Below the pieces are notes generated by a model, which had not been told where the DNA came from, searched no databases, and worked only from the letters and a program-made list of their open reading frames with translations. Of a DNA stretch of 64,000 bases, positions 1 to 64,000 are shown piece by piece; position 1 is the stretch's first letter, and each line of letters starts with the position of its first letter. The translations under genes and the position numbers were made by a program. Where the stretch lies: the NCBI RefSeq assembly GCF_002356295.1, contig NZ_AP018042.1, positions 1,892,361-1,956,360 on the forward strand. Direction: 5' to 3'. This stretch comes from Labilibaculum antarcticum. GTDB taxonomy: Bacteria > Bacteroidota > Bacteroidia > Bacteroidales > Marinifilaceae.

Positions 1-319
1 CATTTTATTTTTTAAGCACATCACAATAAATTACTTCAGACTTTCCGTATTTCCTTTAATGAGCCTGGAAAATAGAGTTTCAAAATTCTTCACAAATCTT
101 TATTTAATCTGTCATTGCAAAGGAGCAAAGCCTGTGTGGTAATCTGTCACAAATTGTTCTAGAAGTCAATACCAATAGTTTTGTCTTAAAGCCCAATGGA
201 ATTCTACTTTATTAAAAATAAAAACCAGAGAAAAAATCTTTAAAAAAGCAAAAAATATCTGCGCCTGTGCAATTCATGTTGTATCTTTATTAGAATGATT
301 TTAAATAAAGAAAAAAAAC
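1..319. other. Upstream non-coding stretch
   Basis: No convincing gene lies here. The first three bases read CAT, which on the minus strand is an ATG preceded by an A-rich stretch, so a divergent gene could begin exactly at the window edge; this cannot be tested from the window. A near-consensus Bacteroidota -7 box (TATCTTTA, one mismatch to TAnnTTTG) lies around 282-289, about 30 bases before the phosphatase start, and may be its promoter. Confidence 0.4.
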
Positions 320-2194
320 ATGAAAATATTTACTACTCTGGTTCTTCTGGCAGCCTTACTCTCAGTAGCCTTTTCTCAAGAAGTTCCATCGGTTTACAGC
401 AATATTGGTTCCGACGAAAAGGGAGTGTTCCTACAAATAGAAAACAAAAATATTTATGCAGCAGAAGCTAATGATCAGTTTCTATTTAAGGATTTATATA
501 CCGCAGCCATTGGTACTCGAGTAGGTTTAAGTTTCAATTTTAAATTCCCTGAGCTTACCGGAACTTTGTACTATGGATTTATTAATTACCAGGATGGCAG
601 CTATCCTCAGCCGGTCTATTTTCGGGAAAGTTCTCCTATTAAAGTTGGCATTACCAGTATCCCAATTAAAAGCTATCTATCGGGCAAATACGACATGATT
701 GCTTGGGAGAAAACCGGAAAAGGAATTTTGGGCTATAGAATTGTTAGTGATCAGGGAAGTATTTTATACGATGGGAAAGTGGCCTTCACCTACAAAGATA
801 ATTTGTTTAAAGCGGAGCCTACGGTAATTGAAGGTCCGTTTATTAACAAACTAACTCCCAAAGGAGCCACCATTTCGTTCACCACATCTAGTGCGGTAGC
901 GGCAAGTATTCGTATTCAGAACAATATCTATAAAGACAATAAACCAGTAGAAAATCATGAAATTAAAATTGATGATTTAAAAGCCAATACTCAATACCGA
1001 TACACCTTACTGGTAAATGATTTTGAATATGAGTTTGGTTTCGAAACGGCACCTGAACCAGGTAGTCGCAAAGCTTTTACATTTGCCTATGGAAGTGATT
1101 CCAGGGCCGGAAATGGCGGAGGCGAACGCGATGTTTTCGGCACCAATGCTTATATCATGAAGAAAATTGCCGCTCTGGCAAAATCCGAAAAGGCAAAATT
1201 TGTACAGTTTACAGGCGATTTAATTAATGGATACGATACCAGCCGTGAGCGAATGAATTTACAATATGCCAACTGGAAACACGCTGTTGAACCTTTCTGG
1301 CATCACATTCCTTTTGTTGTTGGTTTTGGAAATCATGAGGCCTACAACTATGTTTTTAACGATTCCGTAACTGGAAATTCGTACCTCATCGATCACTTTC
1401 CTTTTGAGGACAGCTCGGGAGAATCTCTTTTTCAGGATAACTTTGTTTTGCCTGAAAACGGTCCGCGAAGCGAGGATAAGTCTGCCTACGATCCAAATCC
1501 AGACCAAATTGATTTTCCATCCTACAAAGAATCTGTTTATTGGTATTCCTACGGCAATGTTGCTGTGGTGGCATTGAATTCTGATTATTTCTATTCGCCA
1601 AGCGGATTAAATATTACCAGCGGCAACCTGCATGCCTTCATTATGGATAATCAACTGAAATGGCTGCAGAAAATAGTAAAACAACTGGAAAAAAATAAGA
1701 ATATCGATCATGTTTTTCTGACCATTCACACCCCGTTTTTTCCCAATGGCGGCCACGTTGCAGATGATATGTGGTACAATGGAGATAACAGATGGCGGGC
1801 GGTCGTTAATGGTACTACCTACCAAAAGGGAATTATTGAAAGAAGAGACGAATTATTGGATTTGATTGTGAACAAAAGCAAAAAAACAGTGGCCATTTTA
1901 AGCGGCGATGAGCACAATTACAACCTGCTTACCATCAATAATGAAATGAAGCGTTATCCTGACAACTACCCTCACCAAAAATTGGAACTATCAAGAACCT
2001 TTTATCAAATAAACAATGGAGCGGCAGGTGCACCTTACTACGCCCAGGAAAAAACACCTTGGTCGGCCAATGTAAGAAATTTTTCGACTCAAAATGCTTT
2101 GGTTTTATTTGATGTTGATGGAGCTAAAATTCATGTTCGTGTGAAAAATCCGGATACTCTTGAGCTGATTGATGAATACACTCTTCGGGAATAA
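320..2194 (+). CDS. Secreted purple-acid-phosphatase-like metallophosphoesterase
   Basis: Predicted exported phosphoesterase of 624 residues. Residues 1-19 form a signal peptide ending before Gln20. A fibronectin-III-like segment (about 165-245) precedes a calcineurin-type metallophosphoesterase domain (about 253-560). Visible metal-site motifs are GSDSR (Asp260), TGDL (Asp300), GNHE (338-340), a TIHTPFF motif and GDEHNYN near 530. The first motif has Arg where many family members carry His (DxH), a variant also known in DSRG-type phosphatases. The layout of N-terminal beta-sandwich plus catalytic domain is that of purple acid phosphatases. The start is the first ATG after an A-rich leader. 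The next gene begins 43 bases downstream on the same strand. Substrate is unknown; phosphate scavenging from organic esters is a reasonable guess only. Confidence 0.85.
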   Translation: MKIFTTLVLLAALLSVAFSQEVPSVYSNIGSDEKGVFLQIENKNIYAAEANDQFLFKDLYTAAIGTRVGLSFNFKFPELTGTLYYGFINYQDGSYPQPVYFRESSPIKVGITSIPIKSYLSGKYDMIAWEKTGKGILGYRIVSDQGSILYDGKVAFTYKDNLFKAEPTVIEGPFINKLTPKGATISFTTSSAVAASIRIQNNIYKDNKPVENHEIKIDDLKANTQYRYTLLVNDFEYEFGFETAPEPGSRKAFTFAYGSDSRAGNGGGERDVFGTNAYIMKKIAALAKSEKAKFVQFTGDLINGYDTSRERMNLQYANWKHAVEPFWHHIPFVVGFGNHEAYNYVFNDSVTGNSYLIDHFPFEDSSGESLFQDNFVLPENGPRSEDKSAYDPNPDQIDFPSYKESVYWYSYGNVAVVALNSDYFYSPSGLNITSGNLHAFIMDNQLKWLQKIVKQLEKNKNIDHVFLTIHTPFFPNGGHVADDMWYNGDNRWRAVVNGTTYQKGIIERRDELLDLIVNKSKKTVAILSGDEHNYNLLTINNEMKRYPDNYPHQKLELSRTFYQINNGAAGAPYYAQEKTPWSANVRNFSTQNALVLFDVDGAKIHVRVKNPDTLELIDEYTLRE

Positions 2195-2237
2195 ATCCCA
2201 TTGCACAATGTCTTTTTAACCGCAGAATACTAATAAA

Positions 2238-3332
2238 ATGCGATTCTCTATTTTATGCTTCCTTGCAATTTTTATTGGCACGATAAGCGCAGGGCAAATA
2301 AAAGATTCTATTCCATCTCTCTCCTGCAATGAATATACATTGTTCGAAAGTGATGAGCTTCTTGAAATTTGCCTGAAAGGCGATATTCGCAAATTATTTA
2401 AAGACAGAGGTGATAATGCGGTGTATCATCCTTTTCAATTTACATTTGGCATCGAAGGGATTTCACAATCGGTAGATATCAGAGTAAAAACCCGTGGGAA
2501 CTTTCGTAAATTAAGGGAAAATTGCAGAATTCCTCCTCTTCTTCTCAATTTTGATAGCCTCCCCAATTCAGGGGGAAAACTATTCTACCAACAAAATAAA
2601 CTAAAACTGGTAACCGCCTGCCAAAATGAAAAATATGTATTGCGTGAATACCTGGCTTATAAAATCTACCAGCTAGTTAGCGAGAAAAGTTTCTGCGTAA
2701 GATTGGTTACAATTTGTTTTGAGGATAGCGAAAAAGGAAAAACAACCGATCCCAAGTATGGAATTCTGTTGGAAGATCAGAATTGCATGGCTGAACGCAA
2801 TCAATCCCGATTGGTTAAACGACTTAATCTCAATCCTAAGAAAACAGATCGCGAAATGTTTTTAAAAATGGCAGTCTTTCAATTTTTAATCGGAAATACC
2901 GATTGGTCCATCCAATATCTGCACAACATCAAGTTAATTAGTGGTGTGCAGAACGCCGCACTTATTCCTGTTCCCTACGATTTCGATCATTCGGGTATTG
3001 TAGATACACCTTATGCTTTACCTGCCGAGGAGTTGCAAATGCGTTCGGTTCGACAAAGAAGATATCGTGGCTATTGTCTTCGAAACATGGAGGATTTTGA
3101 ATCTACTTTTGCCGTTTTCAAGGATGCTAAAGAAGACATTTACAACTTATACAAGAACAGCCATCTGCTAGAAGAAGACTACATAAAAAGCACGCTAAAA
3201 TATTTAGATGAATTTTACGATATCATTTCTGATAAAAAAAAGAGCAAAAGAGCATTTCAATACCCTTGTAACAAATACGGAACCGGCAATGTAGTTATTA
3301 AGGGAATAAATAAAATAAAACCTAATAAATAG
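2238..3332 (+). CDS. Secreted CotH-like kinase-fold protein
   Basis: A 364-residue protein with a probable signal peptide (1-19). It resembles the CotH-type atypical protein kinase fold. There is an RxxxRGNFRK motif at 82-91 like the CotH VRGNS region and a lysine-rich KLKL segment at 121-124. GNTDWSIQYLHN at 219-230 supplies a possible catalytic Asp222 with His229-Asn230, and PYDFD at 246-250 supplies a DFD-like metal-binding element. These are motif-level similarities read by eye. If real, the protein would be an exported phosphotransferase; CotH of Bacillus phosphorylates spore-coat proteins, while bacterial non-spore homologues are mostly uncharacterised. It follows the metallophosphoesterase closely and may be co-transcribed with it, giving a kinase/phosphatase pairing outside the cytoplasm. 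The alternative is an uncharacterised Bacteroidota exported protein. Confidence 0.6.
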   Translation: MRFSILCFLAIFIGTISAGQIKDSIPSLSCNEYTLFESDELLEICLKGDIRKLFKDRGDNAVYHPFQFTFGIEGISQSVDIRVKTRGNFRKLRENCRIPPLLLNFDSLPNSGGKLFYQQNKLKLVTACQNEKYVLREYLAYKIYQLVSEKSFCVRLVTICFEDSEKGKTTDPKYGILLEDQNCMAERNQSRLVKRLNLNPKKTDREMFLKMAVFQFLIGNTDWSIQYLHNIKLISGVQNAALIPVPYDFDHSGIVDTPYALPAEELQMRSVRQRRYRGYCLRNMEDFESTFAVFKDAKEDIYNLYKNSHLLEEDYIKSTLKYLDEFYDIISDKKKSKRAFQYPCNKYGTGNVVIKGINKIKPNK

Positions 3333-3490
3333 AATTGATAAAAATATTAATTCGCCTCTCACACTTCCTTATTATCCTTGTGATTCCCGTATTTTTTAGC
3401 TAAAATTGTGATACCCCCAACATTTTGCCAAACTCTGTAGAATGGAAATTCGTATACTGAATTTCTGTTTGCAACACTTTAATTAGCGGA

Positions 3491-6400
3491 ATGATAATCA
3501 AAACTTTACATACCTCACTACTATTTATCTTCCTTTTTGCAGGAATCAACTTTCTGAATGCTCAACAGTTTCGACACATTAATGTGGAACAAGGTTTAAG
3601 CAGTAGGCAAACGGTAAATGTATTGCAGGACAAAAAAGAATTTATTTGGATCTCGACAAGGACAGGTGTCGACCGCTTCGATGGAAAAACCATAAAAAAC
3701 TATACGCTTCCAATTACCCCACGTGATAATGCGCCTGAAAATTTCTATTTAAAGCTGGATAAAGACTCATTAATTTGGGCCTATAGCGACATCGGACAGA
3801 TTTATCGATTCAATTATCAGAACGACCAATTCGAAGTATTTTATAATTTTCACCGCAACAAGTATCATTCCGAGTTGTGGATCAACGCTTCCTGCTTCGA
3901 TTCTCAAAATACTTTTTGGGTAGGAACAGATAATGGTCTTTTCTTTTTAAAAAATAAAAAGCTCGAGCAATTCTCAAAATATCCTTTAAAACAGGCCTTT
4001 ATTACTTCGCTTTACAGCATTAGTAAGGATAGTTTACTATGCTCTACTTTCGACAAAATTTTCCTGTACAATACGGAGCAAAATGTAATGCAGGATCTGG
4101 ACATCAATTTGGGTGACAACCAAAGAATAAACAGCTTATACTTCAACAATCAAACGAAAACAATATGGATCGGAACTTTTTCCGATGGTGTTTACTGCTA
4201 CCATATGGATAGCAAAGAGATTGTGGATCTGAAAAAGATCAACCCCAACTTTCCTAAAGTTCCCATTCGAAAATTTGAATTGCTAAATGCAGACGAAATA
4301 TTGATTGGTTCCGATGGAATGGGTGTTTATCTGGTCGATCAGAAAAGCCACAAGATAAAGGAAGTTTATCAGGAAGATGAAGATACTCAGTTCACACTGA
4401 ACGGCAATGGTGTATACGATATTTACAAAGACAAAGAGAATCGAATATGGATTTGCACCTATACCGGAGGTATAAACATTCTTGATCCTTCGGCTTTAAA
4501 TTTTAAAATTATCAGTCATCAAATTAACAATGAACAATCGCTTGGCAACAGCATTGTGAACAGTGTGATTGAAGACCGAAAGGGAAATCTATGGTTTGGA
4601 ACCAACAACGGAGTAAGCTTGTTGGAAAAAAGAAATAAGAAGTGGCAACACTTTTTTAAGAGTTCGAGTAATCAAACCAACGTGTTTTTGGACCTTTGCG
4701 AAGATGCAGATGGTAACATTTGGGCTGGTTCCTATTCAATAGGGGCTTATGTCATTAGTCCCGATTTCAAAATCAGTAAGCATTACACTCACGATACCGA
4801 CGATAATCAATCTCTTGGTACAAATTATATTTTCGAGATTACTTTAGACTCCGATAAGAATATTTGGATTGGCGGACGGGATGGAAAACTTTGTCAGTTC
4901 AATTACGAAACAAAATCTTTTATACAATACAACAAACTGAATATTAATTCGATTGAAGAAATCAACAAGCAAGAATTATGCATTGGTGGCACTCAGGGAC
5001 TTTACGTATTCGACAAAAACACGAACCTGCTCAATCTAATTTCCCGACGGTATAAAATCTACAGTGTTTATCCGGACAAAACGGAATATATATACTACGG
5101 AACACGAGGTTCTGGGTTTTTCCGATACAGCAGAAATACCAAAGAATCGAAAGGTTTTACGGTCGACAATGGATTGCCTTCAAATCAAATTTATTCTATC
5201 ATTCCTGATGGGAAGTACTTGTGGCTCAGTACCGAGAATGGAATCTCCCGTTTTGACACCAAGAATGAAAGTTTCAAAAATTTTTCGACGGAAGACGGTC
5301 TTTCAGATAAAACCTTTAATCAATCTGCAGGATTCAAAAGTAAATCAGGCGAAATTCTTTTTGGATCCTATCATGGGGTGACCCGATTTTATCCTTCAGA
5401 TATCAGAACACACGAGAAAAAAGCCAGTATCTATCTCGAAGAATTTGGCTTGTTCAACAAAGTAGTTTTTCCAAACGAGGAAGGTTCTCCTCTAATAAAA
5501 TCGATAAACAACACAAAAAAAATGGAGTTAAAACATTACCAACACTCCTTTTTTATTGCCTACACATCCATCAGTTTTTTTAATTCTGATGAAATAAAAT
5601 ACACCTGGAAGCTGAACGGACTGGATGAAAACTGGAGTTCCCCCTCTTTCGGAAAATCAATAAACTACACGAACCTATCACCAGGAGATTATACGCTTCA
5701 CTTAAAAGCTTTGAATTACTCTACCGACGATGTTTTGGATGAGAAAATTATTGAGATTACTGTACAACCTCCTTTCTATAATACAATTTGGGCAAAATTA
5801 CTGTATGTCCTTTTAGTGATCTTACTTGCTCGCTGGATCTTTATTTATTTGCAAATTCGAATTAAAAAGAAAAATTCCGAAGATAAAATCAATTTCTTCA
5901 CCAATACGGCACACGATATCAGAACTCCGCTAACGCTTGTTAGTGCACCGCTTAATGAGCTAAAAATGGAAAAAGGTTTGTCGGAAAAAGGAAAATATTA
6001 CCTTAATTTATCGGTAAACAACCTCGACAAGCTAAACGCTCTGGTATGTCAGTTACTCGACTTTCAAAAATCAGACTTGGATAAAAGTCAGTTGGTTTTG
6101 AGCAAAGTGGAAATGGTTGATTTACTGAACCGAAAGGTATTGAACTTTAAAACCCTTGCCGAACGAAAAAATATTGCTCTAAGTTTTTATTCTGACACAA
6201 AAAAACTGGAAGAATGGATCGATAGCTCAAAAATGGATAAGGTAATTGAAAACCTTCTTTCCAACGCAATAAAATATACACCCAACAACGGAACAATACA
6301 GGTTTCGCTTCTCGCGGATAAAAAAACATGGTCGATTGCAGTAAAAGACTCGGGTATTGGGATTTCGAAAAAGGCACAACGGAATTTATTTCAAGAATAT

Positions 6401-7429
6401 TATCGTGGCGAAAATGCAATTAATTCAAAGGTACCAGGAACGGGAATAGGATTGCTTTTGGTAAAAAACTATGTGGCTCTGCACAAAGGAAAAATTCAAT
6501 TCGAGAGTGAAGAAGACAAAGGCTCTGAATTCAAAATAGTCTTGAAACATGGCAAAACTCATTTTGGGAAAGGGGTTAGCTATATCGAAACAAAAGCTCT
6601 TAAGGAGATTAAAGTTGAGCACATGGATATTGATACTGATCCGGTTCAGAAACCCGACTCAGAACATAAAACGATGTCCAAAATTCTAATCGTCGAAGAC
6701 AATGATGAGTTACGCAATTATCTGTATACCAGTTTGAGCGAACACTACAAAGTTTTTGTAGCCGAGAATGGGAAAGTGGCTTTAGACGAAATCACAAAAG
6801 TAAAACCAGACATACTTATTTCGGATGTAAAAATGCCTGAAATGGATGGTATTACATTGAGTAATAAGGTGAGAACCAATTTTGAGACTTCGCACATACC
6901 CGTGATTTTACTATCGGCATTGAACGAGAAGGAAGATATCATGAAAGGTCTGCAAACCGGGGTTGATGATTACATCACCAAACCTTTTGACATCCTGATT
7001 CTGCGAACCAAAATCGATAATCTGATTCGTAACCGGATGCGCGCAAAAGAGCGCTTTCTGAATGCCAGCGAATCAATTGCAATAGATACGACTTACGCCA
7101 ACGAACAAGATAAATTGTTCATCGAAAAAGCAATGCAATTGGTCGGAAATCAAATGGACAATCCCAAATTTGCCGTTACCGATTTTGCTCAGGAAATGGG
7201 TGTGAGCAAGAGTTTGCTCTACGAAAAATTGAAAGCTCTAATTGGACAAACACCAAATGACTTTGTGAAGGTGATTCGTTTAAAGCGTGCTGTAGAATTG
7301 CTGCAGCAAGGCAAATACAACATCAACGAAGTGGCTACCTTATCGGGATTTGATGATCCGAAGTATTTTAGTACTTGCTTTAAGAAGTTGTATGGGAAGA
7401 CTCCGAGTAAGTATTTCGATAAACAGTGA
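3491..7429 (+). CDS. Hybrid two-component system regulator (SusR-like HTCS)
   Basis: A 1312-residue one-protein two-component system. Order: signal/anchor (1-24); a periplasmic sensor of two-component-regulator propeller repeats (about 28-650, recurrent IWIGT/LWFGT strands); a Y_Y_Y domain (about 690-760); one membrane helix (about 766-787); a HisKA domain with phospho-acceptor His808 in AHDIRTPLTL; HATPase_c with N box ENLLSNAIKY and G boxes DSGIGI and GTGIGL; a receiver domain with Asp1112 in SDVKMPEMDG and a TKPFD lysine; and a C-terminal AraC-type helix-turn-helix (about 1215-1312). In Bacteroides, such proteins bind an oligosaccharide in the periplasm and activate the adjacent utilisation locus. 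Its convergent position next to the xylan genes suggests it senses xylo-oligosaccharides. All catalytic motifs are intact. Confidence 0.95.
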   Translation: MIIKTLHTSLLFIFLFAGINFLNAQQFRHINVEQGLSSRQTVNVLQDKKEFIWISTRTGVDRFDGKTIKNYTLPITPRDNAPENFYLKLDKDSLIWAYSDIGQIYRFNYQNDQFEVFYNFHRNKYHSELWINASCFDSQNTFWVGTDNGLFFLKNKKLEQFSKYPLKQAFITSLYSISKDSLLCSTFDKIFLYNTEQNVMQDLDINLGDNQRINSLYFNNQTKTIWIGTFSDGVYCYHMDSKEIVDLKKINPNFPKVPIRKFELLNADEILIGSDGMGVYLVDQKSHKIKEVYQEDEDTQFTLNGNGVYDIYKDKENRIWICTYTGGINILDPSALNFKIISHQINNEQSLGNSIVNSVIEDRKGNLWFGTNNGVSLLEKRNKKWQHFFKSSSNQTNVFLDLCEDADGNIWAGSYSIGAYVISPDFKISKHYTHDTDDNQSLGTNYIFEITLDSDKNIWIGGRDGKLCQFNYETKSFIQYNKLNINSIEEINKQELCIGGTQGLYVFDKNTNLLNLISRRYKIYSVYPDKTEYIYYGTRGSGFFRYSRNTKESKGFTVDNGLPSNQIYSIIPDGKYLWLSTENGISRFDTKNESFKNFSTEDGLSDKTFNQSAGFKSKSGEILFGSYHGVTRFYPSDIRTHEKKASIYLEEFGLFNKVVFPNEEGSPLIKSINNTKKMELKHYQHSFFIAYTSISFFNSDEIKYTWKLNGLDENWSSPSFGKSINYTNLSPGDYTLHLKALNYSTDDVLDEKIIEITVQPPFYNTIWAKLLYVLLVILLARWIFIYLQIRIKKKNSEDKINFFTNTAHDIRTPLTLVSAPLNELKMEKGLSEKGKYYLNLSVNNLDKLNALVCQLLDFQKSDLDKSQLVLSKVEMVDLLNRKVLNFKTLAERKNIALSFYSDTKKLEEWIDSSKMDKVIENLLSNAIKYTPNNGTIQVSLLADKKTWSIAVKDSGIGISKKAQRNLFQEYYRGENAINSKVPGTGIGLLLVKNYVALHKGKIQFESEEDKGSEFKIVLKHGKTHFGKGVSYIETKALKEIKVEHMDIDTDPVQKPDSEHKTMSKILIVEDNDELRNYLYTSLSEHYKVFVAENGKVALDEITKVKPDILISDVKMPEMDGITLSNKVRTNFETSHIPVILLSALNEKEDIMKGLQTGVDDYITKPFDILILRTKIDNLIRNRMRAKERFLNASESIAIDTTYANEQDKLFIEKAMQLVGNQMDNPKFAVTDFAQEMGVSKSLLYEKLKALIGQTPNDFVKVIRLKRAVELLQQGKYNINEVATLSGFDDPKYFSTCFKKLYGKTPSKYFDKQ

Positions 7430-7821
7430 ACAGGGAACAGTAATCAGTGATAAATAGTGCAATACATATTACGGTGCGCCGCACCTTTTATTCGTGATCG
7501 TACTATCTATTCTACAAATATATTGGTGCTCTGCACCTCTTTCTTCCTAAATTAAGGAATGAACTTTTCATCAATCATTACCTCGGTGCGCTGCACCTTT
7601 TGTTTATTCTGTATCTATCTAAACTACAAATGCTTCGCAAGTCTGCTGCTTTAATTTACAGCACGCCATGGAGGAATGGTGCAGAGCACCACGATATTTG
7701 TAGAACACAAAATCACAATAAAGCAGAGGTGCAGAGCTCCGTAATATTTTCACCCGAAACATTAGATTAGGAATTTAAGAAGCACCGTCAGGGATAAAAA
7801 AACCACTGACGGGCTCAATTT
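7430..7821. repeat. Cluster of short palindromic repeats between convergent genes
   Basis: Five copies of a 13-base near-palindrome occur: GGTGCGCCGCACC at 7473-7485, GGTGCTCTGCACC at 7525-7537, GGTGCGCTGCACC at 7585-7597, GGTGCAGAGCACC at 7678-7690 and the degenerate GGTGCAGAGCTCC at 7728-7740. Flanks are also shared: CTACAAATAT precedes the second copy and, inverted, follows the fourth; ATATTACGG precedes the first and, inverted, follows the fifth. The cluster is therefore arranged as a large inverted array in the gap between the ends of the regulator and the last glycosidase gene. No coding sequence is seen. It resembles REP-like intergenic repeats and could help to terminate transcription from both sides. 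Confidence 0.8.
7783..7814 (-). terminator. CCGTCAG hairpin after glycosidase gene (copy 1)
   Basis: A 7-bp perfect stem (CCGTCAG at 7785-7791 with CTGACGG at 7806-7812) encloses an A-rich loop (T-rich on the minus strand). It lies just beyond the stop of the minus-strand lipoprotein gene. A nearly identical hairpin sits at 9033-9059. The T tract is inside the loop rather than after the stem, so it is not a textbook intrinsic terminator. Confidence 0.5.
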
Positions 7822-8901
7822 TTATTTCCACTCACTTAATATTTTAAAAAACGCCTTTTTACGTTCTGAATTGATTCCCCAATCAACAGGTGGATTCTGA
7901 TATCCACATTCAAATGATTCCCCTTTTCGGCGATAATCGAAATAGCCCCAGGATGCTTTCTGACTTGTAGCTGCTACAAAATTATTCATTGGCTGATCAA
8001 AATCTTCATGATCATCTTCGTTATAGACAATTGGTTGCCCTTTATAGCCTTTTAAAGCTTTGGTTTTATCAATTTGCTCCACAATACCTTCCCATTTCTC
8101 TACTGCATTGCCATGAATTAAAATAAAATCAGAAACAGCAGCAACTTTATCTGTGGGAATATAATTTCCCAGAAAACTGGTTCCCACCAATAATCTTCTT
8201 TCATTTACTTGACGCGATTTGGCCAAATGAATCAACTCATGCACCCGCTCTTCTTGAAGAATGGGATGAGAATATAGAAATGAACTCTCGTTGCAGACTT
8301 CAAGCAAGACATTTCGAAAATCGTTTTCTAAAATCCAGTCAACAGCATTAATCAAACCCGTTTTTATGGCTTCTTCACTTTCCATTCTTCTCTCCTGCCC
8401 AAAATAATACACCCCAACAATAGCAACCATTCCCAAATGATCGGCTTCGTTTAAAATCAGCTTCAGGCGTTTCATATAATCGGGGCGTAATTCTCCTTTT
8501 TCGGTAATTGCCGAGTTGTGCCAAGGCTGCGTTTCCGAATATCCTTCGGGACTCCCACCTTGCAAATTAATGGTGAAAGCCAACAAACCATTCTCCTTCC
8601 ACAAAGGCATTGCTTCAATAAACTCTTTTGTGTTTCTGTCAGCATCCCAAGTTTTAGTGTCCGGATAGGCCCAACGATTTACTGTTTCCGGGTTTAAATC
8701 ATCGTAAATTCCTTGCACCATTCTCACATTGGGCAACAAACCCTGCAATGAATTATTTCGCCATACCTTCCCTTCGAAAGTGGGTTTCCCATTCATGTAA
8801 AACTCAGCGTTCACAATACTAACAGTCGTTTTATCTCCCTGTTTTTTACACGAGACAAAAAGTAAAAAAGCCAAAGAGAATAGTAATAAGTGGTTTTTCA
8901 T
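7822..8901 (-). CDS. Clan GH-A-like glycoside hydrolase lipoprotein, family unassigned
   Basis: A 359-residue predicted lipoprotein with lipobox Cys18 in LLFVSC. The remainder reads as one (beta/alpha)8 barrel of the GH-A type. Gly-Lys-Pro near 38-40 opens the barrel region; LLEVCNES (Asn204-Glu205) fits the Asn-Glu acid/base motif at the end of strand 4, and IVYNEDDH (Glu295) fits the strand-7 nucleophile. Aromatic residues WGYFDYR near 318-324 fit the conserved strand-8 tryptophan. It is last in the run of minus-strand xylan genes, 171 bases after the GH43 gene, so it may act on xylan-derived side chains or oligosaccharides at the cell envelope. I cannot place it in a numbered GH family with certainty; a GH5-like cellulase-type protein is the nearest description. 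Confidence 0.65.
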   Translation of the reverse strand: MKNHLLLFSLAFLLFVSCKKQGDKTTVSIVNAEFYMNGKPTFEGKVWRNNSLQGLLPNVRMVQGIYDDLNPETVNRWAYPDTKTWDADRNTKEFIEAMPLWKENGLLAFTINLQGGSPEGYSETQPWHNSAITEKGELRPDYMKRLKLILNEADHLGMVAIVGVYYFGQERRMESEEAIKTGLINAVDWILENDFRNVLLEVCNESSFLYSHPILQEERVHELIHLAKSRQVNERRLLVGTSFLGNYIPTDKVAAVSDFILIHGNAVEKWEGIVEQIDKTKALKGYKGQPIVYNEDDHEDFDQPMNNFVAATSQKASWGYFDYRRKGESFECGYQNPPVDWGINSERKKAFFKILSEWK

Positions 8902-9030
8902 TTTTTTATAATTAGTTATTAAATGAAGTAGAAAAATAAGGTGATTATTTATTCGAATTACGCATCCTTATCCGCACAGATCCCGATCTCTGGACTCCAT
9001 GTCGAATCATCGGAATAAATATTAAAAAAG

Positions 9031-9061
9031 CACCGTCAGGGTAAAAAAACCGCTGACGGCC
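9031..9061 (-). terminator. CCGTCAG hairpin after glycosidase gene (copy 2)
   Basis: Stem CCGTCAG (9033-9039) pairs with CTGACGG (9053-9059) around an A-rich loop. The element, including the preceding AGCA, is almost the same as the one at 7781-7812. It lies 13 bases beyond the stop of the upstream GH43 gene on the minus strand. Confidence 0.5.
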
Positions 9062-9072
9062 TAAGCTCTTAC

Positions 9073-10782
9073 TTAATGATTTGAGGAAGCATACATTCCG
9101 ATATAAGTACCTACAAAACCGCCTGCGTTTTTTGTGCTCAACAGACTTGCGTCAATATTTCCTGAAAATAAAATCCAGGTTTCAGCATCAAACGAATAGT
9201 AAAAATTGTAGTATTTGCCTTTCCCCTCAATTTTTAGCGATACTTTCGAATTATCAATCAACTCCAATTGATTAATCAACAGCTCGCCTGGGGTTTTGCC
9301 TCCAGAAATGGCCTTTTCTAAATGAAGATAGGTTTTGCCCTTTTCCTGTACCTTTCCAAAGAAAAAATGATGTGATTCGTTCTGAAAACAAACCAAACCA
9401 GCAGCTTCTTTATCTTTAACAGGATGAAATTCCATTTCAACCTGCACCTCGAAATTAGCATGTTGCTGTCTGCGACCGATGAAAGCAGGATTGCCTTTTC
9501 CATAAATGTTGGTTTCGATCAAATCGATTTCTAAAAATTTTTCTTGGGGATTGATTCGATACCATTTCGTGTGAGGTGTGCGAATAAAATTCCACTCCAA
9601 ACCAAGAGTGTCCGAATCGAAATGATCTGTTTTTGTAAAATTCCCATTTGATACAATATTAGCTTCTTCGATTGTCGAAACTAATCCAGTTTTTTCTTGA
9701 ATCAAACCAACAGCTTTATCTGATTCTAAAAACACCGGCCATCCATCTTTCCAACTAACAGGCAATAAAAAAGTCTCTCGTCCGGTATTAAAATAATTAT
9801 CGCCGTAAGGCCTACAGCCTAAAAACACGCCCCTCCAATTGTTATTATTATCCTGAATAATATCGGCATGACCAGTACAAGTCACCGGATATTCTCTATC
9901 GGAACTCAACTGACGCTGCGATAAAATGGGATTGTATTCGTAGGAAATATAAGGACCATTCACGTTTTCGCTTCGGAAAATTACTTCGGAATGATCTTCA
10001 GCGGTTCCTCCTTGGGCACACATCAAATAGTAATATCCTTTTATTTTATAAAGGTGTGGCCCTTCAATCCAAATCGGTTTTTTACTGATATCAGTACCGC
10101 CATTTACAATCACTTTACCTTCCCCAATTACCTTATCGGTAGCCAAATCGTACTGCCACATTCGAATGGTTCTGTGTCCATCGTAAAGCGCCTCCCCATC
10201 GGGTTCGGAGTTATGAACGATATAAGCCTTTCCATCCTCATCAATAAACAAGGAAGGATCAATTTGCTCAATTTGAGGCAAAAAAATTGGTTCACTCCAA
10301 GGTCCAGCAGGATCTTTTGCTTTTACAATAAAATTCCAACTTCCCTGCACAATTGTTCCAATTACATAAAAGGTGTCGTTAAACTTGTTGTAGGTAATCG
10401 CAGGAGCAAAAACACCCTCCGAAATCGCCAAACCATCCAAATTCAGCTGACTTGGTCGATCCAACACATGGCCCAACTGTTCCCAATTGCTTAAATCGGT
10501 GCTGTGAAAAACCGGAATGCCTGGAAAAAAGGAAAAACTGGAATTCACCAAATAGAAATCATCTCCCTTTTTACAGATGGATGGATCGGGATAAAAACCA
10601 GGCAAAATAGGATTGTAAAATTCATTTGAATCCAATGGATTATCCGTATAAAAGGAATCTTTTCCCTGATAAGAAAAAGAATAAAATCGAACTTTGTTTT
10701 GAATATCTCCACCAGGTGTGCCTGCTAAAAGCACAAAAACTAAAAAAAGAAGAGTACAAATAGTAACTAAATTTCGCAACAT
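9073..10782 (-). CDS. Secreted GH43 beta-xylosidase/arabinofuranosidase with C-terminal sandwich
   Basis: A 569-residue exported glycosidase. A hydrophobic N-terminus (1-21) is the signal sequence. The five-bladed propeller of GH43 starts at NPILPGFYPDPS, with the general base Asp66, the pKa-modulating Asp175 in QIDPSLF and the general acid Glu240 in WIEGPH. Residues about 375-569 form a concanavalin-like beta-sandwich of the type found at the end of many beta-xylosidases. Expected reaction: removal of xylose or arabinose from the ends or branches of xylo-oligosaccharides, in the periplasm or at the surface. It starts only 4 bases after the stop of the epimerase-like gene, so the two are surely co-transcribed. 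Substrate choice between xylose and arabinose cannot be told from motifs. Confidence 0.9.
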   Translation of the reverse strand: MLRNLVTICTLLFLVFVLLAGTPGGDIQNKVRFYSFSYQGKDSFYTDNPLDSNEFYNPILPGFYPDPSICKKGDDFYLVNSSFSFFPGIPVFHSTDLSNWEQLGHVLDRPSQLNLDGLAISEGVFAPAITYNKFNDTFYVIGTIVQGSWNFIVKAKDPAGPWSEPIFLPQIEQIDPSLFIDEDGKAYIVHNSEPDGEALYDGHRTIRMWQYDLATDKVIGEGKVIVNGGTDISKKPIWIEGPHLYKIKGYYYLMCAQGGTAEDHSEVIFRSENVNGPYISYEYNPILSQRQLSSDREYPVTCTGHADIIQDNNNNWRGVFLGCRPYGDNYFNTGRETFLLPVSWKDGWPVFLESDKAVGLIQEKTGLVSTIEEANIVSNGNFTKTDHFDSDTLGLEWNFIRTPHTKWYRINPQEKFLEIDLIETNIYGKGNPAFIGRRQQHANFEVQVEMEFHPVKDKEAAGLVCFQNESHHFFFGKVQEKGKTYLHLEKAISGGKTPGELLINQLELIDNSKVSLKIEGKGKYYNFYYSFDAETWILFSGNIDASLLSTKNAGGFVGTYIGMYASSNH

Positions 10783-10786
10783 TTAT

Positions 10787-12112
10787 TTATTGTTTTTGAT
10801 AGTAAGTATTAATATAGTCCCATGCTAAACTCACGCTATATAAAGGTGGAAAATTATAATCCTCCACTTCTGTAAGAATATATTTAAGTGCTATTTTATT
10901 TTGATATTCAAATATTTCAGCAAAATCGATCTTACCACTTTCGCCTAATTCCTGATCATCTTTCACATGCCAACTTATAAATCGTTTGGGATATTTCTTA
11001 AAGTAATCTACAGGATTTACTCCTGCTCTATTCATCCAGTAAAAATCTGTTTGAAAGAAAACAAGATCAGGATCTGTGTTTTGTAAAAAATAATCGTAAA
11101 CACAAACTCCGTCAACAAATAAAAACTCATCAGCATGGTTATGAAATACAAATTGCAGCCCATTATCAGCACAAAGTTTCCCAATGGCATTGTAATAATC
11201 GCAGAAGTTTTGCAAATCAGCCATCGTTTTTATTCCCTTAATTTGATTGTTAGAAGTGGATAGGTAAGCAACTCCCGCTCTTTTATGATCGTTTATGCAT
11301 TTTCCCCACCATTTCAATGACTCATCCCACTTTCCTTTTACCGGAAGATTATGAAAGGTCATCGACCCAAGGAACTTCATTCCTGCCTTTTCCACTTCTT
11401 CTTTAAACAGAGTCGGACTCATGCCATAAAACAAACCATTATCGTATACAAAAGTCTCTACAAAAGCGTATCCCATTCTTCCAAGAAGTTTCAACGTACC
11501 AATTGGATCTTTCAACATTTCATCGTGCACCGATACCAGTTGAACACCAATATTCTTCTCTTTCGAATTGGCTTTAACATACCTGGTTTTCCATAAGCTC
11601 TTGTTGGCATTATCGAAACCTTCAACAATTACTTCAGTGCAATTCAAAAACTCAAATGCAACGCTCATGGTTTTCTTTCCATTCAAATCTGAATCCTGCA
11701 TAAGCCAGGTATTTTCAGACGAGAATGCACCTGTACCGGTAAAAAATGCTCCACTTTCGTTATGACCAGCAGCAAAAATTCTGTCTGTTTTATGATCGTA
11801 ACCAATTAATTCAACAAGTATAGGATGATATTCCCCATTTCGATACTGCTGCACCTCTACCTGTAATGATTGTTTCCCAAGCTTAGCGGTATTAATCATT
11901 CTCAAATTTGGAAATTTTGCTATGCTATCTGTATCTGCATTTATAGTACTTACCCAATTTCCGGCATACTGGTATAAACGATCTTGTTGTTCGGAAATAG
12001 AATACGAATTCTGTGCAATTACATTCACTGATTGCATATTTAATAGAATCACACATACAACTACCTGTTTCCATTTATTCATTATTTTCTTTTTCATGTT
12101 CATACATTTCAT
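10787..12112 (-). CDS. Secreted lipocalin-like + TIM-barrel sugar isomerase/epimerase-like protein
   Basis: A 441-residue exported fusion. The signal peptide ends near Ala33-Gln34; the start may instead be Met6 (12097), because three Met residues lie close together. Residues about 40-180 look like a small beta-barrel (lipocalin/DUF1579-like: YAGNW at 49-53, then alternating strands). Residues about 188-441 are an AP-endonuclease-2/xylose-isomerase-like barrel with likely metal ligands Glu219 (VETF), His324 or His326 (FHNH), Asp356 (QTDFYW), His382 (WHVKD) and Glu415 (LTEVED). Export is unusual for a true sugar-phosphate isomerase. Related exported barrels take part in 3-keto-glycoside cleavage or sugar epimerisation; no partner oxidoreductase is seen here, so the reaction is unknown. 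It is tightly coupled to the GH43 gene. Confidence 0.75.
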   Translation of the reverse strand: MKCMNMKKKIMNKWKQVVVCVILLNMQSVNVIAQNSYSISEQQDRLYQYAGNWVSTINADTDSIAKFPNLRMINTAKLGKQSLQVEVQQYRNGEYHPILVELIGYDHKTDRIFAAGHNESGAFFTGTGAFSSENTWLMQDSDLNGKKTMSVAFEFLNCTEVIVEGFDNANKSLWKTRYVKANSKEKNIGVQLVSVHDEMLKDPIGTLKLLGRMGYAFVETFVYDNGLFYGMSPTLFKEEVEKAGMKFLGSMTFHNLPVKGKWDESLKWWGKCINDHKRAGVAYLSTSNNQIKGIKTMADLQNFCDYYNAIGKLCADNGLQFVFHNHADEFLFVDGVCVYDYFLQNTDPDLVFFQTDFYWMNRAGVNPVDYFKKYPKRFISWHVKDDQELGESGKIDFAEIFEYQNKIALKYILTEVEDYNFPPLYSVSLAWDYINTYYQKQ

Positions 12113-12152
12113 ATGATTATAATTTTAAGTTTTTGCCATATGGAATTCCCCA

Positions 12153-12178
12153 ATTACACTAATTCTCCTGTGTGTAAT
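12153..12178 (-). promoter_or_regulatory. Inverted repeat upstream of epimerase-like gene
   Basis: ATTACAC (12153-12159) and GTGTAAT (12172-12178) form a perfect inverted repeat with a 12-base centre, 41 bases upstream of the gene start on the minus strand. It could be an RNA hairpin in the operon's intercistronic leader or an operator. A second weaker hairpin (GAAAGGTGT at 12245-12253 with ACACACCTTC at 12271-12280) lies nearer the end of the upstream GH43 gene. Confidence 0.35.
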
Positions 12179-12309
12179 ACTTTTTACATGGTCGTTTCAT
12201 ATTAAATAAGGTCTTCACTTATTGCACCAAACTTCTAAAAATAAGAAAGGTGTATTGAAGAATTTCCCCAACACACCTTCACTAACCTTCTATGAAAAAA
12301 TAAAGCTCA

Positions 12310-13278
12310 TTAAGCCATTCCATCCATGGGTTTAATAGTACCATCTTCATTGTACTCCAATTCTACAAACTTTACGCTTCGCAACCAGGTCTTGCCCCCT
12401 GATGGTTTACAGTCATGATAAAAAAGATACCATTTGCCCTTAAACTCACAGATGGAATGATGAGTAGTCCAGCCAACTACTGGTGATAAAATCTCTCCCA
12501 TGTATTTAAATGGTCCGTATGGGTTATCTCCAATGGCATAACACAATAAATGCGTGTTGCCCGTAGAGTAAGAGAAGTAATATTTCCCTTTGTACTTGTG
12601 CATTTTTGCGGCCTCGAAAAATCTACGATCATGATCGCCTGATTTCAGAGGATTGCCGTCCTCATCCACAATCACTACATCTTTTGGTTCTTCGGCAAAC
12701 TCAAGCATATCGTCAGACATTCTTACCACTTTAGCACACAATGCAGGATCTTCATCGGCAGGTTCTGCACCTAGCTCAATTGCCTTGTTATCGCGGTAAC
12801 GCTGTAGTTGACCACCCCAAATACCTCCAAAATACATGTAGTGCTCGCCATCTTCGTCCTCAAACATTCCAGGATCGATGCTGTAAGAACCCATAATCGG
12901 GTTTTTCTCTGCAATAAATGGTCCTTCAGGTTTATCGCTTACCGCTGCACCAATTCTAAAAATATCGTTTTTATCCTTCAAAGGAAAGTAGAAATAGTAT
13001 TTTCCATCTTTACTTGCCGCTGCAGGAGCCCACATTTGTCTTCCCGACCAAGGCACATCATCTACATCCAGAATTACACCATGATCAGTTACTTTTCCAT
13101 CAATCTCCTCCATAGAATAAACATGGTAATCTCTCATCGCAAAATGATCGCCATTATCATTCTCTGGCATACCTGTTACAATATCGTGAGATGGATAGAT
13201 GTACAATTTTCCATTAAATACATGTGCTGCTGGATCGGCAGTATACAAATCTTCTACTAAGTACTTTGGTTCTTTCAT
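12310..13278 (-). CDS. Cytoplasmic GH43 beta-xylosidase/arabinofuranosidase
   Basis: A 322-residue GH43 enzyme without any signal peptide, so it should act in the cytoplasm. The catalytic triad is visible: general base Asp15 in YTADPAAHVF, modulator Asp135 in SIDPGMF, and general acid Glu222 in RFFEAAKMHKY. Length and motifs match single-domain GH43 subfamily-1-like xylosidases/arabinofuranosidases. It lies downstream of the GH10 and symporter genes. The likely role is final hydrolysis of xylobiose or arabinosylated xylo-oligosaccharides brought in by that symporter, complementing the exported GH43 encoded further along. Confidence 0.9.
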   Translation of the reverse strand: MKEPKYLVEDLYTADPAAHVFNGKLYIYPSHDIVTGMPENDNGDHFAMRDYHVYSMEEIDGKVTDHGVILDVDDVPWSGRQMWAPAAASKDGKYYFYFPLKDKNDIFRIGAAVSDKPEGPFIAEKNPIMGSYSIDPGMFEDEDGEHYMYFGGIWGGQLQRYRDNKAIELGAEPADEDPALCAKVVRMSDDMLEFAEEPKDVVIVDEDGNPLKSGDHDRRFFEAAKMHKYKGKYYFSYSTGNTHLLCYAIGDNPYGPFKYMGEILSPVVGWTTHHSICEFKGKWYLFYHDCKPSGGKTWLRSVKFVELEYNEDGTIKPMDGMA

Positions 13279-13408
13279 TCTAATTATGTTAATCTAAAAT
13301 CAATCTGAATTATTCTTGAAACCAATCACGGCTTTGGCCAGCCAAGCCTTTTTAAGCACGTGAATGGTATCGAAAATCTGATTTACAATCCCAATTTATT
13401 GAATTATG

Positions 13409-14548
13409 CTATGATTCTTTTTTCAAATTAATGATTGCTTGAACTGCACCTTTTGCCTTGTTGTTTCGATCAAAAAGCAAAGGATAATCAGTTCTTCCGG
13501 CTACGGGCCAATTGTTACGCCAAGTTTGTGAATCGTTAACTCCCCAAAAAGTAACCCTACTAATTTTATCCTGATGTTTGTTGAACAATTCGAAAAATTC
13601 AACATATCTGTTATTCAACTGAACAGAAACTGAATCAGTAAGTTCCGTTGGGTATGGATTTAATTCAGGTTTAAATTCGTAACTCTTTGCCACATCTGCT
13701 CCAACATTTAAATCGGGAAAAGGCAATACCGTAATATCCAATTCGGTAATCATCACCTTCACGCCTAAACTTGCAAAGGCTTCAATGCTCTTTTCAAACT
13801 CATTCATATCTGGAAGAGTAATTGAGCTATGCGCTTGCATTCCAATTCCATCAATTCGTACTCCGGCTTCCTGCATTTTTTTGACCATGCGAATAACGCC
13901 ATCGCGTTTTTCAGGAATAGACATGGAGTAATCGTTGTAATACAATTCAGCTTCAGGATCGGCTTCGTGTGCAAATTGAAAAGCCAACTTTACGAAGTCT
14001 TCTCCAATAATCTGAACCAACTTGCTATCGCGAAAGGTTCCATCTTCCATAATGGTTTCGTTCACAACATCCCAACCTTTTACGCGACCTTTGTAACGAC
14101 CTACTACTGTTGAAATGTGTGTTCTCATGCGCTCGATCATCACGTCGCGACTAACATCGTTTCCTAAACTATCGACAAAGAACCAAGCCGGAGCTTGTGA
14201 ATGCCAAATTAAGGTATGACCAGTGATGAACATGTTGTTTTTTTCACCGAATTCAACAAATTTATCCGATAAGTTAAAATCAAACTTTCCTTCTTCAGGT
14301 TGTATTACCTCGCTTTTCATGCAATTTTCGGCAACAACAGCGTTAAAATGCTTTGTTACCACTTGAAGCGCTAAACTATCTTCACCCAGAATTTGCGGTG
14401 TATTTAGTGCCGTTCCTATTAAATAAGCATCTTTCATCGCATCTTTCATCCCCTCTTCGGATGTGCATTTATTTTCTGAACAAGCACTCATGATTGCAGT
14501 CGTTGCGCAAATCAATAAAAGTCCTTTCGTATAATTTCTTAGTTTCAT
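13409..14548 (-). CDS. GH10 endo-1,4-beta-xylanase lipoprotein
   Basis: A 379-residue GH10 xylanase anchored as a lipoprotein (lipobox Cys23 in MSAC). The barrel shows HTLIWHSQAP at 111-120, the acid/base Glu164 in WDVVNET and the nucleophile Glu269 in ITELDI. The C-terminal WGVNDSQTW motif is typical of GH10 strand 8. Expected activity: internal cleavage of beta-1,4-xylan or of longer xylo-oligosaccharides. It follows the symporter gene with 19 bases between and is probably in the same transcript. The locus has a second GH10 with a FN3 module; this shorter one may be the periplasm-facing enzyme, but which side of the outer membrane it faces cannot be decided from sequence. Confidence 0.95.
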   Translation of the reverse strand: MKLRNYTKGLLLICATTAIMSACSENKCTSEEGMKDAMKDAYLIGTALNTPQILGEDSLALQVVTKHFNAVVAENCMKSEVIQPEEGKFDFNLSDKFVEFGEKNNMFITGHTLIWHSQAPAWFFVDSLGNDVSRDVMIERMRTHISTVVGRYKGRVKGWDVVNETIMEDGTFRDSKLVQIIGEDFVKLAFQFAHEADPEAELYYNDYSMSIPEKRDGVIRMVKKMQEAGVRIDGIGMQAHSSITLPDMNEFEKSIEAFASLGVKVMITELDITVLPFPDLNVGADVAKSYEFKPELNPYPTELTDSVSVQLNNRYVEFFELFNKHQDKISRVTFWGVNDSQTWRNNWPVAGRTDYPLLFDRNNKAKGAVQAIINLKKES

Positions 14549-14567
14549 AATTTGTTTATTTAAAGGG

Positions 14568-16034
14568 TTATGAATTTTGTCTGCGTAGTGTTAATTCTTT
14601 TTCAATCAGTATTTCCTTTTTCTTATCGATATCGTAAAAGAACAAGCAGGCCACACTCACACAAAAGGTAAGAGTAGGCAAAACACTCATTGCCATTTTA
14701 ATTCCACCAATTGTTTCTGGTGATTGAGTCAGCAATTGTTCGTTATATCCATACATGGCCAAAATTCCAGCAACCAAAGCGCCACCAATACTTAATCCGG
14801 CTTTTAATCCGAAGATCATTGCAGAGAAAATAATAGCTGTAGCTCTACGATTATTTTTCCATTCGGAATAATCAGCAACATCAGCAATCATCGCCCAAAG
14901 CAGTGGTGTAGATACTCCGTAGAATAAACCATGAACCATTTGAGTTATGAATACCAATGCGATGGATTGTGGTGAATAAAAGTAAAAGGCTAGCAGGCAT
15001 AATGCAGATAGAAATAAACTTGTTCCAAAAGCGTCACGCTTTCCAAATTTATCCGCAAAGAATTTAGAAAATCCAATTCCAATAATCATGCAAATAATTC
15101 CACTGGCATTGAACAAACTAAAACCAGATGTAGAAACATCTTCGGGCCAATGAAAACCAACCAATCCCATATTGGTAAGAAGATTATTCAATCCATCGAT
15201 GAAACTATTAAAACCAATATTATTTAAGAACGCGGCCAAAGCCTGTTCATCTATATAGTTTTCGAAATAGTACACATACATTCCTCCTTTTAAGGACAAT
15301 GTGATAAAAATAAAGATGGTTAAAACCAACATTGCAATCCAAGGTCTGTTTTTAAATAAATCAGCAAAATCTTGTTTTACACTAGTATTTTGATCGGAAT
15401 TAGGTGTTATACGTTCTTTGGTTGTGAGAAAAGTGATTAAAAGAAATACAACTCCTACTACTGCAAATATTCCAATTGTATTTTCAAATCCAACTGTTTT
15501 ATCGCCATCGCCAAGAATTAAAACCAATGGTAAAAGCAAGGCCTGTACAATAAATTGAGCAATCATTACGGCAACAAAACGATAAGATGAGATACTATTT
15601 CTCTCTTTCATATCGCCTGTAATCACCCCACTTAGAGCCGAATAAGGCAAGTTACTAGCTGAATATACCAATACCAGTAAAATGTAGGTTCCCAAAGCAT
15701 AAATAACTTTACCTGATGGTCCAAAATCAGGTGTGCTAAAAGCTAGCATAGCCATTCCCCCAAAGGGTACAGCAGTCCATAAAATCCAAGGGCGAAACTT
15801 TCCCCATCTGGTCTTGGTTCTATCGGCTATTACACCCATTATTGGATTGAAAAATGCGCCAATCATTCCTCCTGCGAATATAATTGCAGAGGCTGTCGCT
15901 GGCGGAATTTTATACACATCGGTATAAAAGAATGCCAAGAAAGTCATTAAGGTTTGAAAAATTAGGTTGGCAGCCAAATCTCCCAAACTGTAACCAATCT
16001 TTTCTTTTATCGATATTTTATTGGACTTACTCAT
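14568..16034 (-). CDS. GPH-family pentoside:cation symporter (XynP/MelB-like)
   Basis: A 488-residue integral membrane protein with about twelve hydrophobic segments. The N-terminus (KIGYSLGDLAANLIFQ) and the cytoplasmic loop ADRTKTRWGKFRPWILW near 70-86 are hallmarks of the glycoside-pentoside-hexuronide:cation symporter family (MelB, XynP, XylP). The second half has WADIADYSEWKNNRR-type residues (AMIADVADYSEWKNNRRAT). Its position between the GH3 and GH10 genes indicates import of xylobiose or other short xylo-oligosaccharides from periplasm to cytoplasm, where the signal-less GH43 would act. The coupling ion (Na+ or H+) is not determined. Confidence 0.93.
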   Translation of the reverse strand: MSKSNKISIKEKIGYSLGDLAANLIFQTLMTFLAFFYTDVYKIPPATASAIIFAGGMIGAFFNPIMGVIADRTKTRWGKFRPWILWTAVPFGGMAMLAFSTPDFGPSGKVIYALGTYILLVLVYSASNLPYSALSGVITGDMKERNSISSYRFVAVMIAQFIVQALLLPLVLILGDGDKTVGFENTIGIFAVVGVVFLLITFLTTKERITPNSDQNTSVKQDFADLFKNRPWIAMLVLTIFIFITLSLKGGMYVYYFENYIDEQALAAFLNNIGFNSFIDGLNNLLTNMGLVGFHWPEDVSTSGFSLFNASGIICMIIGIGFSKFFADKFGKRDAFGTSLFLSALCLLAFYFYSPQSIALVFITQMVHGLFYGVSTPLLWAMIADVADYSEWKNNRRATAIIFSAMIFGLKAGLSIGGALVAGILAMYGYNEQLLTQSPETIGGIKMAMSVLPTLTFCVSVACLFFYDIDKKKEILIEKELTLRRQNS

Positions 16035-16165
16035 AGTTTGTTTTTGTTAATTCGAATTTGTGAAGTACCATTCCTCCTCTTAAAAAAAAGGACATGAAAT
16101 TGGCCGTAACACTCTTTTTAAAAGCCTGAATGTTCTATTTTTTTACGACTAAAAAGCTTGGTTAT

Positions 16166-18802
16166 TTATTTGTCCATTACGCAGGCAGCACCTTCTACAT
16201 GTATGGTTTTCGTTAGTACTTTTCTTTCCTTAATTCGTTCGGCGGATGCTTGTGCACCTCCTACAGATATTTTTAATTCTCCGGCCATCACAATTTCTCT
16301 GAATTGCTCATCAACTACGGTTAATTGATCTGCATCAATGCTGAAATTGATGGTTTTGCTTTCTCCGGCTTTTAGCATTACCCGTTGAAATTCGACCAAT
16401 GACCGATTCGGATTTACACCACCTGCCTGAGGATTCGACGCATAACATTGAACAACTTCTTCTCCATCAACATCACTGTTGTTAGTTAGCAAAACAGAAA
16501 CTTCAAGACAATCGCCCGGAGCAATTTGATCCACAATTGTAAGTTTTGAGTAAGTGAAATCGGAATAAGACAATCCAAATCCAAAATCATATAATGCTTC
16601 GCCATTAAAATAGCGGTAAGTTTTGCCTCGCATGTCATAATCGCTGTAGGCTGGAATATCATCAACACTTTTGTAAAAAGTTAATGGCAAACGTCCTGCC
16701 GGATTGTAATCTCCGAATAAAACATCCGCAATTGCAGTTCCTCCTGCCTGACCAGGATACCATGCTTCCACTATTGCAGGTATGTTTTCATTTTCCCAAT
16801 TAATTGCCAAAGCACTTCCATTCAGCAAAACCAAAACCATCGGTTTCCCCAACTTTTTGATTTCCTTCATTAAGGCTGTTTGTGTTTTTGGCAGCTTGAT
16901 ATCCAATCGATCACCATGAGCAAACCCTTCCACTTTCACTTTCATCTCCTCTCCTTCCAACAACGGACTAATTCCCATGCAGAAAATGACAACATCAGAT
17001 TCTTTTGCAATTGCGATCGCCTCTTCAGCTAAATTCTTATTTGGCTTTTCCCATAACAAGCGCATCATTGCATGCTCCACATTATCTTGAATGTATTCCA
17101 ATTTAATTGGATAAGGCTTGTTGGCCTCCAAATGCACATATTCATATTCTTTTCGTGGATGGTGAACATTGCTTCTTTCCACCAGCAGAGAATCTTCAAA
17201 GAATAATTTCATACCTAAGAAACCCTCGCCACCTAATGCGTATTCTCCAGATTCCTGAACTTTAAGGACACCATTCCATCTCACAGAAAAACTATCGTAG
17301 GCCAAGTCTTCATAAGGAGCCTTGGTGTGCCACACAAAATCAACATTTAAATCGATACGGGAATGTATTGGAGTGCCTTCACACTTGCTGTTGTTGAAAT
17401 ATTCAGCACTTAATCCGTTTGTTGCGCAAGTTTTATCGGTAAACAAAACAGATGCAGGAATGGCTTCAAAAATTGGCAAACCTTCAGCCAATTTGCACCC
17501 AATCGCATATTTTACTTCAGCATTTGGCAATTTTTGCTTAATTCCTTCGAGTGGAGTTACCGGTGAAGATGGATAGCCATTGTAATTCCCCAACAAAACT
17601 TCCAAATCATTGGCATTTGAACCAATAACCGCAATTTTTTGAATCGATTTATCAAGAGGCAGTAGTTTGCCTTCATTCTTTAATAGGACTATTGATTTTC
17701 GAGCTGTTTGCAATGCCAGTAAACGATGCATTTCAGAATCAACTACATCATAGGGTATCTTTTCATATTTCACAACTCCTTCAGGTGCAAGTAATCCCAA
17801 CTTTAAACGGGCAAGCAATAATCTTTGAACGGATACATCCAATTCAGCTTCAGAAATTAAACCATTTTTTACAGCCTCAACCAAAGCAACGTAGGAATCA
17901 CCACAATTCAAATCTGTTCCCGCTTTTACCGCCATAGCCGCTGCCTCTTGTTTCGAAGTAGTAACTGCATGCGCTTCAGGCATAAAGAAATCGTTAATGG
18001 CCCAACAATCGGACACAATATATCCTTTGAATCCCCACTCTTCGCGCAAAAGATTGCTTAAAGACTTATTTCCACAACATGGCAGTCCGTTGTAACTATT
18101 ATAGGCACACATTACGGAATACACTCCACCTTCCTGAATCACTTTTTTGAATTGAGGACTGTACGTATTCAACATGTCGTATTGACTGGGAGTTGCATTA
18201 AAACTATGTCTTTCTGCTTCTGGTCCGCTGTGAACGACAAAGTGTTTTGCTGTTGCAATTACTTTGTAATAATTCTCATCGTCGCCCTGTAAGCCTTTTA
18301 TAAACTGAACACCAAGCTCTCCGGTAAGGTATGGATCCTCACCATAAGTCTCCATTCCTCTTCCCCACCTCGGATCTCTAAAAATATTTACATTGGGTGT
18401 CCAAAAAGTTAATCCCTGATAAATTCCACGCTTGCCATTTTTTGCAAACTGATGATGTTTCGCTCTTGCCTCATCGGAAATGGCATTTGCCACTTCGAAC
18501 ATCTGATCGCGGTCCCACATGGCGGCCATTCCAATTGCCTGAGGGAAAACCGTAGCCAAACCGGCACGTGCAACTCCATGTAAACACTCATTCCACCAAT
18601 TATGAGCCGGAATTCCCAAATGTTCTATTGCAGGAGATTCGTAACTCATTTGAGAAACCTTTTCATCCAAAGTCATTTGCGAAACCAAAGATTCAGCACG
18701 CTTTTCCATTGACAAATTCATATTTTCATTTTTTTTCCCATCCTGGGAACAGGATAAGAGGGTGAGAAAAATACAAAGTGGAAATATCTTATTCAAAATC
18801 AT
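16166..18802 (-). CDS. GH3 beta-xylosidase/beta-glucosidase with PA14 insert
   Basis: An 878-residue lipoprotein (lipobox Cys18 in LLSC). It has the two-domain GH3 catalytic unit: an N-terminal barrel with KHF near 186-188 and the nucleophile Asp265 in GYIVSDCWA, then a C-terminal alpha/beta sandwich interrupted by a PA14-like domain (about 450-590, SAEYFNN at its start). A fibronectin-III-like domain closes the protein (about 770-865). This architecture occurs in xylan-locus beta-xylosidases and in beta-glucosidases. Context favours release of xylose from the non-reducing end of xylo-oligosaccharides in the periplasm. It follows the FN3-GH10 gene by 34 bases. Confidence 0.93.
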   Translation of the reverse strand: MILNKIFPLCIFLTLLSCSQDGKKNENMNLSMEKRAESLVSQMTLDEKVSQMSYESPAIEHLGIPAHNWWNECLHGVARAGLATVFPQAIGMAAMWDRDQMFEVANAISDEARAKHHQFAKNGKRGIYQGLTFWTPNVNIFRDPRWGRGMETYGEDPYLTGELGVQFIKGLQGDDENYYKVIATAKHFVVHSGPEAERHSFNATPSQYDMLNTYSPQFKKVIQEGGVYSVMCAYNSYNGLPCCGNKSLSNLLREEWGFKGYIVSDCWAINDFFMPEAHAVTTSKQEAAAMAVKAGTDLNCGDSYVALVEAVKNGLISEAELDVSVQRLLLARLKLGLLAPEGVVKYEKIPYDVVDSEMHRLLALQTARKSIVLLKNEGKLLPLDKSIQKIAVIGSNANDLEVLLGNYNGYPSSPVTPLEGIKQKLPNAEVKYAIGCKLAEGLPIFEAIPASVLFTDKTCATNGLSAEYFNNSKCEGTPIHSRIDLNVDFVWHTKAPYEDLAYDSFSVRWNGVLKVQESGEYALGGEGFLGMKLFFEDSLLVERSNVHHPRKEYEYVHLEANKPYPIKLEYIQDNVEHAMMRLLWEKPNKNLAEEAIAIAKESDVVIFCMGISPLLEGEEMKVKVEGFAHGDRLDIKLPKTQTALMKEIKKLGKPMVLVLLNGSALAINWENENIPAIVEAWYPGQAGGTAIADVLFGDYNPAGRLPLTFYKSVDDIPAYSDYDMRGKTYRYFNGEALYDFGFGLSYSDFTYSKLTIVDQIAPGDCLEVSVLLTNNSDVDGEEVVQCYASNPQAGGVNPNRSLVEFQRVMLKAGESKTINFSIDADQLTVVDEQFREIVMAGELKISVGGAQASAERIKERKVLTKTIHVEGAACVMDK

Positions 18803-18836
18803 AGTAATCGGTAATTAAAATTCAGTACTCTACTTT

Positions 18837-20189
18837 TTACTGCAAGCCTTCTAAAAATCCGTAGTAAGCATCCTTTTTATTGTAATTTCCATCAAAAAGC
18901 AATGGCCAATCAACATGTCCATAAAAATCCAACAACCAGGTTTCTGAATCTTTCAATCCCCAAACGGTTAAAGCATACTTATTTCCGTTCGGAATTCCGT
19001 TGAATACCTGTACAACCTCTTTCACTTTTGCTTTCTGCGACAACGATCGTTCTGGTGATAAACTTGTTAAATCCTTATTCGGATTTGCTCTTACATCCAA
19101 TTCAGAGAAATGTACCAATAGATCTCTTTCAACAATTCGGTCGGTAGCTTTCTGAATATCTGCTTTGGCAGGATAATCGTGAGAAATGTGCATTTGAAAT
19201 CCTACTCCATCAATTGGAATTCCCCGTGCAATAAAATCATCAACCATAGTAAAAACAGCATCCTGTTTTGTTTGGTCGGTTATCATGTTATAATCGTTAT
19301 AAAAAATCAATACATCAGCGTCGGCAGCACGAACAAACTGGTAACATTTAGCAATGTAATCGTCGCCCATTTTTTGGCGGTAAATTGTGTTCCTTAAATT
19401 TCCTGAACCATCTTCCAGCCCTTCATTCACCACATCCCACGAAGTAACTTTTCCTTTATATCGGGTAACCACTGTCGTGATATAATCTTCAATCATGTCT
19501 TCGAACTCCTGATCTGTTCCTGCAAAATTCTTCACCCAATCAGGAGTTGAATTGTGCCAAATCAGAGAATGACCATGAACATTAATTCCATTATCCTCAC
19601 CATATTTAACAATCGCATCGGCAGGTCCAAAATCATAAGTACCAGCAGATGGATGCATCACATTCATCTTCATTTCCCATTCGGCTGTAATACTGCTAAA
19701 TTCTCTTCGGTAAATTTCATCGTACTGTCCATTCAATTTTCCCGATTGAACTGAGACTCCAACTAAGAATGTATCAGCCGCCTTTTTCAAGCTTAGATTG
19801 GGATCCGGAACAAATGTTGTCGTAACCTCTACTGTATTCGAGTAGCTGGAAACAACAGTTCCATTCACAGCTCTAAGTCTGTAATAATAAACCTTCTTGC
19901 TTTCCAAATTTGTAATTTCTTCGTTCAAAGCAATCAATGATTTCTCATTGTATCCTGTTAGAGATGAAGCAAAACCTGAATCCTCAGACACATCTAACAG
20001 ATAACTATCTGCACGATATACCCTCGACCAACTGGCTTTAAAACTTGAAGAAGTAACATTTGCCGCCTGATTGGCAATTGGAGCACCCAATTCAATTTCC
20101 GGTTCAGATCCTCCACCGCTGGAACAGCTAGTGGCAAAAATCAAAACTCCAAGTAAAATTGACAAGTATCTAAGTCTGGAATTGTTCAT
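18837..20189 (-). CDS. FN3-GH10 endo-1,4-beta-xylanase lipoprotein
   Basis: A 450-residue lipoprotein (lipobox Cys22 in ATSC followed by a Ser/Gly-rich linker typical of surface export). A fibronectin-III module (about 35-127) precedes the GH10 barrel (about 133-450). Catalytic residues are acid/base Glu256 in WDVVNEG and nucleophile Glu363 in HFSELDV; HGHSLIWHNSTPDW at 205-218 is the family's substrate-binding loop. The serine/glycine-rich stretch right after the cysteine (SCSSGGGSEPE) fits a lipoprotein export signal to the cell surface, so this is the best candidate for the enzyme that first cuts the polymer outside the cell. It is the first enzyme gene after the susCD-type block and is preceded by a strong hairpin at 20330-20359. 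Confidence 0.95.
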   Translation of the reverse strand: MNNSRLRYLSILLGVLIFATSCSSGGGSEPEIELGAPIANQAANVTSSSFKASWSRVYRADSYLLDVSEDSGFASSLTGYNEKSLIALNEEITNLESKKVYYYRLRAVNGTVVSSYSNTVEVTTTFVPDPNLSLKKAADTFLVGVSVQSGKLNGQYDEIYRREFSSITAEWEMKMNVMHPSAGTYDFGPADAIVKYGEDNGINVHGHSLIWHNSTPDWVKNFAGTDQEFEDMIEDYITTVVTRYKGKVTSWDVVNEGLEDGSGNLRNTIYRQKMGDDYIAKCYQFVRAADADVLIFYNDYNMITDQTKQDAVFTMVDDFIARGIPIDGVGFQMHISHDYPAKADIQKATDRIVERDLLVHFSELDVRANPNKDLTSLSPERSLSQKAKVKEVVQVFNGIPNGNKYALTVWGLKDSETWLLDFYGHVDWPLLFDGNYNKKDAYYGFLEGLQ

Positions 20190-20329
20190 ACTGTTTTCGT
20201 ATTATTTTTTTGGTTTTAATAGCTGATTCTTCTTAAGATCCTTGCTTTCCCACTTTGGCAAAAGTCTCCTTAAAACCAAACCAGGCTGTTTTCATTTTCA
20301 TGATCTTTAAAAAATTAATAAAAAGAAAA

Positions 20330-20359
20330 TCAGGCTTGCAACCCATGACGCAAGCCTGA
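20330..20359 (-). terminator. Hairpin between glycan-binding gene and xylanase gene
   Basis: TCAGGCTTGC (20330-20339) pairs perfectly with GCAAGCCTGA (20350-20359) around a 10-base loop. On the minus strand the stem is followed by a T-rich run (TTTTCTTTTT), the form of an intrinsic terminator. It sits 11 bases beyond the stop of the surface glycan-binding gene and before the xylanase gene, so it may end or attenuate the three-gene uptake transcript. Confidence 0.8.
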
Positions 20360-20370
20360 AAAACTAATCT

Positions 20371-21525
20371 CTAATAGTATCCGTGAAAACGAATATTATC
20401 AAACTGTACAGTTGAAGGATTGGCTCCCCATTCTGCTATAGTAACTTTAACTTGATTAATTTGTGTTGGATCTACATCACCACTACTCTGGTTATCCGGA
20501 TCGTAACTTGCACCGAATGCTGAAACCGGAGTTTCTACTGTTTGCCATCCATCCTCTGTAAATGTGTGACGGAATGCCCAGTTGCCACCATCGCGGTCAA
20601 CAAGTAGAAATTCAGCTACTGTTCCAATCGCACCATTACAGTTAACATCGATTAGAAATCTAACTGTTTCAGGATTGGACTCTACCACCATTGTTTCAGC
20701 AGCATCCGACTGACAACCATTGTATCCATTAGAAGTATCGCCTAACCACTTAAATTCAGCGAATGTTCCTGTTGGACCTCCAGTGATATAATCTAAAGAA
20801 CCTGCATCACCGTAGGCAACCCAATTGTTACTTGGACGCAATCCGCCTCCATCAAAATCGGCAACCAAATACACATTGTATCCTATGTCTACATCAAGAA
20901 AAGCAGAAACTTCACCCGCAGCAGTCACGATAGTCACGTCAGCTCCCAGAACTGTTCCATCAGGCACTACCATCGAAATCTCAGTTGAAGAAACCATTGT
21001 AAATTCTACCTGACTTCCTGCGAATGATACAGAAACTACATTCTGAAACCACTCTCCTGAAATACTTACCGTTTCGTTAGCTTTAGGTCGCTCTGGTGAG
21101 AAAACACCAATTGTTGGTTCCGGTTGAATAATTGTAAAATCATGAGTAATTACAGCACCATCCTTGTTGGTAATAGTAACTAGCTGTGTTCCAAACTCAG
21201 AACCTTTCGTTTCGTCAAAAGGAACCTTGAACATGATCGCTAAATTTGAATTCAATACTGGATTGAATACTACATCAACAATGCTTTCTTCGGGCGCACT
21301 AAGCGCCTTAAATGTAACCGTTTTCACATTTTGAAGATCGTTTCCTTCAGCAATGATCAAATCGTTTGGCAAACCCGAATTTATATTTAAATCGGTATCC
21401 TCCGAAACCATCACATCAACAACAGGACTTAAGCTTGAGTCATCATCACAAGAATAACTCAAGACACTTACCATTAGCACGACTACCGCGCTAATGATAT
21501 TGTTCATTTTATATTTAAATTTCAT
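20371..21525 (-). CDS. IPT/TIG surface glycan-binding lipoprotein (SusE/SGBP position)
   Basis: A 384-residue lipoprotein (lipobox Cys26 in LSYSC, then acidic DDD, which fits outward-facing Bacteroidota lipoproteins). One or two Ig-like IPT/TIG domains (about 35-210; the second begins near PTIGVFSPERPKANETVSISG) are followed by a C-terminal beta-sandwich (about 215-384) rich in aromatic residues, such as NNWVAYG, FKWLGD and NWAFRH, like the ligand-binding domain of xyloglucan SGBP-B proteins. Its place right after SusD marks it as the accessory surface glycan-binding protein of the system, presumably binding xylan and passing it to the xylanase. It has no catalytic motifs. Start could be Met1 or Met7. 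Confidence 0.85.
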   Translation of the reverse strand: MKFKYKMNNIISAVVVLMVSVLSYSCDDDSSLSPVVDVMVSEDTDLNINSGLPNDLIIAEGNDLQNVKTVTFKALSAPEESIVDVVFNPVLNSNLAIMFKVPFDETKGSEFGTQLVTITNKDGAVITHDFTIIQPEPTIGVFSPERPKANETVSISGEWFQNVVSVSFAGSQVEFTMVSSTEISMVVPDGTVLGADVTIVTAAGEVSAFLDVDIGYNVYLVADFDGGGLRPSNNWVAYGDAGSLDYITGGPTGTFAEFKWLGDTSNGYNGCQSDAAETMVVESNPETVRFLIDVNCNGAIGTVAEFLLVDRDGGNWAFRHTFTEDGWQTVETPVSAFGASYDPDNQSSGDVDPTQINQVKVTIAEWGANPSTVQFDNIRFHGYY

Positions 21526-21537
21526 AATTGGAGACTT

Positions 21538-23064
21538 TTAGTTGTTAAAATCAAAAGGAACTGGTTCTTCTAACAATAGTGGGTTCAAATCTGCTTCGGA
21601 ACCTGGAATTGGCAATAAGAAATCACCTGCAGAAGGAGTCACTTTTCGAGTAATGATGTCATTGTAATCTCCATCATTATAATCTCCTCTTTCCTGATTT
21701 GAAAGGATAGCCAAAGCTTTTGTTCTATCCATACGAGCTAAATCGTACCAATACTTACCTTCAACAGCTAATTCCATTCTTCTTTCCTGAAGAATATCAT
21801 CGAATGTCAAAGAAGCTTTATTTGCTAAACCTGCTCTTTTTCTCACTGCATTGAATGATTCTAATGCTTTTGAATCGGTAGTTGAAGCACTGCTTCCCAA
21901 AATCGCTTCAGCATGAATTAACAATACTTCTGCATATCGCATGATATTAGTGTTCAAGTTTGTTGACATGAAACCAACATCTGCCCACTCATCTTTAGAT
22001 CCAACAACATATTTTCTCCAACCGGCAATAGTACTTGTCATTCCAGCAGAAGGAACTGTATATCCACCTTCAGAAGTTACCAAATCAGGATAGAAATCGC
22101 CTGGTTCCATAATGGTTTCGTGTCTTCTTAAGTCACCAGCTTCGTATGCATTTTGAAAATCGATACTTGGCTGAAAAGTTCCCCAACCGTCACCGGCATT
22201 GGTTAATTTTGGCGAAGCGGCTAAATAGGCTTGACTTACATTTTGAGTTCCCCAACCTTGGTTAGCAACCCACTGTAAAGCGAAAATAGACTCACGGCTG
22301 TTATTGTTACGAGGATGAAAAACATCACCATAATTATCCAACAAACCATGAATTCCAGAATTAATTACCAATTCGGCTTTTGCTTTTGCATTGGTATAAT
22401 CTTTTAAAGTCAAATACACCTTAGCCATCATAGCATTACATGCCGACTGAATCACTCTACCAGCATCGCTATCTGCTCTTTGTACAGGAACTCTGCTTAC
22501 TGCATTGTTGTAATCGTTCAAGATAAAAGTATAGATATCCTCAACAGTGTTTCTGTACACATCTGCTTCGGCGTTATACTGACTCATATCGTGAATAATA
22601 GGCACAGCACCCCAAGTTCTTACCAAGTAGAAATAGGCTGTTGCTCTCATAAAATAAGCTTCACCACGAACGGCTTCAATTACCTCTTCATCAACATCAG
22701 CCGAAACTTTAGTATCCAAATTGTGAAGTAATGTGTTAGCTGTTCCAATTACATTGTAAAGAGCATCCCATCCTTCGGTTGCAAATTGATTTCCCTGATT
22801 TACAGAGAACAAAGTAAACTGAGCAATGTCAGAATAGGTTCCTGTTGAATTTCCGCTGTAATTATCTCCAACGCAAATCAAGAATTTCTCGTTAAAGTAA
22901 AACCAAGGATATCCGTATAGGGGTGATCCCGCACTCATTACCTGCTCATTGGTATTGTAGTAATTATCAACTACCAATGAATCTTCAGGTGCATTGTCCA
23001 GAAAGCTTTCTGAACATGACGCCGAAAGAAAAAGGAGAAATATTATAATTATTTTATTTTTCAT
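21538..23064 (-). CDS. SusD/RagB-family outer membrane glycan-binding lipoprotein
   Basis: A 508-residue SusD-like lipoprotein. I place the start at 23064, because this gives a clean signal (MKNKIIIIFLLFLSASC, lipobox Cys17) and removes an overlap with the SusC gene that a longer frame to 23115 would require. Helical tetratricopeptide-type segments (EAYFMRATAYFYLVRTWG near 130-150 and the C-terminal EILLIHAEA-like MRYAEVLLIHAEAI) are diagnostic of SusD. The family forms the lid over the SusC transporter and binds the glycan at the cell surface. It lies 31 bases after the SusC stop and 12 bases before the IPT/TIG gene, as expected for one operon. Confidence 0.95.
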   Translation of the reverse strand: MKNKIIIIFLLFLSASCSESFLDNAPEDSLVVDNYYNTNEQVMSAGSPLYGYPWFYFNEKFLICVGDNYSGNSTGTYSDIAQFTLFSVNQGNQFATEGWDALYNVIGTANTLLHNLDTKVSADVDEEVIEAVRGEAYFMRATAYFYLVRTWGAVPIIHDMSQYNAEADVYRNTVEDIYTFILNDYNNAVSRVPVQRADSDAGRVIQSACNAMMAKVYLTLKDYTNAKAKAELVINSGIHGLLDNYGDVFHPRNNNSRESIFALQWVANQGWGTQNVSQAYLAASPKLTNAGDGWGTFQPSIDFQNAYEAGDLRRHETIMEPGDFYPDLVTSEGGYTVPSAGMTSTIAGWRKYVVGSKDEWADVGFMSTNLNTNIMRYAEVLLIHAEAILGSSASTTDSKALESFNAVRKRAGLANKASLTFDDILQERRMELAVEGKYWYDLARMDRTKALAILSNQERGDYNDGDYNDIITRKVTPSAGDFLLPIPGSEADLNPLLLEEPVPFDFNN

Positions 23065-23095
23065 GATTGTAATTTTTTGACGTAAACAAGTAGAT

Positions 23096-26000
23096 TTAGA
23101 ATTCAACATTAACACCCATCATAAATGTACGTGGAACAGGATAACGACCATTATCAACTCCCATTAACAGTGAGTTTTGGTTGTAAGCACCAATTTCAGG
23201 ATCGTAACCCGAGTAGTTAGTGAATGTGTATAGGTTCTGAACAGTAGCGTAAATTCTTAACTTGTTGATATAAGAGAATCTTGCCAATTGTTTCTTGTTA
23301 AAAGAATAAGCTAGTGTTACGTTCTGAATTTTCAAGAATGAACCATCCTCAACAAAACGATCAGAAACTCTACTGTTGTTATTAGGATCGCCAAATGCGA
23401 AACGAGGAATGTTGGTATCTTCATTTACTCCTGCAACAAAGCGATTAGCTACCGTTTGAGCCTGATTACCGGTAACCTCTTTCATTCCTTCGGTTAACTT
23501 ACGAGTCCAGTTGTAAATATCATTTCCTTCAGATCCTTGTAATGTGAAGGAGAAATCGAAGTTTTTGTATGACATTTCATTCGAGATACTGTACGTAAAA
23601 TCTGGGTGAGGATTACCGATAAAAGTACGATCGGCATCATCAATTTTACCATCTTCGTTGATATCTTTAAATTTGATATCTCCAACCCAAACACCATTTA
23701 CTTCGCCTATATCGCCTTGTGACGGACTTGAATTTACGTCAGCCTCATCTTTAAAAATTCCATCAACCTGATATCCGTAAAACTGGCCAACAGCTTCTCC
23801 TTCTGCTGTTTTAGTCAATGTGTTATTGAATTCAAAAGTTTGAAATATTGCTCCTTCGTCACTGTTCATGCTAATCAACTCATTTTTATAAGTAGAGAAA
23901 ACAAATGTTGATGACCAGGTAAAGTTAGGTTTAGTTATGTTTCTGGTTGTTAAAGAAATATCTATTCCTTTATTTTCCATTTCACCCAAATTCACCATTG
24001 GAGGTGTTAGTCCCATATAAGAAGCTGAATTCATTGCTCCTAAATAACTTGGAAGTGGCTGAGGAAACAAGAAATCTTTCGAAGTCTTTTTGTAAACATC
24101 AAGATCCAATTTGATTTTGTTATTCAAGAATCCAAGTTCTATACCAATATTGGTTGATCTTGTTGACTCCCATTTCACATCAGGATTTGCAATGTTAGCT
24201 TGTGAGAAACCAGTACCGTAAACAGTAGTGATACTTCTTAGACTTGCGCCATAAGCATATCCTCCAATGTCCTGATTTCCTACTTCACCGTAACCTACAC
24301 GTAACTTTGCATAGTTCAACACATCAGAAGCATTATCCATAAAAGACTCCTTACTAAGGACCCAAGCTCCGGAAAATGATGGGAAATATCCCCATTTATT
24401 ATTTGATCCAAAATTTGATGACGCATCAGCACGAAGTGTTGCTGTCATTAAGTATTTTCCGTTGAAACCATAGTTAAAACGACCAAAATAAGATTCGATA
24501 CTATGAGTTCCCATTGAGTTCCCATTGGTTGCTGTTAAGGCATCACCCGCATTTAATGCTGTGATATCATTGGTTAGAAATCCTGTTCTTGCACCACTTA
24601 AATTCTCCCAAGTTGACTTTTGAGACTCATGACCAACCATTGCATTGATTGAATGATCACCAAAAGATTTTAGGTAGTTTAAATAGTTCTTCAACACCCA
24701 AAAGAAACTATCACTGCTGGATTTTGAAGAAGTACTGATTTCATTGGTTTCTCTACCAATTTCGTAAGTAGGATTGAATACACTTGTCTTATTTAAATTG
24801 AAGTCGTAACCGATTTCACTTCTTAATGTTAAGCCTTCGGCTAAAGTTAAATCAAGAAAAAAGTTTCCATTAATTTTATAACGCTCTAATTCACTATTTC
24901 TGATCGCCGACCAAGCTACCGGATTTCTACCATTTCCAACACCAATTCCATCGGTTGGTCCACCCCAGCTTCCGTCAGAATAAGTAACCGGAATATTTGG
25001 AGATTGTCTTAATGCAGAACTAATTACACCAGCTTCATCATCATTCAAAGTAATGTGTTCTTTAGAATTACTCATCGAAACATTGTTTCCAACTTTAATC
25101 CAATCGTTCACCTGATGATCTAAATTCAAGCGAGTTGAAAACCTGCGAAAATCTGAATTGATTACAATACCTTGCTGATCAAAATAACTTAATGAAGTAT
25201 AAAATTTAGTTTTCTCACTTCCTCCTGAAACAGAAACCTGATGGTTTTGAATTGGAGCCGCACGAAAAATTTCTTTTTGCCAATCAGTTCCTTCTCCCAA
25301 CAACTCAGGATTTTGAAATTCATAAGGAACATCTTTACCTTGTGTTGTTAATACATCCGCATAGTATTCAGCGTATTCTTTTAAATTCATTACGTCAACA
25401 TATTTTCCAACTTGCTGAACACCGTAATAACCTTCATATGATATTTTTGATTTTCCTTTCTTACCACTCTTGGTTGTAATCAAAACAACTCCATTAGCAC
25501 CACGAGATCCGTAAATTGCCGAAGCCGAAGCATCTTTCAATACTTCAATCGATTCAATATCTGAAGGGTTAATACTAGACAAAGCACTTACTTTTGTCTG
25601 TCCACTACCCCCTCCTAAAGAAGAGAATGAATAAGAAGTATTATTTGAATTACCTTGTAAAGGCACCCCATCAATAACATACAATGGTTCATTGTTTCCG
25701 GTTAATGAAGTAATACCACGCACACGCAAAGAAACACCTCCACCTGGAGCACCGGAGTTTTGGGTAACTGTTACTCCAGAAACACGACCTTGAAGAGCCT
25801 GATCGATACCAGCAAATGGCTGGTCCTCCATTGTTTCTCCTTTAATGGAAACAACCGAACCAGTAACGTCACTCTTCTTCATTACACCATAACCAACTGC
25901 TACAACTTCATTCAATCCAATTGAAGATTCGCTAAGATCAATATTAATTAAAGATTGTCCTTTAACCTCTTGGCTTACGGTTTCGAAACCAATGAACGAA

Positions 26001-26215
26001 TAAAGTAAAACACCATTTCCTGATACGTTAATGGAATAATTACCATCCATATCGGTAGTTGTACCATTTGTAGTCCCTTTCTCAATAACTGTAACACCTG
26101 GTAGAGGCTCCCGGGATTCTTTGACTACTACTTTACCCGATACTACCATCTGCTGTGAATAAGCAGTAATGCTCAGAACAAGCATTAAGAGTAATAAATT
26201 AAGTTTTCTTTTCAT
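23096..26215 (-). CDS. SusC/RagA-family TonB-dependent outer membrane transporter
   Basis: A 1039-residue TonB-linked receptor. After the signal peptide (1-20) comes a carboxypeptidase-regulatory-like beta-sandwich (VSGKVVVKESREPLPGVTV, about 25-100). It is followed by the Bacteroidota SusC signature LNEVVAVGYG, the plug (about 110-250, with SASAIYGSRGANGVVLITTK) and a long beta-barrel ending in an aromatic residue (VNVEF). It imports oligosaccharides across the outer membrane with its SusD partner, powered by TonB-ExbBD. Genomic context points to xylo-oligosaccharides. It is the first gene of the minus-strand locus, so the main regulated promoter should lie in 26216-26700. Confidence 0.96.
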   Translation of the reverse strand: MKRKLNLLLLMLVLSITAYSQQMVVSGKVVVKESREPLPGVTVIEKGTTNGTTTDMDGNYSINVSGNGVLLYSFIGFETVSQEVKGQSLINIDLSESSIGLNEVVAVGYGVMKKSDVTGSVVSIKGETMEDQPFAGIDQALQGRVSGVTVTQNSGAPGGGVSLRVRGITSLTGNNEPLYVIDGVPLQGNSNNTSYSFSSLGGGSGQTKVSALSSINPSDIESIEVLKDASASAIYGSRGANGVVLITTKSGKKGKSKISYEGYYGVQQVGKYVDVMNLKEYAEYYADVLTTQGKDVPYEFQNPELLGEGTDWQKEIFRAAPIQNHQVSVSGGSEKTKFYTSLSYFDQQGIVINSDFRRFSTRLNLDHQVNDWIKVGNNVSMSNSKEHITLNDDEAGVISSALRQSPNIPVTYSDGSWGGPTDGIGVGNGRNPVAWSAIRNSELERYKINGNFFLDLTLAEGLTLRSEIGYDFNLNKTSVFNPTYEIGRETNEISTSSKSSSDSFFWVLKNYLNYLKSFGDHSINAMVGHESQKSTWENLSGARTGFLTNDITALNAGDALTATNGNSMGTHSIESYFGRFNYGFNGKYLMTATLRADASSNFGSNNKWGYFPSFSGAWVLSKESFMDNASDVLNYAKLRVGYGEVGNQDIGGYAYGASLRSITTVYGTGFSQANIANPDVKWESTRSTNIGIELGFLNNKIKLDLDVYKKTSKDFLFPQPLPSYLGAMNSASYMGLTPPMVNLGEMENKGIDISLTTRNITKPNFTWSSTFVFSTYKNELISMNSDEGAIFQTFEFNNTLTKTAEGEAVGQFYGYQVDGIFKDEADVNSSPSQGDIGEVNGVWVGDIKFKDINEDGKIDDADRTFIGNPHPDFTYSISNEMSYKNFDFSFTLQGSEGNDIYNWTRKLTEGMKEVTGNQAQTVANRFVAGVNEDTNIPRFAFGDPNNNSRVSDRFVEDGSFLKIQNVTLAYSFNKKQLARFSYINKLRIYATVQNLYTFTNYSGYDPEIGAYNQNSLLMGVDNGRYPVPRTFMMGVNVEF

Positions 26216-26738
26216 CTTTTAGTAATTAGATTAGAATAGGATTATTGAAATCATTTCAACATCAACTAGTGAAAGCAGAAGAAATACCTTTTACTTAGAT
26301 TTGTTTTAATGATCTGGCCAGAACAATAATTTCAAACCTTTGCGTAGCAAGCGATTTTTCTTCTTCTACAAGTTTAACTCCAGCACCTTAGTCCGACGTT
26401 TAAAATCTTCCAAAGAAGGTTCGAAATCCTCCAACACCTTAATAATCCTAATGTTGCAGGCTACTATTTGTTTCAAAAAGAATGCACTATGAAATAAAAA
26501 AACACCCCATTTGTAAAAATCCTGCTTACCTGATTTGAATAAAACAAGAGTTTCATCCTCCCTTTAAAGACGATAAGCAAGATAAAAGGTTCCCTGTAGA
26601 TAAAGAAAAAAGGAGGTCTTAAAATATAATTTCTGAAAATACTAAAATCACAAAGTTGTTATACTCAAGAAGTATTGATCGACTGTGGAATGAAAATTAA
26701 GACCGATTTGAAAATTCTCTAGATAGAATTTATTGGGC
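26216..26738. other. Leader/promoter region of the xylan locus
   Basis: No gene is supported. On the minus strand this is the upstream region of the SusC gene and should contain the site bound by the AraC domain of the hybrid regulator; no obvious consensus -7 box (TAnnTTTG) is seen. Reading minus from about 26460 to 26365 gives a short open stretch with protein-like composition (VLEDFEPSLEDF) but no good start, perhaps a decayed gene end. Confidence 0.4.
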
Positions 26739-26766
26739 AAAAAAAAATTCGGTTGCAACCGAAATT
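26739..26766 (-). terminator. Intrinsic terminator of the small-protein gene
   Basis: A perfect 16-base palindrome TTCGGTTGCAACCGAA (26748-26763) is followed on the minus strand by nine T residues (26747-26739). This is a textbook intrinsic terminator for a minus-strand transcript and lies about 100 bases beyond the stop of the 50-residue reading frame at 26864-27016. Confidence 0.85.
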
Positions 26767-26863
26767 ATAAAAAAAAAGGAAAAGCTAAAGCACGCATAAT
26801 AAAACCAAAAGAAATTAATATTCGATTGGTCGCAATTTAAAATAAGTCAATGCGGAACAATGC

Positions 26864-27016
26864 TTATTTTATCACCATAAAATTCTTTTTATCCGATAAT
26901 CTACCCCAGTCCTTGGAATTCATCGACTGAATCATTTTTGTAGTTAAATCAACCACCACAAAATCCTCATCTCTCGAAAAGGAGAACATCGCTTTAATCA
27001 TTTTTAAAATCTTCAT
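26864..27016 (-). CDS. Small 50-residue protein of unknown function
   Basis: A short frame encoding 50 residues, starting MKILKMIKAMFSFSRDEDF and ending MVIK. It is basic overall, has no clear signal peptide or membrane helix, and I do not recognise it. Support is contextual: AATAAGGGC just before the ATG gives a partial ribosome-binding site; a promoter-like TTG (27077-27079) lies 20 bases from TAAATTTA (27049-27056), about 33 bases upstream of the start; and a clear intrinsic terminator follows at 26739-26766. Codon usage looks like that of neighbouring genes. The gene stands alone between the xylan locus and the dgt operon. Chance occurrence of an ORF this short is possible, but the combination of signals argues for a real gene. 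Confidence 0.55.
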   Translation of the reverse strand: MKILKMIKAMFSFSRDEDFVVVDLTTKMIQSMNSKDWGRLSDKKNFMVIK

Positions 27017-27048
27017 GCCCTTATTGTTTTATTGTTTTTATAACAACA

Positions 27049-27079
27049 TAAATTTAAGAGGATTAATGGATAAAATCAA
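27049..27079 (-). promoter_or_regulatory. Promoter for the small-protein gene
   Basis: On the minus strand TTG (27077-27079), a 20-base spacer and TAAATTTA (27049-27056) match the Bacteroidota promoter (TTG / TAnnTTTG) with one mismatch in the -7 box. Confidence 0.5.
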
Positions 27080-27180
27080 GGGGTTTGGGTACGATTTAAT
27101 AATTACGTAATATGGGTTTTTAAAAGCGTATTTTCAGTTTACATTCACGTAATGTTAATGAATAATTGAGGTGATTATTA

Positions 27181-27714
27181 CTAATCTGTGAACTCTACAG
27201 CATTAAAAAACAAGTTCCTTTTATCATTTAAAAATTGTTTCATCCTCGATGGACCACCAATAGCAATCTGATAAATGAATTTCCCCCGAAAGAAGAATCG
27301 TTTGTAGTAGGTATACTCGTGCTCTCCAACCAACACGGTGTAAACAATTTCCTTCCCTAACATTTTCTGATAAGCAACCGAGGTTTCTGAAATTAAAACA
27401 GCATTCCCTGTTAGAAGACTCCCCTCCTTCATTTCCTGATAATATTCGGTCGGATCGGAATAAGTAAAATCCAAACCAACACCCGAAAAATCTGAAGCAA
27501 CAACACCATACACAGTTGCCGCATCTTTATAACTAAAAACCTCAATTTTTATTCCATTCAACTCCTTATTCTGAACAATTGGATTTTCAGGACATTCGAA
27601 GCTAATCTTCGATTTTACAGATCCGGATTTCACCCAATCGCTTTGCGCGAATGCAACTGGTGAAACAAAAATAAGCAAGACTAATAAAGTAAATATTTTT
27701 CTCATTTTATACAT
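27181..27714 (-). CDS. Exported protein of unknown function, downstream of dgt
   Basis: A 177-residue protein with a signal peptide (cleavage near AFAQ-SDW). The start may be Met1 or Met4 (27705). The mature part is a mixed alpha/beta protein with alternating strands (TVYGVVASDFSGV, VYTVLVGEHEYTYYKRFFF) and no motif I can assign. It starts 37 bases after the dGTPase stop on the same strand and is probably co-transcribed. The pattern of a strand-rich body with a central YTYYKRFFFRGKFIYQIA segment recalls lipoprotein-like stress or detergent-contact proteins (a PsbP/DUF1795-like fold is possible), but this is a guess. Confidence 0.6.
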   Translation of the reverse strand: MYKMRKIFTLLVLLIFVSPVAFAQSDWVKSGSVKSKISFECPENPIVQNKELNGIKIEVFSYKDAATVYGVVASDFSGVGLDFTYSDPTEYYQEMKEGSLLTGNAVLISETSVAYQKMLGKEIVYTVLVGEHEYTYYKRFFFRGKFIYQIAIGGPSRMKQFLNDKRNLFFNAVEFTD

Positions 27715-27751
27715 TTAAAGTCAATTTTAGAATACCCTTTTACAAAAAAAA

Positions 27752-29107
27752 TTAATTGATTCCAGGTAATTCTATCCCCTTTATGGTTCGATACAAATCC
27801 AAAGCAAAAACATCGGTCATTCCAGAAACAAAATCTAGTATCGACATGATTTTCTCATATTCAGATTCTCCATTTACTCGATACTGCTCAGGAATTAGGA
27901 AAAGCAGATTCTTAGAATAAAAATTTTCAGGTTCCAAAACCGCAGTAACGAACTCATCCAAAAGAGTGCCCAATATTTTATACCCAGCTAATTCTATTTC
28001 AACAACCGATCGATGACGATAGATTCGCGAAACAGCAACTTTCGTACATCTTTTATAAGCCGATAAAGAAATTTCATCGATCTCTTTAATTAAGCTTGAT
28101 TGAAATTTCCCCTCCATAATCAAGTCATAATTATCAACAAATACATTTACACATTCCGAAATTAGTTTTCCAATAACTCCTGCTCGCATGTATGCGATTT
28201 GCTCATTAATGTCAGTAACCTCCAGGCAAGTTTCTTCAATTCGGTTCAGAATATCTTTATCCTTATGGGGATGATAAAAACTCCGAAGTAATTCCATCGT
28301 TTCATCGGTACTTAGTATTTTTAGTTTGTGAGCATCCTCAATATCCATAATCTGATAACAAATATCATCTGCGGCCTCAACTAAATAAACCAATGGGAAA
28401 CGTGCAAATATTCCCGATGACAATTCAGGAATTCCCAGCTCCTCAGCAATTTTAATATAGTCGGCCTTTTCTGCCTGGAAGAAGCCATACTTTCGTTTCT
28501 TAACAATCTCTATTTTATTGCTTTCCCAAGGATATTTCACAACAGAAGCAATGCTCGAATAGGTTAAGGCAAAGCCACCTTTTCTTCTGCCGTTAAATGC
28601 ATGAGTTAACAATCGCAAAGCATTCGCATTTCCTTCAAAATTGGTCAAATCACACCACTCATCCGAAGTAAATCTGTCTTGCAATTCTTTTCCTTTCCCA
28701 TCAGAGAAAAAATGAGATAACGCCTTCTCTCCCGAATGACCAAATGGAGGATTACCCAAATCGTGAGCCAAACAGGCTCCTGCAACAATGCTCCCAATTT
28801 CTTTAATTAAAAGAGTATCATCAACTAAATTTAATTGAATAAGCCTATCCGCAAGTGCATTCCCTAAAGACCGCCCAACACTGGAAACCTCAAGACTATG
28901 CGTTAATCTATTGTGCACAAAAATACTCCCGGGCAAAGGAAATACTTGTGTTTTATTTTGCAAGCGTCGAAAAGGAGATGAAAATATCAATCGATCGTAA
29001 TCGCGTTGAAATTGAGATCTAATATCTTTCTGCTGAACAGAAGAAAATTGGTCTTCCTGACCAAAGCGTTTTGCTGAGAGTAAACTATTCCACTTCATTT
29101 TTTCCAT
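27752..29107 (-). CDS. dgt: Deoxyguanosinetriphosphate triphosphohydrolase-like protein
   Basis: A 451-residue HD-domain dNTP triphosphohydrolase. It has the family opening (DYDRLIFSSPFRRLQNKTQVFPL), the first HD-domain histidine in NRLTHSLEVSSVGR, and the His-Asp pair in CLAHDLGNPPFGHSGE. A later ADDICYQIMDIED motif supplies the fourth metal ligand Asp. It cleaves dGTP (and often other dNTPs) to deoxynucleoside and triphosphate, acting in dNTP pool control. Length matches the 440-500 residue bacterial family. The gene is divergent from the ABC export operon and leads the two-gene unit with the exported protein downstream. Confidence 0.93.
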   Translation of the reverse strand: MEKMKWNSLLSAKRFGQEDQFSSVQQKDIRSQFQRDYDRLIFSSPFRRLQNKTQVFPLPGSIFVHNRLTHSLEVSSVGRSLGNALADRLIQLNLVDDTLLIKEIGSIVAGACLAHDLGNPPFGHSGEKALSHFFSDGKGKELQDRFTSDEWCDLTNFEGNANALRLLTHAFNGRRKGGFALTYSSIASVVKYPWESNKIEIVKKRKYGFFQAEKADYIKIAEELGIPELSSGIFARFPLVYLVEAADDICYQIMDIEDAHKLKILSTDETMELLRSFYHPHKDKDILNRIEETCLEVTDINEQIAYMRAGVIGKLISECVNVFVDNYDLIMEGKFQSSLIKEIDEISLSAYKRCTKVAVSRIYRHRSVVEIELAGYKILGTLLDEFVTAVLEPENFYSKNLLFLIPEQYRVNGESEYEKIMSILDFVSGMTDVFALDLYRTIKGIELPGIN

Positions 29108-29443
29108 TTAAAGAATCTAAAATTACATTAAATTTTCACTTTGCTCTAATCCCTTAGTATTTATTCACATTTATTAAGATTATAGACCCGTAATCATCCA
29201 TTCAGTACATGAATAACCGTACATTATCGTACACTTAATGTAATATAAGTGGACACAATCAAGCATTCCGCACAAATCATTAAAATCGCAACGCTTTAAT
29301 TATCAGAGTGATTAACTCTATGGCATACCAATTGATTAAATAGCACTAATTTGAGGTGAATATTATCTTTATTTATTTTATCGTTTACAATACGACATTA
29401 TCAGTAATAATTGCTGGTTTGTCGATTAATAAACACGTTTATC
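29108..29443. other. Divergent intergenic region between dgt and the export operon
   Basis: No gene is seen. For dgt, TAAAATTA at 29118-29125 (minus strand TAATTTTA) is a near-consensus -7 box. TACATTA (29221-29227) and TAATGTA (29237-29243) form a perfect inverted repeat with a 9-base centre, overlapping two CGTACA units, a candidate operator. Confidence 0.45.
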
Positions 29444-29451
29444 TAATTTTG
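29418..29451 (+). promoter_or_regulatory. Promoter of the ABC export operon
   Basis: TTTG at 29418-29421, a 22-base spacer and a perfect TAATTTTG (29444-29451) match the Bacteroidota promoter pattern TTTG / TAnnTTTG. The leader to the ATPase start at 29516 would be roughly 58 bases. Confidence 0.7.
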
Positions 29452-29515
29452 TTTGCAGTAACATAATTTAATATTAATATTGTATAGAGATTTATTTTTA
29501 ACACGACTGACTATT

Positions 29516-30232
29516 ATGATTCGATTACAAAACATTCACAAATCGTATATTACCGGTACTAATAAACTACATGTTTTAAAGGGGATTGATTTGCATATAA
29601 AGGAAGGCGAATTAGTTTCTATCATGGGTTCATCCGGGTCTGGAAAATCTACGCTTCTTAATATACTTGGTCTTTTAGATAATCATGATGAAGGAGTGTA
29701 TATTTTAAATCAGCAGGAAATAAAATCAATGAGTGAAACCAAAGCTGCTAAGCTTCGAAATAATCTCCTCGGATTTGTGTTTCAATCTTTTAACCTGATC
29801 TCTTTTAAAAATGCAATGGAAAATGTTGCCCTCCCATTGTATTACCAAAAAGTTGCAAGAAAAAAGAGAAATAAAATAGCCTTGGAGTATCTGGATAAAA
29901 TGGGACTGAAAGATTGGGCGGAACACATGCCAAATGAACTTTCTGGTGGTCAAAAGCAAAGAGTTGCCATTGCCCGTTCGATGATCACCCAACCAAAGAT
30001 TATTTTAGCCGATGAACCTACCGGTGCCTTAGATTCAAAAACATCAATTGAAGTGATGGATCTTTTAAAAGAAATTAATCAATCGGGAATCACCGTTATT
30101 ATTGTTACACACGAAAATGACATTGCCCATATGACCGATCGGATTATTAATCTAAAAGATGGTAGAATTGAATCAATTATTGAGAATAAAAAAATCAATA
30201 GTATGGAGTCTATAAAAGTTCCTCAGCAATAA
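29516..30232 (+). CDS. ABC transporter ATP-binding protein (MacB/LolD-type)
   Basis: A 238-residue ATPase. The start is taken at 29516 (MIRLQNIHKSY), since a longer frame from 29480 relies on a TTG codon and adds an atypical leader. It shows Walker A GSSGSGKST, the Q-loop at VFQSFNLI, signature LSGGQKQRVAIARSM, Walker B IILADEPTGALD and the H-loop THEND. It belongs to the LolD/MacB/FtsE class that works with FtsX-type permeases. It is the first gene of a five-gene operon with two permeases, an HlyD-like adaptor and a TolC-like channel, so it should energise export from the periplasm rather than import. Confidence 0.95.
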   Translation: MIRLQNIHKSYITGTNKLHVLKGIDLHIKEGELVSIMGSSGSGKSTLLNILGLLDNHDEGVYILNQQEIKSMSETKAAKLRNNLLGFVFQSFNLISFKNAMENVALPLYYQKVARKKRNKIALEYLDKMGLKDWAEHMPNELSGGQKQRVAIARSMITQPKIILADEPTGALDSKTSIEVMDLLKEINQSGITVIIVTHENDIAHMTDRIINLKDGRIESIIENKKINSMESIKVPQQ

Positions 30233-30265
30233 TACAACCTAAACCTAAACGCCTAGAATAAAGCT

Positions 30266-31519
30266 ATGTTCGACAGAGATAAATGGCAAGAAATATTTAG
30301 TACCATTAGTAAAAATAAAACCAGAACTGTTCTGACCGGATTTTCGGTGGCAACAGGTATTTTCATGTTGATTTTTCTTTTGGGTGCCGGAAGAGGTCTT
30401 AGAAATGGAATGACTGATATTTTTGCTCAAGATGCGACCAACAGTATGCAAATTTATGGTGGAAGAACAACTAAAGCATACAAAGGTACTCCTGAAGGGA
30501 AAAGAATTCAGATGGTGAATGACGACTATCTGAACATAAAAAAATCTATCGAAAAACTAGATGTTATTTCGGCCATGTCTTACATTCCGGGTGCCGAAAC
30601 CATATCCTATAAAAGCAATTTCGGAAACTTTAATGTTTCTCCTGTTCACGATACCTATAAAGAAATTAAAAACTTTGATATTCTGAAAGGTCGTTTTTTA
30701 AACCAGAAAGACATTAAAGAAAATAGAAAAGTTGTTGCAATTCAAGATGTTGTTAAGGAAGTACTTTTCCCAAAGGAAACAGCAATCAGCAAATTGATCA
30801 CAATTAACGGCATTAAATTTAAAGTCGTTGGTGTTTTTCATCAGCCTAGCTTTGATGATAATTCAAGAGAAATTTACATTCCTATAACGGTTGCTCAAAA
30901 GGTTTTCAATAACAACGATCATCTTCAAAGAATCTCCTTCACTTTAAACGATATTTCCGTAGAAGAAAGCAAAAATGTGGTACAACAAGTCACCTACCAA
31001 ATGGCTGCCAAACACGGATTTAGCAAAGAGGACAAAAGTGCTTTATGGATTCGAAATAACATTGAAGGCTCTCAATCCTTTGCGTCCATTTTTACAGCTA
31101 TAGAAATGTTTGTATGGATTATTGGAACTTTCACCATTGTACTCGGAGCAATCGGAGTATTCAACATTATGATGATTGTTGTGAAAGAAAGAACCAAAGA
31201 AATTGGAGTAAGAAAAGCAATTGGGGCATCCCCAAAATCAGTAGTTGGGCTAATATTAATGGAGGCAATATTTATAACAGCGGCCTCTGGCTATATCGGA
31301 TTAATTGCTGGTGTTGGACTGCTTGAAATGATCACCAAATTTGATCTTATTTACAAAATATATCCTCCTGCAGCAATCTATTTCATAAATCCACAAGTAG
31401 ATTTGGGGGTCGCAGTTGGAGCAACCATTGTATTGGTTATAACCGGTGCTTTGGCAGGATTTTTCCCGGCCAGAAAAGCGGCTAGAATTAGACCAATAGA
31501 AGCATTAAGAGACGAATAA
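30266..31519 (+). CDS. MacB-type ABC permease 1
   Basis: A 417-residue FtsX/MacB-like permease: one N-terminal membrane helix (about 20-42), a large periplasmic MacB_PCD domain (about 43-280) and three C-terminal helices (about 285-405) forming the FtsX domain. Conserved GAIGVFNIMMIVVKERTKEIGVRKAIGA marks the helix-2 coupling region. It ends with the usual PARKAARIRPIEALRDE. It lies 33 bases after the ATPase and 28 bases before its paralogue. The two permeases probably form a heterodimer with a dimer of the shared ATPase, since each lacks a fused ATPase domain. Confidence 0.92.
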   Translation: MFDRDKWQEIFSTISKNKTRTVLTGFSVATGIFMLIFLLGAGRGLRNGMTDIFAQDATNSMQIYGGRTTKAYKGTPEGKRIQMVNDDYLNIKKSIEKLDVISAMSYIPGAETISYKSNFGNFNVSPVHDTYKEIKNFDILKGRFLNQKDIKENRKVVAIQDVVKEVLFPKETAISKLITINGIKFKVVGVFHQPSFDDNSREIYIPITVAQKVFNNNDHLQRISFTLNDISVEESKNVVQQVTYQMAAKHGFSKEDKSALWIRNNIEGSQSFASIFTAIEMFVWIIGTFTIVLGAIGVFNIMMIVVKERTKEIGVRKAIGASPKSVVGLILMEAIFITAASGYIGLIAGVGLLEMITKFDLIYKIYPPAAIYFINPQVDLGVAVGATIVLVITGALAGFFPARKAARIRPIEALRDE

Positions 31520-31547
31520 TTAACCAGACTAATAAAACGATCAGCAA

Positions 31548-32798
31548 ATGTTCGATTTGGATAAATGGCAGGAGATTACCGCCGCACTTAAAAAAAATAA
31601 ACTAAGAACCATACTTACCAGTTTGGGAGTAATGTTCGGGATTTTAATTCTCGTAACACTACTAGGAATTGGTAGAGGTTTTCAAAATAATATTCAATCT
31701 TCTTTAGGAAATTTCGCAACCAATTCAACTGTTTTTTGGGTGCAACGAACAACAAAAGCCTATAAAGGATTGCCCCGAAATCGATTTTATCAGTTTACAA
31801 ATACAGATATAGTCGCAATTAAAAGAGATGTTCCTGAATTAAAAAATATTGCACCACAAATTGAAGGATGGAGTGGCAATGCTACAAATAATACGTTTAG
31901 AACAGACAAAAAAGGAAACTTTAGAATCAGAGGAACCTCTCCAGAGATGAATATGGTAAATCCTGTTGATGTTACAGCGGGTCGCTTTATCAATGAAAAT
32001 GATTTGAAAGAATACCGAAAGGTAATCACCATTGGTCCAAGAGTTCAAGAATTAATGTTCGAAAAAGATGAAGAACCAATTGGTCAATATCTAAAAGTAA
32101 ACGGCATCTATTTAAAAATTGTTGGAACGGTTAAACCATTAAGCCAAAGTATGGGTAATCAAGATGATTTTATTCAAATGCCATTTACAACACTTCAACG
32201 CCTGTACAACAGAGGAGATAAATTTTACTCTTTTATAGCAACAGCTAAAGTTGGTGAGTCGGTTGATGAGCTTCAAAATAGTATTTTTTCAATATTAGCT
32301 CGGCGACACAGCATTGATCCTGATGACAGGCAAGCCATTGGTAATTTTAATATTGCCAAGATGTTCAACAAAATATTCGGCCTTTTTGACAGCATTGGAT
32401 TCCTGTTTTGGGTAATTGGCTTTGGTGTTTTACTAACAGGCATAATTGGAGTTAGCAATATTATGCACGTGGTAGTAAAAGAACGTACCCGAGAACTTGG
32501 GATTAAACGCGCCCTTGGTGCACGTCCCGTTGAAGTTGTTGGTCAAATCATAAATGAAGCGGTTTTCCTAACCTCTTTTGCGGGATTCTGGGGACTGGTT
32601 TTGGGTGTTCTTATCGTTGAAGGTATTGGTAAAATGACCGAAGGGGTTTCAGACATTCCGATATTAAACCCTTATGTTGATATTAATGTTGCATTTATAG
32701 CACTTGGTGTTTTAGCTTTCTTTGGCGTATTAGCCGGTTTATTACCAGCACTAAAAGCCATCAGAATTAAACCCGTTGATGCATTGAGATACGAATAA
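31548..32798 (+). CDS. MacB-type ABC permease 2
   Basis: A 416-residue paralogue of the preceding permease, with the same start (MFDLDKWQEI versus MFDRDKWQEI), one N-terminal helix, a periplasmic domain and three C-terminal helices. GIIGVSNIMHVVVKERTRELGIKRALGARP and the terminal ALKAIRIKPVDALRYE mirror the partner. The pair clearly arose by duplication. It is followed 35 bases later by the adaptor gene. Cargo is unknown; MacAB-type systems carry peptides, lipopeptides, siderophores or macrolides. Confidence 0.92.
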   Translation: MFDLDKWQEITAALKKNKLRTILTSLGVMFGILILVTLLGIGRGFQNNIQSSLGNFATNSTVFWVQRTTKAYKGLPRNRFYQFTNTDIVAIKRDVPELKNIAPQIEGWSGNATNNTFRTDKKGNFRIRGTSPEMNMVNPVDVTAGRFINENDLKEYRKVITIGPRVQELMFEKDEEPIGQYLKVNGIYLKIVGTVKPLSQSMGNQDDFIQMPFTTLQRLYNRGDKFYSFIATAKVGESVDELQNSIFSILARRHSIDPDDRQAIGNFNIAKMFNKIFGLFDSIGFLFWVIGFGVLLTGIIGVSNIMHVVVKERTRELGIKRALGARPVEVVGQIINEAVFLTSFAGFWGLVLGVLIVEGIGKMTEGVSDIPILNPYVDINVAFIALGVLAFFGVLAGLLPALKAIRIKPVDALRYE

Positions 32799-32833
32799 AA
32801 AAAATAGTTCATAATCCGAAAATAATACTAGTC

Positions 32834-33958
32834 ATGAAAAAAGTTTTTAGAATTGTATTGGTTGTGTTTTTTATCCTTCTTTTTGTAGGAACCATTGTAT
32901 TCCTATACCAAAAGTCGCAAGATAAGCCTGTGATTTACAACACAAAATCACCTGAGATAACAGATATTATTAAAAAGACCGTTGCAACCGGATCTGTTGT
33001 TCCAAGAAAAGAAATCGCAATTAAACCTCAGGGAGTTTCCGGAATTATTGAAACCTTGTATGTAGAGGCTGGGGACATGATTAAAAAAGGTGATCCTATT
33101 GCGAAAATAAAGATCATTCCTGATATGATTAATTTAAATAGTGCTGAGTCCAGAGTTAAAGTGGCCCAAATTAATTACGAGGACAAAGAGATTAATTATC
33201 AGCGTGACAAAGCTTTGTTTGATAAAAAAGTTATTTCAGAATCTGATTTCCAAAAAACTCAATTGTCTTTCCGGAATTCTAAAGAAGAATTACAATCAGC
33301 TAAAGATAATCTTCAATTAATTAAGAAAGGTGTAACCCAAAGTTCCACCAAAGAAACAAATACAATCATTCGTTCAACAATTGAAGGAATGATACTGGAT
33401 ATTCCTGTAAAAGAAGGTAATTCGGTTATTCAGAGTAATACTTTTAATGATGGTACCACGGTTGCTATTGTTGCTGATATGGGCGAAATGATTTTTCAAG
33501 GTAAAGTTGACGAGACTGAAGTTGGAAAAATTGTTCAGGGAATGAACCTTAAATTAACCATTGGAGCTATTGAAGATATGAAATTTGATGCTCATTTGGA
33601 ATATATTTCACCAAAAGGTGTGGAAGAGAATGGTGCCATTCAATTCGAAATCAAAGCCTCGGTTAAGCTTCGTAAAGATTTCTTTATCCGTTCGGGATAC
33701 AGCGCAAATGCCGAAATTGTTTTGGATAAAAGAGAAAAAGTATTGACTGTGAACGAAAGTCTTTTGGAGTTTAAAAATGATTCAACTTTTGTTGAAGTAG
33801 AAACTTCTGAACAAATATTCGAAAAGAGATTTATTAAAACGGGTCTTTCGGATGGTATCAACATTGAAGTTTTAGACGGTATCACCAAAGACGATAAGCT
33901 TAAAGGAGCCAAAAAGAAAAAAATTGACAAAATAAAAGAAGAGAAAAAAGAAGAGTAA
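32834..33958 (+). CDS. HlyD/MacA-type periplasmic adaptor
   Basis: A 374-residue membrane-fusion protein with one N-terminal helix (about 6-26). A lipoyl-like half (GVSGIIETLYVEAGDMIKKGD near 75-95), a coiled-coil hairpin (about 103-165: repeated Lys/Glu/Gln with SESDFQKTQLSFRNSKEEL) and the returning lipoyl half (IRSTIEGMILDIPVKEGNSV) are visible, followed by beta-barrel and membrane-proximal domains. The C-terminus is a very Lys/Glu-rich tail (DKLKGAKKKKIDKIKEEKKEE). It should link the permease pair to the TolC-like channel encoded next. Confidence 0.93.
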   Translation: MKKVFRIVLVVFFILLFVGTIVFLYQKSQDKPVIYNTKSPEITDIIKKTVATGSVVPRKEIAIKPQGVSGIIETLYVEAGDMIKKGDPIAKIKIIPDMINLNSAESRVKVAQINYEDKEINYQRDKALFDKKVISESDFQKTQLSFRNSKEELQSAKDNLQLIKKGVTQSSTKETNTIIRSTIEGMILDIPVKEGNSVIQSNTFNDGTTVAIVADMGEMIFQGKVDETEVGKIVQGMNLKLTIGAIEDMKFDAHLEYISPKGVEENGAIQFEIKASVKLRKDFFIRSGYSANAEIVLDKREKVLTVNESLLEFKNDSTFVEVETSEQIFEKRFIKTGLSDGINIEVLDGITKDDKLKGAKKKKIDKIKEEKKEE

Positions 33959-34075
33959 AATAAAGTTTCTTTTGATTGGCTTTACATTACAAAAGCAATT
34001 TGGCCATCTTCAAGCTTTCATTATTAGTTTAATGACGAAAAACTAGTTCTATCGGATCAAAAAATAAATAGACAC

Positions 34076-35437
34076 ATGAAAAAGATATTATTACTTGTCC
34101 TTGTTTTTGCCTTTTCCTTTTCCGGCATTTATGCGCAGGAATTATGGAATTTGGAAAAATGCATTACTCATGCAAAGGAACACAACATCAATCTTAAGTT
34201 GCAAAAACTGGATGCTGATGTTCAGGCAAACAATACCAAACAATCCAAACTTGATTTGTTACCAATTTTAAATGGTAGCACAAGCTACAACTTTAACTAT
34301 GGACGGTCATTAAGAGCTGACAATACTTATGAGAACGCAAACAGTCAAACCGGTTCTCTTGGAATTTCATCGAATGTTACTCTATTTAGTGGCTTTCAAA
34401 AGTGGAATTCAGTAAAGCAAAACGAATTGGATCTTAAAGCCAATTTACAAGATGTTGAAAAGGCAAAAGAAGATTTAGCCCTGAATATCACATCCTACTT
34501 TTTGGATATCTTATTCAAAAAAGAGCTTCTTCAGGTTGCACATGAGCAACTAAAGGTTACTGAGCTTCAAATTAACAGAACAGAAGTATTGGTAGAAGCA
34601 GGAACCTTACCTAAAGGCACTTTAATGGAACAGAAAGCACAGGCTGCACGGGAAGACCTTGCGGTTGTGAATGCACAAAATGGGCTTGATATTGCTTTAC
34701 TTGACCTTGCACAGCTATTAGATTTAAAAGACACTCAAGCGTTTGATATTGCAACTCCTGAACTTCCGGTTTTAAATGCAACCAGATCGATGGCTGACCC
34801 CGAATCTGTTTTCGTTAATGCTTTAACTTTCCGACCTGAGATGAAAGCCGCACAATACCGTTTGGAAAGTTCTGAGAAAGGTTTGATTATTGCAAAAGGT
34901 CAACGTACTCCAACTTTATCTATGTATGGATCATGGAATTCAGGCTATCGAAGAAACCAACCTGAATATGGCATTGCTTTAGACGGAAGTCCACTGATTA
35001 TCCGAAAAGAAATGAAGCTTAACGATCAACTTAAATTATTTGAATCAAAAAGCTTTGGTTTCAACTTGAGTATTCCCATTTTTAATGGTGGTATTGTAAA
35101 TCGAAACATTAGCAATGCAAAGATAAACATCGATCGTTCCAAATTGTATATGGAGAACTCTAAAAACACTCTTCGAAAAGATATTCAACAGGCACATGCT
35201 AATGCAAAGGCTGCTATGAAAAAGTTTTTCTCTAGTGAAACAGCAGTTTCTTCAACCGAAGAAGCCTTCCGTTATACCGAAGAAAAATTCAACTTAGGCT
35301 TGGTTAATTCTGTAGATTACAATCAGGAAAAAAACAATCTTTTTAAATCAAAATCAGATTTACTGCAAGCGAAATACGAATACATATTCCGAACCAAAAT
35401 TCTAGATTTCTATAATGGTATCGAAATAAATTTATAG
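34076..35437 (+). CDS. TolC-family outer membrane channel
   Basis: A 453-residue outer membrane efflux protein. The signal peptide ends at IYAQ (about residue 21). The two repeats of alpha-helical barrel segments are evident (LEKCITHAKEHNINLKLQKLD at the start; FRPEMKAAQYRLESSEKGL at the second repeat), each with TolC-typical strands such as GSTSYNFNYGRSL and GFNLSIPIFNGGIVNRNIS. It is the last gene of the export operon, 117 bases after the adaptor, and ends before a strong terminator. This completes an inner membrane-to-outside pathway. Confidence 0.93.
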   Translation: MKKILLLVLVFAFSFSGIYAQELWNLEKCITHAKEHNINLKLQKLDADVQANNTKQSKLDLLPILNGSTSYNFNYGRSLRADNTYENANSQTGSLGISSNVTLFSGFQKWNSVKQNELDLKANLQDVEKAKEDLALNITSYFLDILFKKELLQVAHEQLKVTELQINRTEVLVEAGTLPKGTLMEQKAQAAREDLAVVNAQNGLDIALLDLAQLLDLKDTQAFDIATPELPVLNATRSMADPESVFVNALTFRPEMKAAQYRLESSEKGLIIAKGQRTPTLSMYGSWNSGYRRNQPEYGIALDGSPLIIRKEMKLNDQLKLFESKSFGFNLSIPIFNGGIVNRNISNAKINIDRSKLYMENSKNTLRKDIQQAHANAKAAMKKFFSSETAVSSTEEAFRYTEEKFNLGLVNSVDYNQEKNNLFKSKSDLLQAKYEYIFRTKILDFYNGIEINL

Positions 35438-35456
35438 TCAAGTTTCAAATTCGAGA

Positions 35457-35492
35457 AAGCTCTCAACCAATTAATGGTTGGGGGCTTTTTTT
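35457..35492 (+). terminator. Intrinsic terminator of the export operon
   Basis: AGCTCTCAACCA and TGGTTGGGGGCT form a stem with a 5-base loop followed by a run of eight T residues, 20 bases after the TolC-like stop. Confidence 0.9.
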
Positions 35493-35649
35493 ACACCGTA
35501 CGTGTTCCCTATTAGTTAATTGTCTTAGAAATAGGATGGTATTATTCAATTTTAATTAATTTGAAGCCTGCAATTGCATATATTTCAATTGTTATCGTTC
35601 ACAATTCCTATTTTATCCTTTATTTTGCATTGATTTAAAAATATATCAA

Positions 35650-36363
35650 ATGGCATTACTCTTACATATCGAGACATCAACAGCAGTTTGTTCTGTTGCA
35701 TTAGGAAAAGATGGTGATTTATTGGCTCTTAAGGAGACCAAAGAAGGAATGAAACACGCAAGTCACCTCACCGTTTTTATTGGAAACATTTTAAAGGAAA
35801 ATAATTTTACACCAGCCGATTTAGACGGAGTTGCTATTAGCATGGGACCCGGCTCTTATACAGGCTTACGAATTGGCGTTTCAACAGCCAAAGGAATTTG
35901 TTACGGTGCAAACCTGCCTCTTATCGCAATTAACACCTTGCAGGCAATGACAAAACCATTGCTTGACAATACTGATGTGCTTGCTCAAATAAACAATCCC
36001 GAAAAGGCTTATTACTGTCCTATGATTGATGCGCGAAGAATGGAAGTTTACACTGCATTTTTCAATAACAAAAATGAATTAATTAGAGATATTTCTGCTG
36101 ATATCATTGATGAAAATTCCTATTCGAATGAACTTTCTGAACGGGAAATTGTTTTCTTCGGAGATGGTTCATCCAAATGTAAAGAAGTGATCAAAAGTAA
36201 AAATGGCATCTTTATTGATAGTATAACAACATCAGCGATAGGAATGATAAAGCTGGCTGAAATAAAATTTCAAAATAAGGAATTTGAAGATGTAGCCTAT
36301 TTTGAGCCTTTTTATTTGAAAGATTTTGTAGCTACTACTTCTAAAAAGAATATCTTTAAATAA
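35650..36363 (+). CDS. tsaB: tRNA threonylcarbamoyladenosine biosynthesis protein TsaB
   Basis: A 237-residue ASKHA-fold protein of the TsaB family. ILHIETSTAVCSVAL-like opening (LLHIETSTAVCSVALGK), ISMGPGSYTGLRIG near 76-89 and KGICYGANLPLIAINTLQAM are the diagnostic motifs. TsaB forms the TsaBDE complex that makes N6-threonylcarbamoyladenosine at position 37 of ANN-decoding tRNAs. A TTATTTTGC-type -7 box lies about 25 bases upstream. The DUF3108 gene follows 18 bases later and is probably co-transcribed. Length is normal for the family. Confidence 0.95.
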   Translation: MALLLHIETSTAVCSVALGKDGDLLALKETKEGMKHASHLTVFIGNILKENNFTPADLDGVAISMGPGSYTGLRIGVSTAKGICYGANLPLIAINTLQAMTKPLLDNTDVLAQINNPEKAYYCPMIDARRMEVYTAFFNNKNELIRDISADIIDENSYSNELSEREIVFFGDGSSKCKEVIKSKNGIFIDSITTSAIGMIKLAEIKFQNKEFEDVAYFEPFYLKDFVATTSKKNIFK

Positions 36364-36381
36364 GAACTAACAATAATAAAT

Positions 36382-37149
36382 ATGTATAAATTCTCTCTTA
36401 GTATTCTTCTGATTTTTGTAAGCCACACAATTTCGTTGGCCGATTTTCCTATTAAGGATAGCGAAAAAGGAGAAAATTTAAGATATATTATACATTATGG
36501 AATTATTCGAGGCGGAAAGGCGAGCTTAAAAGTAAGAATTGAAAACATAGATGGTCAAGATCTGTATCATGCTACTCTAACGGGTAAAACTGTAGGACTA
36601 TTTAATACGCTTTATAAGGTCAAAGACACATACGAGAGCTTTATTTCTCCTGAAACCTTGCTTCCTGTAAAAGCCATTCGGGATATCCGGGAAGGCAATT
36701 ACAAAAGATATACCGAGATCGTATTTGATAGGGAAAAGAACGAGGTAAACTCTACACGTTCTGGAATTCATAAAGTCCCGGAAGGAATACATGATATATT
36801 ATCAGCTTTTTACTTTGCCAGAGCCAATCATTTCAATTCAAATTTAAAAGTTGGTCAAGTTGTAAAAATTCAAACTCACTTTTCAGATGAATTATTTCTT
36901 CTTCAGTTTCGATTTATGGGATACGAAACAATTAACAGTAAAATTGGAGACATAAAATGCTACAAGTTTATTCCGATTGTGGCAACAGGCAGAGCATTTA
37001 AAGACGAAGATGACATGACGATTTGGGTATCAGCCGATGCAAACCGAATTCCTGTTCGTGTACAATTCGATCTTTTCATTGGCTCTTTGCGTTGCGACTT
37101 GACAAACTTTTCGGATTTCTCGTATGATTCAATCATCGATAACGACTAA
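36382..37149 (+). CDS. DUF3108-family exported protein
   Basis: A 255-residue protein with a signal peptide (about 1-20, SLA-DFP). The mature body is beta-rich and follows the DUF3108 pattern: GENLRYIIHYGIIRGGKASLKV at the start, then YKVKDTYESFISPETLLPVKAIRDI and DMTIWVSADANRIPVRV near the end. The family is widespread in Bacteroidota and Proteobacteria envelopes; its fold resembles lipoprotein carrier-like half-barrels but the function is not established. The gene trails tsaB in the same transcript. Confidence 0.85.
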   Translation: MYKFSLSILLIFVSHTISLADFPIKDSEKGENLRYIIHYGIIRGGKASLKVRIENIDGQDLYHATLTGKTVGLFNTLYKVKDTYESFISPETLLPVKAIRDIREGNYKRYTEIVFDREKNEVNSTRSGIHKVPEGIHDILSAFYFARANHFNSNLKVGQVVKIQTHFSDELFLLQFRFMGYETINSKIGDIKCYKFIPIVATGRAFKDEDDMTIWVSADANRIPVRVQFDLFIGSLRCDLTNFSDFSYDSIIDND

Positions 37150-37220
37150 TTTACTTCTGCTTTTGCGGTATCTATTTCAAACAAAGCCTCGTAATATTTC
37201 AGTATATTAATTGTTTAGCC

Positions 37221-37228
37221 TATTTTTG
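37221..37228 (+). promoter_or_regulatory. Promoter -7 box of efp
   Basis: TATTTTTG is a perfect match to TAnnTTTG, 65 bases upstream of the efp start. No clear -33 box at the usual spacing. Confidence 0.55.
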
Positions 37229-37292
37229 CAAATCTCAATAGGGAAAACTTTTTCTTTCGTTAAAAATGATTTTTAAAAATTAATATTATATC

Positions 37293-37862
37293 ATGGCATC
37301 TACCACAGATTTTAAAAATGGAATGTGTATTCAGTACAAAGGAGATTTATATACCATTACACAATTCCAACATGTAAAACCAGGTAAAGGTCCTGCCTTC
37401 GTTAGAACAAAACTGAAAAATGTTAAAACAGGTAAGGTTATTGATAATACGTTTAACTCTGGTGTGAAAATTGACATCGCTCGTATTGAAAGACGCCCTC
37501 ATCAATTTCTTTACAAAGATGACATGGGGTACAATTTAATGCATACAGAAACATATGAGCAAATTGCTTTAGCTGAAGAATTGTTTAATTCACCTGATCT
37601 TTTAAAAGAAGGTGATACTGTTGAAGCTGTTTTTCATGCAGATACGGAAACACCATTGTATGTTGATCTTCCTGCTCATGTAGTAATGGAAGTTACTTAT
37701 ACAGAACCAGGCTTGCGCGGAGATAGTTCATCGACTTCTTCTTTGAAACCTGCAACTGTTGAAACTGGTGCTACTATTATGGTTCCATTATTTATTAACA
37801 CTGGCGATTTAATTAAAATTGACACACGTGACCGTTCTTATTCTGAACGCGTAAAAGCATAG
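37293..37862 (+). CDS. efp: Elongation factor P
   Basis: A 189-residue EF-P with KOW-like N domain and two OB domains. The loop VKPGKGPAF places Lys32 at the tip that is the modified residue in EF-P of other bacteria. The C-terminal signature is present as [23 protein letters not shown] relieves ribosome stalling at polyproline. No epmA/epmB or EarP-type modification gene is in the window. The gene is monocistronic: own promoter box at 37221 and terminator at 37883. Confidence 0.97.
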
Positions 37863-37882
37863 TTTTTCATAAACTCATCATC

Positions 37883-37918
37883 AAAAAAGGATTCTTTATG
37901 GAATCCTTTTTTTTTTTT
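37883..37918 (+). terminator. Intrinsic terminator of efp
   Basis: AAAAAAGGATTC pairs with GAATCCTTTTTT around a short TTTATG loop, with a run of 12 T residues in total, 20 bases after the efp stop. Confidence 0.93.
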
Positions 37919-37981
37919 AGTTTTCTCATTGGCTGGTGATTTGATAATTCCTAAATTAGCATAGAACATAAATCCTATATC

Positions 37982-39211
37982 GTGATTAAGCAACAATCTG
38001 TAAATAGTAAATTTAAGCTCAACCTTATTCTCAAAATAACTCAAGCGATTAATGAGAACTTATCGATTGATGAACTTTTAGAGCAGTACAAGAATATTCT
38101 GTTTAATGAACTAAAGATTGGGAAAATTGCTGTTTATAAATTTAATAGGCGCTGGGAAAAATTACTCGTATCAGGAATAAGCAAAGAATGTATTGATAAA
38201 ATCAAGATTGAGAAACATCTCAGTAACTTTTCTGAGATAACTTATATATCAAGGGAATTGCCAGAAGTGTTTTGGTCTTTTGATTTTATTATTCCGGTAT
38301 TCCATAAGAATTCTGTACTTGCTTACATTCTAATTGGTGATATTGATGAAGAAATGGAGGGAATGAGTCCTGCAATTCGTCACCTTAGCTTCATTCAAAC
38401 CATTTCTAACATTATTATTGTGGCAATGGAGAACAAACGCCTCTACAAAAAATTACTGATTCAAGAGGCTTTTAAGAAGGAAATGGAATTGGCTTCAAAA
38501 ATTCAGAGCCTACTAATTCCAAATCAAAGTTCTCTGCCACAAAATCAATATGTTTCTACTTGCGGATATTATCAGCCACATTTTGAAATTGGTGGTGATT
38601 ATTACGATTTCATCAACTTTAACGATCAGGAATTGGGCTTTTGCATTGGTGACGTTTCGGGAAAAGGAATTCCTGCGGCTCTAATCATGTCTAATTTCCA
38701 GGCTACATTGAGAGCTCTTTTCCGTCCTGAAACTCCACTCGACGAACTCATGGTTCAATTGAATCAAAAAGTGTGTGACAATTCCAGCAGTGAAAAATTC
38801 CTAACCTTTTTTATTGGGATTTACAATTACACCACCAGAAAATTAAAATATGTGAATGCCAGCCATCACCCACCACTTCTTTACAATTTTGAAAAAGGGG
38901 AAACTACACTTTTAAAAATAGGATGTATTGGTTTGGGGATGCTTGATGAAATTCCAGCCATATCAGTTGGCGAAATCACCATAAATGAGCATTCAAAATT
39001 ACTTTGTTATACCGATGGATTAATAGAATTGGAACGAAATGATCAAATGGAAGTCGGTGTTCAGTTCTTAACAAATATGTTTGCCACACAAAAAAGTATC
39101 GAGGATACCTTTACCGATTTGAAACATCATATTGATATTGGGAAAAAGAACAAAGCCGTAATTGATGACATATCGCTATTCGGCATAGAATTTAAATCTC
39201 CACAAATGTAA
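37982..39211 (+). CDS. GAF-like + PP2C/SpoIIE protein phosphatase (RsbU-type)
   Basis: A 409-residue cytoplasmic regulator beginning with GTG; a stop codon lies in frame shortly upstream and no ATG is available. An N-terminal GAF-like sensor (about 10-155) is joined by a helix (KKEMELASKIQSLLIPNQ, about 160-180) to a PPM/SpoIIE phosphatase domain. Metal-binding aspartates are seen in GGDYYDF (Asp206) and GDVSGKG (Asp224), with late LCYTDGLIE and DDISLFG motifs. Such phosphatases dephosphorylate anti-sigma antagonist proteins in partner-switching. No antagonist or anti-sigma gene is adjacent, so the target is unknown. Confidence 0.9.
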   Translation: MIKQQSVNSKFKLNLILKITQAINENLSIDELLEQYKNILFNELKIGKIAVYKFNRRWEKLLVSGISKECIDKIKIEKHLSNFSEITYISRELPEVFWSFDFIIPVFHKNSVLAYILIGDIDEEMEGMSPAIRHLSFIQTISNIIIVAMENKRLYKKLLIQEAFKKEMELASKIQSLLIPNQSSLPQNQYVSTCGYYQPHFEIGGDYYDFINFNDQELGFCIGDVSGKGIPAALIMSNFQATLRALFRPETPLDELMVQLNQKVCDNSSSEKFLTFFIGIYNYTTRKLKYVNASHHPPLLYNFEKGETTLLKIGCIGLGMLDEIPAISVGEITINEHSKLLCYTDGLIELERNDQMEVGVQFLTNMFATQKSIEDTFTDLKHHIDIGKKNKAVIDDISLFGIEFKSPQM

Positions 39212-39238
39212 AAAGGATCGGCTAATGCCGATCCTTTT
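39211..39238. terminator. Bidirectional terminator between phosphatase and DUF4625 genes
   Basis: AAAAGGATCGGC and GCCGATCCTTTT form a perfect 12-bp stem with a TAAT loop. The A/T tails allow termination of both the rightward phosphatase gene and the leftward lipoprotein gene, which converge here. The first A is the last base of the phosphatase stop codon. Confidence 0.92.
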
Positions 39239-39258
39239 CAAATTTGAATAAGTTCTTA

Positions 39259-39711
39259 TTATTCTATTTCAAACGATATATCTTTTGTAGTTGACTTACC
39301 TGCAGTATCTTTAACTGTAACAGATAATTTATAGGCTCCAGGCTTAGCAATATCAGTAACTGCAATATTAAAGCTTATTATTTTGGAAGCTCCAGAAATT
39401 GAAGGCAGAGCATTACCAGCTGCGTCAGTATCCGAAATACTGTTGAAACTAAACTCTTGAACTGTTTTTACTGATTTAGCACCGGTATATGATACTGTAA
39501 CAGTATAAGATGCCAATGCCACATTATCTGCTGCTGTAAAGTTGACACTTAAATTTGCACCAGCAGCAACTTTTGTACTTGTTGTAGGACTAGTAATTGT
39601 AAGTGTAGGAGCAACCGTATCTTCCTTTTCTTCATCATCGCCACCACTACTACCACAACTCATTATTCCAACTGAGAACAGAACGATAAGAGCATACTTT
39701 AAGAATTTCAT
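39259..39711 (-). CDS. DUF4625-like Ig-fold lipoprotein
   Basis: A 150-residue lipoprotein (lipobox Cys19 in GIMSC, followed by a Ser/Gly-Asp/Glu linker). The mature part is one Ig-like beta-sandwich (about 34-150): TLTITSPT at its start, NFTAADNVALASYTVTVSY in the middle and KDTAGKSTTKDISFEI at the end, matching the DUF4625 pattern of Bacteroidota lipoproteins. The acidic stretch after the cysteine (DDEEKED) suggests surface display. Function is unknown. It stands alone, sharing a terminator with the convergent phosphatase gene. Confidence 0.75.
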   Translation of the reverse strand: MKFLKYALIVLFSVGIMSCGSSGGDDEEKEDTVAPTLTITSPTTSTKVAAGANLSVNFTAADNVALASYTVTVSYTGAKSVKTVQEFSFNSISDTDAAGNALPSISGASKIISFNIAVTDIAKPGAYKLSVTVKDTAGKSTTKDISFEIE

Positions 39712-39772
39712 ATAATTTAATTTAAATTCGTGATTTAGTTTTATGTACTAAAAATAGTTGATAGATAGCAAA

Positions 39773-41065
39773 CTAGCAAGCAACTACAAGGAAATAATTC
39801 TTTTTACCTTTTTGAACCAGAAAATATTTATCTGCAATCAGATGTTCTTTTGTGATTATCATTTCAGAATTCTGCACTTTTTCTTTATTAATACTGATCG
39901 CATTTCCCTGAAAAAGTCTTCTTAATTCACCTTTCGATGGGAAAACATCCGTTTTTACTGCCAAAAGTTCCAAAACATCAATACCATTGTCAAATTCAGA
40001 CTTACTAACAGAAAATTGAGGCACTCCTTCAAAAACAGATAAGAAGGTCTCCTCATCCAATTTTCTCAATACATCAGCAGTCGCTTTTCCAAATAAAATT
40101 TGAGATGCTTCAACAGCTGTATTGTAATCTTCTTCAGAGTGAATCATTATTGTTACCTCTTTAGCAAGTCGCTGTTGCAATTTTCTCATATGAGGAGCTT
40201 CCTGATGCTCTTCAATCAAAGCAAAGACCTCATCTTTAGGTAGCAAGGTGAATATCTTCAAATATTTAGCGGCATCCTCATCGGAAGTATTCAACCAAAA
40301 CTGATAGAATTTATAAGGAGAAGTACGTTTAGGATCCAACCAAATATTGCCTGATTCTGTTTTCCCAAACTTTCCTCCGTCTGCTTTTGTAATTAACGGA
40401 CAAGTGATTGCAAAGGCTGTTCCACTTTCTTTCCTTCTAATCAATTCCGTTCCTGTGGTAATGTTTCCCCACTGATCGGAACCACCCATTTGCAATTTGC
40501 AATTCTTAGTTCGGTACAACTCTAAAAAATCGGTTCCTTGTACCAATTGGTAGGTAAATTCAGTAAAAGACATTCCCGATTTAGAATCTGCACTTAATCT
40601 TTTCTTTACAGAATCCTTACTCATCATGTAATTTACGGTAAGATGCTTTCCAATATCACGAATAAAATCAAGAAAGGTAAAATCCTTCATCCAATCGTAA
40701 TTGTTTACCATTTCGGCGGCATTTACAGCATCTGAATCAAAATCCATGAACTTTGAAAGTTGCGCACGCAGGCAATCCTGATTGTGACGAAGAGTTTTTT
40801 CATCCAACAAATTTCTTTCCTGCGATTTTCCCGAAGGATCTCCGATCATACCCGTTGCACCACCTACCAAAACAATCGGCTTGTGTCCTGCTACCTGAAA
40901 ATGTTTTAACATCATCACACCAACAAGGTGTCCAATGTGCAGAGAATCTGCCGTTGGATCAATACCTACGTAAGCTGACGTTAATTCTTTTGCAAGTTGT
41001 TCTTCTATTCCAGGCATCATATCGTGAATCATGCCCCGCCACTGGAGTTCCTCAATAAAATTCAT
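39773..41065 (-). CDS. tyrS: Tyrosyl-tRNA synthetase
   Basis: A 430-residue class I aminoacyl-tRNA synthetase. I start it at 41065 ([11 protein letters not shown]), which matches the family N-terminus; a frame from 41107 adds 14 atypical residues. HIGH is intact at 43-46 (LHIGHLVG) and the second signature is KFGKT near 232-236 (KMSKS class). [19 protein letters not shown]-like residues ([14 protein letters not shown]) form the tyrosine pocket. A C-terminal S4-like RNA-binding domain (about 350-430) is present. It charges tRNA-Tyr with tyrosine. A perfect -7 box lies upstream at 41125-41132. Confidence 0.97.
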
Positions 41066-41124
41066 TTGTTCTGTATTTAATTTCCTAAATAGGAATCTAA
41101 TTATCAATTTTCTATTTGAATGGC

Positions 41125-41132
41125 AAAGATAA
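41125..41132 (-). promoter_or_regulatory. Promoter -7 box of tyrS
   Basis: On the minus strand the bases read TATCTTTG, a perfect TAnnTTTG match, 60 bases before the tyrS start. Confidence 0.6.
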
Positions 41133-41166
41133 GAATTTTACCATTTTATTACTGCTCTATTTTTTT

Positions 41167-42198
41167 CTATTCAAGAGCTAATGAAATCAAACTATATAAA
41201 ATCCCTGAGATCAATAAAATATTATAAATAAACGAAAGCATGAAAAATTTCACAATCGTTTTTATCCAGGATTGCTGATAATAAAATTTCAAGGCCAAAA
41301 ACAGTTGTAAGGGAATCAATAAATAGACATAAAAAGCCATGGGTTGTACAAACTCGATATTGGTCATTATCAACAACTCGCTAAGTATTACAATCACAAA
41401 AATAAAAGAATGGAGATTTAGTGATATCAGTAAATGTTCCAATAAATAATGTTTCCTGCGGATGTAAAAAAGAGCCAAAAACAAGGCAAATACAGGAAAT
41501 ACAATTAGCAGCGTTTGCGAAAGTTTCTTGAAAACATTATCCAGCATCATTGCTGGATTCAAACGCCACATATTAATCAGATTCTTCAGTTCTTTATTTA
41601 TAATTTTGCCTCCACTCTTTACGTATATTGGTGAAGGTATTGTATCTACTTCAGAAACTGAATCAATATCTGTATTAAATATAGTAATCTTGTTTTCCTG
41701 ATCTAAGTCTTTGGTCAGACTATCCATGCCCAAACTATCACCTTCAATTAAGTCCTTATCTAATATCTTATCAAAATAAGACAAGAATTGAACTTCCTTT
41801 CCTTTATCATTCTTAAATGTTAAGTTTTTTTCTGAATCGGTTTCCGGCTTATGGTTGTGTGAAAGCAATAAAAAAGCAAAAAAAGTAAGAAATAAATACA
41901 AACGAAAGGGCGGAGTATATCTGGCCCTTTTCCCCTTCATAAACTCTTTAGTTAGGTATCCTGGCCGGATAAATAAAGGCAAAAGAGTATGCAGAAATTT
42001 ACTATCAATAGATAAAGCATCTCCCAACGAATCGGAAAGAACACTAAAAAAAGGACGGTGAAAATCTTTAACTGATTGACCACAATTTGAGCAGTAACTT
42101 CCACTTACAGGATGTTGGCAATTAGCACAAAAGCCTTCGAAATGAACAACTTTCCGCTTGGGAAGTCGTTGGATGTATTTCTTAATGGTTTCCTTCAT
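41167..42198 (-). CDS. DUF3667 membrane protein with zinc-ribbon start
   Basis: A 343-residue protein. A zinc-ribbon-like motif (CANCQHPVSGSYCSNCGQ, about 23-40) is followed by FLHTLLPLFIRPGYLTKEFMKGKRARYTPPFRLYLFLTF, the DUF3667 hallmark, and about five hydrophobic segments (about 100-120, 230-255, 258-285, 290-310, 315-340). A charged loop of about 100 residues separates the first helix from the rest. The family is common in Bacteroidota and uncharacterised. Its start codon overlaps the stop of the CvpA gene by one base (TAATG), so translation is probably coupled. Confidence 0.85.
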   Translation of the reverse strand: MKETIKKYIQRLPKRKVVHFEGFCANCQHPVSGSYCSNCGQSVKDFHRPFFSVLSDSLGDALSIDSKFLHTLLPLFIRPGYLTKEFMKGKRARYTPPFRLYLFLTFFAFLLLSHNHKPETDSEKNLTFKNDKGKEVQFLSYFDKILDKDLIEGDSLGMDSLTKDLDQENKITIFNTDIDSVSEVDTIPSPIYVKSGGKIINKELKNLINMWRLNPAMMLDNVFKKLSQTLLIVFPVFALFLALFYIRRKHYLLEHLLISLNLHSFIFVIVILSELLIMTNIEFVQPMAFYVYLLIPLQLFLALKFYYQQSWIKTIVKFFMLSFIYNILLISGILYSLISLALE

Positions 42199-42740
42199 TA
42201 CACTTCAAGCGGAAGTTCTTTTTTCACTTTTTCTCTAATCTTATCTTTGGTTTCACTAAAATCTGAATTAAATAAATCAAACATAGTCTCAGAAACAGTT
42301 GTCATTGGTTTGTACAGGTAGCTATCCTCCTTTTTTTCATCTGAAATGAATTTGAATTTTTTATCTACGTAATCAACAAAATAAACAACAATACCAATGA
42401 TTAGAATCCCCTTAATCAGGCCAAATACCAGGCCTAAAATTCGATTAAACATTCCTAAAGCAATTGCTTCAATAAAAGAATTAAGTAGCTTGCCAATAAT
42501 ATTCACAATAATTACGATGACAACAAAAGTGACTCCAAATGAGATGTAGCCCATGTATTCAGAATTGTAGTTAAAACGATCCCTTATGAATTGAGCCGTA
42601 AAATCGGAAAAATGGATCGCTCCATAAATACCTAAAATTAAAGCGATCAGAGTGGCTACTTCAAAGATAAAACCATTCTTAAACCCCTTAACCATTGCCC
42701 AAAGCAACGGAATACCTATTAATATATCAATTATACTCAT
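42198..42740 (-). CDS. CvpA-family membrane protein
   Basis: A 180-residue protein with four hydrophobic segments, taken from the ATG at 42740 (MSIIDILIGIPLLWAMVKG), since the longer frame to 42776 would put the start inside the promoter box. DILIGIPLL, GFKNGFIFEVATLIALILGIYGA and NRILGLVFGLIKGILI match the CvpA/colicin V production family. In E. coli cvpA affects colicin V export and envelope stress tolerance; its general role is unclear. It is followed with a one-base overlap by the DUF3667 gene. Confidence 0.88.
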   Translation of the reverse strand: MSIIDILIGIPLLWAMVKGFKNGFIFEVATLIALILGIYGAIHFSDFTAQFIRDRFNYNSEYMGYISFGVTFVVIVIIVNIIGKLLNSFIEAIALGMFNRILGLVFGLIKGILIIGIVVYFVDYVDKKFKFISDEKKEDSYLYKPMTTVSETMFDLFNSDFSETKDKIREKVKKELPLEV

Positions 42741-42773
42741 TTGTGATGCGTTTCTATGTTTAACAATGATCAC

Positions 42774-42781
42774 CAAATATA
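42774..42781 (-). promoter_or_regulatory. Promoter -7 box of cvpA-DUF3667
   Basis: On the minus strand the bases read TATATTTG, a perfect match to TAnnTTTG, 34 bases upstream of the chosen CvpA start. Confidence 0.6.
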
Positions 42782-42876
42782 ACGAAAAACCAACATAACT
42801 GAAGTATAATAAATGGATAAGAAAGAAAACCTAACCTAAAATTTATTTATATTTAAATAAGTTAAACTTTTAAAAT

Positions 42877-44388
42877 ATGGCTTTAATAAATTCTCTTGTT
42901 AGCTGGTTGAATATGAAAAGACTCTCTCAGATCGATTTTTTTAAAAATCATCCGATTGAAACTCAGAAAGAAACCCTCACGCAATTACTTGAACAGGCTA
43001 CGAATACTGAATGGGGAAAAAAGTATGATTTTAAAAGTATTCACACTCTTTCTGAATTCAAAGAAAGACTTCCGGTGCAGACCTATGAAGATATTGAACC
43101 TTATATCAATCGACTTAGGAACGGTGAACAAAATATTTTCTGGCCATCTGAAATAAAATGGTTCGCTAAATCATCGGGCACAACCAATTCGAAAAGTAAA
43201 TTTATTCCTGTAAGCAAAGAAGCTCTAGAGGATTGTCACTTTAGAGGCGGTAAAGATATTTTAGCCATTTACACTTCGCGTTTCCCCGAAACGGGAATCT
43301 TTAAAGGAAAAGGATTAACGCTTGGAGGAAGTCATCAGATTAATAACATCAACAATGACTCTTACTACGGTGATTTGTCAGCAATTCTCATTCAAAATCT
43401 TCCTTTTTGGGCTGATTTTATAAGAACACCCGATACCTCTATTGTGCTAATGGATGAGTGGGAAGAAAAACTGAACAGAATGACAGAAGCCACATTAAAC
43501 GAGAATGTGACCAGCTTATCTGGTGTTCCCTCCTGGTTTCTGGTTCTGTTAAAACATATTTTAAGCGTTTCGGGAAAAAATAACATCCACGAAATTTGGC
43601 CCAATCTGGAACTATTTGTTCATGGAGGTGTTAGCTTCAATCCCTATCGCGAACAGTTTAAGGAAATACTTCCTTCAACTAACATGAACTATCTGGAGAC
43701 CTACAATGCTTCTGAAGGATTTTTTGGAATTCAGGATGATCCTTTTGATGATTCGATGCTTTTAATGCTGGATTATGGTATTTATTATGAATTTATTCCA
43801 GTTGAAAATTTAGATGATGATCATCCAAAAGCCATTAGCTTGGAAGATGTTAACCTTCACACAAACTACGCAATAATTATTACAACTAACGGTGGCTTAT
43901 GGCGTTACCAAATTGGTGATACCATTCAGTTTACATCAAAAGAACCCTTTAAATTTAAAATATCGGGCAGAACAAAACTATTTATTAATGCCTTTGGAGA
44001 AGAATTAATTATTGATAATGCCGAAAAAGCAATGCAAATAGCCTGCGAAAAAACTAATTCTATCATTAAAGAGTATACTGCAGCTCCGATATTTATGGCT
44101 TCAAATCAGAAAGGGACTCACCAATGGCTGATCGAATTCGAAAAAATGCCTGATAATATGGATGAGTTCAATTTTGTTCTTGACAATGCCTTGATGAGTG
44201 TAAACTCTGATTATGAGGCGAAAAGATACAAGAACATTACACTTGAAAAACCACATATTACCATTGCAAAACCAGGTTTATTTTACCAATGGCTGAAAGA
44301 AAAAGGGAAATTAGGCGGACAAAACAAAGTGCCTCGCCTATCAAATAATCGCAATCTAATTGAGGAATTACTTCAAAAAAACAACTAA
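42877..44388 (+). CDS. GH3 auxin-responsive-promoter-like acyl-adenylating enzyme
   Basis: A 503-residue member of the GH3 (auxin/jasmonate-conjugating) branch of the ANL superfamily, not glycoside hydrolase family 3. It has the ATP-binding P-loop-like FAKSSGTTNSKSKFIPVS (about 95-112), YNASEGFFGIQ (about 273-283), and GLWRYQIGDTIQFTS plus KISGRTKLFINAFGEELI in the hinge region. Bacterial members are widespread in Bacteroidota but their acid and amine substrates are unknown. The gene shares a transcript with the propeller-like protein gene starting 6 bases after its stop. Confidence 0.9.
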   Translation: MALINSLVSWLNMKRLSQIDFFKNHPIETQKETLTQLLEQATNTEWGKKYDFKSIHTLSEFKERLPVQTYEDIEPYINRLRNGEQNIFWPSEIKWFAKSSGTTNSKSKFIPVSKEALEDCHFRGGKDILAIYTSRFPETGIFKGKGLTLGGSHQINNINNDSYYGDLSAILIQNLPFWADFIRTPDTSIVLMDEWEEKLNRMTEATLNENVTSLSGVPSWFLVLLKHILSVSGKNNIHEIWPNLELFVHGGVSFNPYREQFKEILPSTNMNYLETYNASEGFFGIQDDPFDDSMLLMLDYGIYYEFIPVENLDDDHPKAISLEDVNLHTNYAIIITTNGGLWRYQIGDTIQFTSKEPFKFKISGRTKLFINAFGEELIIDNAEKAMQIACEKTNSIIKEYTAAPIFMASNQKGTHQWLIEFEKMPDNMDEFNFVLDNALMSVNSDYEAKRYKNITLEKPHITIAKPGLFYQWLKEKGKLGGQNKVPRLSNNRNLIEELLQKNN

Positions 44389-44394
44389 TCGTTT

Positions 44395-45165
44395 ATGCTG
44401 CAATTCCTTCTTTGGCTCTTTCTTTTGTTTCCACCTCAAAATATTGTTCAGATCAATCAGATTCATGATTTTATTTCGATTGATAATCTGGGGAATATAT
44501 TTGTCGTGAATAATTCTGAACTTATCAAATTCAATTCTCAAGGGGAAAAGCTAACTGTTTTTTCAAATTCTATGCTGGGTACTATATCTTATATTGATGT
44601 AACAAACCCTCTTCAAGTTCTTGTATTTTATAATGATTTCAATCAGATTTTATTCCTTGACCGTAATCTTGCTGAAATCGGAAATGAAATTGATTTATAT
44701 GAATTCTCGGATAACGAAACTGAATTAGTTTGCGTTTCGCCCAATGGCGGATTTTGGATTTATAACCGCAATAGCAATCAAGCAATTCACATTTCTGAAT
44801 ATGGCAAGAAAATAAATGAGAGCATTTTGCTGAACTCTTTCTACGAAGACCGAATTCCATCTAAAATTTTAGAATACAACAATAATTTATACCTTCTTTA
44901 TCCTGATTTGGGGATTCTGAATTTAGATCGCAACGGTCAATTCAAGAAAAAAACTACTGTAACTGGCATTAAAGATTTTCAGATATCTAAAAACAATCTT
45001 TATTATACTATTGATACCGGTGTTTTCTTGTTACAATCTTTTGAACAAGAAGACAAACTAATCTATAAATCAAAGAATTTACTTGAGGGAGAATACATCA
45101 TTCAAAACAACAATTTGTACATTTCCAATAAAAAATCAATATCAATAAAAACACTAACTCTTTGA
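44395..45165 (+). CDS. Exported beta-propeller-like protein of unknown function
   Basis: A 256-residue protein with an N-terminal hydrophobic segment (1-17). The rest reads as repeating four-strand units typical of a small propeller, for example FISIDNLGNIFVVNNSELIKFNSQG and LVCVSPNGGFWIYNRNSNQAI, with DLGILNLDRNG later. I recognise no enzyme motif. It begins 6 bases after the GH3-like adenylating gene, so the two are translationally linked. It may be an envelope partner of that pathway, which is inference from position only. Confidence 0.7.
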   Translation: MLQFLLWLFLLFPPQNIVQINQIHDFISIDNLGNIFVVNNSELIKFNSQGEKLTVFSNSMLGTISYIDVTNPLQVLVFYNDFNQILFLDRNLAEIGNEIDLYEFSDNETELVCVSPNGGFWIYNRNSNQAIHISEYGKKINESILLNSFYEDRIPSKILEYNNNLYLLYPDLGILNLDRNGQFKKKTTVTGIKDFQISKNNLYYTIDTGVFLLQSFEQEDKLIYKSKNLLEGEYIIQNNNLYISNKKSISIKTLTL

Positions 45166-45263
45166 TTAAAAACAACCTGCAGTTTATGGACGATTTACCC
45201 AATTGAATTCCTCAAAAATATTCTTAATTTTAGTTGCCTTTTTTACACAAAGTAAACATAAAT

Positions 45264-45878
45264 ATGCACATTGCAGTTGCAGGAAATATTGGAGCTGGTA
45301 AAACTACACTAGCGGGATTATTAGCAAAACACTACGGATGGGAAGCCCATTTCGAAGATGTTGATGAAAATCCATATTTGAATGACTTTTACGATGACAT
45401 GAAACGTTGGTCATTCGCCTTACAAATTCATTTTTTGAATAGTCGTTTCAATCAGGTTTTGTCATTGCGCAAATCCAAAAAAGACATCATTCAGGATAGG
45501 ACTATATACGAGGATGCTTACATTTTTGCGCCGAATTTGGAGTCGATGAATTTAATGCCACGAAGAGATTTTGACAACTATCTGTCCCTTTTCAATATAA
45601 TGAGTGCTTTAGTTCAGCCACCTGATCTTTTAATCTATTTAAGAGCCTCGGTTCCAACACTAGTAGATCATATACAGGAACGTGGTCGTGATTACGAAGA
45701 AACCATTCGTTTGGATTACCTAAAGCGTTTAAACGAGCGATATGAAGCGTGGATTTCGGGCTATAAAAATGGGAAATTACTGATTATTGATGTGGACAAC
45801 ATTAATTTTCTGAAAAACCCTAAAGACTTGAGTGAAGTAATCAACAAAATTGATGCTCAACTAAACGGACTCTTCTAA
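45264..45878 (+). CDS. Deoxynucleoside kinase, tandem copy 1
   Basis: A 204-residue P-loop kinase of the deoxyadenosine/deoxyguanosine kinase family. The start is the ATG at 45264 (MHIAVAGNIGAGKTTL), not the upstream TTG. P-loop GNIGAGKT (7-14), the substrate motif FEDVDENPYLNDFY, QDRTIYEDA and the lid ERGRDYEE are all visible. It phosphorylates deoxynucleosides in the salvage pathway using ATP. A near-identical paralogue lies 95 bases downstream. Differences at pocket-flanking residues (QIHFLNSRF here, QIYFLKSRF in the partner) suggest different base preference or a heterodimer, as in Lactobacillus dAK/dGK. Confidence 0.9.
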   Translation: MHIAVAGNIGAGKTTLAGLLAKHYGWEAHFEDVDENPYLNDFYDDMKRWSFALQIHFLNSRFNQVLSLRKSKKDIIQDRTIYEDAYIFAPNLESMNLMPRRDFDNYLSLFNIMSALVQPPDLLIYLRASVPTLVDHIQERGRDYEETIRLDYLKRLNERYEAWISGYKNGKLLIIDVDNINFLKNPKDLSEVINKIDAQLNGLF

Positions 45879-45973
45879 AAATGAGCTGTGATTTTTTAAT
45901 TATGAGTTAAAGCTACCTAACTGATAATTACAAATTCGAATTTATAATTCAAAACTGATAATTCTTTCAAATT

Positions 45974-46588
45974 ATGCATATCGCAATCGCTGGAAACATT
46001 GGCTCTGGTAAAACCACTCTTACCGAACTACTTGCAAAACAATATGACTGGGAAGCTCATTATGAAGATGTTGACGAAAACCCATATTTAAATGATTTTT
46101 ACGATGATATGAAACGATGGTCGTTCAATCTTCAAATATATTTTCTAAAAAGTAGATTCAACCAAATTATGGAAATCCGTAAAGCCGGAAAAAATGTAAT
46201 TCAGGATCGTACGATTTATGAAGATGCCATGATTTTTGCCCCGAACTTATTTGATATGAAACTGATGTCGCAACGCGATTTTAAAAACTATAACAACCTG
46301 TTCGAATTAATGGGATCGATGGTTCAAGCTCCTGATTTGTTAATTTATTTGCGTTCATCCGTTCCTACATTAGTGAATAATATTCAGAAAAGAGGTCGCA
46401 ATTACGAAGAAACCATTCGTTTGGATTATTTGAAAAATTTGAATACCCGATACGAAAGTTGGATTCAAAATTACAATCGTGGTAAATTGCTGATTATTGA
46501 TGCCGACAATCTCAATTTCCTTGATAATCCTGAAGACTTAAATGGTATTGTTGATAAAGTAGAGGCTCAAATTCACGGATTGTTTTAA
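45974..46588 (+). CDS. Deoxynucleoside kinase, tandem copy 2
   Basis: A 204-residue paralogue of the preceding kinase, alignable without gaps over its whole length with roughly two thirds identical residues by eye. P-loop GNIGSGKTT, YEDVDENPYLNDFY, QDRTIYEDA and KRGRNYEE are intact, so it should be active. It has its own ATG after a 95-base spacer that contains no terminator, so both are likely in one transcript. Its stop codon overlaps the stop of the convergent beta-barrel gene by two bases. Confidence 0.9.
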   Translation: MHIAIAGNIGSGKTTLTELLAKQYDWEAHYEDVDENPYLNDFYDDMKRWSFNLQIYFLKSRFNQIMEIRKAGKNVIQDRTIYEDAMIFAPNLFDMKLMSQRDFKNYNNLFELMGSMVQAPDLLIYLRSSVPTLVNNIQKRGRNYEETIRLDYLKNLNTRYESWIQNYNRGKLLIIDADNLNFLDNPEDLNGIVDKVEAQIHGLF

Positions 46589-47214
46589 AAGCGAAAAAAT
46601 AATCCTATTGATAATTCTGGCAGAGAAATCTTATCAAAACCAGAATATGCTGTAGTTGAATCTGAAAGATTTGGAATATAGATATATCGTAAATTCATAT
46701 CAAAACTCCAATCCTCGGAAAGATCGTACAAAAAACCAATATTAGGAGCTAATCCGACTTTATTTTCAGACATCGTATATTTAAAATCGTCGACTCCTCC
46801 TGAGGTTGCTATAAAGTTAACCTTGTTTCGGTAATAAAAGTACCCAAAAGCCAATGAAACATATGGATGAAAATCCCTGTCCCAAGCATCAAAATAGTAA
46901 GAAGCTCGCAACAGTGCAGAACCAATATTGTAATCCACATCGTAACTGCCACGATTATCACCATCCCAAAACTTATTCTGCCCTAATAAACTATACGACA
47001 GTTCTGCTCCAACACTTAATTTCTTATTCAGCATTTTTTGCCCAGTCAACCGAATAGAAGGTCCTGCTTTTGCCTGATCGCCCAAATCACCCATAGGATA
47101 CTGATATCCCACAGAAGCCCCAACTAATAAATTTTTATCCTTATGATATTGAGCATTCCCTACAGAACAGAAATACATTGCGATCAGCAAAAATATAACA
47201 GATTTAAACTTCAT
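46585..47214 (-). CDS. Outer membrane beta-barrel protein (OmpA/OmpW-like porin family)
   Basis: A 209-residue protein, started at 47214 (MKFKSVIFLLIAMYFC; signal peptide ends near GNAQ). The mature part consists of alternating amphipathic strands, e.g. LLVGASVGYQYPMGDLGD, LSVGAELSYSLLGQNKF, ALLRASYYFDAW and WSFDMNLRYIYIP, and ends in Phe (FFRF), as expected for an eight-stranded outer membrane barrel recognised by BamA. No peptidoglycan-binding domain is present. Function is unknown. Confidence 0.85.
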   Translation of the reverse strand: MKFKSVIFLLIAMYFCSVGNAQYHKDKNLLVGASVGYQYPMGDLGDQAKAGPSIRLTGQKMLNKKLSVGAELSYSLLGQNKFWDGDNRGSYDVDYNIGSALLRASYYFDAWDRDFHPYVSLAFGYFYYRNKVNFIATSGGVDDFKYTMSENKVGLAPNIGFLYDLSEDWSFDMNLRYIYIPNLSDSTTAYSGFDKISLPELSIGLFFRF

Positions 47215-47250
47215 CAATTCTCTTTTTGAATTTATCAATTACTAAAATAC

Positions 47251-47281
47251 AAAAAAATGGAAACCGAACCGGCTCCCATTT
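47251..47281 (-). terminator. Intrinsic terminator of kbl
   Basis: On the minus strand AAATGGGAGCCG and CGGTTTCCATTT form an imperfect stem with a GTT loop followed by a T run. It lies 20 bases beyond the kbl stop. Confidence 0.75.
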
Positions 47282-47301
47282 CATATATAGCTTGAATAAA
47301 T

Positions 47302-48492
47302 TTATTCAATTACTTTTAATTCTTTTCCAACCTTGATGAAAGCTGCAAGAGCTTTATCCAAATGCTCTTTTGTATGTGCTGCAGAAAGTTGAATTCTGAT
47401 TCGTGCTTGTCCTTTTGCTACTACAGGATAATAAAATCCAATTACATAAATACCTTCTTCAAGCAATTTAGCTGCAAATTGTTGCGATAAAACTGCATCA
47501 TACAACATCAAAGCATTAATCGCCGAATCCGAAGGCTTCACATCAAATCCTGCAGCCAATAATCTTTCTTTGAAATATTTTGAATTTGAAATTACCTTAT
47601 CACGCAATTCAGTCGATTCAGTCAGCATTTCGAACACAGCCAAAGAAGCTCCAACAATTACCGGAGAAAGTGAGTTTGAAAACAAATAAGGACGTGATCT
47701 TTGACGCAACATTTCGATTACTTCAGCTTTACCGGTTGTAAATCCACCCAAAGCACCACCTAATGCTTTTCCCAATGTACTTGTAATAATATCAACACGA
47801 TCCATACAGTTATGGTATTCGTGAGTTCCACGACCAGTATTACCAATAAAACCAGAAGCATGACTGTCATCAACCATTACCAAAGCATTGTACTTATCAG
47901 CCAAATCACAAATTTCATTCAATCTGGCAATATCACCATCCATAGAAAACACACCATCTGTTACGATAATACGAAAACGTTGTGCCTGCGATATTTTTAA
48001 TTGCTCTTCCAAATCAGCCATATCAGCATGCTTGTAACGATATCTGGCCGCTTTACACAAACGAACACCATCAATAATTGATGCATGATTCAATTCATCA
48101 GAAATAATTGCATCACCCTTGTCGAATAATGGCTCAAAAACGCCACCATTTGCATCAAAAGCAGCAGCGTACAATATGGTGTCTTCGGTTCCAAAAAAGC
48201 TTGCAATCTTTTCTTCTAACTCTTTATGAATATCCGTTGTTCCACAAATAAAACGAACAGATGACATACCATACCCATGTGATTTTAACGCTTTCGAAGC
48301 GCCCTCCATAACACGAGGATTTGAAGACAAGCCTAAATAGTTATTCGCACAAAAATTCAGAACTGTTTCCCCAGTATTAACTTTAATTTCTGCACCTTGA
48401 GGAGTTGTTATAATTCGTTCGTTTTTATACAAGCCGGCATCTTTTATGGACTGAATTTCCTCTGCCAAATAATCTTTAAATTTTCCGTACAT
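47302..48492 (-). CDS. kbl: 2-amino-3-ketobutyrate CoA ligase (glycine C-acetyltransferase)
   Basis: A 396-residue PLP enzyme of the alpha-oxoamine synthase family. Features: NFCANNYLGLSSNPRV near 46-61, MSSVRFICGT near 76-85, VDDSHASGF (Asp-His PLP contacts) and the Schiff-base lysine in TSTLGKALGG. The motifs fit Kbl, which with threonine dehydrogenase splits threonine to glycine and acetyl-CoA, rather than BioF; no tdh is adjacent. It is transcribed alone, with a -7 box at 48547-48554 and a terminator at 47251-47281. Confidence 0.93.
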   Translation of the reverse strand: MYGKFKDYLAEEIQSIKDAGLYKNERIITTPQGAEIKVNTGETVLNFCANNYLGLSSNPRVMEGASKALKSHGYGMSSVRFICGTTDIHKELEEKIASFFGTEDTILYAAAFDANGGVFEPLFDKGDAIISDELNHASIIDGVRLCKAARYRYKHADMADLEEQLKISQAQRFRIIVTDGVFSMDGDIARLNEICDLADKYNALVMVDDSHASGFIGNTGRGTHEYHNCMDRVDIITSTLGKALGGALGGFTTGKAEVIEMLRQRSRPYLFSNSLSPVIVGASLAVFEMLTESTELRDKVISNSKYFKERLLAAGFDVKPSDSAINALMLYDAVLSQQFAAKLLEEGIYVIGFYYPVVAKGQARIRIQLSAAHTKEHLDKALAAFIKVGKELKVIE

Positions 48493-48546
48493 GAGTGTTT
48501 GTTGTTTATATGTGTTAGTTGTTTGAGATTTTTCTAAATTTTAAGC

Positions 48547-48554
48547 CAAAATTA
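48547..48554 (-). promoter_or_regulatory. Promoter -7 box of kbl
   Basis: On the minus strand the bases read TAATTTTG, a perfect match to TAnnTTTG, 55 bases upstream of kbl. Confidence 0.6.
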
Positions 48555-48779
48555 CAATAAAATTTCTCTTGAAAAGACTTCCTAAACTGTTTTTTGACAC
48601 TCCTTGTTCGTGTAATAATAAAATCACGGATTAAATTTTATCATTTCTTCTAACACACTTCACCTTTACGATTCAAAACTCGAAGCTTGGAATACAATTA
48701 GATAGAAGCCAATCATGGATTGTCCCGCTTCCACTTCTCATTAAAAAAATGCTTTTTTGAAAAAAATTCTTGTAAGATG
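48555..48779. other. Non-coding stretch between kbl and tRNA-Asn cluster
   Basis: Apart from promoter elements at each end, I see no gene, strong hairpin or repeat in this interval. Confidence 0.5.
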
Positions 48780-48810
48780 TTGTATTATTGAACAAATCCT
48801 ATTAGTTTTG
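48780..48810 (+). promoter_or_regulatory. Promoter of the tRNA-Asn cluster
   Basis: TTG (48780-48782), a 20-base spacer and TAGTTTTG (48803-48810, perfect TAnnTTTG) lie 64 bases upstream of the first tRNA gene. Confidence 0.65.
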
Positions 48811-48874
48811 CATCGCAATTTTCATCCAGAATGTACGTCAATCGTACCACACAGAAGAAAATTAAGAGTAACAT

Positions 48875-48948
48875 TCCTTCTTAGCTCAGTTGGTTAGAGC
48901 ATCTGACTGTTAATCAGAGGGTCCTTGGTTCGAGTCCAAGAGAGGGAG
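48875..48948 (+). tRNA. tRNA-Asn(GTT), copy 1
   Basis: A 74-base cloverleaf: acceptor TCCTTCT with AGAGGGA (one G-T pair), D arm GCTC/GAGC, anticodon stem TCTGA/TCAGA with loop CTGTTAA (anticodon GTT), T arm CTTGG/CCAAG with loop TTCGAGT, discriminator G followed by CA rather than a full CCA. Differs from copies 2 and 3 by one base in the D loop (CAGTTGG versus CAGCTGG). Confidence 0.97.
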
Positions 48949-48994
48949 CAACAAAAAGCAGCCTAATTGCTTTCAAAATAATTTAGGACAGCAT

Positions 48995-49068
48995 TCCTTC
49001 TTAGCTCAGCTGGTTAGAGCATCTGACTGTTAATCAGAGGGTCCTTGGTTCGAGTCCAAGAGAGGGAG
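48995..49068 (+). tRNA. tRNA-Asn(GTT), copy 2
   Basis: Same 74-base tRNA, starting 120 bases after copy 1. The spacer (AGCAGCCTAATTGCTTTC type, then AATAATTTAGGACAGCAT) is repeated between copies 2 and 3, showing tandem duplication of the whole unit. Confidence 0.97.
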
Positions 49069-49113
49069 CAACAAAAGCAGCCTATTTGCTTTCAAAATAA
49101 TTTAGGACAGCAT

Positions 49114-49187
49114 TCCTTCTTAGCTCAGCTGGTTAGAGCATCTGACTGTTAATCAGAGGGTCCTTGGTTCGAGTCCAAGAGAGGGAG
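49114..49187 (+). tRNA. tRNA-Asn(GTT), copy 3
   Basis: Third 74-base copy, starting 119 bases after copy 2 and identical to it in the tRNA part. It is directly followed by an intrinsic terminator and then by the fragmentary tRNA-Asn/GIY-YIG repeat units. Confidence 0.97.
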
Positions 49188-49191
49188 CTAA

Positions 49192-49218
49192 AAGCCATTC
49201 ATTGCGGATGGCTTTTTT
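49192..49218 (+). terminator. Terminator of the tRNA-Asn cluster
   Basis: AAAGCCAT and ATGGCTTT form a stem around TCATTGCGG-type loop bases followed by seven T residues. The same hairpin recurs at 49382-49410 and, degraded, at 49824-49853, each time right after a tRNA-Asn 3' end. Confidence 0.88.
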
Positions 49219-49301
49219 TGTGCACTGAATTTTTCTTTCATACAATATTGACTTACAGGTTCAAAACGGTTCACGAATCACTCCCCTAATTTAGATACTT
49301 A

Positions 49302-49379
49302 TGATCTTCTAAATACAATAAATACTGACTGTTAATCAGTCCCGACGAGTCGGGATGGCTCGAGTCCAAGAGAGGGAGC
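49302..49379 (+). pseudogene. Chimeric tRNA-Asn 3' fragment, unit 1
   Basis: The bases CTGACTGTTAATCAG (anticodon arm) and CGAGTCCAAGAGAGGGAG (T arm and acceptor 3' strand) match the intact tRNA-Asn genes. The 5' acceptor strand and D arm are replaced by the segment TGATCTTCTAAATACAATA, and the variable region is replaced by a palindrome TCCCGACGAGTCGGGA (49340-49355). It cannot fold as a tRNA. The same chimera recurs at 49743-49822 on the other side of the GIY-YIG gene. Confidence 0.85.
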
Positions 49380-49381
49380 TG

Positions 49382-49410
49382 AAAGCCATCCATTGCGGAT
49401 GGCTTTTTTT
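49382..49410 (+). terminator. Second copy of the tRNA-Asn terminator
   Basis: GAAAGCCATCC / GGATGGCTTTTTTT hairpin with T run, copied together with the tRNA 3' fragment; it precedes the GIY-YIG gene by 65 bases. Confidence 0.85.
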
Positions 49411-49474
49411 GTGCACTGAATTTTTCTTTTCTGCAAAAAAACTTCCAGTTCCAATATTTCCCTAATTTAGATAT

Positions 49475-49735
49475 ATGTTTTTCATATATATTTTATACTC
49501 TCCATCATCAGACAAATACTATATAGGATATACTGAAGATGTTTCTAAACGAATTTTCATGCACAATAATCCAATACGATCTAGCTACACTTCAAAACAC
49601 AGACCCTGGATTCTCAAAAGAGCATTTAAAGTTAGCGACAAAAAAACGCTTACTTTAAAAGTGGAACGGAAAATAAAGAAAATGAAAAGTCGAAAATATC
49701 TGGAACAATTATTGGATCCTCTAAAAGGCGAATAA
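49475..49735 (+). CDS. Small GIY-YIG nuclease-domain protein
   Basis: An 86-residue single-domain protein of the GIY-YIG family (YhbQ/UPF0213-like). FFIYILYSPSSDKYYIGYT contains the two Tyr strands (YIL...YIG), Arg27 region DVSKRIFMHN supplies the catalytic Arg, and KVERKIKKMKSRKYLEQLL includes the metal-binding Glu. All expected residues are there, so it may be active DNA nuclease. Directly repeated tRNA-Asn-derived segments flank it on both sides. A sequence like the -7 box (TAATTTAG, one mismatch) ends just before its ATG. The combination resembles a homing-type passenger gene. Confidence 0.85.
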   Translation: MFFIYILYSPSSDKYYIGYTEDVSKRIFMHNNPIRSSYTSKHRPWILKRAFKVSDKKTLTLKVERKIKKMKSRKYLEQLLDPLKGE

Positions 49736-49742
49736 ACCTTTT

Positions 49743-49822
49743 GTGATCTTCTAAATACAATAAATATTGACTGTTAATCAGTCCCGACGAATAAGGATTG
49801 GTTCAAGCCCAAGAGAGGGAGC
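49743..49822 (+). pseudogene. Chimeric tRNA-Asn 3' fragment, unit 2
   Basis: Repeats the fragment at 49302-49379: GTGATCTTCTAAATACAATA, then TTGACTGTTAATCAG, then TCCCGACGA (the palindrome is truncated, followed by ATAAGGAT), then GGTTCAAGCCCAAGAGAGGGAG. It carries several substitutions relative to the intact tRNA. A decayed copy of the terminator follows at 49824-49853. Confidence 0.8.
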
Positions 49823-49886
49823 TAAAAGCCATCCATTGCGGAAGTCTTTTTTTATTGTAAAGCCCCTCCTATCCAAAATTTTCTTC

Positions 49887-49894
49887 TATTTTTG
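49887..49894 (+). promoter_or_regulatory. Promoter -7 box of the PAP2 gene
   Basis: TATTTTTG, a perfect TAnnTTTG match, 24 bases upstream of the GTG start; the leader would be very short. Confidence 0.55.
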
Positions 49895-49917
49895 TTGCAA
49901 TTGAAAAATTATAAGCC

Positions 49918-50661
49918 GTGAAACACTACTCAATATCTTTATTTCTTTATCTAATCGCATTTCTGATTATCCCTATTTCTGGATATTCTCAGGTTAAAAT
50001 CGACACAACTGCCACATTTCAAAAGGAAAGACTAAACCCCGGCTTAGGAAAAAAAGTTTTTACTAAAGAAAATCTTCTGGTGTTTGGTGGATTATTAGGA
50101 ACTTCTTTTCTACTCGACGAATGGTCGAACAAGCGCTTAAAATTAAATCAAAATTCCTTTTTGGATTCCTACACCAATATATTTAATGAATTTGGTGAGA
50201 AAAAATACATTGCCCCCGCCACCTTCGCAGCCTGGGTGATCGGCACAGCCATTAAGGATGAAAGACTGTCAACGACTGCACTCAACTCAGGTAAAGCTCT
50301 AATCACTGCCGCAATCTTAACTGAAGGCACAAAAATCATAGCTGGTCGTTCACGGCCCGACATGAATAGAGGAAATATGCATTTTGATGCCTTTGGTGGT
50401 AAAAACAACGATACAAAATCATTCCCTTCAGGTCATGCTTTTGTATCATGGGCAGTATTTACTCCCTTCGCCGAAGAATACAGCAAATGGATATACGTTA
50501 TTCCAGCATCCGTGAGCTTTGCCCGAATGTATAAAAACCGACATTGGTTTTCTGATGTTGTTTTAGGAGGAGGAATTGGCTATTTTGCAGGTCTTTATTT
50601 TCACAAAAGAAAAAACCAATCTGTCATTTTCGATGGAAACGGAATCATCATAAAATTTTAA
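49918..50661 (+). CDS. PAP2-family membrane phosphatase
   Basis: A 247-residue protein starting with GTG and carrying a signal peptide or first helix (about 6-24). The phosphatase signature is complete: KIIAGRSRPD (motif 1, Lys-X6-Arg-Pro), PSGHAF (motif 2) and ARMYKNRHWFSDVV (motif 3, Arg-X5-His-X3-Asp). Such enzymes remove phosphate from lipids such as undecaprenyl pyrophosphate or phosphatidylglycerol phosphate at the membrane. The POT-like transporter gene follows 30 bases later and may be co-transcribed. Confidence 0.9.
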   Translation: MKHYSISLFLYLIAFLIIPISGYSQVKIDTTATFQKERLNPGLGKKVFTKENLLVFGGLLGTSFLLDEWSNKRLKLNQNSFLDSYTNIFNEFGEKKYIAPATFAAWVIGTAIKDERLSTTALNSGKALITAAILTEGTKIIAGRSRPDMNRGNMHFDAFGGKNNDTKSFPSGHAFVSWAVFTPFAEEYSKWIYVIPASVSFARMYKNRHWFSDVVLGGGIGYFAGLYFHKRKNQSVIFDGNGIIIKF

Positions 50662-50691
50662 ACAACCTAACTACAACCCAAAACCAATATC

Positions 50692-52125
50692 ATGAGCTTA
50701 ACAAGTGTCTTTAAAAAATTCCCAAAAACCTTTTGGGTTGCAAACACCATCGAATTATTCGAGCGATGGGCATGGTATGGCTTTTTCATGCTTTTTGCAA
50801 ATTACCTTACCGGATCTTCTGATGCAGGAGGACTTGAATTTACCCAAGCACAAAAGGGTATGCTGATGGGAATTGGAACAGGAATTCTCTATTTTCTTCC
50901 TGTGATTACCGGATCGATTGCAGATAGATATGGATACAAAAAAGTTCTATTCATTGCATTTATCATATACGCCTCGGCTTTCATCCTCCTTCCAATGTTC
51001 GATACATTTACAGGAGTATTTATCATGTATCTATACCTTGCGGTAGGAGCCGCCTTATTTAAGCCAGTTATATCTGCAACAATCGCCAAAACAACAACAG
51101 ACGATACTGCATCTATTGGATTTGGTATTTTTTATATGATGGTAAATATTGGAGCTTTCTTTGGGCCAATGGTTACGCTACTATTCAAAAATTCTTCATA
51201 CGACTTGGTTTTTTACATATCCGCAGGTATTGTATCAATCAACTTTATACTACTATTATTCTATAAAGAACCCGATCGTAAACCTAACAATGACTCTTTA
51301 GGGACTTCAATCTCTAATGTTTTTAAAAATATCGGTTTGGTAGTTGTCGATTTTAAATTCATGATTTTTTTACTGATTATTGCTGGTTTCTGGACCATGT
51401 ACAATCAATTATTTTTTACTCTTCCAGTATTTATTGCGCAGTGGGTTGACACATCGATTGTTTATGACTTTTTTAACCACTACCTGCCATTCTTTAGTGA
51501 AAATTACAGTACCCATAACGGACAAATGGAGGCGGAGTTTATTACTAATTTCGATGCACTATTCATTATTATCTTCCAAATCATTGTTTCTACCCTTGTC
51601 ATGAAATGGAAACCTCTACGTACCATGATGACAGGATTTCTGGTTTGTGCAATAGGAATGTCGCTTACTCTTTTTACACAAAATGTACTTTTTACCTTTG
51701 CTGCTATCTACATTTTTGCAATTGGAGAAATGGCCGGATCGCCAAAAATCACCGAATACATTGGAAGAATTGCTCCTGCTGATAAAAAAGCTCTTTACAT
51801 GGGCTATTCATTCATTCCCGTATTCCTTGGAAATGTATTTGCTGGTTTTATTTCAGGTAACGTTTATCAGAATATGTCAGACAAAACCTTATTCGTGAAA
51901 CAAGAAGTCGCTAAAAGAGGCCTCGAAATTTCCGAAAACCTTTCGCAAAACGAATATTTCAATAAAGCTGCAGAATCAATGAACATGAATCCAATGGAAT
52001 TGACAAATTATCTGTGGACTTCATATAACCCATCGAAAATATGGTATATTATTTTAGCGATTGGCCTTTTTTCAGTTGTAGCTCTTTATTTTTACGATAG
52101 GCTCTTACTAAATAAAAAAGCATAA
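50692..52125 (+). CDS. POT/PTR2-like MFS transporter
   Basis: A 477-residue protein with about 12-14 hydrophobic segments. The N-terminal TIELFERWAWYGFFMLF fits the ExxERFxYG proton-coupling motif of peptide transporters (POT/PTR2), and GSIADRYGYKKVLF is the MFS loop 2-3 signature. GEMAGSPKITEYIGRIAPADKKALYMG near 355-380 is also typical of POT relatives. Likely role: proton-driven uptake of di/tripeptides or related solutes across the inner membrane. Substrate is not certain, because several lineages with this layout carry other solutes. Confidence 0.85.
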   Translation: MSLTSVFKKFPKTFWVANTIELFERWAWYGFFMLFANYLTGSSDAGGLEFTQAQKGMLMGIGTGILYFLPVITGSIADRYGYKKVLFIAFIIYASAFILLPMFDTFTGVFIMYLYLAVGAALFKPVISATIAKTTTDDTASIGFGIFYMMVNIGAFFGPMVTLLFKNSSYDLVFYISAGIVSINFILLLFYKEPDRKPNNDSLGTSISNVFKNIGLVVVDFKFMIFLLIIAGFWTMYNQLFFTLPVFIAQWVDTSIVYDFFNHYLPFFSENYSTHNGQMEAEFITNFDALFIIIFQIIVSTLVMKWKPLRTMMTGFLVCAIGMSLTLFTQNVLFTFAAIYIFAIGEMAGSPKITEYIGRIAPADKKALYMGYSFIPVFLGNVFAGFISGNVYQNMSDKTLFVKQEVAKRGLEISENLSQNEYFNKAAESMNMNPMELTNYLWTSYNPSKIWYIILAIGLFSVVALYFYDRLLLNKKA

Positions 52126-52170
52126 TACACTAGAAATTATGGTCTCCATAAGACTTATCACACAACTTCT

Positions 52171-52196
52171 AATCCCACTCCGGTGGGATTTTTTTG
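52171..52196 (+). terminator. Intrinsic terminator after the POT-like gene
   Basis: AATCCCAC and GTGGGATT form a stem with a TCCG loop followed by seven T residues, 45 bases after the stop. Confidence 0.92.
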
Positions 52197-52370
52197 TTAT
52201 TTTCATCAAAACAAGATAGATTATCAAGGTCTTCTGCATTATATTTCATAATTTGCACACGAAATAAATCAATATAAAGGTCACCTTTTACTGATTTACT
52301 CGTACTAAAGAAACCACTCGACCATTTTTATGCTACTCAACCCAATTAATAACATGTTAAGGCATATTAT

Positions 52371-54101
52371 ATGATAAAAACTCTACACGTAAAAATTTTA
52401 TTTTTCCTCTCTGTTTTTGTTGCTTTTGCACTATCGGCAATGGCTCAAACTTCCATTGAAGAATACTACCAAAACACGACCGGAAAAACGGGTGGTGAAT
52501 TGAAGACTGCATTGCATTTCATCATTCATGAGCACATAGAACTGCCCTATACTTCGGGTGAATATGATGTTTGGGATGCGCTTAAAGAAACAGATGAAGA
52601 TCCAAATAATCCAGACAACGTACTCCTAATCTATACGGGAAGAAGTGAAGCAAAAGCCAATCAAGACGATGGTTCAGGAGGTGATTTATGGAACAGAGAA
52701 CACATCTGGGCCAAATCACATGGTGATTTTGGAACAGATCCTGGAGCAGGAACAGATATACATCATCTTCGTCCTTGCGATGCGAGTGTGAATTCTGACC
52801 GCTACAATTTATTCTTTGATAATGGAGGAGTCGCTAATTCCGAAGCTACCGAATGTTTCTATGATGATGATTCCTGGGAACCCCGAGATTCGGTGAAAGG
52901 AGATATTGCAAGAATGATATTGTACATGGCCGTTTGTTACGAAGGCGAAAACGGTGATCCCGATTTAGAGATGACCGACGATATGAGTTATAGTACGGTT
53001 AATTATTCGGCTCCTTATTTTGGAAAACTCTCCACTTTAATTGAATGGAATACACAAGATCCGGTTGATGATACCGAAAAAGCAAGAAACGAAAAGGTTT
53101 ATGCAATTCAAGGAAACAGAAATCCATTTATTGATTATCCCGAGTGGGTAAACACTATATGGGTTGACACCGATAGCAATAGTCCTTCCGTTACTAATTA
53201 TTCTCCAGAAAATGGAACTGAAGCTATTTCTCTTACAGCCAATCTTATTTTAACATTTAATGAAGAGATTTCTGAAGGAACAGGAAATATTCTTATTAAG
53301 AGATACTTCGATGAAAGTGAATTTGAAAGTCTAAACGTTATAGACAACCCTAGAGTTACTATTACAAACAATACAATTCTAATTAATCCAGAAAAACAGT
53401 TTGAAGAAGGGATTAAATATTACGTGAGCATTGCAAGTGGAGTACTCACAGATGCTTCCTTTAATACTTTTGACGGAATTAGCAGTAAAGATGAATGGTA
53501 TTTCACTTCTGGATATACACCTCCTTTAATAGTTGACGTTTCTCCAGAAGATAATAGTGAAAATGTATCGATGGATACTGATTTGGAAATTACTTTTGAC
53601 AAAAATGTTCAAGCTGGAAATGGTAAAATATACATTAAAACTAGTGGTACAGTAGTAGAGGAAATGTTTGCTTCTAATGCTTTGATAACCTATAATGGAA
53701 CACAAATTATCATTGATATTCCAAATGATTTGGAATCGGGCACCGAATATTACATTACTATTGATAACAATGCATTTGTAAGTGCAAACGGTTCAGCTTT
53801 TGCTGGAATTGATTCAGACGCCAAGTGGAATTTCACAACAGAAATCCCAACAGGAATTGAAGACTTATATACTGATGGAATTCCATATTTCTATCCTAAC
53901 CCGGCTGTGAATGAAATTCAACTGAAAAATATGAAGGATGTAGAATCGATGTACATCTCGAACTTAACCGGGCGAAATATCATGGAAATAAAATCGCCTG
54001 ATACAAGAATATCCATTAGTAAATTACCAAAAGGGATGTATTTTGTAACCTTTATCTCAGCAGACGGAAGTAGAATAACAAAAAAACTAATGAAGCGCTA
54101 A
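52371..54101 (+). CDS. Type IX-secreted endonuclease I with Ig-like repeats
   Basis: A 576-residue exported nuclease. Signal peptide 1-25 (AMAQ). An endonuclease I domain (about 28-255) carries the HNH-like core LWNREHIWAKSHG, followed by DIHHLRPCDASVNSDRYNLFF. Two Big_5/SwmB-type Ig-like domains follow (about 275-380, starting PSVTNYSPENG; and about 385-490, starting IVDVSPEDN). The last 75 residues are a type A sorting signal: FYPNPAVNEI, then a Leu-rich strand set and GMYFVTF, ending KKLMKR. So it is sent out by the type IX system. It probably degrades extracellular DNA for phosphate or nucleoside scavenging. Confidence 0.92.
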   Translation: MIKTLHVKILFFLSVFVAFALSAMAQTSIEEYYQNTTGKTGGELKTALHFIIHEHIELPYTSGEYDVWDALKETDEDPNNPDNVLLIYTGRSEAKANQDDGSGGDLWNREHIWAKSHGDFGTDPGAGTDIHHLRPCDASVNSDRYNLFFDNGGVANSEATECFYDDDSWEPRDSVKGDIARMILYMAVCYEGENGDPDLEMTDDMSYSTVNYSAPYFGKLSTLIEWNTQDPVDDTEKARNEKVYAIQGNRNPFIDYPEWVNTIWVDTDSNSPSVTNYSPENGTEAISLTANLILTFNEEISEGTGNILIKRYFDESEFESLNVIDNPRVTITNNTILINPEKQFEEGIKYYVSIASGVLTDASFNTFDGISSKDEWYFTSGYTPPLIVDVSPEDNSENVSMDTDLEITFDKNVQAGNGKIYIKTSGTVVEEMFASNALITYNGTQIIIDIPNDLESGTEYYITIDNNAFVSANGSAFAGIDSDAKWNFTTEIPTGIEDLYTDGIPYFYPNPAVNEIQLKNMKDVESMYISNLTGRNIMEIKSPDTRISISKLPKGMYFVTFISADGSRITKKLMKR

Positions 54102-54120
54102 AACTTCATGTAAACAAATA

Positions 54121-54159
54121 AAAATGGCTGATTCCAAATGGAATTCAGCCATTTTTTTC
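54121..54159 (+). terminator. Intrinsic terminator after the endonuclease gene
   Basis: AAAAATGGCTGATTCC and GGAATTCAGCCATTTTT form a long stem with a one-base bulge and AAAT loop, then a T run, 20 bases after the stop. Confidence 0.92.
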
Positions 54160-54420
54160 AATATTATATTATCTCCCTTTCAAATCAACAAAGCACACCT
54201 TAACAAGCTTACTTTACAGTGAGAAAAGTCCGACAAAATCAAAACCCGGAAAGATTTGAACAACTTCTTCTTATAACTAAGTCATAATCTTCGTTTATAC
54301 CTCATAATCATCTCTAATCAGCATAAATACTGCCTCAGCCATCAATTCCCCACAGAAGTAAAGCACTACGCAAGTAAATAAGCATCCCTCATATTCCTGC
54401 AAGTCAAACTTGTTAAAACA
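54160..54420. other. Non-coding gap between convergent genes
   Basis: No gene, repeat or strong hairpin is seen in this stretch, which lies between two oppositely oriented terminators. Confidence 0.5.
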
Positions 54421-54453
54421 AAAAAAGCCCGAATCCATTGGATTCGGGCTTTA
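54421..54453 (-). terminator. Intrinsic terminator after the repeat lipoprotein gene
   Basis: AAAGCCCGAATCC and GGATTCGGGCTTT form a perfect 13-bp stem with an ATT loop; on the minus strand it is followed by a T-rich tail. It lies 24 bases beyond the gene's stop. Confidence 0.93.
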
Positions 54454-54476
54454 AATTTAATATTTAAATTCAATAT

Positions 54477-55769
54477 TTACTTTTGAGTCGGTCCTTCAAC
54501 ATACTCAAATTCAGGACTTGGTCCAGATTTGGTGCACTTAAAGGTAATTGTGTAATCAACCATTCCCGATGCATATCCAGCAAAAGTTACAACATAATTC
54601 ACATCTACTCCATCAACCTGTGCAACCGCATTTGGAAACTTTAAAGGAAGGTAAGCATTAACACCTGCTTTAACAGCATCCTGCCAAGTAGCAAAACTTG
54701 CATCGTAATTTCCAGCAGCAATATTAAACTCAACATAGTATGAATTAGCTCCAAAATATGCTTCAGCCGTACCATAAGTATCAAGATAGTCAGCACCTAC
54801 ATTAGCACCTACATAGTCAACAATCATTTGATAATCATCCGCTACCATAGTATACAATATTGTAGGATCAAACAACCAACCATTTGCAGTTTTAAGATAC
54901 TGATCTGTTTTAGCAACAGTTGAAGAGTACTCTAGCCAAACACCATCAGTTAAAGTGTATTCTTTTGCTTTAGTTTCAGTAACACGATCTGCATAATATT
55001 TATACACCACAATATACTTATCACCATCAACAGAATAAGGGAACTTAACAGCTAAGAAAGTTGACAAATAGCTTTCAGGAGCGTCAGATTCTGAAAAGTT
55101 ATTGTAATTTCCTGGAGCTCCCATAGATCCATAATCAGCTGAAGTTAATTCATACAATTGAACATCATCTGGAATTGCTGGTGCAACTTTATTTGACTCA
55201 GCCCAAACAGAACCATCAAATACCCAAAATTCAGTAATATTAGATGTGACACCATAATCATAATACGCATAAATTATCGCTTTCTCATCGCCATCTACAG
55301 CATCAGGATACTTGCCTAATAAAAAATCAGCCAGAACTGTTGCAATTGGAGTTTTATAATCGAAGTTATCATGTTCCCCATACCCTAACAACGCGTAATC
55401 CGAAGGTTCTAGTTCGTAAGAAATAGCGGCTACGTTTTCTAAATAATCAAGGTAATCACCTATGTAATTAAGTCCTCCCTGATAGAAAGCATAGGTAACT
55501 CTAACAGAAGAAGTCAAATCTAAGGTTGGATACTTTTTAGCTAAAAAATCAGGTAAATAGTTAGCCGCCGCATCATAAATGCTAAAACTTCCATATTTTT
55601 CTGGATCTCCACCAATATCGCTATAATCGTCATCAGTTAATGCATAATCCAAGCTTCGAACATTATTATCAATACCCAACGCATCAACATCCTTGTAAAT
55701 ATCTTCCATCGGATCACAACCTGCAAATACCAACGCAAATAGTGATACTATATATAATATTTTTTTCAT
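54477..55769 (-). CDS. Four-repeat lipoprotein partnered with a TonB-dependent receptor
   Basis: A 430-residue lipoprotein (lipobox Cys18 in VFAGC). It has three clear internal repeats of about 80-90 residues and a fourth divergent one, with consensus Y-x-L-x3-DY...F-L-x-x-KYP...DG...Y-x-YY. Examples: YALTDDDYSDIG (about 42), YELEPSDYALLG (about 116), YELTSADYGSMG (about 205) and YTMVADDYQMIV (about 307). The middle repeats end in a V/W segment (FDGSVWAE, LTDGVWLEY). I do not recognise the repeat with certainty. It begins 33 bases after the receptor stop in the same operon, so it may be the surface partner of that receptor, in the role SusD plays for SusC. Confidence 0.7.
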   Translation of the reverse strand: MKKILYIVSLFALVFAGCDPMEDIYKDVDALGIDNNVRSLDYALTDDDYSDIGGDPEKYGSFSIYDAAANYLPDFLAKKYPTLDLTSSVRVTYAFYQGGLNYIGDYLDYLENVAAISYELEPSDYALLGYGEHDNFDYKTPIATVLADFLLGKYPDAVDGDEKAIIYAYYDYGVTSNITEFWVFDGSVWAESNKVAPAIPDDVQLYELTSADYGSMGAPGNYNNFSESDAPESYLSTFLAVKFPYSVDGDKYIVVYKYYADRVTETKAKEYTLTDGVWLEYSSTVAKTDQYLKTANGWLFDPTILYTMVADDYQMIVDYVGANVGADYLDTYGTAEAYFGANSYYVEFNIAAGNYDASFATWQDAVKAGVNAYLPLKFPNAVAQVDGVDVNYVVTFAGYASGMVDYTITFKCTKSGPSPEFEYVEGPTQK

Positions 55770-55801
55770 TTTAATTAATTTAATAGTTTAAAGACTATTG
55801 A

Positions 55802-58381
55802 TTAAAACTTAATTTTTAAACGCATAGAAGCTGTACGACCAAAACCATAGAAACCATAAGATGTTTTCCAGTCATGATCACCACCATCAGTCGCATCAGA
55901 AAAATACTCAGTATCGAATACATTTTGTACATTTCCATACAGTGTAGCATTTAAATTACCAAGCATAAAGTTGTATTTCACATTTAGATCAAACAAACCA
56001 TAATCAGGCATTTCCCATGCTTGAGCAGAATCATTTGCATTATCCCTATCAGCAACATTAAAATAGGCATACAAATTACCATAGTAATTATAATTCATAC
56101 CCACTTTTAAATCATCGAAAATTTGATAATCAAGACCCAAAGCCGCAGTAGTTTGAGCTGCATCACCAACTTTTAATCCATCGCTATAAATGGTCATGGT
56201 CTCTAAAGTCTTATCATCTTTATTATCCATGTTTACACCATTTGCAGTACCATTGCTTACCCACTGCCAATCTCCAACTGAAGCCATACCTGTTAATGTA
56301 AGATCATCAGTAACTTGGTATTTCATATCCATTTCAACACCCATATGAAGAGCATCTAAACCAAGTACGTTAAAACGCCAATCTTCATTTCGTATTGTTG
56401 TTGTAGTTGCAATAGATTTATCCATCCATTTGGTATAGTAACCATTCACATTTACTGATAACTTGTTAGAACGAAATCCGTATCCGATTTCAGCAGAATA
56501 CACTTTTTCATTTTCAGCATCAGGATTTATATCATTGGCATAATTCAAAAACACACTATTGAAGAATGGTGCTTTCTCGAAGTAACCTGCATTAACAAAA
56601 ACATTATGCTGTTCGTTAAGATTGTAGTTAGCACCAGCTTTAGCGCTATAACCTAGGAAATTTTGCCAAGCAGTTTTCTGATTGCCTGGAAGATATTGAA
56701 AATTATCTGTACGACGATATCTACTTTCAGTAACAGAAGCAGAAACAAATGCGCTTAAAGCGTCCTTTTGATACTCCAATTGAGAAAATAATCCTCCCCA
56801 CATGATCTCACCTGGATTATCGTAGTATATTTTATCTCCTTTTTTCAATTTCTTATTACCTTCTCTATTGATATTTTTACTAATCCCATTATTATCAACA
56901 TCAACAAAATAATCACCTCCTAATAAATCATCGATTTTAGAGCTGTGCTGACCGATATAATATCTAGCATCAACACCACCCGACAATTTTAAATTATCAT
57001 TTAAGTCTCTGGTATAATTAGACAATACTCCGTACCACTCATGAGAATTTACAGAGTTAGTAATAATAGCTCTCGAACCAGATAATGAAGATGCATTATC
57101 AGCAATTACAGAATCATAGTCAATATATCCATCAGCAGTTACTCTCGTACTAGAACCTACTTTCCCATTATTATCGTAACGTAACCAATATTTATCGGCA
57201 CCATCTGTTCCTCGTCCTCCACCTTCTGAAATAGAAGCATAAACAGAAGTTGACAATGTTGATTTTTCGTTAATTTGCCAATAGTGATTCAAAGAAGCCT
57301 GAGGCTTATGATAAAAATTATAAGCAGTATTATAACGCTCTCCATTTTTAAATCCATAATCAAGATTACGTCTGGTACCGTCTTGATGATTTTTATAATC
57401 CTCAATAGTACCTCTTGTGTATCTTTGATTATGCTTTTGTGGTGCACCAAATACAGTAAAAGTTAATCGGTGATCATCATTAATTTGCTTTGCAACTGAA
57501 AGAAAATAAGACCAACCGTTATAATCTGTACTTTTAACCCATCCATCACCCTTTGTATGAGATCCAGAAAAAGTAACAGCCCAACCGTTATCCATTAAGC
57601 CTGTTGATAAAGTCAACATTTGTTTCTCCATTCCACTATTTCCGATACCATAAGCAAAAGAACCTCCTTTTTCAGCATCAGTTGATTTAGTTATGATATT
57701 AATGGTCCCACCCACAGCAGGTGTCGCAACTTTAGACGCACCTAAACCACGCTGCACTTGCTGGCTACGAGTCACGTCAGAAAGACCGGCCCAGTTAGAC
57801 CAGTAAACTTTACCATTCTCCATTCCATTAACCGGAACTCCATTAATCATTACCCCAATGTTACTGGAATCAAATCCACGTAAATTAATACGAGAATCAC
57901 CATATCCTCCACCTGCTTTGGTTGCATAAACACCTGGTGTTGATTTCAACATTTCAGGGAATTCCTGAGTACCCAATTTCTCAGCTATTAAAGATTGAGA
58001 AATGGTAGAAACGGCAACTGGAGTCTGGCGTTGAATAGCAACAGAAGCCATAACATTAATTTCATTCAAGCCAATAGCGTCAGATTCTAATTTAATAACG
58101 CCTAAATCTTGCGATCCCTTTAAGACAACTTCTTTGTCAAGAAATCCAACGAAACTTACAATAACTTTGGTGGCTCCCTGAGATAACTCAAAAGTAAAAG
58201 AACCATCAAAACCTGAAACTGTACCGGAGGTTGTTCCAGCTACAACGATAGATGCACCCGGCAAACTCTCGTTGGTACTACCATCTACGACTACACCTTT
58301 TACGGTGGTTTGAGCAATAGCTGCAATGGACAACATCATGATTGCTACCATTGTCAAAATACTTCTCATAGCATTTTTCAT
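55802..58381 (-). CDS. TonB-dependent receptor with carboxypeptidase-regulatory-like domain
   Basis: An 859-residue outer membrane receptor. Signal peptide 1-23; a beta-sandwich domain (TVKGVVVDGSTNESLPGASIVV, about 25-105); plug (about 120-235; LKSTPGVYATKAGGGYGDSRINLRGFD and GTINIITK are typical) and a 22-strand barrel ending with Phe (LRIKF). It lacks the long SusC insertions and is shorter than SusC-type proteins (859 versus 1039 residues), so it may transport a non-carbohydrate ligand. No adjacent SusD; the downstream lipoprotein with four repeats is the likely partner. The ligand is unknown. Confidence 0.9.
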   Translation of the reverse strand: MKNAMRSILTMVAIMMLSIAAIAQTTVKGVVVDGSTNESLPGASIVVAGTTSGTVSGFDGSFTFELSQGATKVIVSFVGFLDKEVVLKGSQDLGVIKLESDAIGLNEINVMASVAIQRQTPVAVSTISQSLIAEKLGTQEFPEMLKSTPGVYATKAGGGYGDSRINLRGFDSSNIGVMINGVPVNGMENGKVYWSNWAGLSDVTRSQQVQRGLGASKVATPAVGGTINIITKSTDAEKGGSFAYGIGNSGMEKQMLTLSTGLMDNGWAVTFSGSHTKGDGWVKSTDYNGWSYFLSVAKQINDDHRLTFTVFGAPQKHNQRYTRGTIEDYKNHQDGTRRNLDYGFKNGERYNTAYNFYHKPQASLNHYWQINEKSTLSTSVYASISEGGGRGTDGADKYWLRYDNNGKVGSSTRVTADGYIDYDSVIADNASSLSGSRAIITNSVNSHEWYGVLSNYTRDLNDNLKLSGGVDARYYIGQHSSKIDDLLGGDYFVDVDNNGISKNINREGNKKLKKGDKIYYDNPGEIMWGGLFSQLEYQKDALSAFVSASVTESRYRRTDNFQYLPGNQKTAWQNFLGYSAKAGANYNLNEQHNVFVNAGYFEKAPFFNSVFLNYANDINPDAENEKVYSAEIGYGFRSNKLSVNVNGYYTKWMDKSIATTTTIRNEDWRFNVLGLDALHMGVEMDMKYQVTDDLTLTGMASVGDWQWVSNGTANGVNMDNKDDKTLETMTIYSDGLKVGDAAQTTAALGLDYQIFDDLKVGMNYNYYGNLYAYFNVADRDNANDSAQAWEMPDYGLFDLNVKYNFMLGNLNATLYGNVQNVFDTEYFSDATDGGDHDWKTSYGFYGFGRTASMRLKIKF

Positions 58382-58968
58382 AAAACAATTTGTTAGGTTA
58401 GTAAATTGTGTGGCATTGTTGCCACAAAATCATCTTAGCTTTTCGCGAAGAAAAGGATCACAAAAATGGTTGCTTTTTAACTTTTTAACAAAAATTAAGC
58501 AAATTAATTTTCAATGTTCATCGCTTTTATTTAGCGATTCATCGAAAAAATAAATTTCAAACTTGTAATTGGGACAATTTTTCATTTTCAACGTAAATAC
58601 AAAGAACGTATCCTCTAAATTAAATGAGTAATTTAAAAATGGGTATGGAAGGTAATATTTTTCTTTCGAAATCCATAATCACTAAATCAACCAAGAACTT
58701 AGTTCTCAACTCATTTTAACATCACGATAAAAGAGTAATTAATCAAATATTAGAATAGACAAGGAATCTCAAGTTTAATTTTAAACACCAAGCCTCTTAC
58801 TTATTTTTAATCTAAATTAGATAATCACTAAAATTTCATTGACAGGACAAAGAAACGATTCCAGTAAGAACCAACTGTTAATTTAACATTAAAAAAAAGG
58901 AAAGAATTAAACTTACTGCTAAAACGAATTAATTCTGCAGTAAAAGAACATTTAACGAAAAAAAAGCG
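58382..58968. other. Divergent intergenic region between receptor and typA
   Basis: No gene is supported. On the minus strand GTGGCA (58420-58425) and TGCCAC (58410-58415) form a perfect hairpin 28 bases upstream of the receptor start, which could lie in its leader. The rest is AT-rich with no strong repeat. Confidence 0.45.
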
Positions 58969-58976
58969 TACTTTTG
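58969..58976 (+). promoter_or_regulatory. Promoter -7 box of typA
   Basis: TACTTTTG is a perfect TAnnTTTG match, giving an approximately 160-base leader before typA. Confidence 0.65.
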
Positions 58977-59007
58977 CACCCGCATTTTGAGTAGCCCAAT
59001 CGATTCA

Positions 59008-59034
59008 GTCACAACATTTTCAATGAATGTGACG
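59008..59034 (+). promoter_or_regulatory. Structured leader of typA
   Basis: GTCACAACATT pairs with AATGAATGTGAC (one bulge) in the transcribed leader. The long, structured 5' region is unusual beside the short leaders of other genes in the window and could allow post-transcriptional control (for instance cold-related); that is inference. Confidence 0.4.
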
Positions 59035-59142
59035 ATCAATTGAAATGTTCAACTCGACTAATACAATACAAAGAAAGAGGATGTAGTATCCCATTTCACT
59101 AGCTTACAGCGGATATTTATTCTCAAATTAATAAAATACAAG

Positions 59143-60939
59143 ATGAGGAAATTGAGAAACATTGCGATTATCGCCCACGTTGATCATGGTAAGACCACTT
59201 TGGTTGACAAAATGATAATGCACAGCAATATTTTTAGAAAAAATGAGAACCCAGGTGATTTAATTCTTGATAACAACGACCTGGAAAGAGAGAGGGGAAT
59301 CACCATCTTATCGAAGAACGTTTCCCTTGAGTACAACGGGGTAAAGATCAATATTATTGATACTCCTGGTCACTCGGATTTTGGTGGAGAAGTTGAACGT
59401 GTTTTGAATATGGCTGATGGGGTTCTACTACTGGTAGATGCCTTTGAAGGAACTATGCCTCAAACTCGTTTTGTATTGCAGAAAGCTTTAGCTTTGGGTC
59501 TTAAGCCAATTGTAGTTGTTAATAAAGTTGACAAACCAAACTGCAGACCAGAAGAAGTTCAAGAACAAGTTTTTGAGCTGATGTTTAATCTGGATGCTAC
59601 AGAAGACCAGTTAGACTTCCCAACCATTTACGGTTCGGCTAAGCAAGGCTGGATGTCAAAAGACTGGCTAAAACCAACAACTGACATTACTGCAATTCTT
59701 GATGCGGTAATTGAGCACATTCCAGCGCCAAAAATTATTGATGGCACAACACAGATGCTTATTACATCTCTTGACTTCTCATCTTACGTAGGACGAATTG
59801 CCATTGGACGTGTTCACCGAGGAGAGATTCGTGAAGGAACGGATGTTAGTTTGGTTAAGCCTGATGGCAGCATCAAAAAACAACGTGTTAAAGAATTACA
59901 TATATTCACTGGATTAGGTAAAGAAAGAGTTAAATCTGTTTCGTCAGGAGAAATTTGTGCTTTAGTTGGTATTGAAGGATTCGATATTGGAGATTCTATT
60001 TGTAGTGTCGAAGACCCGGAACCTCTTGCTCCAATTGCTATTGATGAGCCTACAATGAGTATGTTATTCACCATCAACAACTCTCCATTTTATGGAAAAG
60101 ATGGTAAATTCGTTACTTCCCGTCACTTGATGGACCGACTATATAAAGAACTTGAAAAGAACTTAGCTCTTAGAGTTGAGAAAACTGATTCGGCAGATTC
60201 ATATATTGTATACGGACGTGGTGTTCTTCACTTATCTGTACTTATTGAAACAATGCGTCGTGAAGGATACGAAATCCAAGTTGGTCAGCCACAAGTTATC
60301 ATCAAACAAATTGGTGGTGAAAAATGTGAGCCAGTCGAATTCTTGTTTATTGATCTTCCGGAAGATGTTTCAGGAAGAGCAATAGAGATCGTAACTCAAC
60401 GTAAAGGAGAAATGTTAACTATGGAACGTAAGGCTGATCGTATTCACCTTGAATTCCATATTCCATCAAGAGGTATTATTGGTTTAAGAAATCAGCTGTT
60501 GACTGCTACTGCCGGAGAAGCAGTAATTTCTCATCGCTTTCTTGAATACCAACCACACAAAGGGAATATCCCAGGCCGTATTAACGGATCCTTAATTGCG
60601 ATGGAAACAGGATTAACTTTTGCTTATGCTTTAAATAAACTACAAGACCGAGGCACATTTTTCGTTGCCCCAACGGTTGAGATTTATGAAGGCCAGGTAA
60701 TTGGAGAGAATAATCGTGCTGGTGACTTAGTTATAAATGTTACCAAAACGAAGAAACTAACCAATATGCGTACTTCAGGTACTGATGAAAAGGTGAGATT
60801 ATCACCTCCAATTCTTCACTCTCTTGAAGAGGCTCTGGAATACATTCAAGGTGACGAGTATGTTGAAGTTACACCAAACTCTATCCGTTTAAGAAAAATA
60901 TTCCTTAAAGAAACTGATCGTAAAAGATCTGGCAAATAA
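59143..60939 (+). CDS. typA: Ribosome-associated GTPase TypA/BipA
   Basis: A 598-residue translational GTPase. G1 AHVDHGKTT (11-19), G2 RGITI, G3 DTPGHSDFG, G4 NKVDKP and the SAKxGW element GSAKQGWMS are present, followed by domain II, EF-G-like domains III and V, and the TypA-specific C-terminal domain (FFVAPTVEIYEGQVIGENNRAGDLVINVTK at its start). TypA binds ribosomes and supports subunit assembly and stress or low-temperature growth. It is transcribed alone from the promoter at 58969 and ended by the hairpin at 60986. Confidence 0.97.
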   Translation: MRKLRNIAIIAHVDHGKTTLVDKMIMHSNIFRKNENPGDLILDNNDLERERGITILSKNVSLEYNGVKINIIDTPGHSDFGGEVERVLNMADGVLLLVDAFEGTMPQTRFVLQKALALGLKPIVVVNKVDKPNCRPEEVQEQVFELMFNLDATEDQLDFPTIYGSAKQGWMSKDWLKPTTDITAILDAVIEHIPAPKIIDGTTQMLITSLDFSSYVGRIAIGRVHRGEIREGTDVSLVKPDGSIKKQRVKELHIFTGLGKERVKSVSSGEICALVGIEGFDIGDSICSVEDPEPLAPIAIDEPTMSMLFTINNSPFYGKDGKFVTSRHLMDRLYKELEKNLALRVEKTDSADSYIVYGRGVLHLSVLIETMRREGYEIQVGQPQVIIKQIGGEKCEPVEFLFIDLPEDVSGRAIEIVTQRKGEMLTMERKADRIHLEFHIPSRGIIGLRNQLLTATAGEAVISHRFLEYQPHKGNIPGRINGSLIAMETGLTFAYALNKLQDRGTFFVAPTVEIYEGQVIGENNRAGDLVINVTKTKKLTNMRTSGTDEKVRLSPPILHSLEEALEYIQGDEYVEVTPNSIRLRKIFLKETDRKRSGK

Positions 60940-60985
60940 TTTTTTAAATTTCAATAGAGATATAAAAAATAAATATATTTAAATG

Positions 60986-61017
60986 AGCGATTTCCTAATT
61001 GGAAGTCGCTTTTTTTA
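60986..61017 (+). terminator. Intrinsic terminator of typA
   Basis: AGCGATTTCC and GGAAGTCGCT pair with one mismatch around a TAATT loop and are followed by seven T residues. Confidence 0.88.
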
Positions 61018-61412
61018 TTTAAACATCAAGTGGATTTTTCAAAAGAAATACAAAAGACACCCCATCTACTATACTTCAATACGTATACATTTACCCGGAC
61101 AAATAGTAGCAGCTCTCTGATTTCAATAAATCTTATCATCGAAGATTACTAATTGATAACACTTGTTCCGACTGAATGAACCAATCAAATCGCATCTGTC
61201 ATTTTCGAAAATTCAGGCGCAAATTCACTACAATAGCAAATCCGATACACTTATCCCTAAAATGCTAAATTTTCGCCATCTCAAGGTGATTATTTTCATT
61301 TCCCTTCCGGATTTTCATTAAGAAAACAAAAAATAGCATATTTTTTTTCATCTGCATATAGCTCATTATTGGCCTGTTATGCTTTTTAACTAAATTATTT
61401 TAGTACTAGGTC
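61018..61412. other. Non-coding gap before the PadR operon
   Basis: About 400 bases without a supported gene or strong repeat; the end holds the operon promoter described separately. Confidence 0.5.
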
Positions 61413-61444
61413 TTGCATACTACCTTCTTTTATACGTATATTTG
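61413..61444 (+). promoter_or_regulatory. Promoter of the PadR/PspC operon
   Basis: TTG (61413-61415), a 21-base spacer and a perfect TATATTTG (61437-61444) match the Bacteroidota promoter. Transcription would begin near 61450, about 48 bases before the first gene's ATG at 61498. This also argues against an earlier start at 61459. Confidence 0.75.
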
Positions 61445-61497
61445 TATAACCAGCTTGCATGCTTCAAACAGTACTATACGATATAAATTCAAATGCC

Positions 61498-61935
61498 ATG
61501 AACAAAAGAAACAATTCACTCTGGAAAATATGCCTGATTATAATTGTTCTATTTTCCTGGACAACAGAGTCAAATGCTCAGTTTGCTTCTACGCTTGCGA
61601 AACAATCAAAAATACTATCGCCAATTGTAAAAATTGTATCTGATATTATTTTAGGAGGTGAGTCGAAAATTCCAAATATGGAACAAGAGGTAGATATAGA
61701 AAAAAGCTATTTAAACTCAAGCCTATTCTTTTTTGAAGAAAACGTACAAGTATGTAAAGATATTTTAACCGGCAATAAAGACAGCATTGGTGCAACAAAT
61801 AATTCATTGCAACCACAAGAACAAATTATTATTAAAAAAGATTCTGTGCTAACGAAGAAGGACACTGAAGTAGTTGAGAAAAAAAAGCACAAAAGCATCT
61901 GGAATAACCCGGGAAACACGAAATCAAGAATTTAA
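61498..61935 (+). CDS. Small exported protein of unknown function heading the PadR operon
   Basis: A 145-residue protein from the ATG at 61498 (MNKRNNSLWKICLIIIVLF). Residues 1-28 form a signal peptide ending SNAQ-F. The mature part begins with a helical stretch (ASTLAKQSKILSPIVKIVSDIIL) and ends with a charged Lys/Glu tail (TEVVEKKKHKSIWNN). I do not recognise it. It lies 12 bases before the PadR gene and is the first gene of the transcript, so it may be connected with the envelope function of the following genes. Confidence 0.65.
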   Translation: MNKRNNSLWKICLIIIVLFSWTTESNAQFASTLAKQSKILSPIVKIVSDIILGGESKIPNMEQEVDIEKSYLNSSLFFFEENVQVCKDILTGNKDSIGATNNSLQPQEQIIIKKDSVLTKKDTEVVEKKKHKSIWNNPGNTKSRI

Positions 61936-61947
61936 TTTATTCCAACC

Positions 61948-62271
61948 ATGAAGATCGAGAATACTAAAGCCCAAATGCGAAAAGGAGTGCTGGAATATTG
62001 TATCCTATCCATTTTATCAAGAAATGATGCTTACGCTTCAGATATTATTAAAGAGCTAAAAGAGGCAAAAATGATTGTTGTAGAAGGAACGTTATATCCA
62101 CTACTAACTCGTTTGAAAAACGACGGATTACTTAGCTACCGCTGGGAGGAATCAACTCAAGGTCCACCCCGTAAATATTATACGATTGCTGAATTGGGAA
62201 GTAATTTCCTTAAAGAATTAGATCAATCGTGGCAAGATTTAGTTACTGCAGTAAATACAATTAAAAAGTAA
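61948..62271 (+). CDS. PadR-family transcriptional regulator
   Basis: A 107-residue winged-helix regulator of the short PadR type. KGVLEYCILSILSRNDAYASDIIKEL (helices 1-2), IVVEGTLYPLLTRLKNDGLLSY (recognition helix) and PPRKYYTIAELG (wing) are diagnostic. It should act as a dimeric repressor with a coiled C-terminal helix. It is embedded in the operon with the PspC protein 21 bases downstream, so it may autoregulate the operon in response to envelope or antimicrobial stress. Confidence 0.93.
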   Translation: MKIENTKAQMRKGVLEYCILSILSRNDAYASDIIKELKEAKMIVVEGTLYPLLTRLKNDGLLSYRWEESTQGPPRKYYTIAELGSNFLKELDQSWQDLVTAVNTIKK

Positions 62272-62292
62272 GACCCATAAACCGATATACAA

Positions 62293-63879
62293 ATGAAAAA
62301 GACATTAACAATTAATATCAGTGGAAGCATATTCCATATCGATGAGGATGCTTTTGAAAAACTACAGGCTTATCTGCGGACTATCAATGCTCATTATGGA
62401 TCTAGCGAAGAAGGTCGCGAAATAATAGCTGATATTGAAGCCAGAATTTCGGAAATTTTTCAGGAAAAACTGAGCACTAAAGATCAGGTGGTAAATGTTG
62501 ATATGATAGAAGAAACCATATCCATCATGGGAAAACCTGAAGAGATATTTGCTATCGACGAAGACAGTATTGAGGACGAGTCGAATCAAGAAAGCGACAC
62601 AAAAGACACTAATGGAAAGAAGAAAAGAAGATTATTCCGCGACCCCGACCACAGAGTTCTTGGCGGTGTTGCAAGTGGATTAGCTGCATATTTCGGAATT
62701 GACGTAGTTGTAATTCGCCTCCTATTTGCATTATTCTTCTTCCTCGGATATGGATTTTCATTTCTACTTTACGTGATTTTATGGATTGCAGTACCCAAAG
62801 CGGTTACTACAACTCAAAAATTGGAAATGAAGGGAAAGAAAGTCAATATTTCGAATATCGAAGAAACAATTAAAGATGAATACAAAGAGGTTAAAGAAAG
62901 TTTCGAGAATATTAGAGACAAAAGCGGACCGCAAGTTCGTGACGGTTTCGACAGTGTAATTGATTTTCTTGGCACCGCACTTCGTCTCATCCTTAAAGTT
63001 TTTATCATTCTACTTGGAATCGGATTCGTATTTGCAGGTTTCGTTACCCTAATTAGCTTTATTGGCTCAATGATTTTCGTCAATAGTTTCTTTGGTCCAT
63101 TTTCAGACTTTCACTTCCCTGGTACAGTATTACCACACATGTTTCTTGACGGAAGCAGCATCACCCTATTCACAATTGGAGTGATTGTAGTGATAGGCAT
63201 TCCTTTGCTACTTTTGATTTTCGCAGGTCTAAAACTCCTTTTCAACTTTAAAACCAACAATAAAATAATTGGATTTTCAGCTCTTGCTTTATGGATACTT
63301 GGGATTATTCTTTTGGTAAGTTTAAGCTTCTCTCAAATAAAAGGATACATGCAAAGCAGTACCCGTTACTCGGAAAATATCGAATTACAAGCTACTCAAA
63401 CAGACACTCTTTATTTGAAAACAACTGACAATATCGATTTTGACTGGCATGACGGACACATCGGCTTAGACAATATTAAAATCATTGTTAAAGATGACAA
63501 GGAAATTATAATTGGAGAACCCACTCTTGATATCGAGAAAAGCAATACCGGTAAATTTGAAATTAAACTAAAAAAGAAATCCCGGGGAAGATCCAATGAA
63601 CAAGCCAGTGAAAATGCGGAAAACATTGAATACAAATGGACGCAAACTGATTCGGTGATCACCTTCAACCAATACTTCTCTCTGCCTGCAAGCAGCAAAT
63701 GGAGGAACCAAAAACTACACATCACAGTAAAAGTTCCAGAAGGAAAGGTTATCTATCTTGACAAGTCAATGAAAAAAATTATTCATGATATTGACAACAT
63801 AAGCAATACATGGGACTATGACATGCTTGATGAGATGTGGATCATGCAAAAAGAAGGTTTAAGCAAACTAGAAAAATAG
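62293..63879 (+). CDS. PspC-domain membrane protein
   Basis: A 528-residue protein. An N-terminal cytoplasmic domain (1-105, starting MKKTLTINISGSIFHIDEDAF, a common partner of PspC in Bacteroidota) is followed by a PspC domain (about 113-170: RDPDHRVLGGVASGLAAYFGIDVVVIRLLFALFFF, then LYVILWIAVPK). Four further hydrophobic segments lie at about 230-345, then an extracytoplasmic beta-rich domain (about 360-528) with strands such as TLYLKTTDNIDFDWHDGH and HITVKVPEGKVIYLD. It probably senses or buffers envelope stress with PadR. The following gene starts 86 bases later behind a hairpin. Confidence 0.9.
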   Translation: MKKTLTINISGSIFHIDEDAFEKLQAYLRTINAHYGSSEEGREIIADIEARISEIFQEKLSTKDQVVNVDMIEETISIMGKPEEIFAIDEDSIEDESNQESDTKDTNGKKKRRLFRDPDHRVLGGVASGLAAYFGIDVVVIRLLFALFFFLGYGFSFLLYVILWIAVPKAVTTTQKLEMKGKKVNISNIEETIKDEYKEVKESFENIRDKSGPQVRDGFDSVIDFLGTALRLILKVFIILLGIGFVFAGFVTLISFIGSMIFVNSFFGPFSDFHFPGTVLPHMFLDGSSITLFTIGVIVVIGIPLLLLIFAGLKLLFNFKTNNKIIGFSALALWILGIILLVSLSFSQIKGYMQSSTRYSENIELQATQTDTLYLKTTDNIDFDWHDGHIGLDNIKIIVKDDKEIIIGEPTLDIEKSNTGKFEIKLKKKSRGRSNEQASENAENIEYKWTQTDSVITFNQYFSLPASSKWRNQKLHITVKVPEGKVIYLDKSMKKIIHDIDNISNTWDYDMLDEMWIMQKEGLSKLEK

Positions 63880-63897
63880 TTGTAATTAAATCCATGT

Positions 63898-63939
63898 TTT
63901 GCACCGGTTCCTTTTCAACACACACTTTGCCGGTGCAAA
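63898..63939 (+). promoter_or_regulatory. Perfect intergenic hairpin in the PadR/PspC operon
   Basis: TTTGCACCGG (63898-63907) and CCGGTGCAAA (63930-63939) form a perfect 10-bp stem with a 22-base loop. No T run follows, so it is unlikely to be an intrinsic terminator; it may stabilise upstream mRNA or be an operator. Confidence 0.55.
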
Positions 63940-63965
63940 GATGGTAAAACATAAAAAATAACGAC

Positions 63966-64000
63966 ATGAAAAAATTTGTAATAATAATTGCAGCTATCGT
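63966..64000 (+). CDS. Start of an exported protein gene, cut by window end
   Basis: ATG followed by codons for MKKFVIIIAAI, the beginning of a signal peptide. By analogy with PadR-PspC operons of other Bacteroidota it may be a DUF2807/head-GIN-domain exported protein, but only eleven complete residues are visible. Confidence 0.55.
   Translation, partial: MKKFVIIIAAI

Follow-up and report, generated by a model that had tools for sequence, protein, structure and literature searches.

Short GIY-YIG nuclease genes that lie against tRNA genes in Bacteroidota probably constitute a phylum-wide family of tRNA-targeting, homing-type elements, for which we infer both the cleavage of the tRNA gene and the role of an associated palindrome. 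By analogy, the family would best be read as working like the phage endonuclease SegB and as being built like the mobile ORFs with 3'-end exchange of fungal mitochondria. An element typically appears to leave one working tRNA and, beside it, a spare, incomplete tRNA changed by a hairpin sequence, and looks like an undescribed kind of selfish DNA. With some 80-105 residues, the nuclease appears to reside at tRNA genes across the phylum, at 16 tRNA species. The locus described here lies in a stretch of 64,000 nucleotides from Labilibaculum antarcticum (the window; its genome is referred to as G000), and all coordinates below refer to the forward strand of this window.

Three tRNA-Asn(GTT) genes were detected in tandem at 48875-49188 by ARAGORN and Rfam: copy 1 at 48875-48949, copy 2 at 48995-49069, and copy 3, which is intact and whose 3' end abuts the units, at 49114-49188. 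Two units follow the third tRNA in register, each ending in a palindrome-bearing tRNA-Asn 3' fragment. A unit consists of a terminator hairpin, a leader ending in CCCTAATTTAGATA, either 4 bases or the ORF with a short tail, and TGATCTTCTAAATACAATAAATA, followed by a copy of the tRNA anticodon arm, the palindrome, the T arm with the acceptor 3' strand, and the next terminator. Unit 1, which lacks the ORF, contains a terminator-like hairpin with a T run (49190-49221; inverted repeat I1), the first copy of CCCTAATTTAGATA, a leader segment common to both units (49284-49297), a remnant of the C-terminal coding end of the nuclease (49302-49324), the anticodon-arm copy (49325-49339, by comparison with 49114-49188), the perfect palindrome TCCCGACGAGTCGGGA, which replaces the variable loop and the 5' strand of the T stem (49340-49355), and the tRNA-Asn 3' fragment, i.e., T arm and acceptor 3' strand (49356-49380; repeat D2). 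Unit 2 begins with the second terminator-like hairpin (49382-49407; inverted repeats I1 and I2) and carries the second copy of CCCTAATTTAGATA (49460-49473) directly 5' of the GIY-YIG nuclease ORF of 86 aa (49475-49735). It continues with the in-frame extension past the ORF stop (49736-49777), the anticodon-arm copy (49767-49781; repeat D3), a decayed palindrome (49782-49797; repeat D3, 91% to unit 1) and a second tRNA-Asn 3' fragment (49799-49823; repeat D2), which, judged against unit-free sites, probably derives from the displaced native 3' end. The third terminator-like hairpin (49824-49852), assigned from the repeats and from allele comparison, is followed by the flank that is also found after the unit-free site of congeners.

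The register is evident from 81-nt direct repeats at 49165, 49356 and 49799 (93% and 72% to the first) and 58-nt direct repeats at 49299 and 49741 (91%). In the 5.72-Mb genome, CCCTAATTTAGATA occurs exactly only at 49284 and 49460, with one further match elsewhere that has one mismatch, and the unit 1 fragment 49299-49380 matches the window locus alone. Apart from the nuclease, no ORF longer than 45 aa was found in the window units, and hence no integrase gene. A group I intron was considered and rejected, as in an Rfam scan of 48700-50000 up to E 1 the gathering score was reached by the three tRNA genes only. The earlier note had described a unit present twice after the third tRNA-Asn, with and without a GIY-YIG ORF, and the repeats in register together with the Pfam match bear this out; the palindrome that it placed in both units is perfect in the first and decayed in the second.

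The same note had the ORF lying between two shared segments. This layout is right, but TGATCTTCTAAATACAATAAATA forms the last part of the nuclease frame. The window ORF stops 14 codons early, and reading on in its frame gives TFCDLLNTINIDC before a TAA is reached within the copy of the tRNA anticodon arm. In six relatives (G001, G004, G007, G008, G012 and G017), the ORF ends in DC at a TAA inside the anticodon-arm copy, with C-terminal ends such as SDLLKTISIDC and GDLLISSTPDC. One frame of the ORF-less unit still reads DLLNTINTDC*. Because this coding end is kept, the ORF-less unit would most simply be a deletion derivative that has lost the gene body, rather than a pre-insertion site, and the proposal that the neighboring units are the versions before and after insertion is not supported. 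The window copy of the nuclease may itself be inactive, since the gene ends 14 codons early and the second palindrome has decayed.

The ORF product belongs to the GIY-YIG superfamily: it matches the Pfam profile PF01541 with an E-value of 8e-13 over positions 1-77 of 78, and Y5, Y16, R26, H30 and E64, which we take to be the GIY-YIG catalytic residues, are invariant in 12 of 12 rows in each of two alignments. The AlphaFold model is a single GIY-YIG domain (pLDDT 85.1), and a fold search ranks GIY-YIG entries first. By sequence, the nearest PDB entries are UPF0213 (1zg2, E 9.7e-12) and SLX1 entries (E 8.2e-5 to 0.018), with I-TevI far behind (E 0.4); the fold search gives the same order, all matches being weak (best E 2.1e-3). 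The nearest named records are from Labilibaculum manganireducens (88%), followed by a Marinifilaceae MAG, Labilibaculum MAGs and Marinifilum caeruleilacunae, and, farther away at close to 50%, by Flavihumibacter soli and a Draconibacterium MAG. Intact tRNA-linked ORFs in relatives are mostly 78 to 104 aa long. The dN/dS ratio is 0.08-0.28 in nine of ten nuclease pairs, the remaining pair being saturated and its ratio undefined, which indicates from sequence comparison that the nuclease gene is under purifying selection. The window genome has four PF01541 matches, namely the window ORF, one within a UvrC-sized frame of 600 aa, and two, 564 bp apart, that belong to the tRNA-Phe site described below.

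Filled and empty sites were compared in 12 genomes searched with each of two tRNAs, tRNA-Asn and tRNA-Phe. At the tRNA-Asn site, which adjoins a gene presumed to be kbl, we found the nuclease gene in G000, G001, G004, G007 and G008, which are of the same genus, and in G012 and G017. Neither nuclease nor remnant was found at this site in G002, G003 and G006, both flanking genes being present, and no nuclease was found in G014, where kbl is the one flank seen; G005 is outside this count. Within the genus, the site is filled in five of the eight resolved genomes. The window genome has a second occupied site, a tRNA-Phe upstream of what is presumably gpmI, with two filled units behind the tRNA; in the T loop of their tRNA-Phe fragments stands GCCCCGAAAGCTTTCGGGGC or a close variant of it. 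At this site, the nuclease is present in G000 (two units) and G006 (one unit), and neither nuclease nor remnant was found in G002, G004, G007, G008 and G012. G003 keeps a palindrome-bearing tRNA-Phe piece without a nuclease and G017 only the start of the nuclease frame; these two sites had former occupants and show decay. With G001, G005 and G014 outside the count, the 12 genomes thus comprise two with nuclease, five unit-free and two with remnants, three being uncounted; at the genus level the site is filled in two, empty in four and a nuclease-less remnant in one (n = 7). Alleles with and without the gene at one syntenic site, as looked for in homing endonucleases, therefore occur at both tRNA-Phe and tRNA-Asn.

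The alleles also show which tRNA 3' end is native. When the filled tRNA-Phe allele of G006 is aligned with the unit-free allele of G004, it is 518 bp longer and about 19 bp of the tRNA 3' end are repeated; the left match reaches 5 bases beyond the tRNA 3' end, the right match begins 14 bases before it, and both are about 96.5% identical. The intact tRNA-Phe of G006 is followed by a GAGAG-type terminator, whereas all five unit-free sites have a GATC-type terminator; in G006 this GATC-type native terminator and its flank (96.5% identical) stand after the palindrome-bearing copy. From these positions relative to the unit-free sites, it follows at the sequence level that the 3' end on the intact tRNA-Phe of G006 is not the native one, which is displaced downstream. 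At tRNA-Asn, the filled allele of G004 is 434 to 443 bp longer than the unit-free allele of G002, and the native flank lies downstream of the fragment (92% identical to G002). The pattern fits insertion with 3'-end exchange. On their own, the alleles do not separate gain from loss, because a unit could also be lost cleanly, restoring a unit-free site, if the tRNA recombined with the downstream fragment.

The link to tRNA genes extends across the phylum. A profile built from 12 tRNA-linked proteins (A1) was run on 296 Bacteroidota genomes and had matches at E 1e-12 or better in at least 156 of them. The survey comprised 69 loci, i.e., 68 match clusters taken by rank down to E 1.3e-22 and the long array L188, chosen for its length; no locus was selected by tRNA context. 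Sixty of the 69 adjoin a tRNA gene on the same strand, often in tandem arrays: in 58 it lies upstream at a distance of up to 500 bp (the median between the tRNA end and the profile match being 53.5 bp) and in two directly downstream. No opposite-strand tRNA was found within 500 bp at any of the 69 loci. Five others lie within 500 bp of a contig edge, and at the other four (L168, L185, L188 and L192) no tRNA gene was found within 500 bp; these four contain tRNA-like pieces with palindromes when read by eye, and the piece in L188 resembles a tRNA-Phe about 1.5 kb upstream on the same strand. As genomes carry 34 to 84 tRNA genes (seven genomes), a random gene is estimated to have such a neighbor in less than half a percent of cases. 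Since the profile was built from tRNA-linked members, the figure of 60 in 69 describes this protein clade, and the tRNA link is a property of the clade and not of short GIY-YIG genes generally; with the general PF01541 model, 17 of 39 short-GIY loci in close relatives have a same-strand tRNA within 700 bp upstream. A control of 18 GIY loci away from tRNAs was set aside as circular, having been picked after the result was seen. Of the suggestion in the earlier note of a tRNA-associated mobile unit, the tRNA association and the variation between presence and absence are well supported by the unit-free sites of congeners, the second tRNA in the genome and the survey, and its own objection, that the arrangement might be fixed at a single locus in all relatives, fell away once both empty sites and other tRNA loci had been found.

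Two or more nuclease matches occur in 27 of the 69 loci, with five in L157 and a maximum of seven in L188, and the units repeat at 315 to about 625 bp in the arrays examined. Mirror forms are present at L054 (Arg), L199 (Ser) and L209 (Val), where a 5' tRNA part with a palindrome is followed by the ORF and then by the intact tRNA.

A fragment was scored when the sequence around or after the ORF end matched the same tRNA exactly and colinearly (16 or more bases). By this threshold, 53 of the 58 loci with an upstream tRNA contain a same-tRNA fragment, and 45 of the 58 a palindrome inside it; in the five without a clear fragment, none was seen in L170 and L173, and those of L205, L206 and L223 fall below the threshold. 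With tRNAs of other isotypes as query, the threshold was reached in 37 of 750 comparisons; tRNAs have sequence in common. The scan that gave this figure misses some palindromes where the match chain is short (L059 and L075), and one that it lists is doubtful (L177). In close relatives, a fragment was found in 11 and a palindrome in 10 of 17 loci. The ORF stop codon lies within an exact tRNA match of nine or more bases in 14 of the 53 fragment-bearing loci.

The spare tRNA part usually carries a palindrome of the TCCCG...CGGGA type in the anticodon arm, the variable loop or the T arm. Sixty-three palindromes were collected from 55 loci and 19 host-family codes, with TCCCG in 42 and TCCG or CCCG in 58. 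The variable loop is replaced in the tRNA-Asn of Labilibaculum; elsewhere it is eight T-arm bases (CGAGTTCG for the majority of tRNA-Asp cases). Two tRNA-Asn copies of G004 are full-length, the palindrome forming a long variable arm, and in G025 the anticodon arm of tRNA-Val copies is replaced. A dispersed repeat was rejected as the source of the palindrome, since the exact sequence is confined to tRNA-Asn in G000, G004 and G007, the three searched genomes that hold it; TCCCGANNNNTCGGGA occurs at 10 places in G000 with differing loops, and the exact palindrome once. Fourteen other TCCCGA hairpins were examined, which have other loops and beside which no tRNA piece was found by eye. The leader as a copy of the host flank was likewise rejected: the G004 leader scores 36 against the unit-free flank of G002, with shuffles of the G004 flank reaching at most 30, and only ties the best shuffle (30) against its own flank and the G006 site, while the window leaders, at 16 and 15, are not convincing.

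Kinship of the nucleases was examined in a tree of 82 rows from 16 tRNA species (two loci dropped), which is poorly resolved because only 84 columns were available. Isotype changes 26 times on this tree (50.0 when shuffled), palindrome position 19 times (29.8) and host family 34 times (55.2), and none of 300 shuffles was as low in any of the three. In 27 of 55 cases, the closest relative from another host family has the same isotype (mean 8.6 and maximum 17 after shuffling). When reduced to one row per isotype and family, such sharing is weaker, at 11 of 31 against 4.0 expected. These sequence comparisons suggest that nuclease kinship tracks isotype across host families, isotype and host lineage being partly confounded, and enzyme relatedness thus follows the target, as in homing endonucleases.

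On this basis, we propose that the unit is a small Slx1/UPF0213-type GIY-YIG gene, on the strand of the tRNA, with a partial tRNA copy. The nuclease, as the presumed driver of the unit, would cut or nick the tRNA gene of one isotype in an element-free cell. Repair from an element-bearing copy would then insert the unit, with the tRNA-derived end as a plausible repair or homology tract; the incoming DNA would rebuild the tRNA 3' end and terminator, leaving the native 3' part and terminator downstream of the ORF, an end state that is seen in the alleles and for which the direction and mechanism are suggested. In the spare copy, the palindrome replaces or interrupts the anticodon arm, variable loop or T arm, and most likely it would stop this copy from being a target or a tRNA mimic. 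The tandem arrays may have arisen as the intact tRNA went on being cut and the repeats recombined, and the few units on the 5' side of a tRNA are mirror forms. The palindrome is at least as likely to destroy the site in the spare copy as to be a recognition site. Two points speak against this proposal: the intact tRNA sequence is complete in element-bearing cells, which should leave any cut site lying entirely within it open to the nuclease, and the palindrome core (TCCCG in 42 of 63) is too constant for site destruction alone.

In a different reading, which we hold to be possible and rather unlikely, the palindrome is a working end of the element: a structure-specific, Slx1-like nuclease would recognize a hairpin or cruciform, at the palindrome and the tRNA arms, and the unit would move via a branched or single-stranded intermediate. 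The closest solved relatives, UPF0213 and SLX1, with I-TevI far behind, speak for it, as do the location of the palindrome where tRNA arms fold, the recurrence of TCCG or CCCG at its core (58 of 63), its position tracking the nuclease tree (19 changes versus 29.8), and some GIY-YIG genes away from tRNAs that lie among palindromes. However, the palindrome is regularly at one end of the unit only, it was not recognized in 13 of the 58 survey loci, RNA folding of the two window fragments was no better than that of shuffles (z 0.02 and -0.74), and we know of no such activity. Just as tentative is its fuller form, a new mobility mechanism in which an Slx1-type nuclease recognizes the palindrome and tRNA-arm hairpins and inserts a one-gene element by hairpin exchange, rebuilding the tRNA; if this were true, the palindrome would be the active end, and the units would be among the smallest autonomous tRNA-dwelling mobile elements.

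The nuclease could instead be a passenger. Units would then arise when DNA is taken up and recombined by RecA at the conserved tRNA 3' end, or through an integrase that is supplied in trans and recognizes tRNA 3' ends, and ordinary unequal crossing-over would amplify and remove them. The repeats offer ample homology for this, the remnants show loss, and tRNA-specific integrases also leave an exchanged tRNA 3' end. We nevertheless regard it as improbable, since the window units contain no other ORF longer than 45 aa, purifying selection acts on the nuclease gene, which is found again and again at many isotypes, isotype is tracked by nuclease kinship, and the 5'-side forms at Arg, Ser and Val are unlike the products of a 3'-end integrase. 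Service to the host, e.g., amplification of tRNA genes under attack by tRNA-cutting defenses or toxins, appears very improbable: tandem arrays with extra tRNA-like copies, some full-length, and the precedent of SegB in phage T6 (PMC13096335) would agree with it, but most extra copies are partial or palindrome-bearing, and presence is patchy within one genus.

The homing-type reading that we prefer has its closest functional parallel in SegB, which is described as a free-standing GIY-YIG homing endonuclease of T-even phages that cuts inside tRNA genes, its catalysis being required in phage T6 for tandem amplification of the tRNA-segB segment, and its cut sites showing the motif RAWTSGAAC in 23 of 83 (PMC13096335). 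In our own reading, this motif is the T-loop sequence in reverse complement. Both systems place a GIY-YIG gene beside tRNA genes, and SegB drives tandem arrays of tRNA and nuclease (PMC13096335). SegB is phage-borne, whereas the Bacteroidota units are chromosomal, are linked to isotype and have a palindrome within their incomplete copy of the tRNA, and by sequence their nucleases are nearer to UPF0213/SLX1. By sequence, the window protein would not belong to the SegB family: it had no match to a phage record at E 1e-5, for which reason a phage origin was rejected, only a weak match to a PHROG homing-endonuclease entry (E 0.0095) was obtained, and its nearest structures are UPF0213 and SLX1. 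In layout, the units resemble the mobile ORFs of fungal mitochondria, for which 3'-end exchange is reported in atp6, atp9, cox2 and nad3 hybrids, the incoming element rebuilding the 3' end of its target and bringing a nuclease ORF, with the displaced native 3' end downstream (PMC3630166). The tRNA-Phe of G006 and the tRNA-Asn of G004 have this architecture when compared with unit-free congeners, a likeness of layout. The fungal targets are mitochondrial protein genes, whereas the units described here target bacterial tRNA genes, form tandem arrays and have a palindrome in what was displaced.

The UPF0213/SLX1 branch of the GIY-YIG superfamily provides the best sequence and fold matches, and the tRNA-linked family differs from SLX1 in its single short domain, too short for the further domain of SLX1, and in being tied to tRNA genes. 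Large mobile elements often land at transfer RNA genes, and those with tyrosine integrases rebuild the 3' end on insertion and leave a partial copy at their other end; the units described here differ in having no integrase, in the roughly 430-520 bp added at the two sites compared, in the palindrome and in the 5'-side forms. REP/RAYT elements and integron cassettes likewise pair a short gene with palindromic sequence and form tandem arrays. Their enzymes are of different families, the arrays here repeat one gene, and the dispersed identical palindrome of REP/RAYT was not found in G000.

No description of tRNA-linked GIY-YIG units in Bacteroidota was found in the literature searched, most subscription papers and bioRxiv lying outside its scope, and three mentions of tRNA found in a phylogenomic study of GIY-YIG nucleases were unrelated to such units (PMC1564403). 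Relative to homing-type nucleases with 3'-end exchange, the target, the host, the arrays and the palindrome appear to be new, within a literature scope that falls short of proof. A tRNA-dwelling family of this kind appears to do without integrase or intron; it would explain many of the short GIY-YIG genes of Bacteroidota and would be a cellular counterpart to phage SegB. As natural isotype-linked nucleases, its members would be a means of studying how a one-domain GIY-YIG enzyme chooses its DNA target. In L058, the whole anticodon arm is replaced, from GAGCAT[CTGACTGTTAATCAG]AGGGTC to GAGCAT[CCCGATGTATATCGGG]AGGGTC, and such anticodon arms swapped in register for a palindrome make site destruction versus an active end a testable question.

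The nuclease units, each consisting of a short GIY-YIG gene and a partial copy of the adjoining tRNA that usually carries a palindrome, also occupy a second tRNA site in the L. antarcticum genome. At this site (G000, contig C1, 2768499-2769760), the tRNA-Phe upstream of a gene taken for gpmI is followed by two filled units (L007 and L008), with an additional partial tRNA copy and a second type of terminator between them. The same tRNA-Phe to gpmI interval holds decayed occupants in two relatives, namely a palindrome-bearing tRNA-Phe piece without a nuclease in G003 (L114) and the bare start of a nuclease frame in G017 (L118). At three other loci (L166, L172, and L225), inspection by eye showed the last tRNA fragment followed by the truncated start of a further nuclease copy, as if the arrays were decaying from the far end.

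The unit can also lie on the 5' side of the intact tRNA. In this mirror form, found at L054, L199, and L209, the 5' part of the tRNA with the palindrome is followed by the ORF and then by the intact tRNA, and the unit is tandemly repeated at L054 and L199. Palindromes were also found within longer tRNA copies. In a tandem tRNA row of the relative G004 (L065, 2072-2284), the palindrome forms a long variable arm in two tRNA-Asn genes that are full-length, and ARAGORN still folded both into cloverleafs. In G025, a row of tRNA-Val bodies (L056, 1831-3572) is interspersed with two nuclease genes, with bodies on either side of the pair as well as between its members, and several of these bodies contain TTCCGTCTTAAAACGGAA in place of the anticodon arm.

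The association of tRNAs with GIY-YIG genes may reach beyond Bacteroidota: in a Candidatus Kaiserbacteria record (L237, 2424-2837), such a gene starts within a few bases of a tRNA-Arg and ends just ahead of a tRNA-Val, and neither a tRNA fragment nor a palindrome was seen there by eye.

Hairpins of the type TCCCGANNNNTCGGGA, whose loops vary, number between 7 and 27 per genome in six of eight genomes (tRNA sites included), and the count for the reversed pattern was 0. Other short GIY-YIG genes (L039, L040, L043, L044, and L047) lie amid palindromes or repeats without tRNAs as direct neighbours, and TCCCGATCCCGAGAATCGGGA is present four times around L043.
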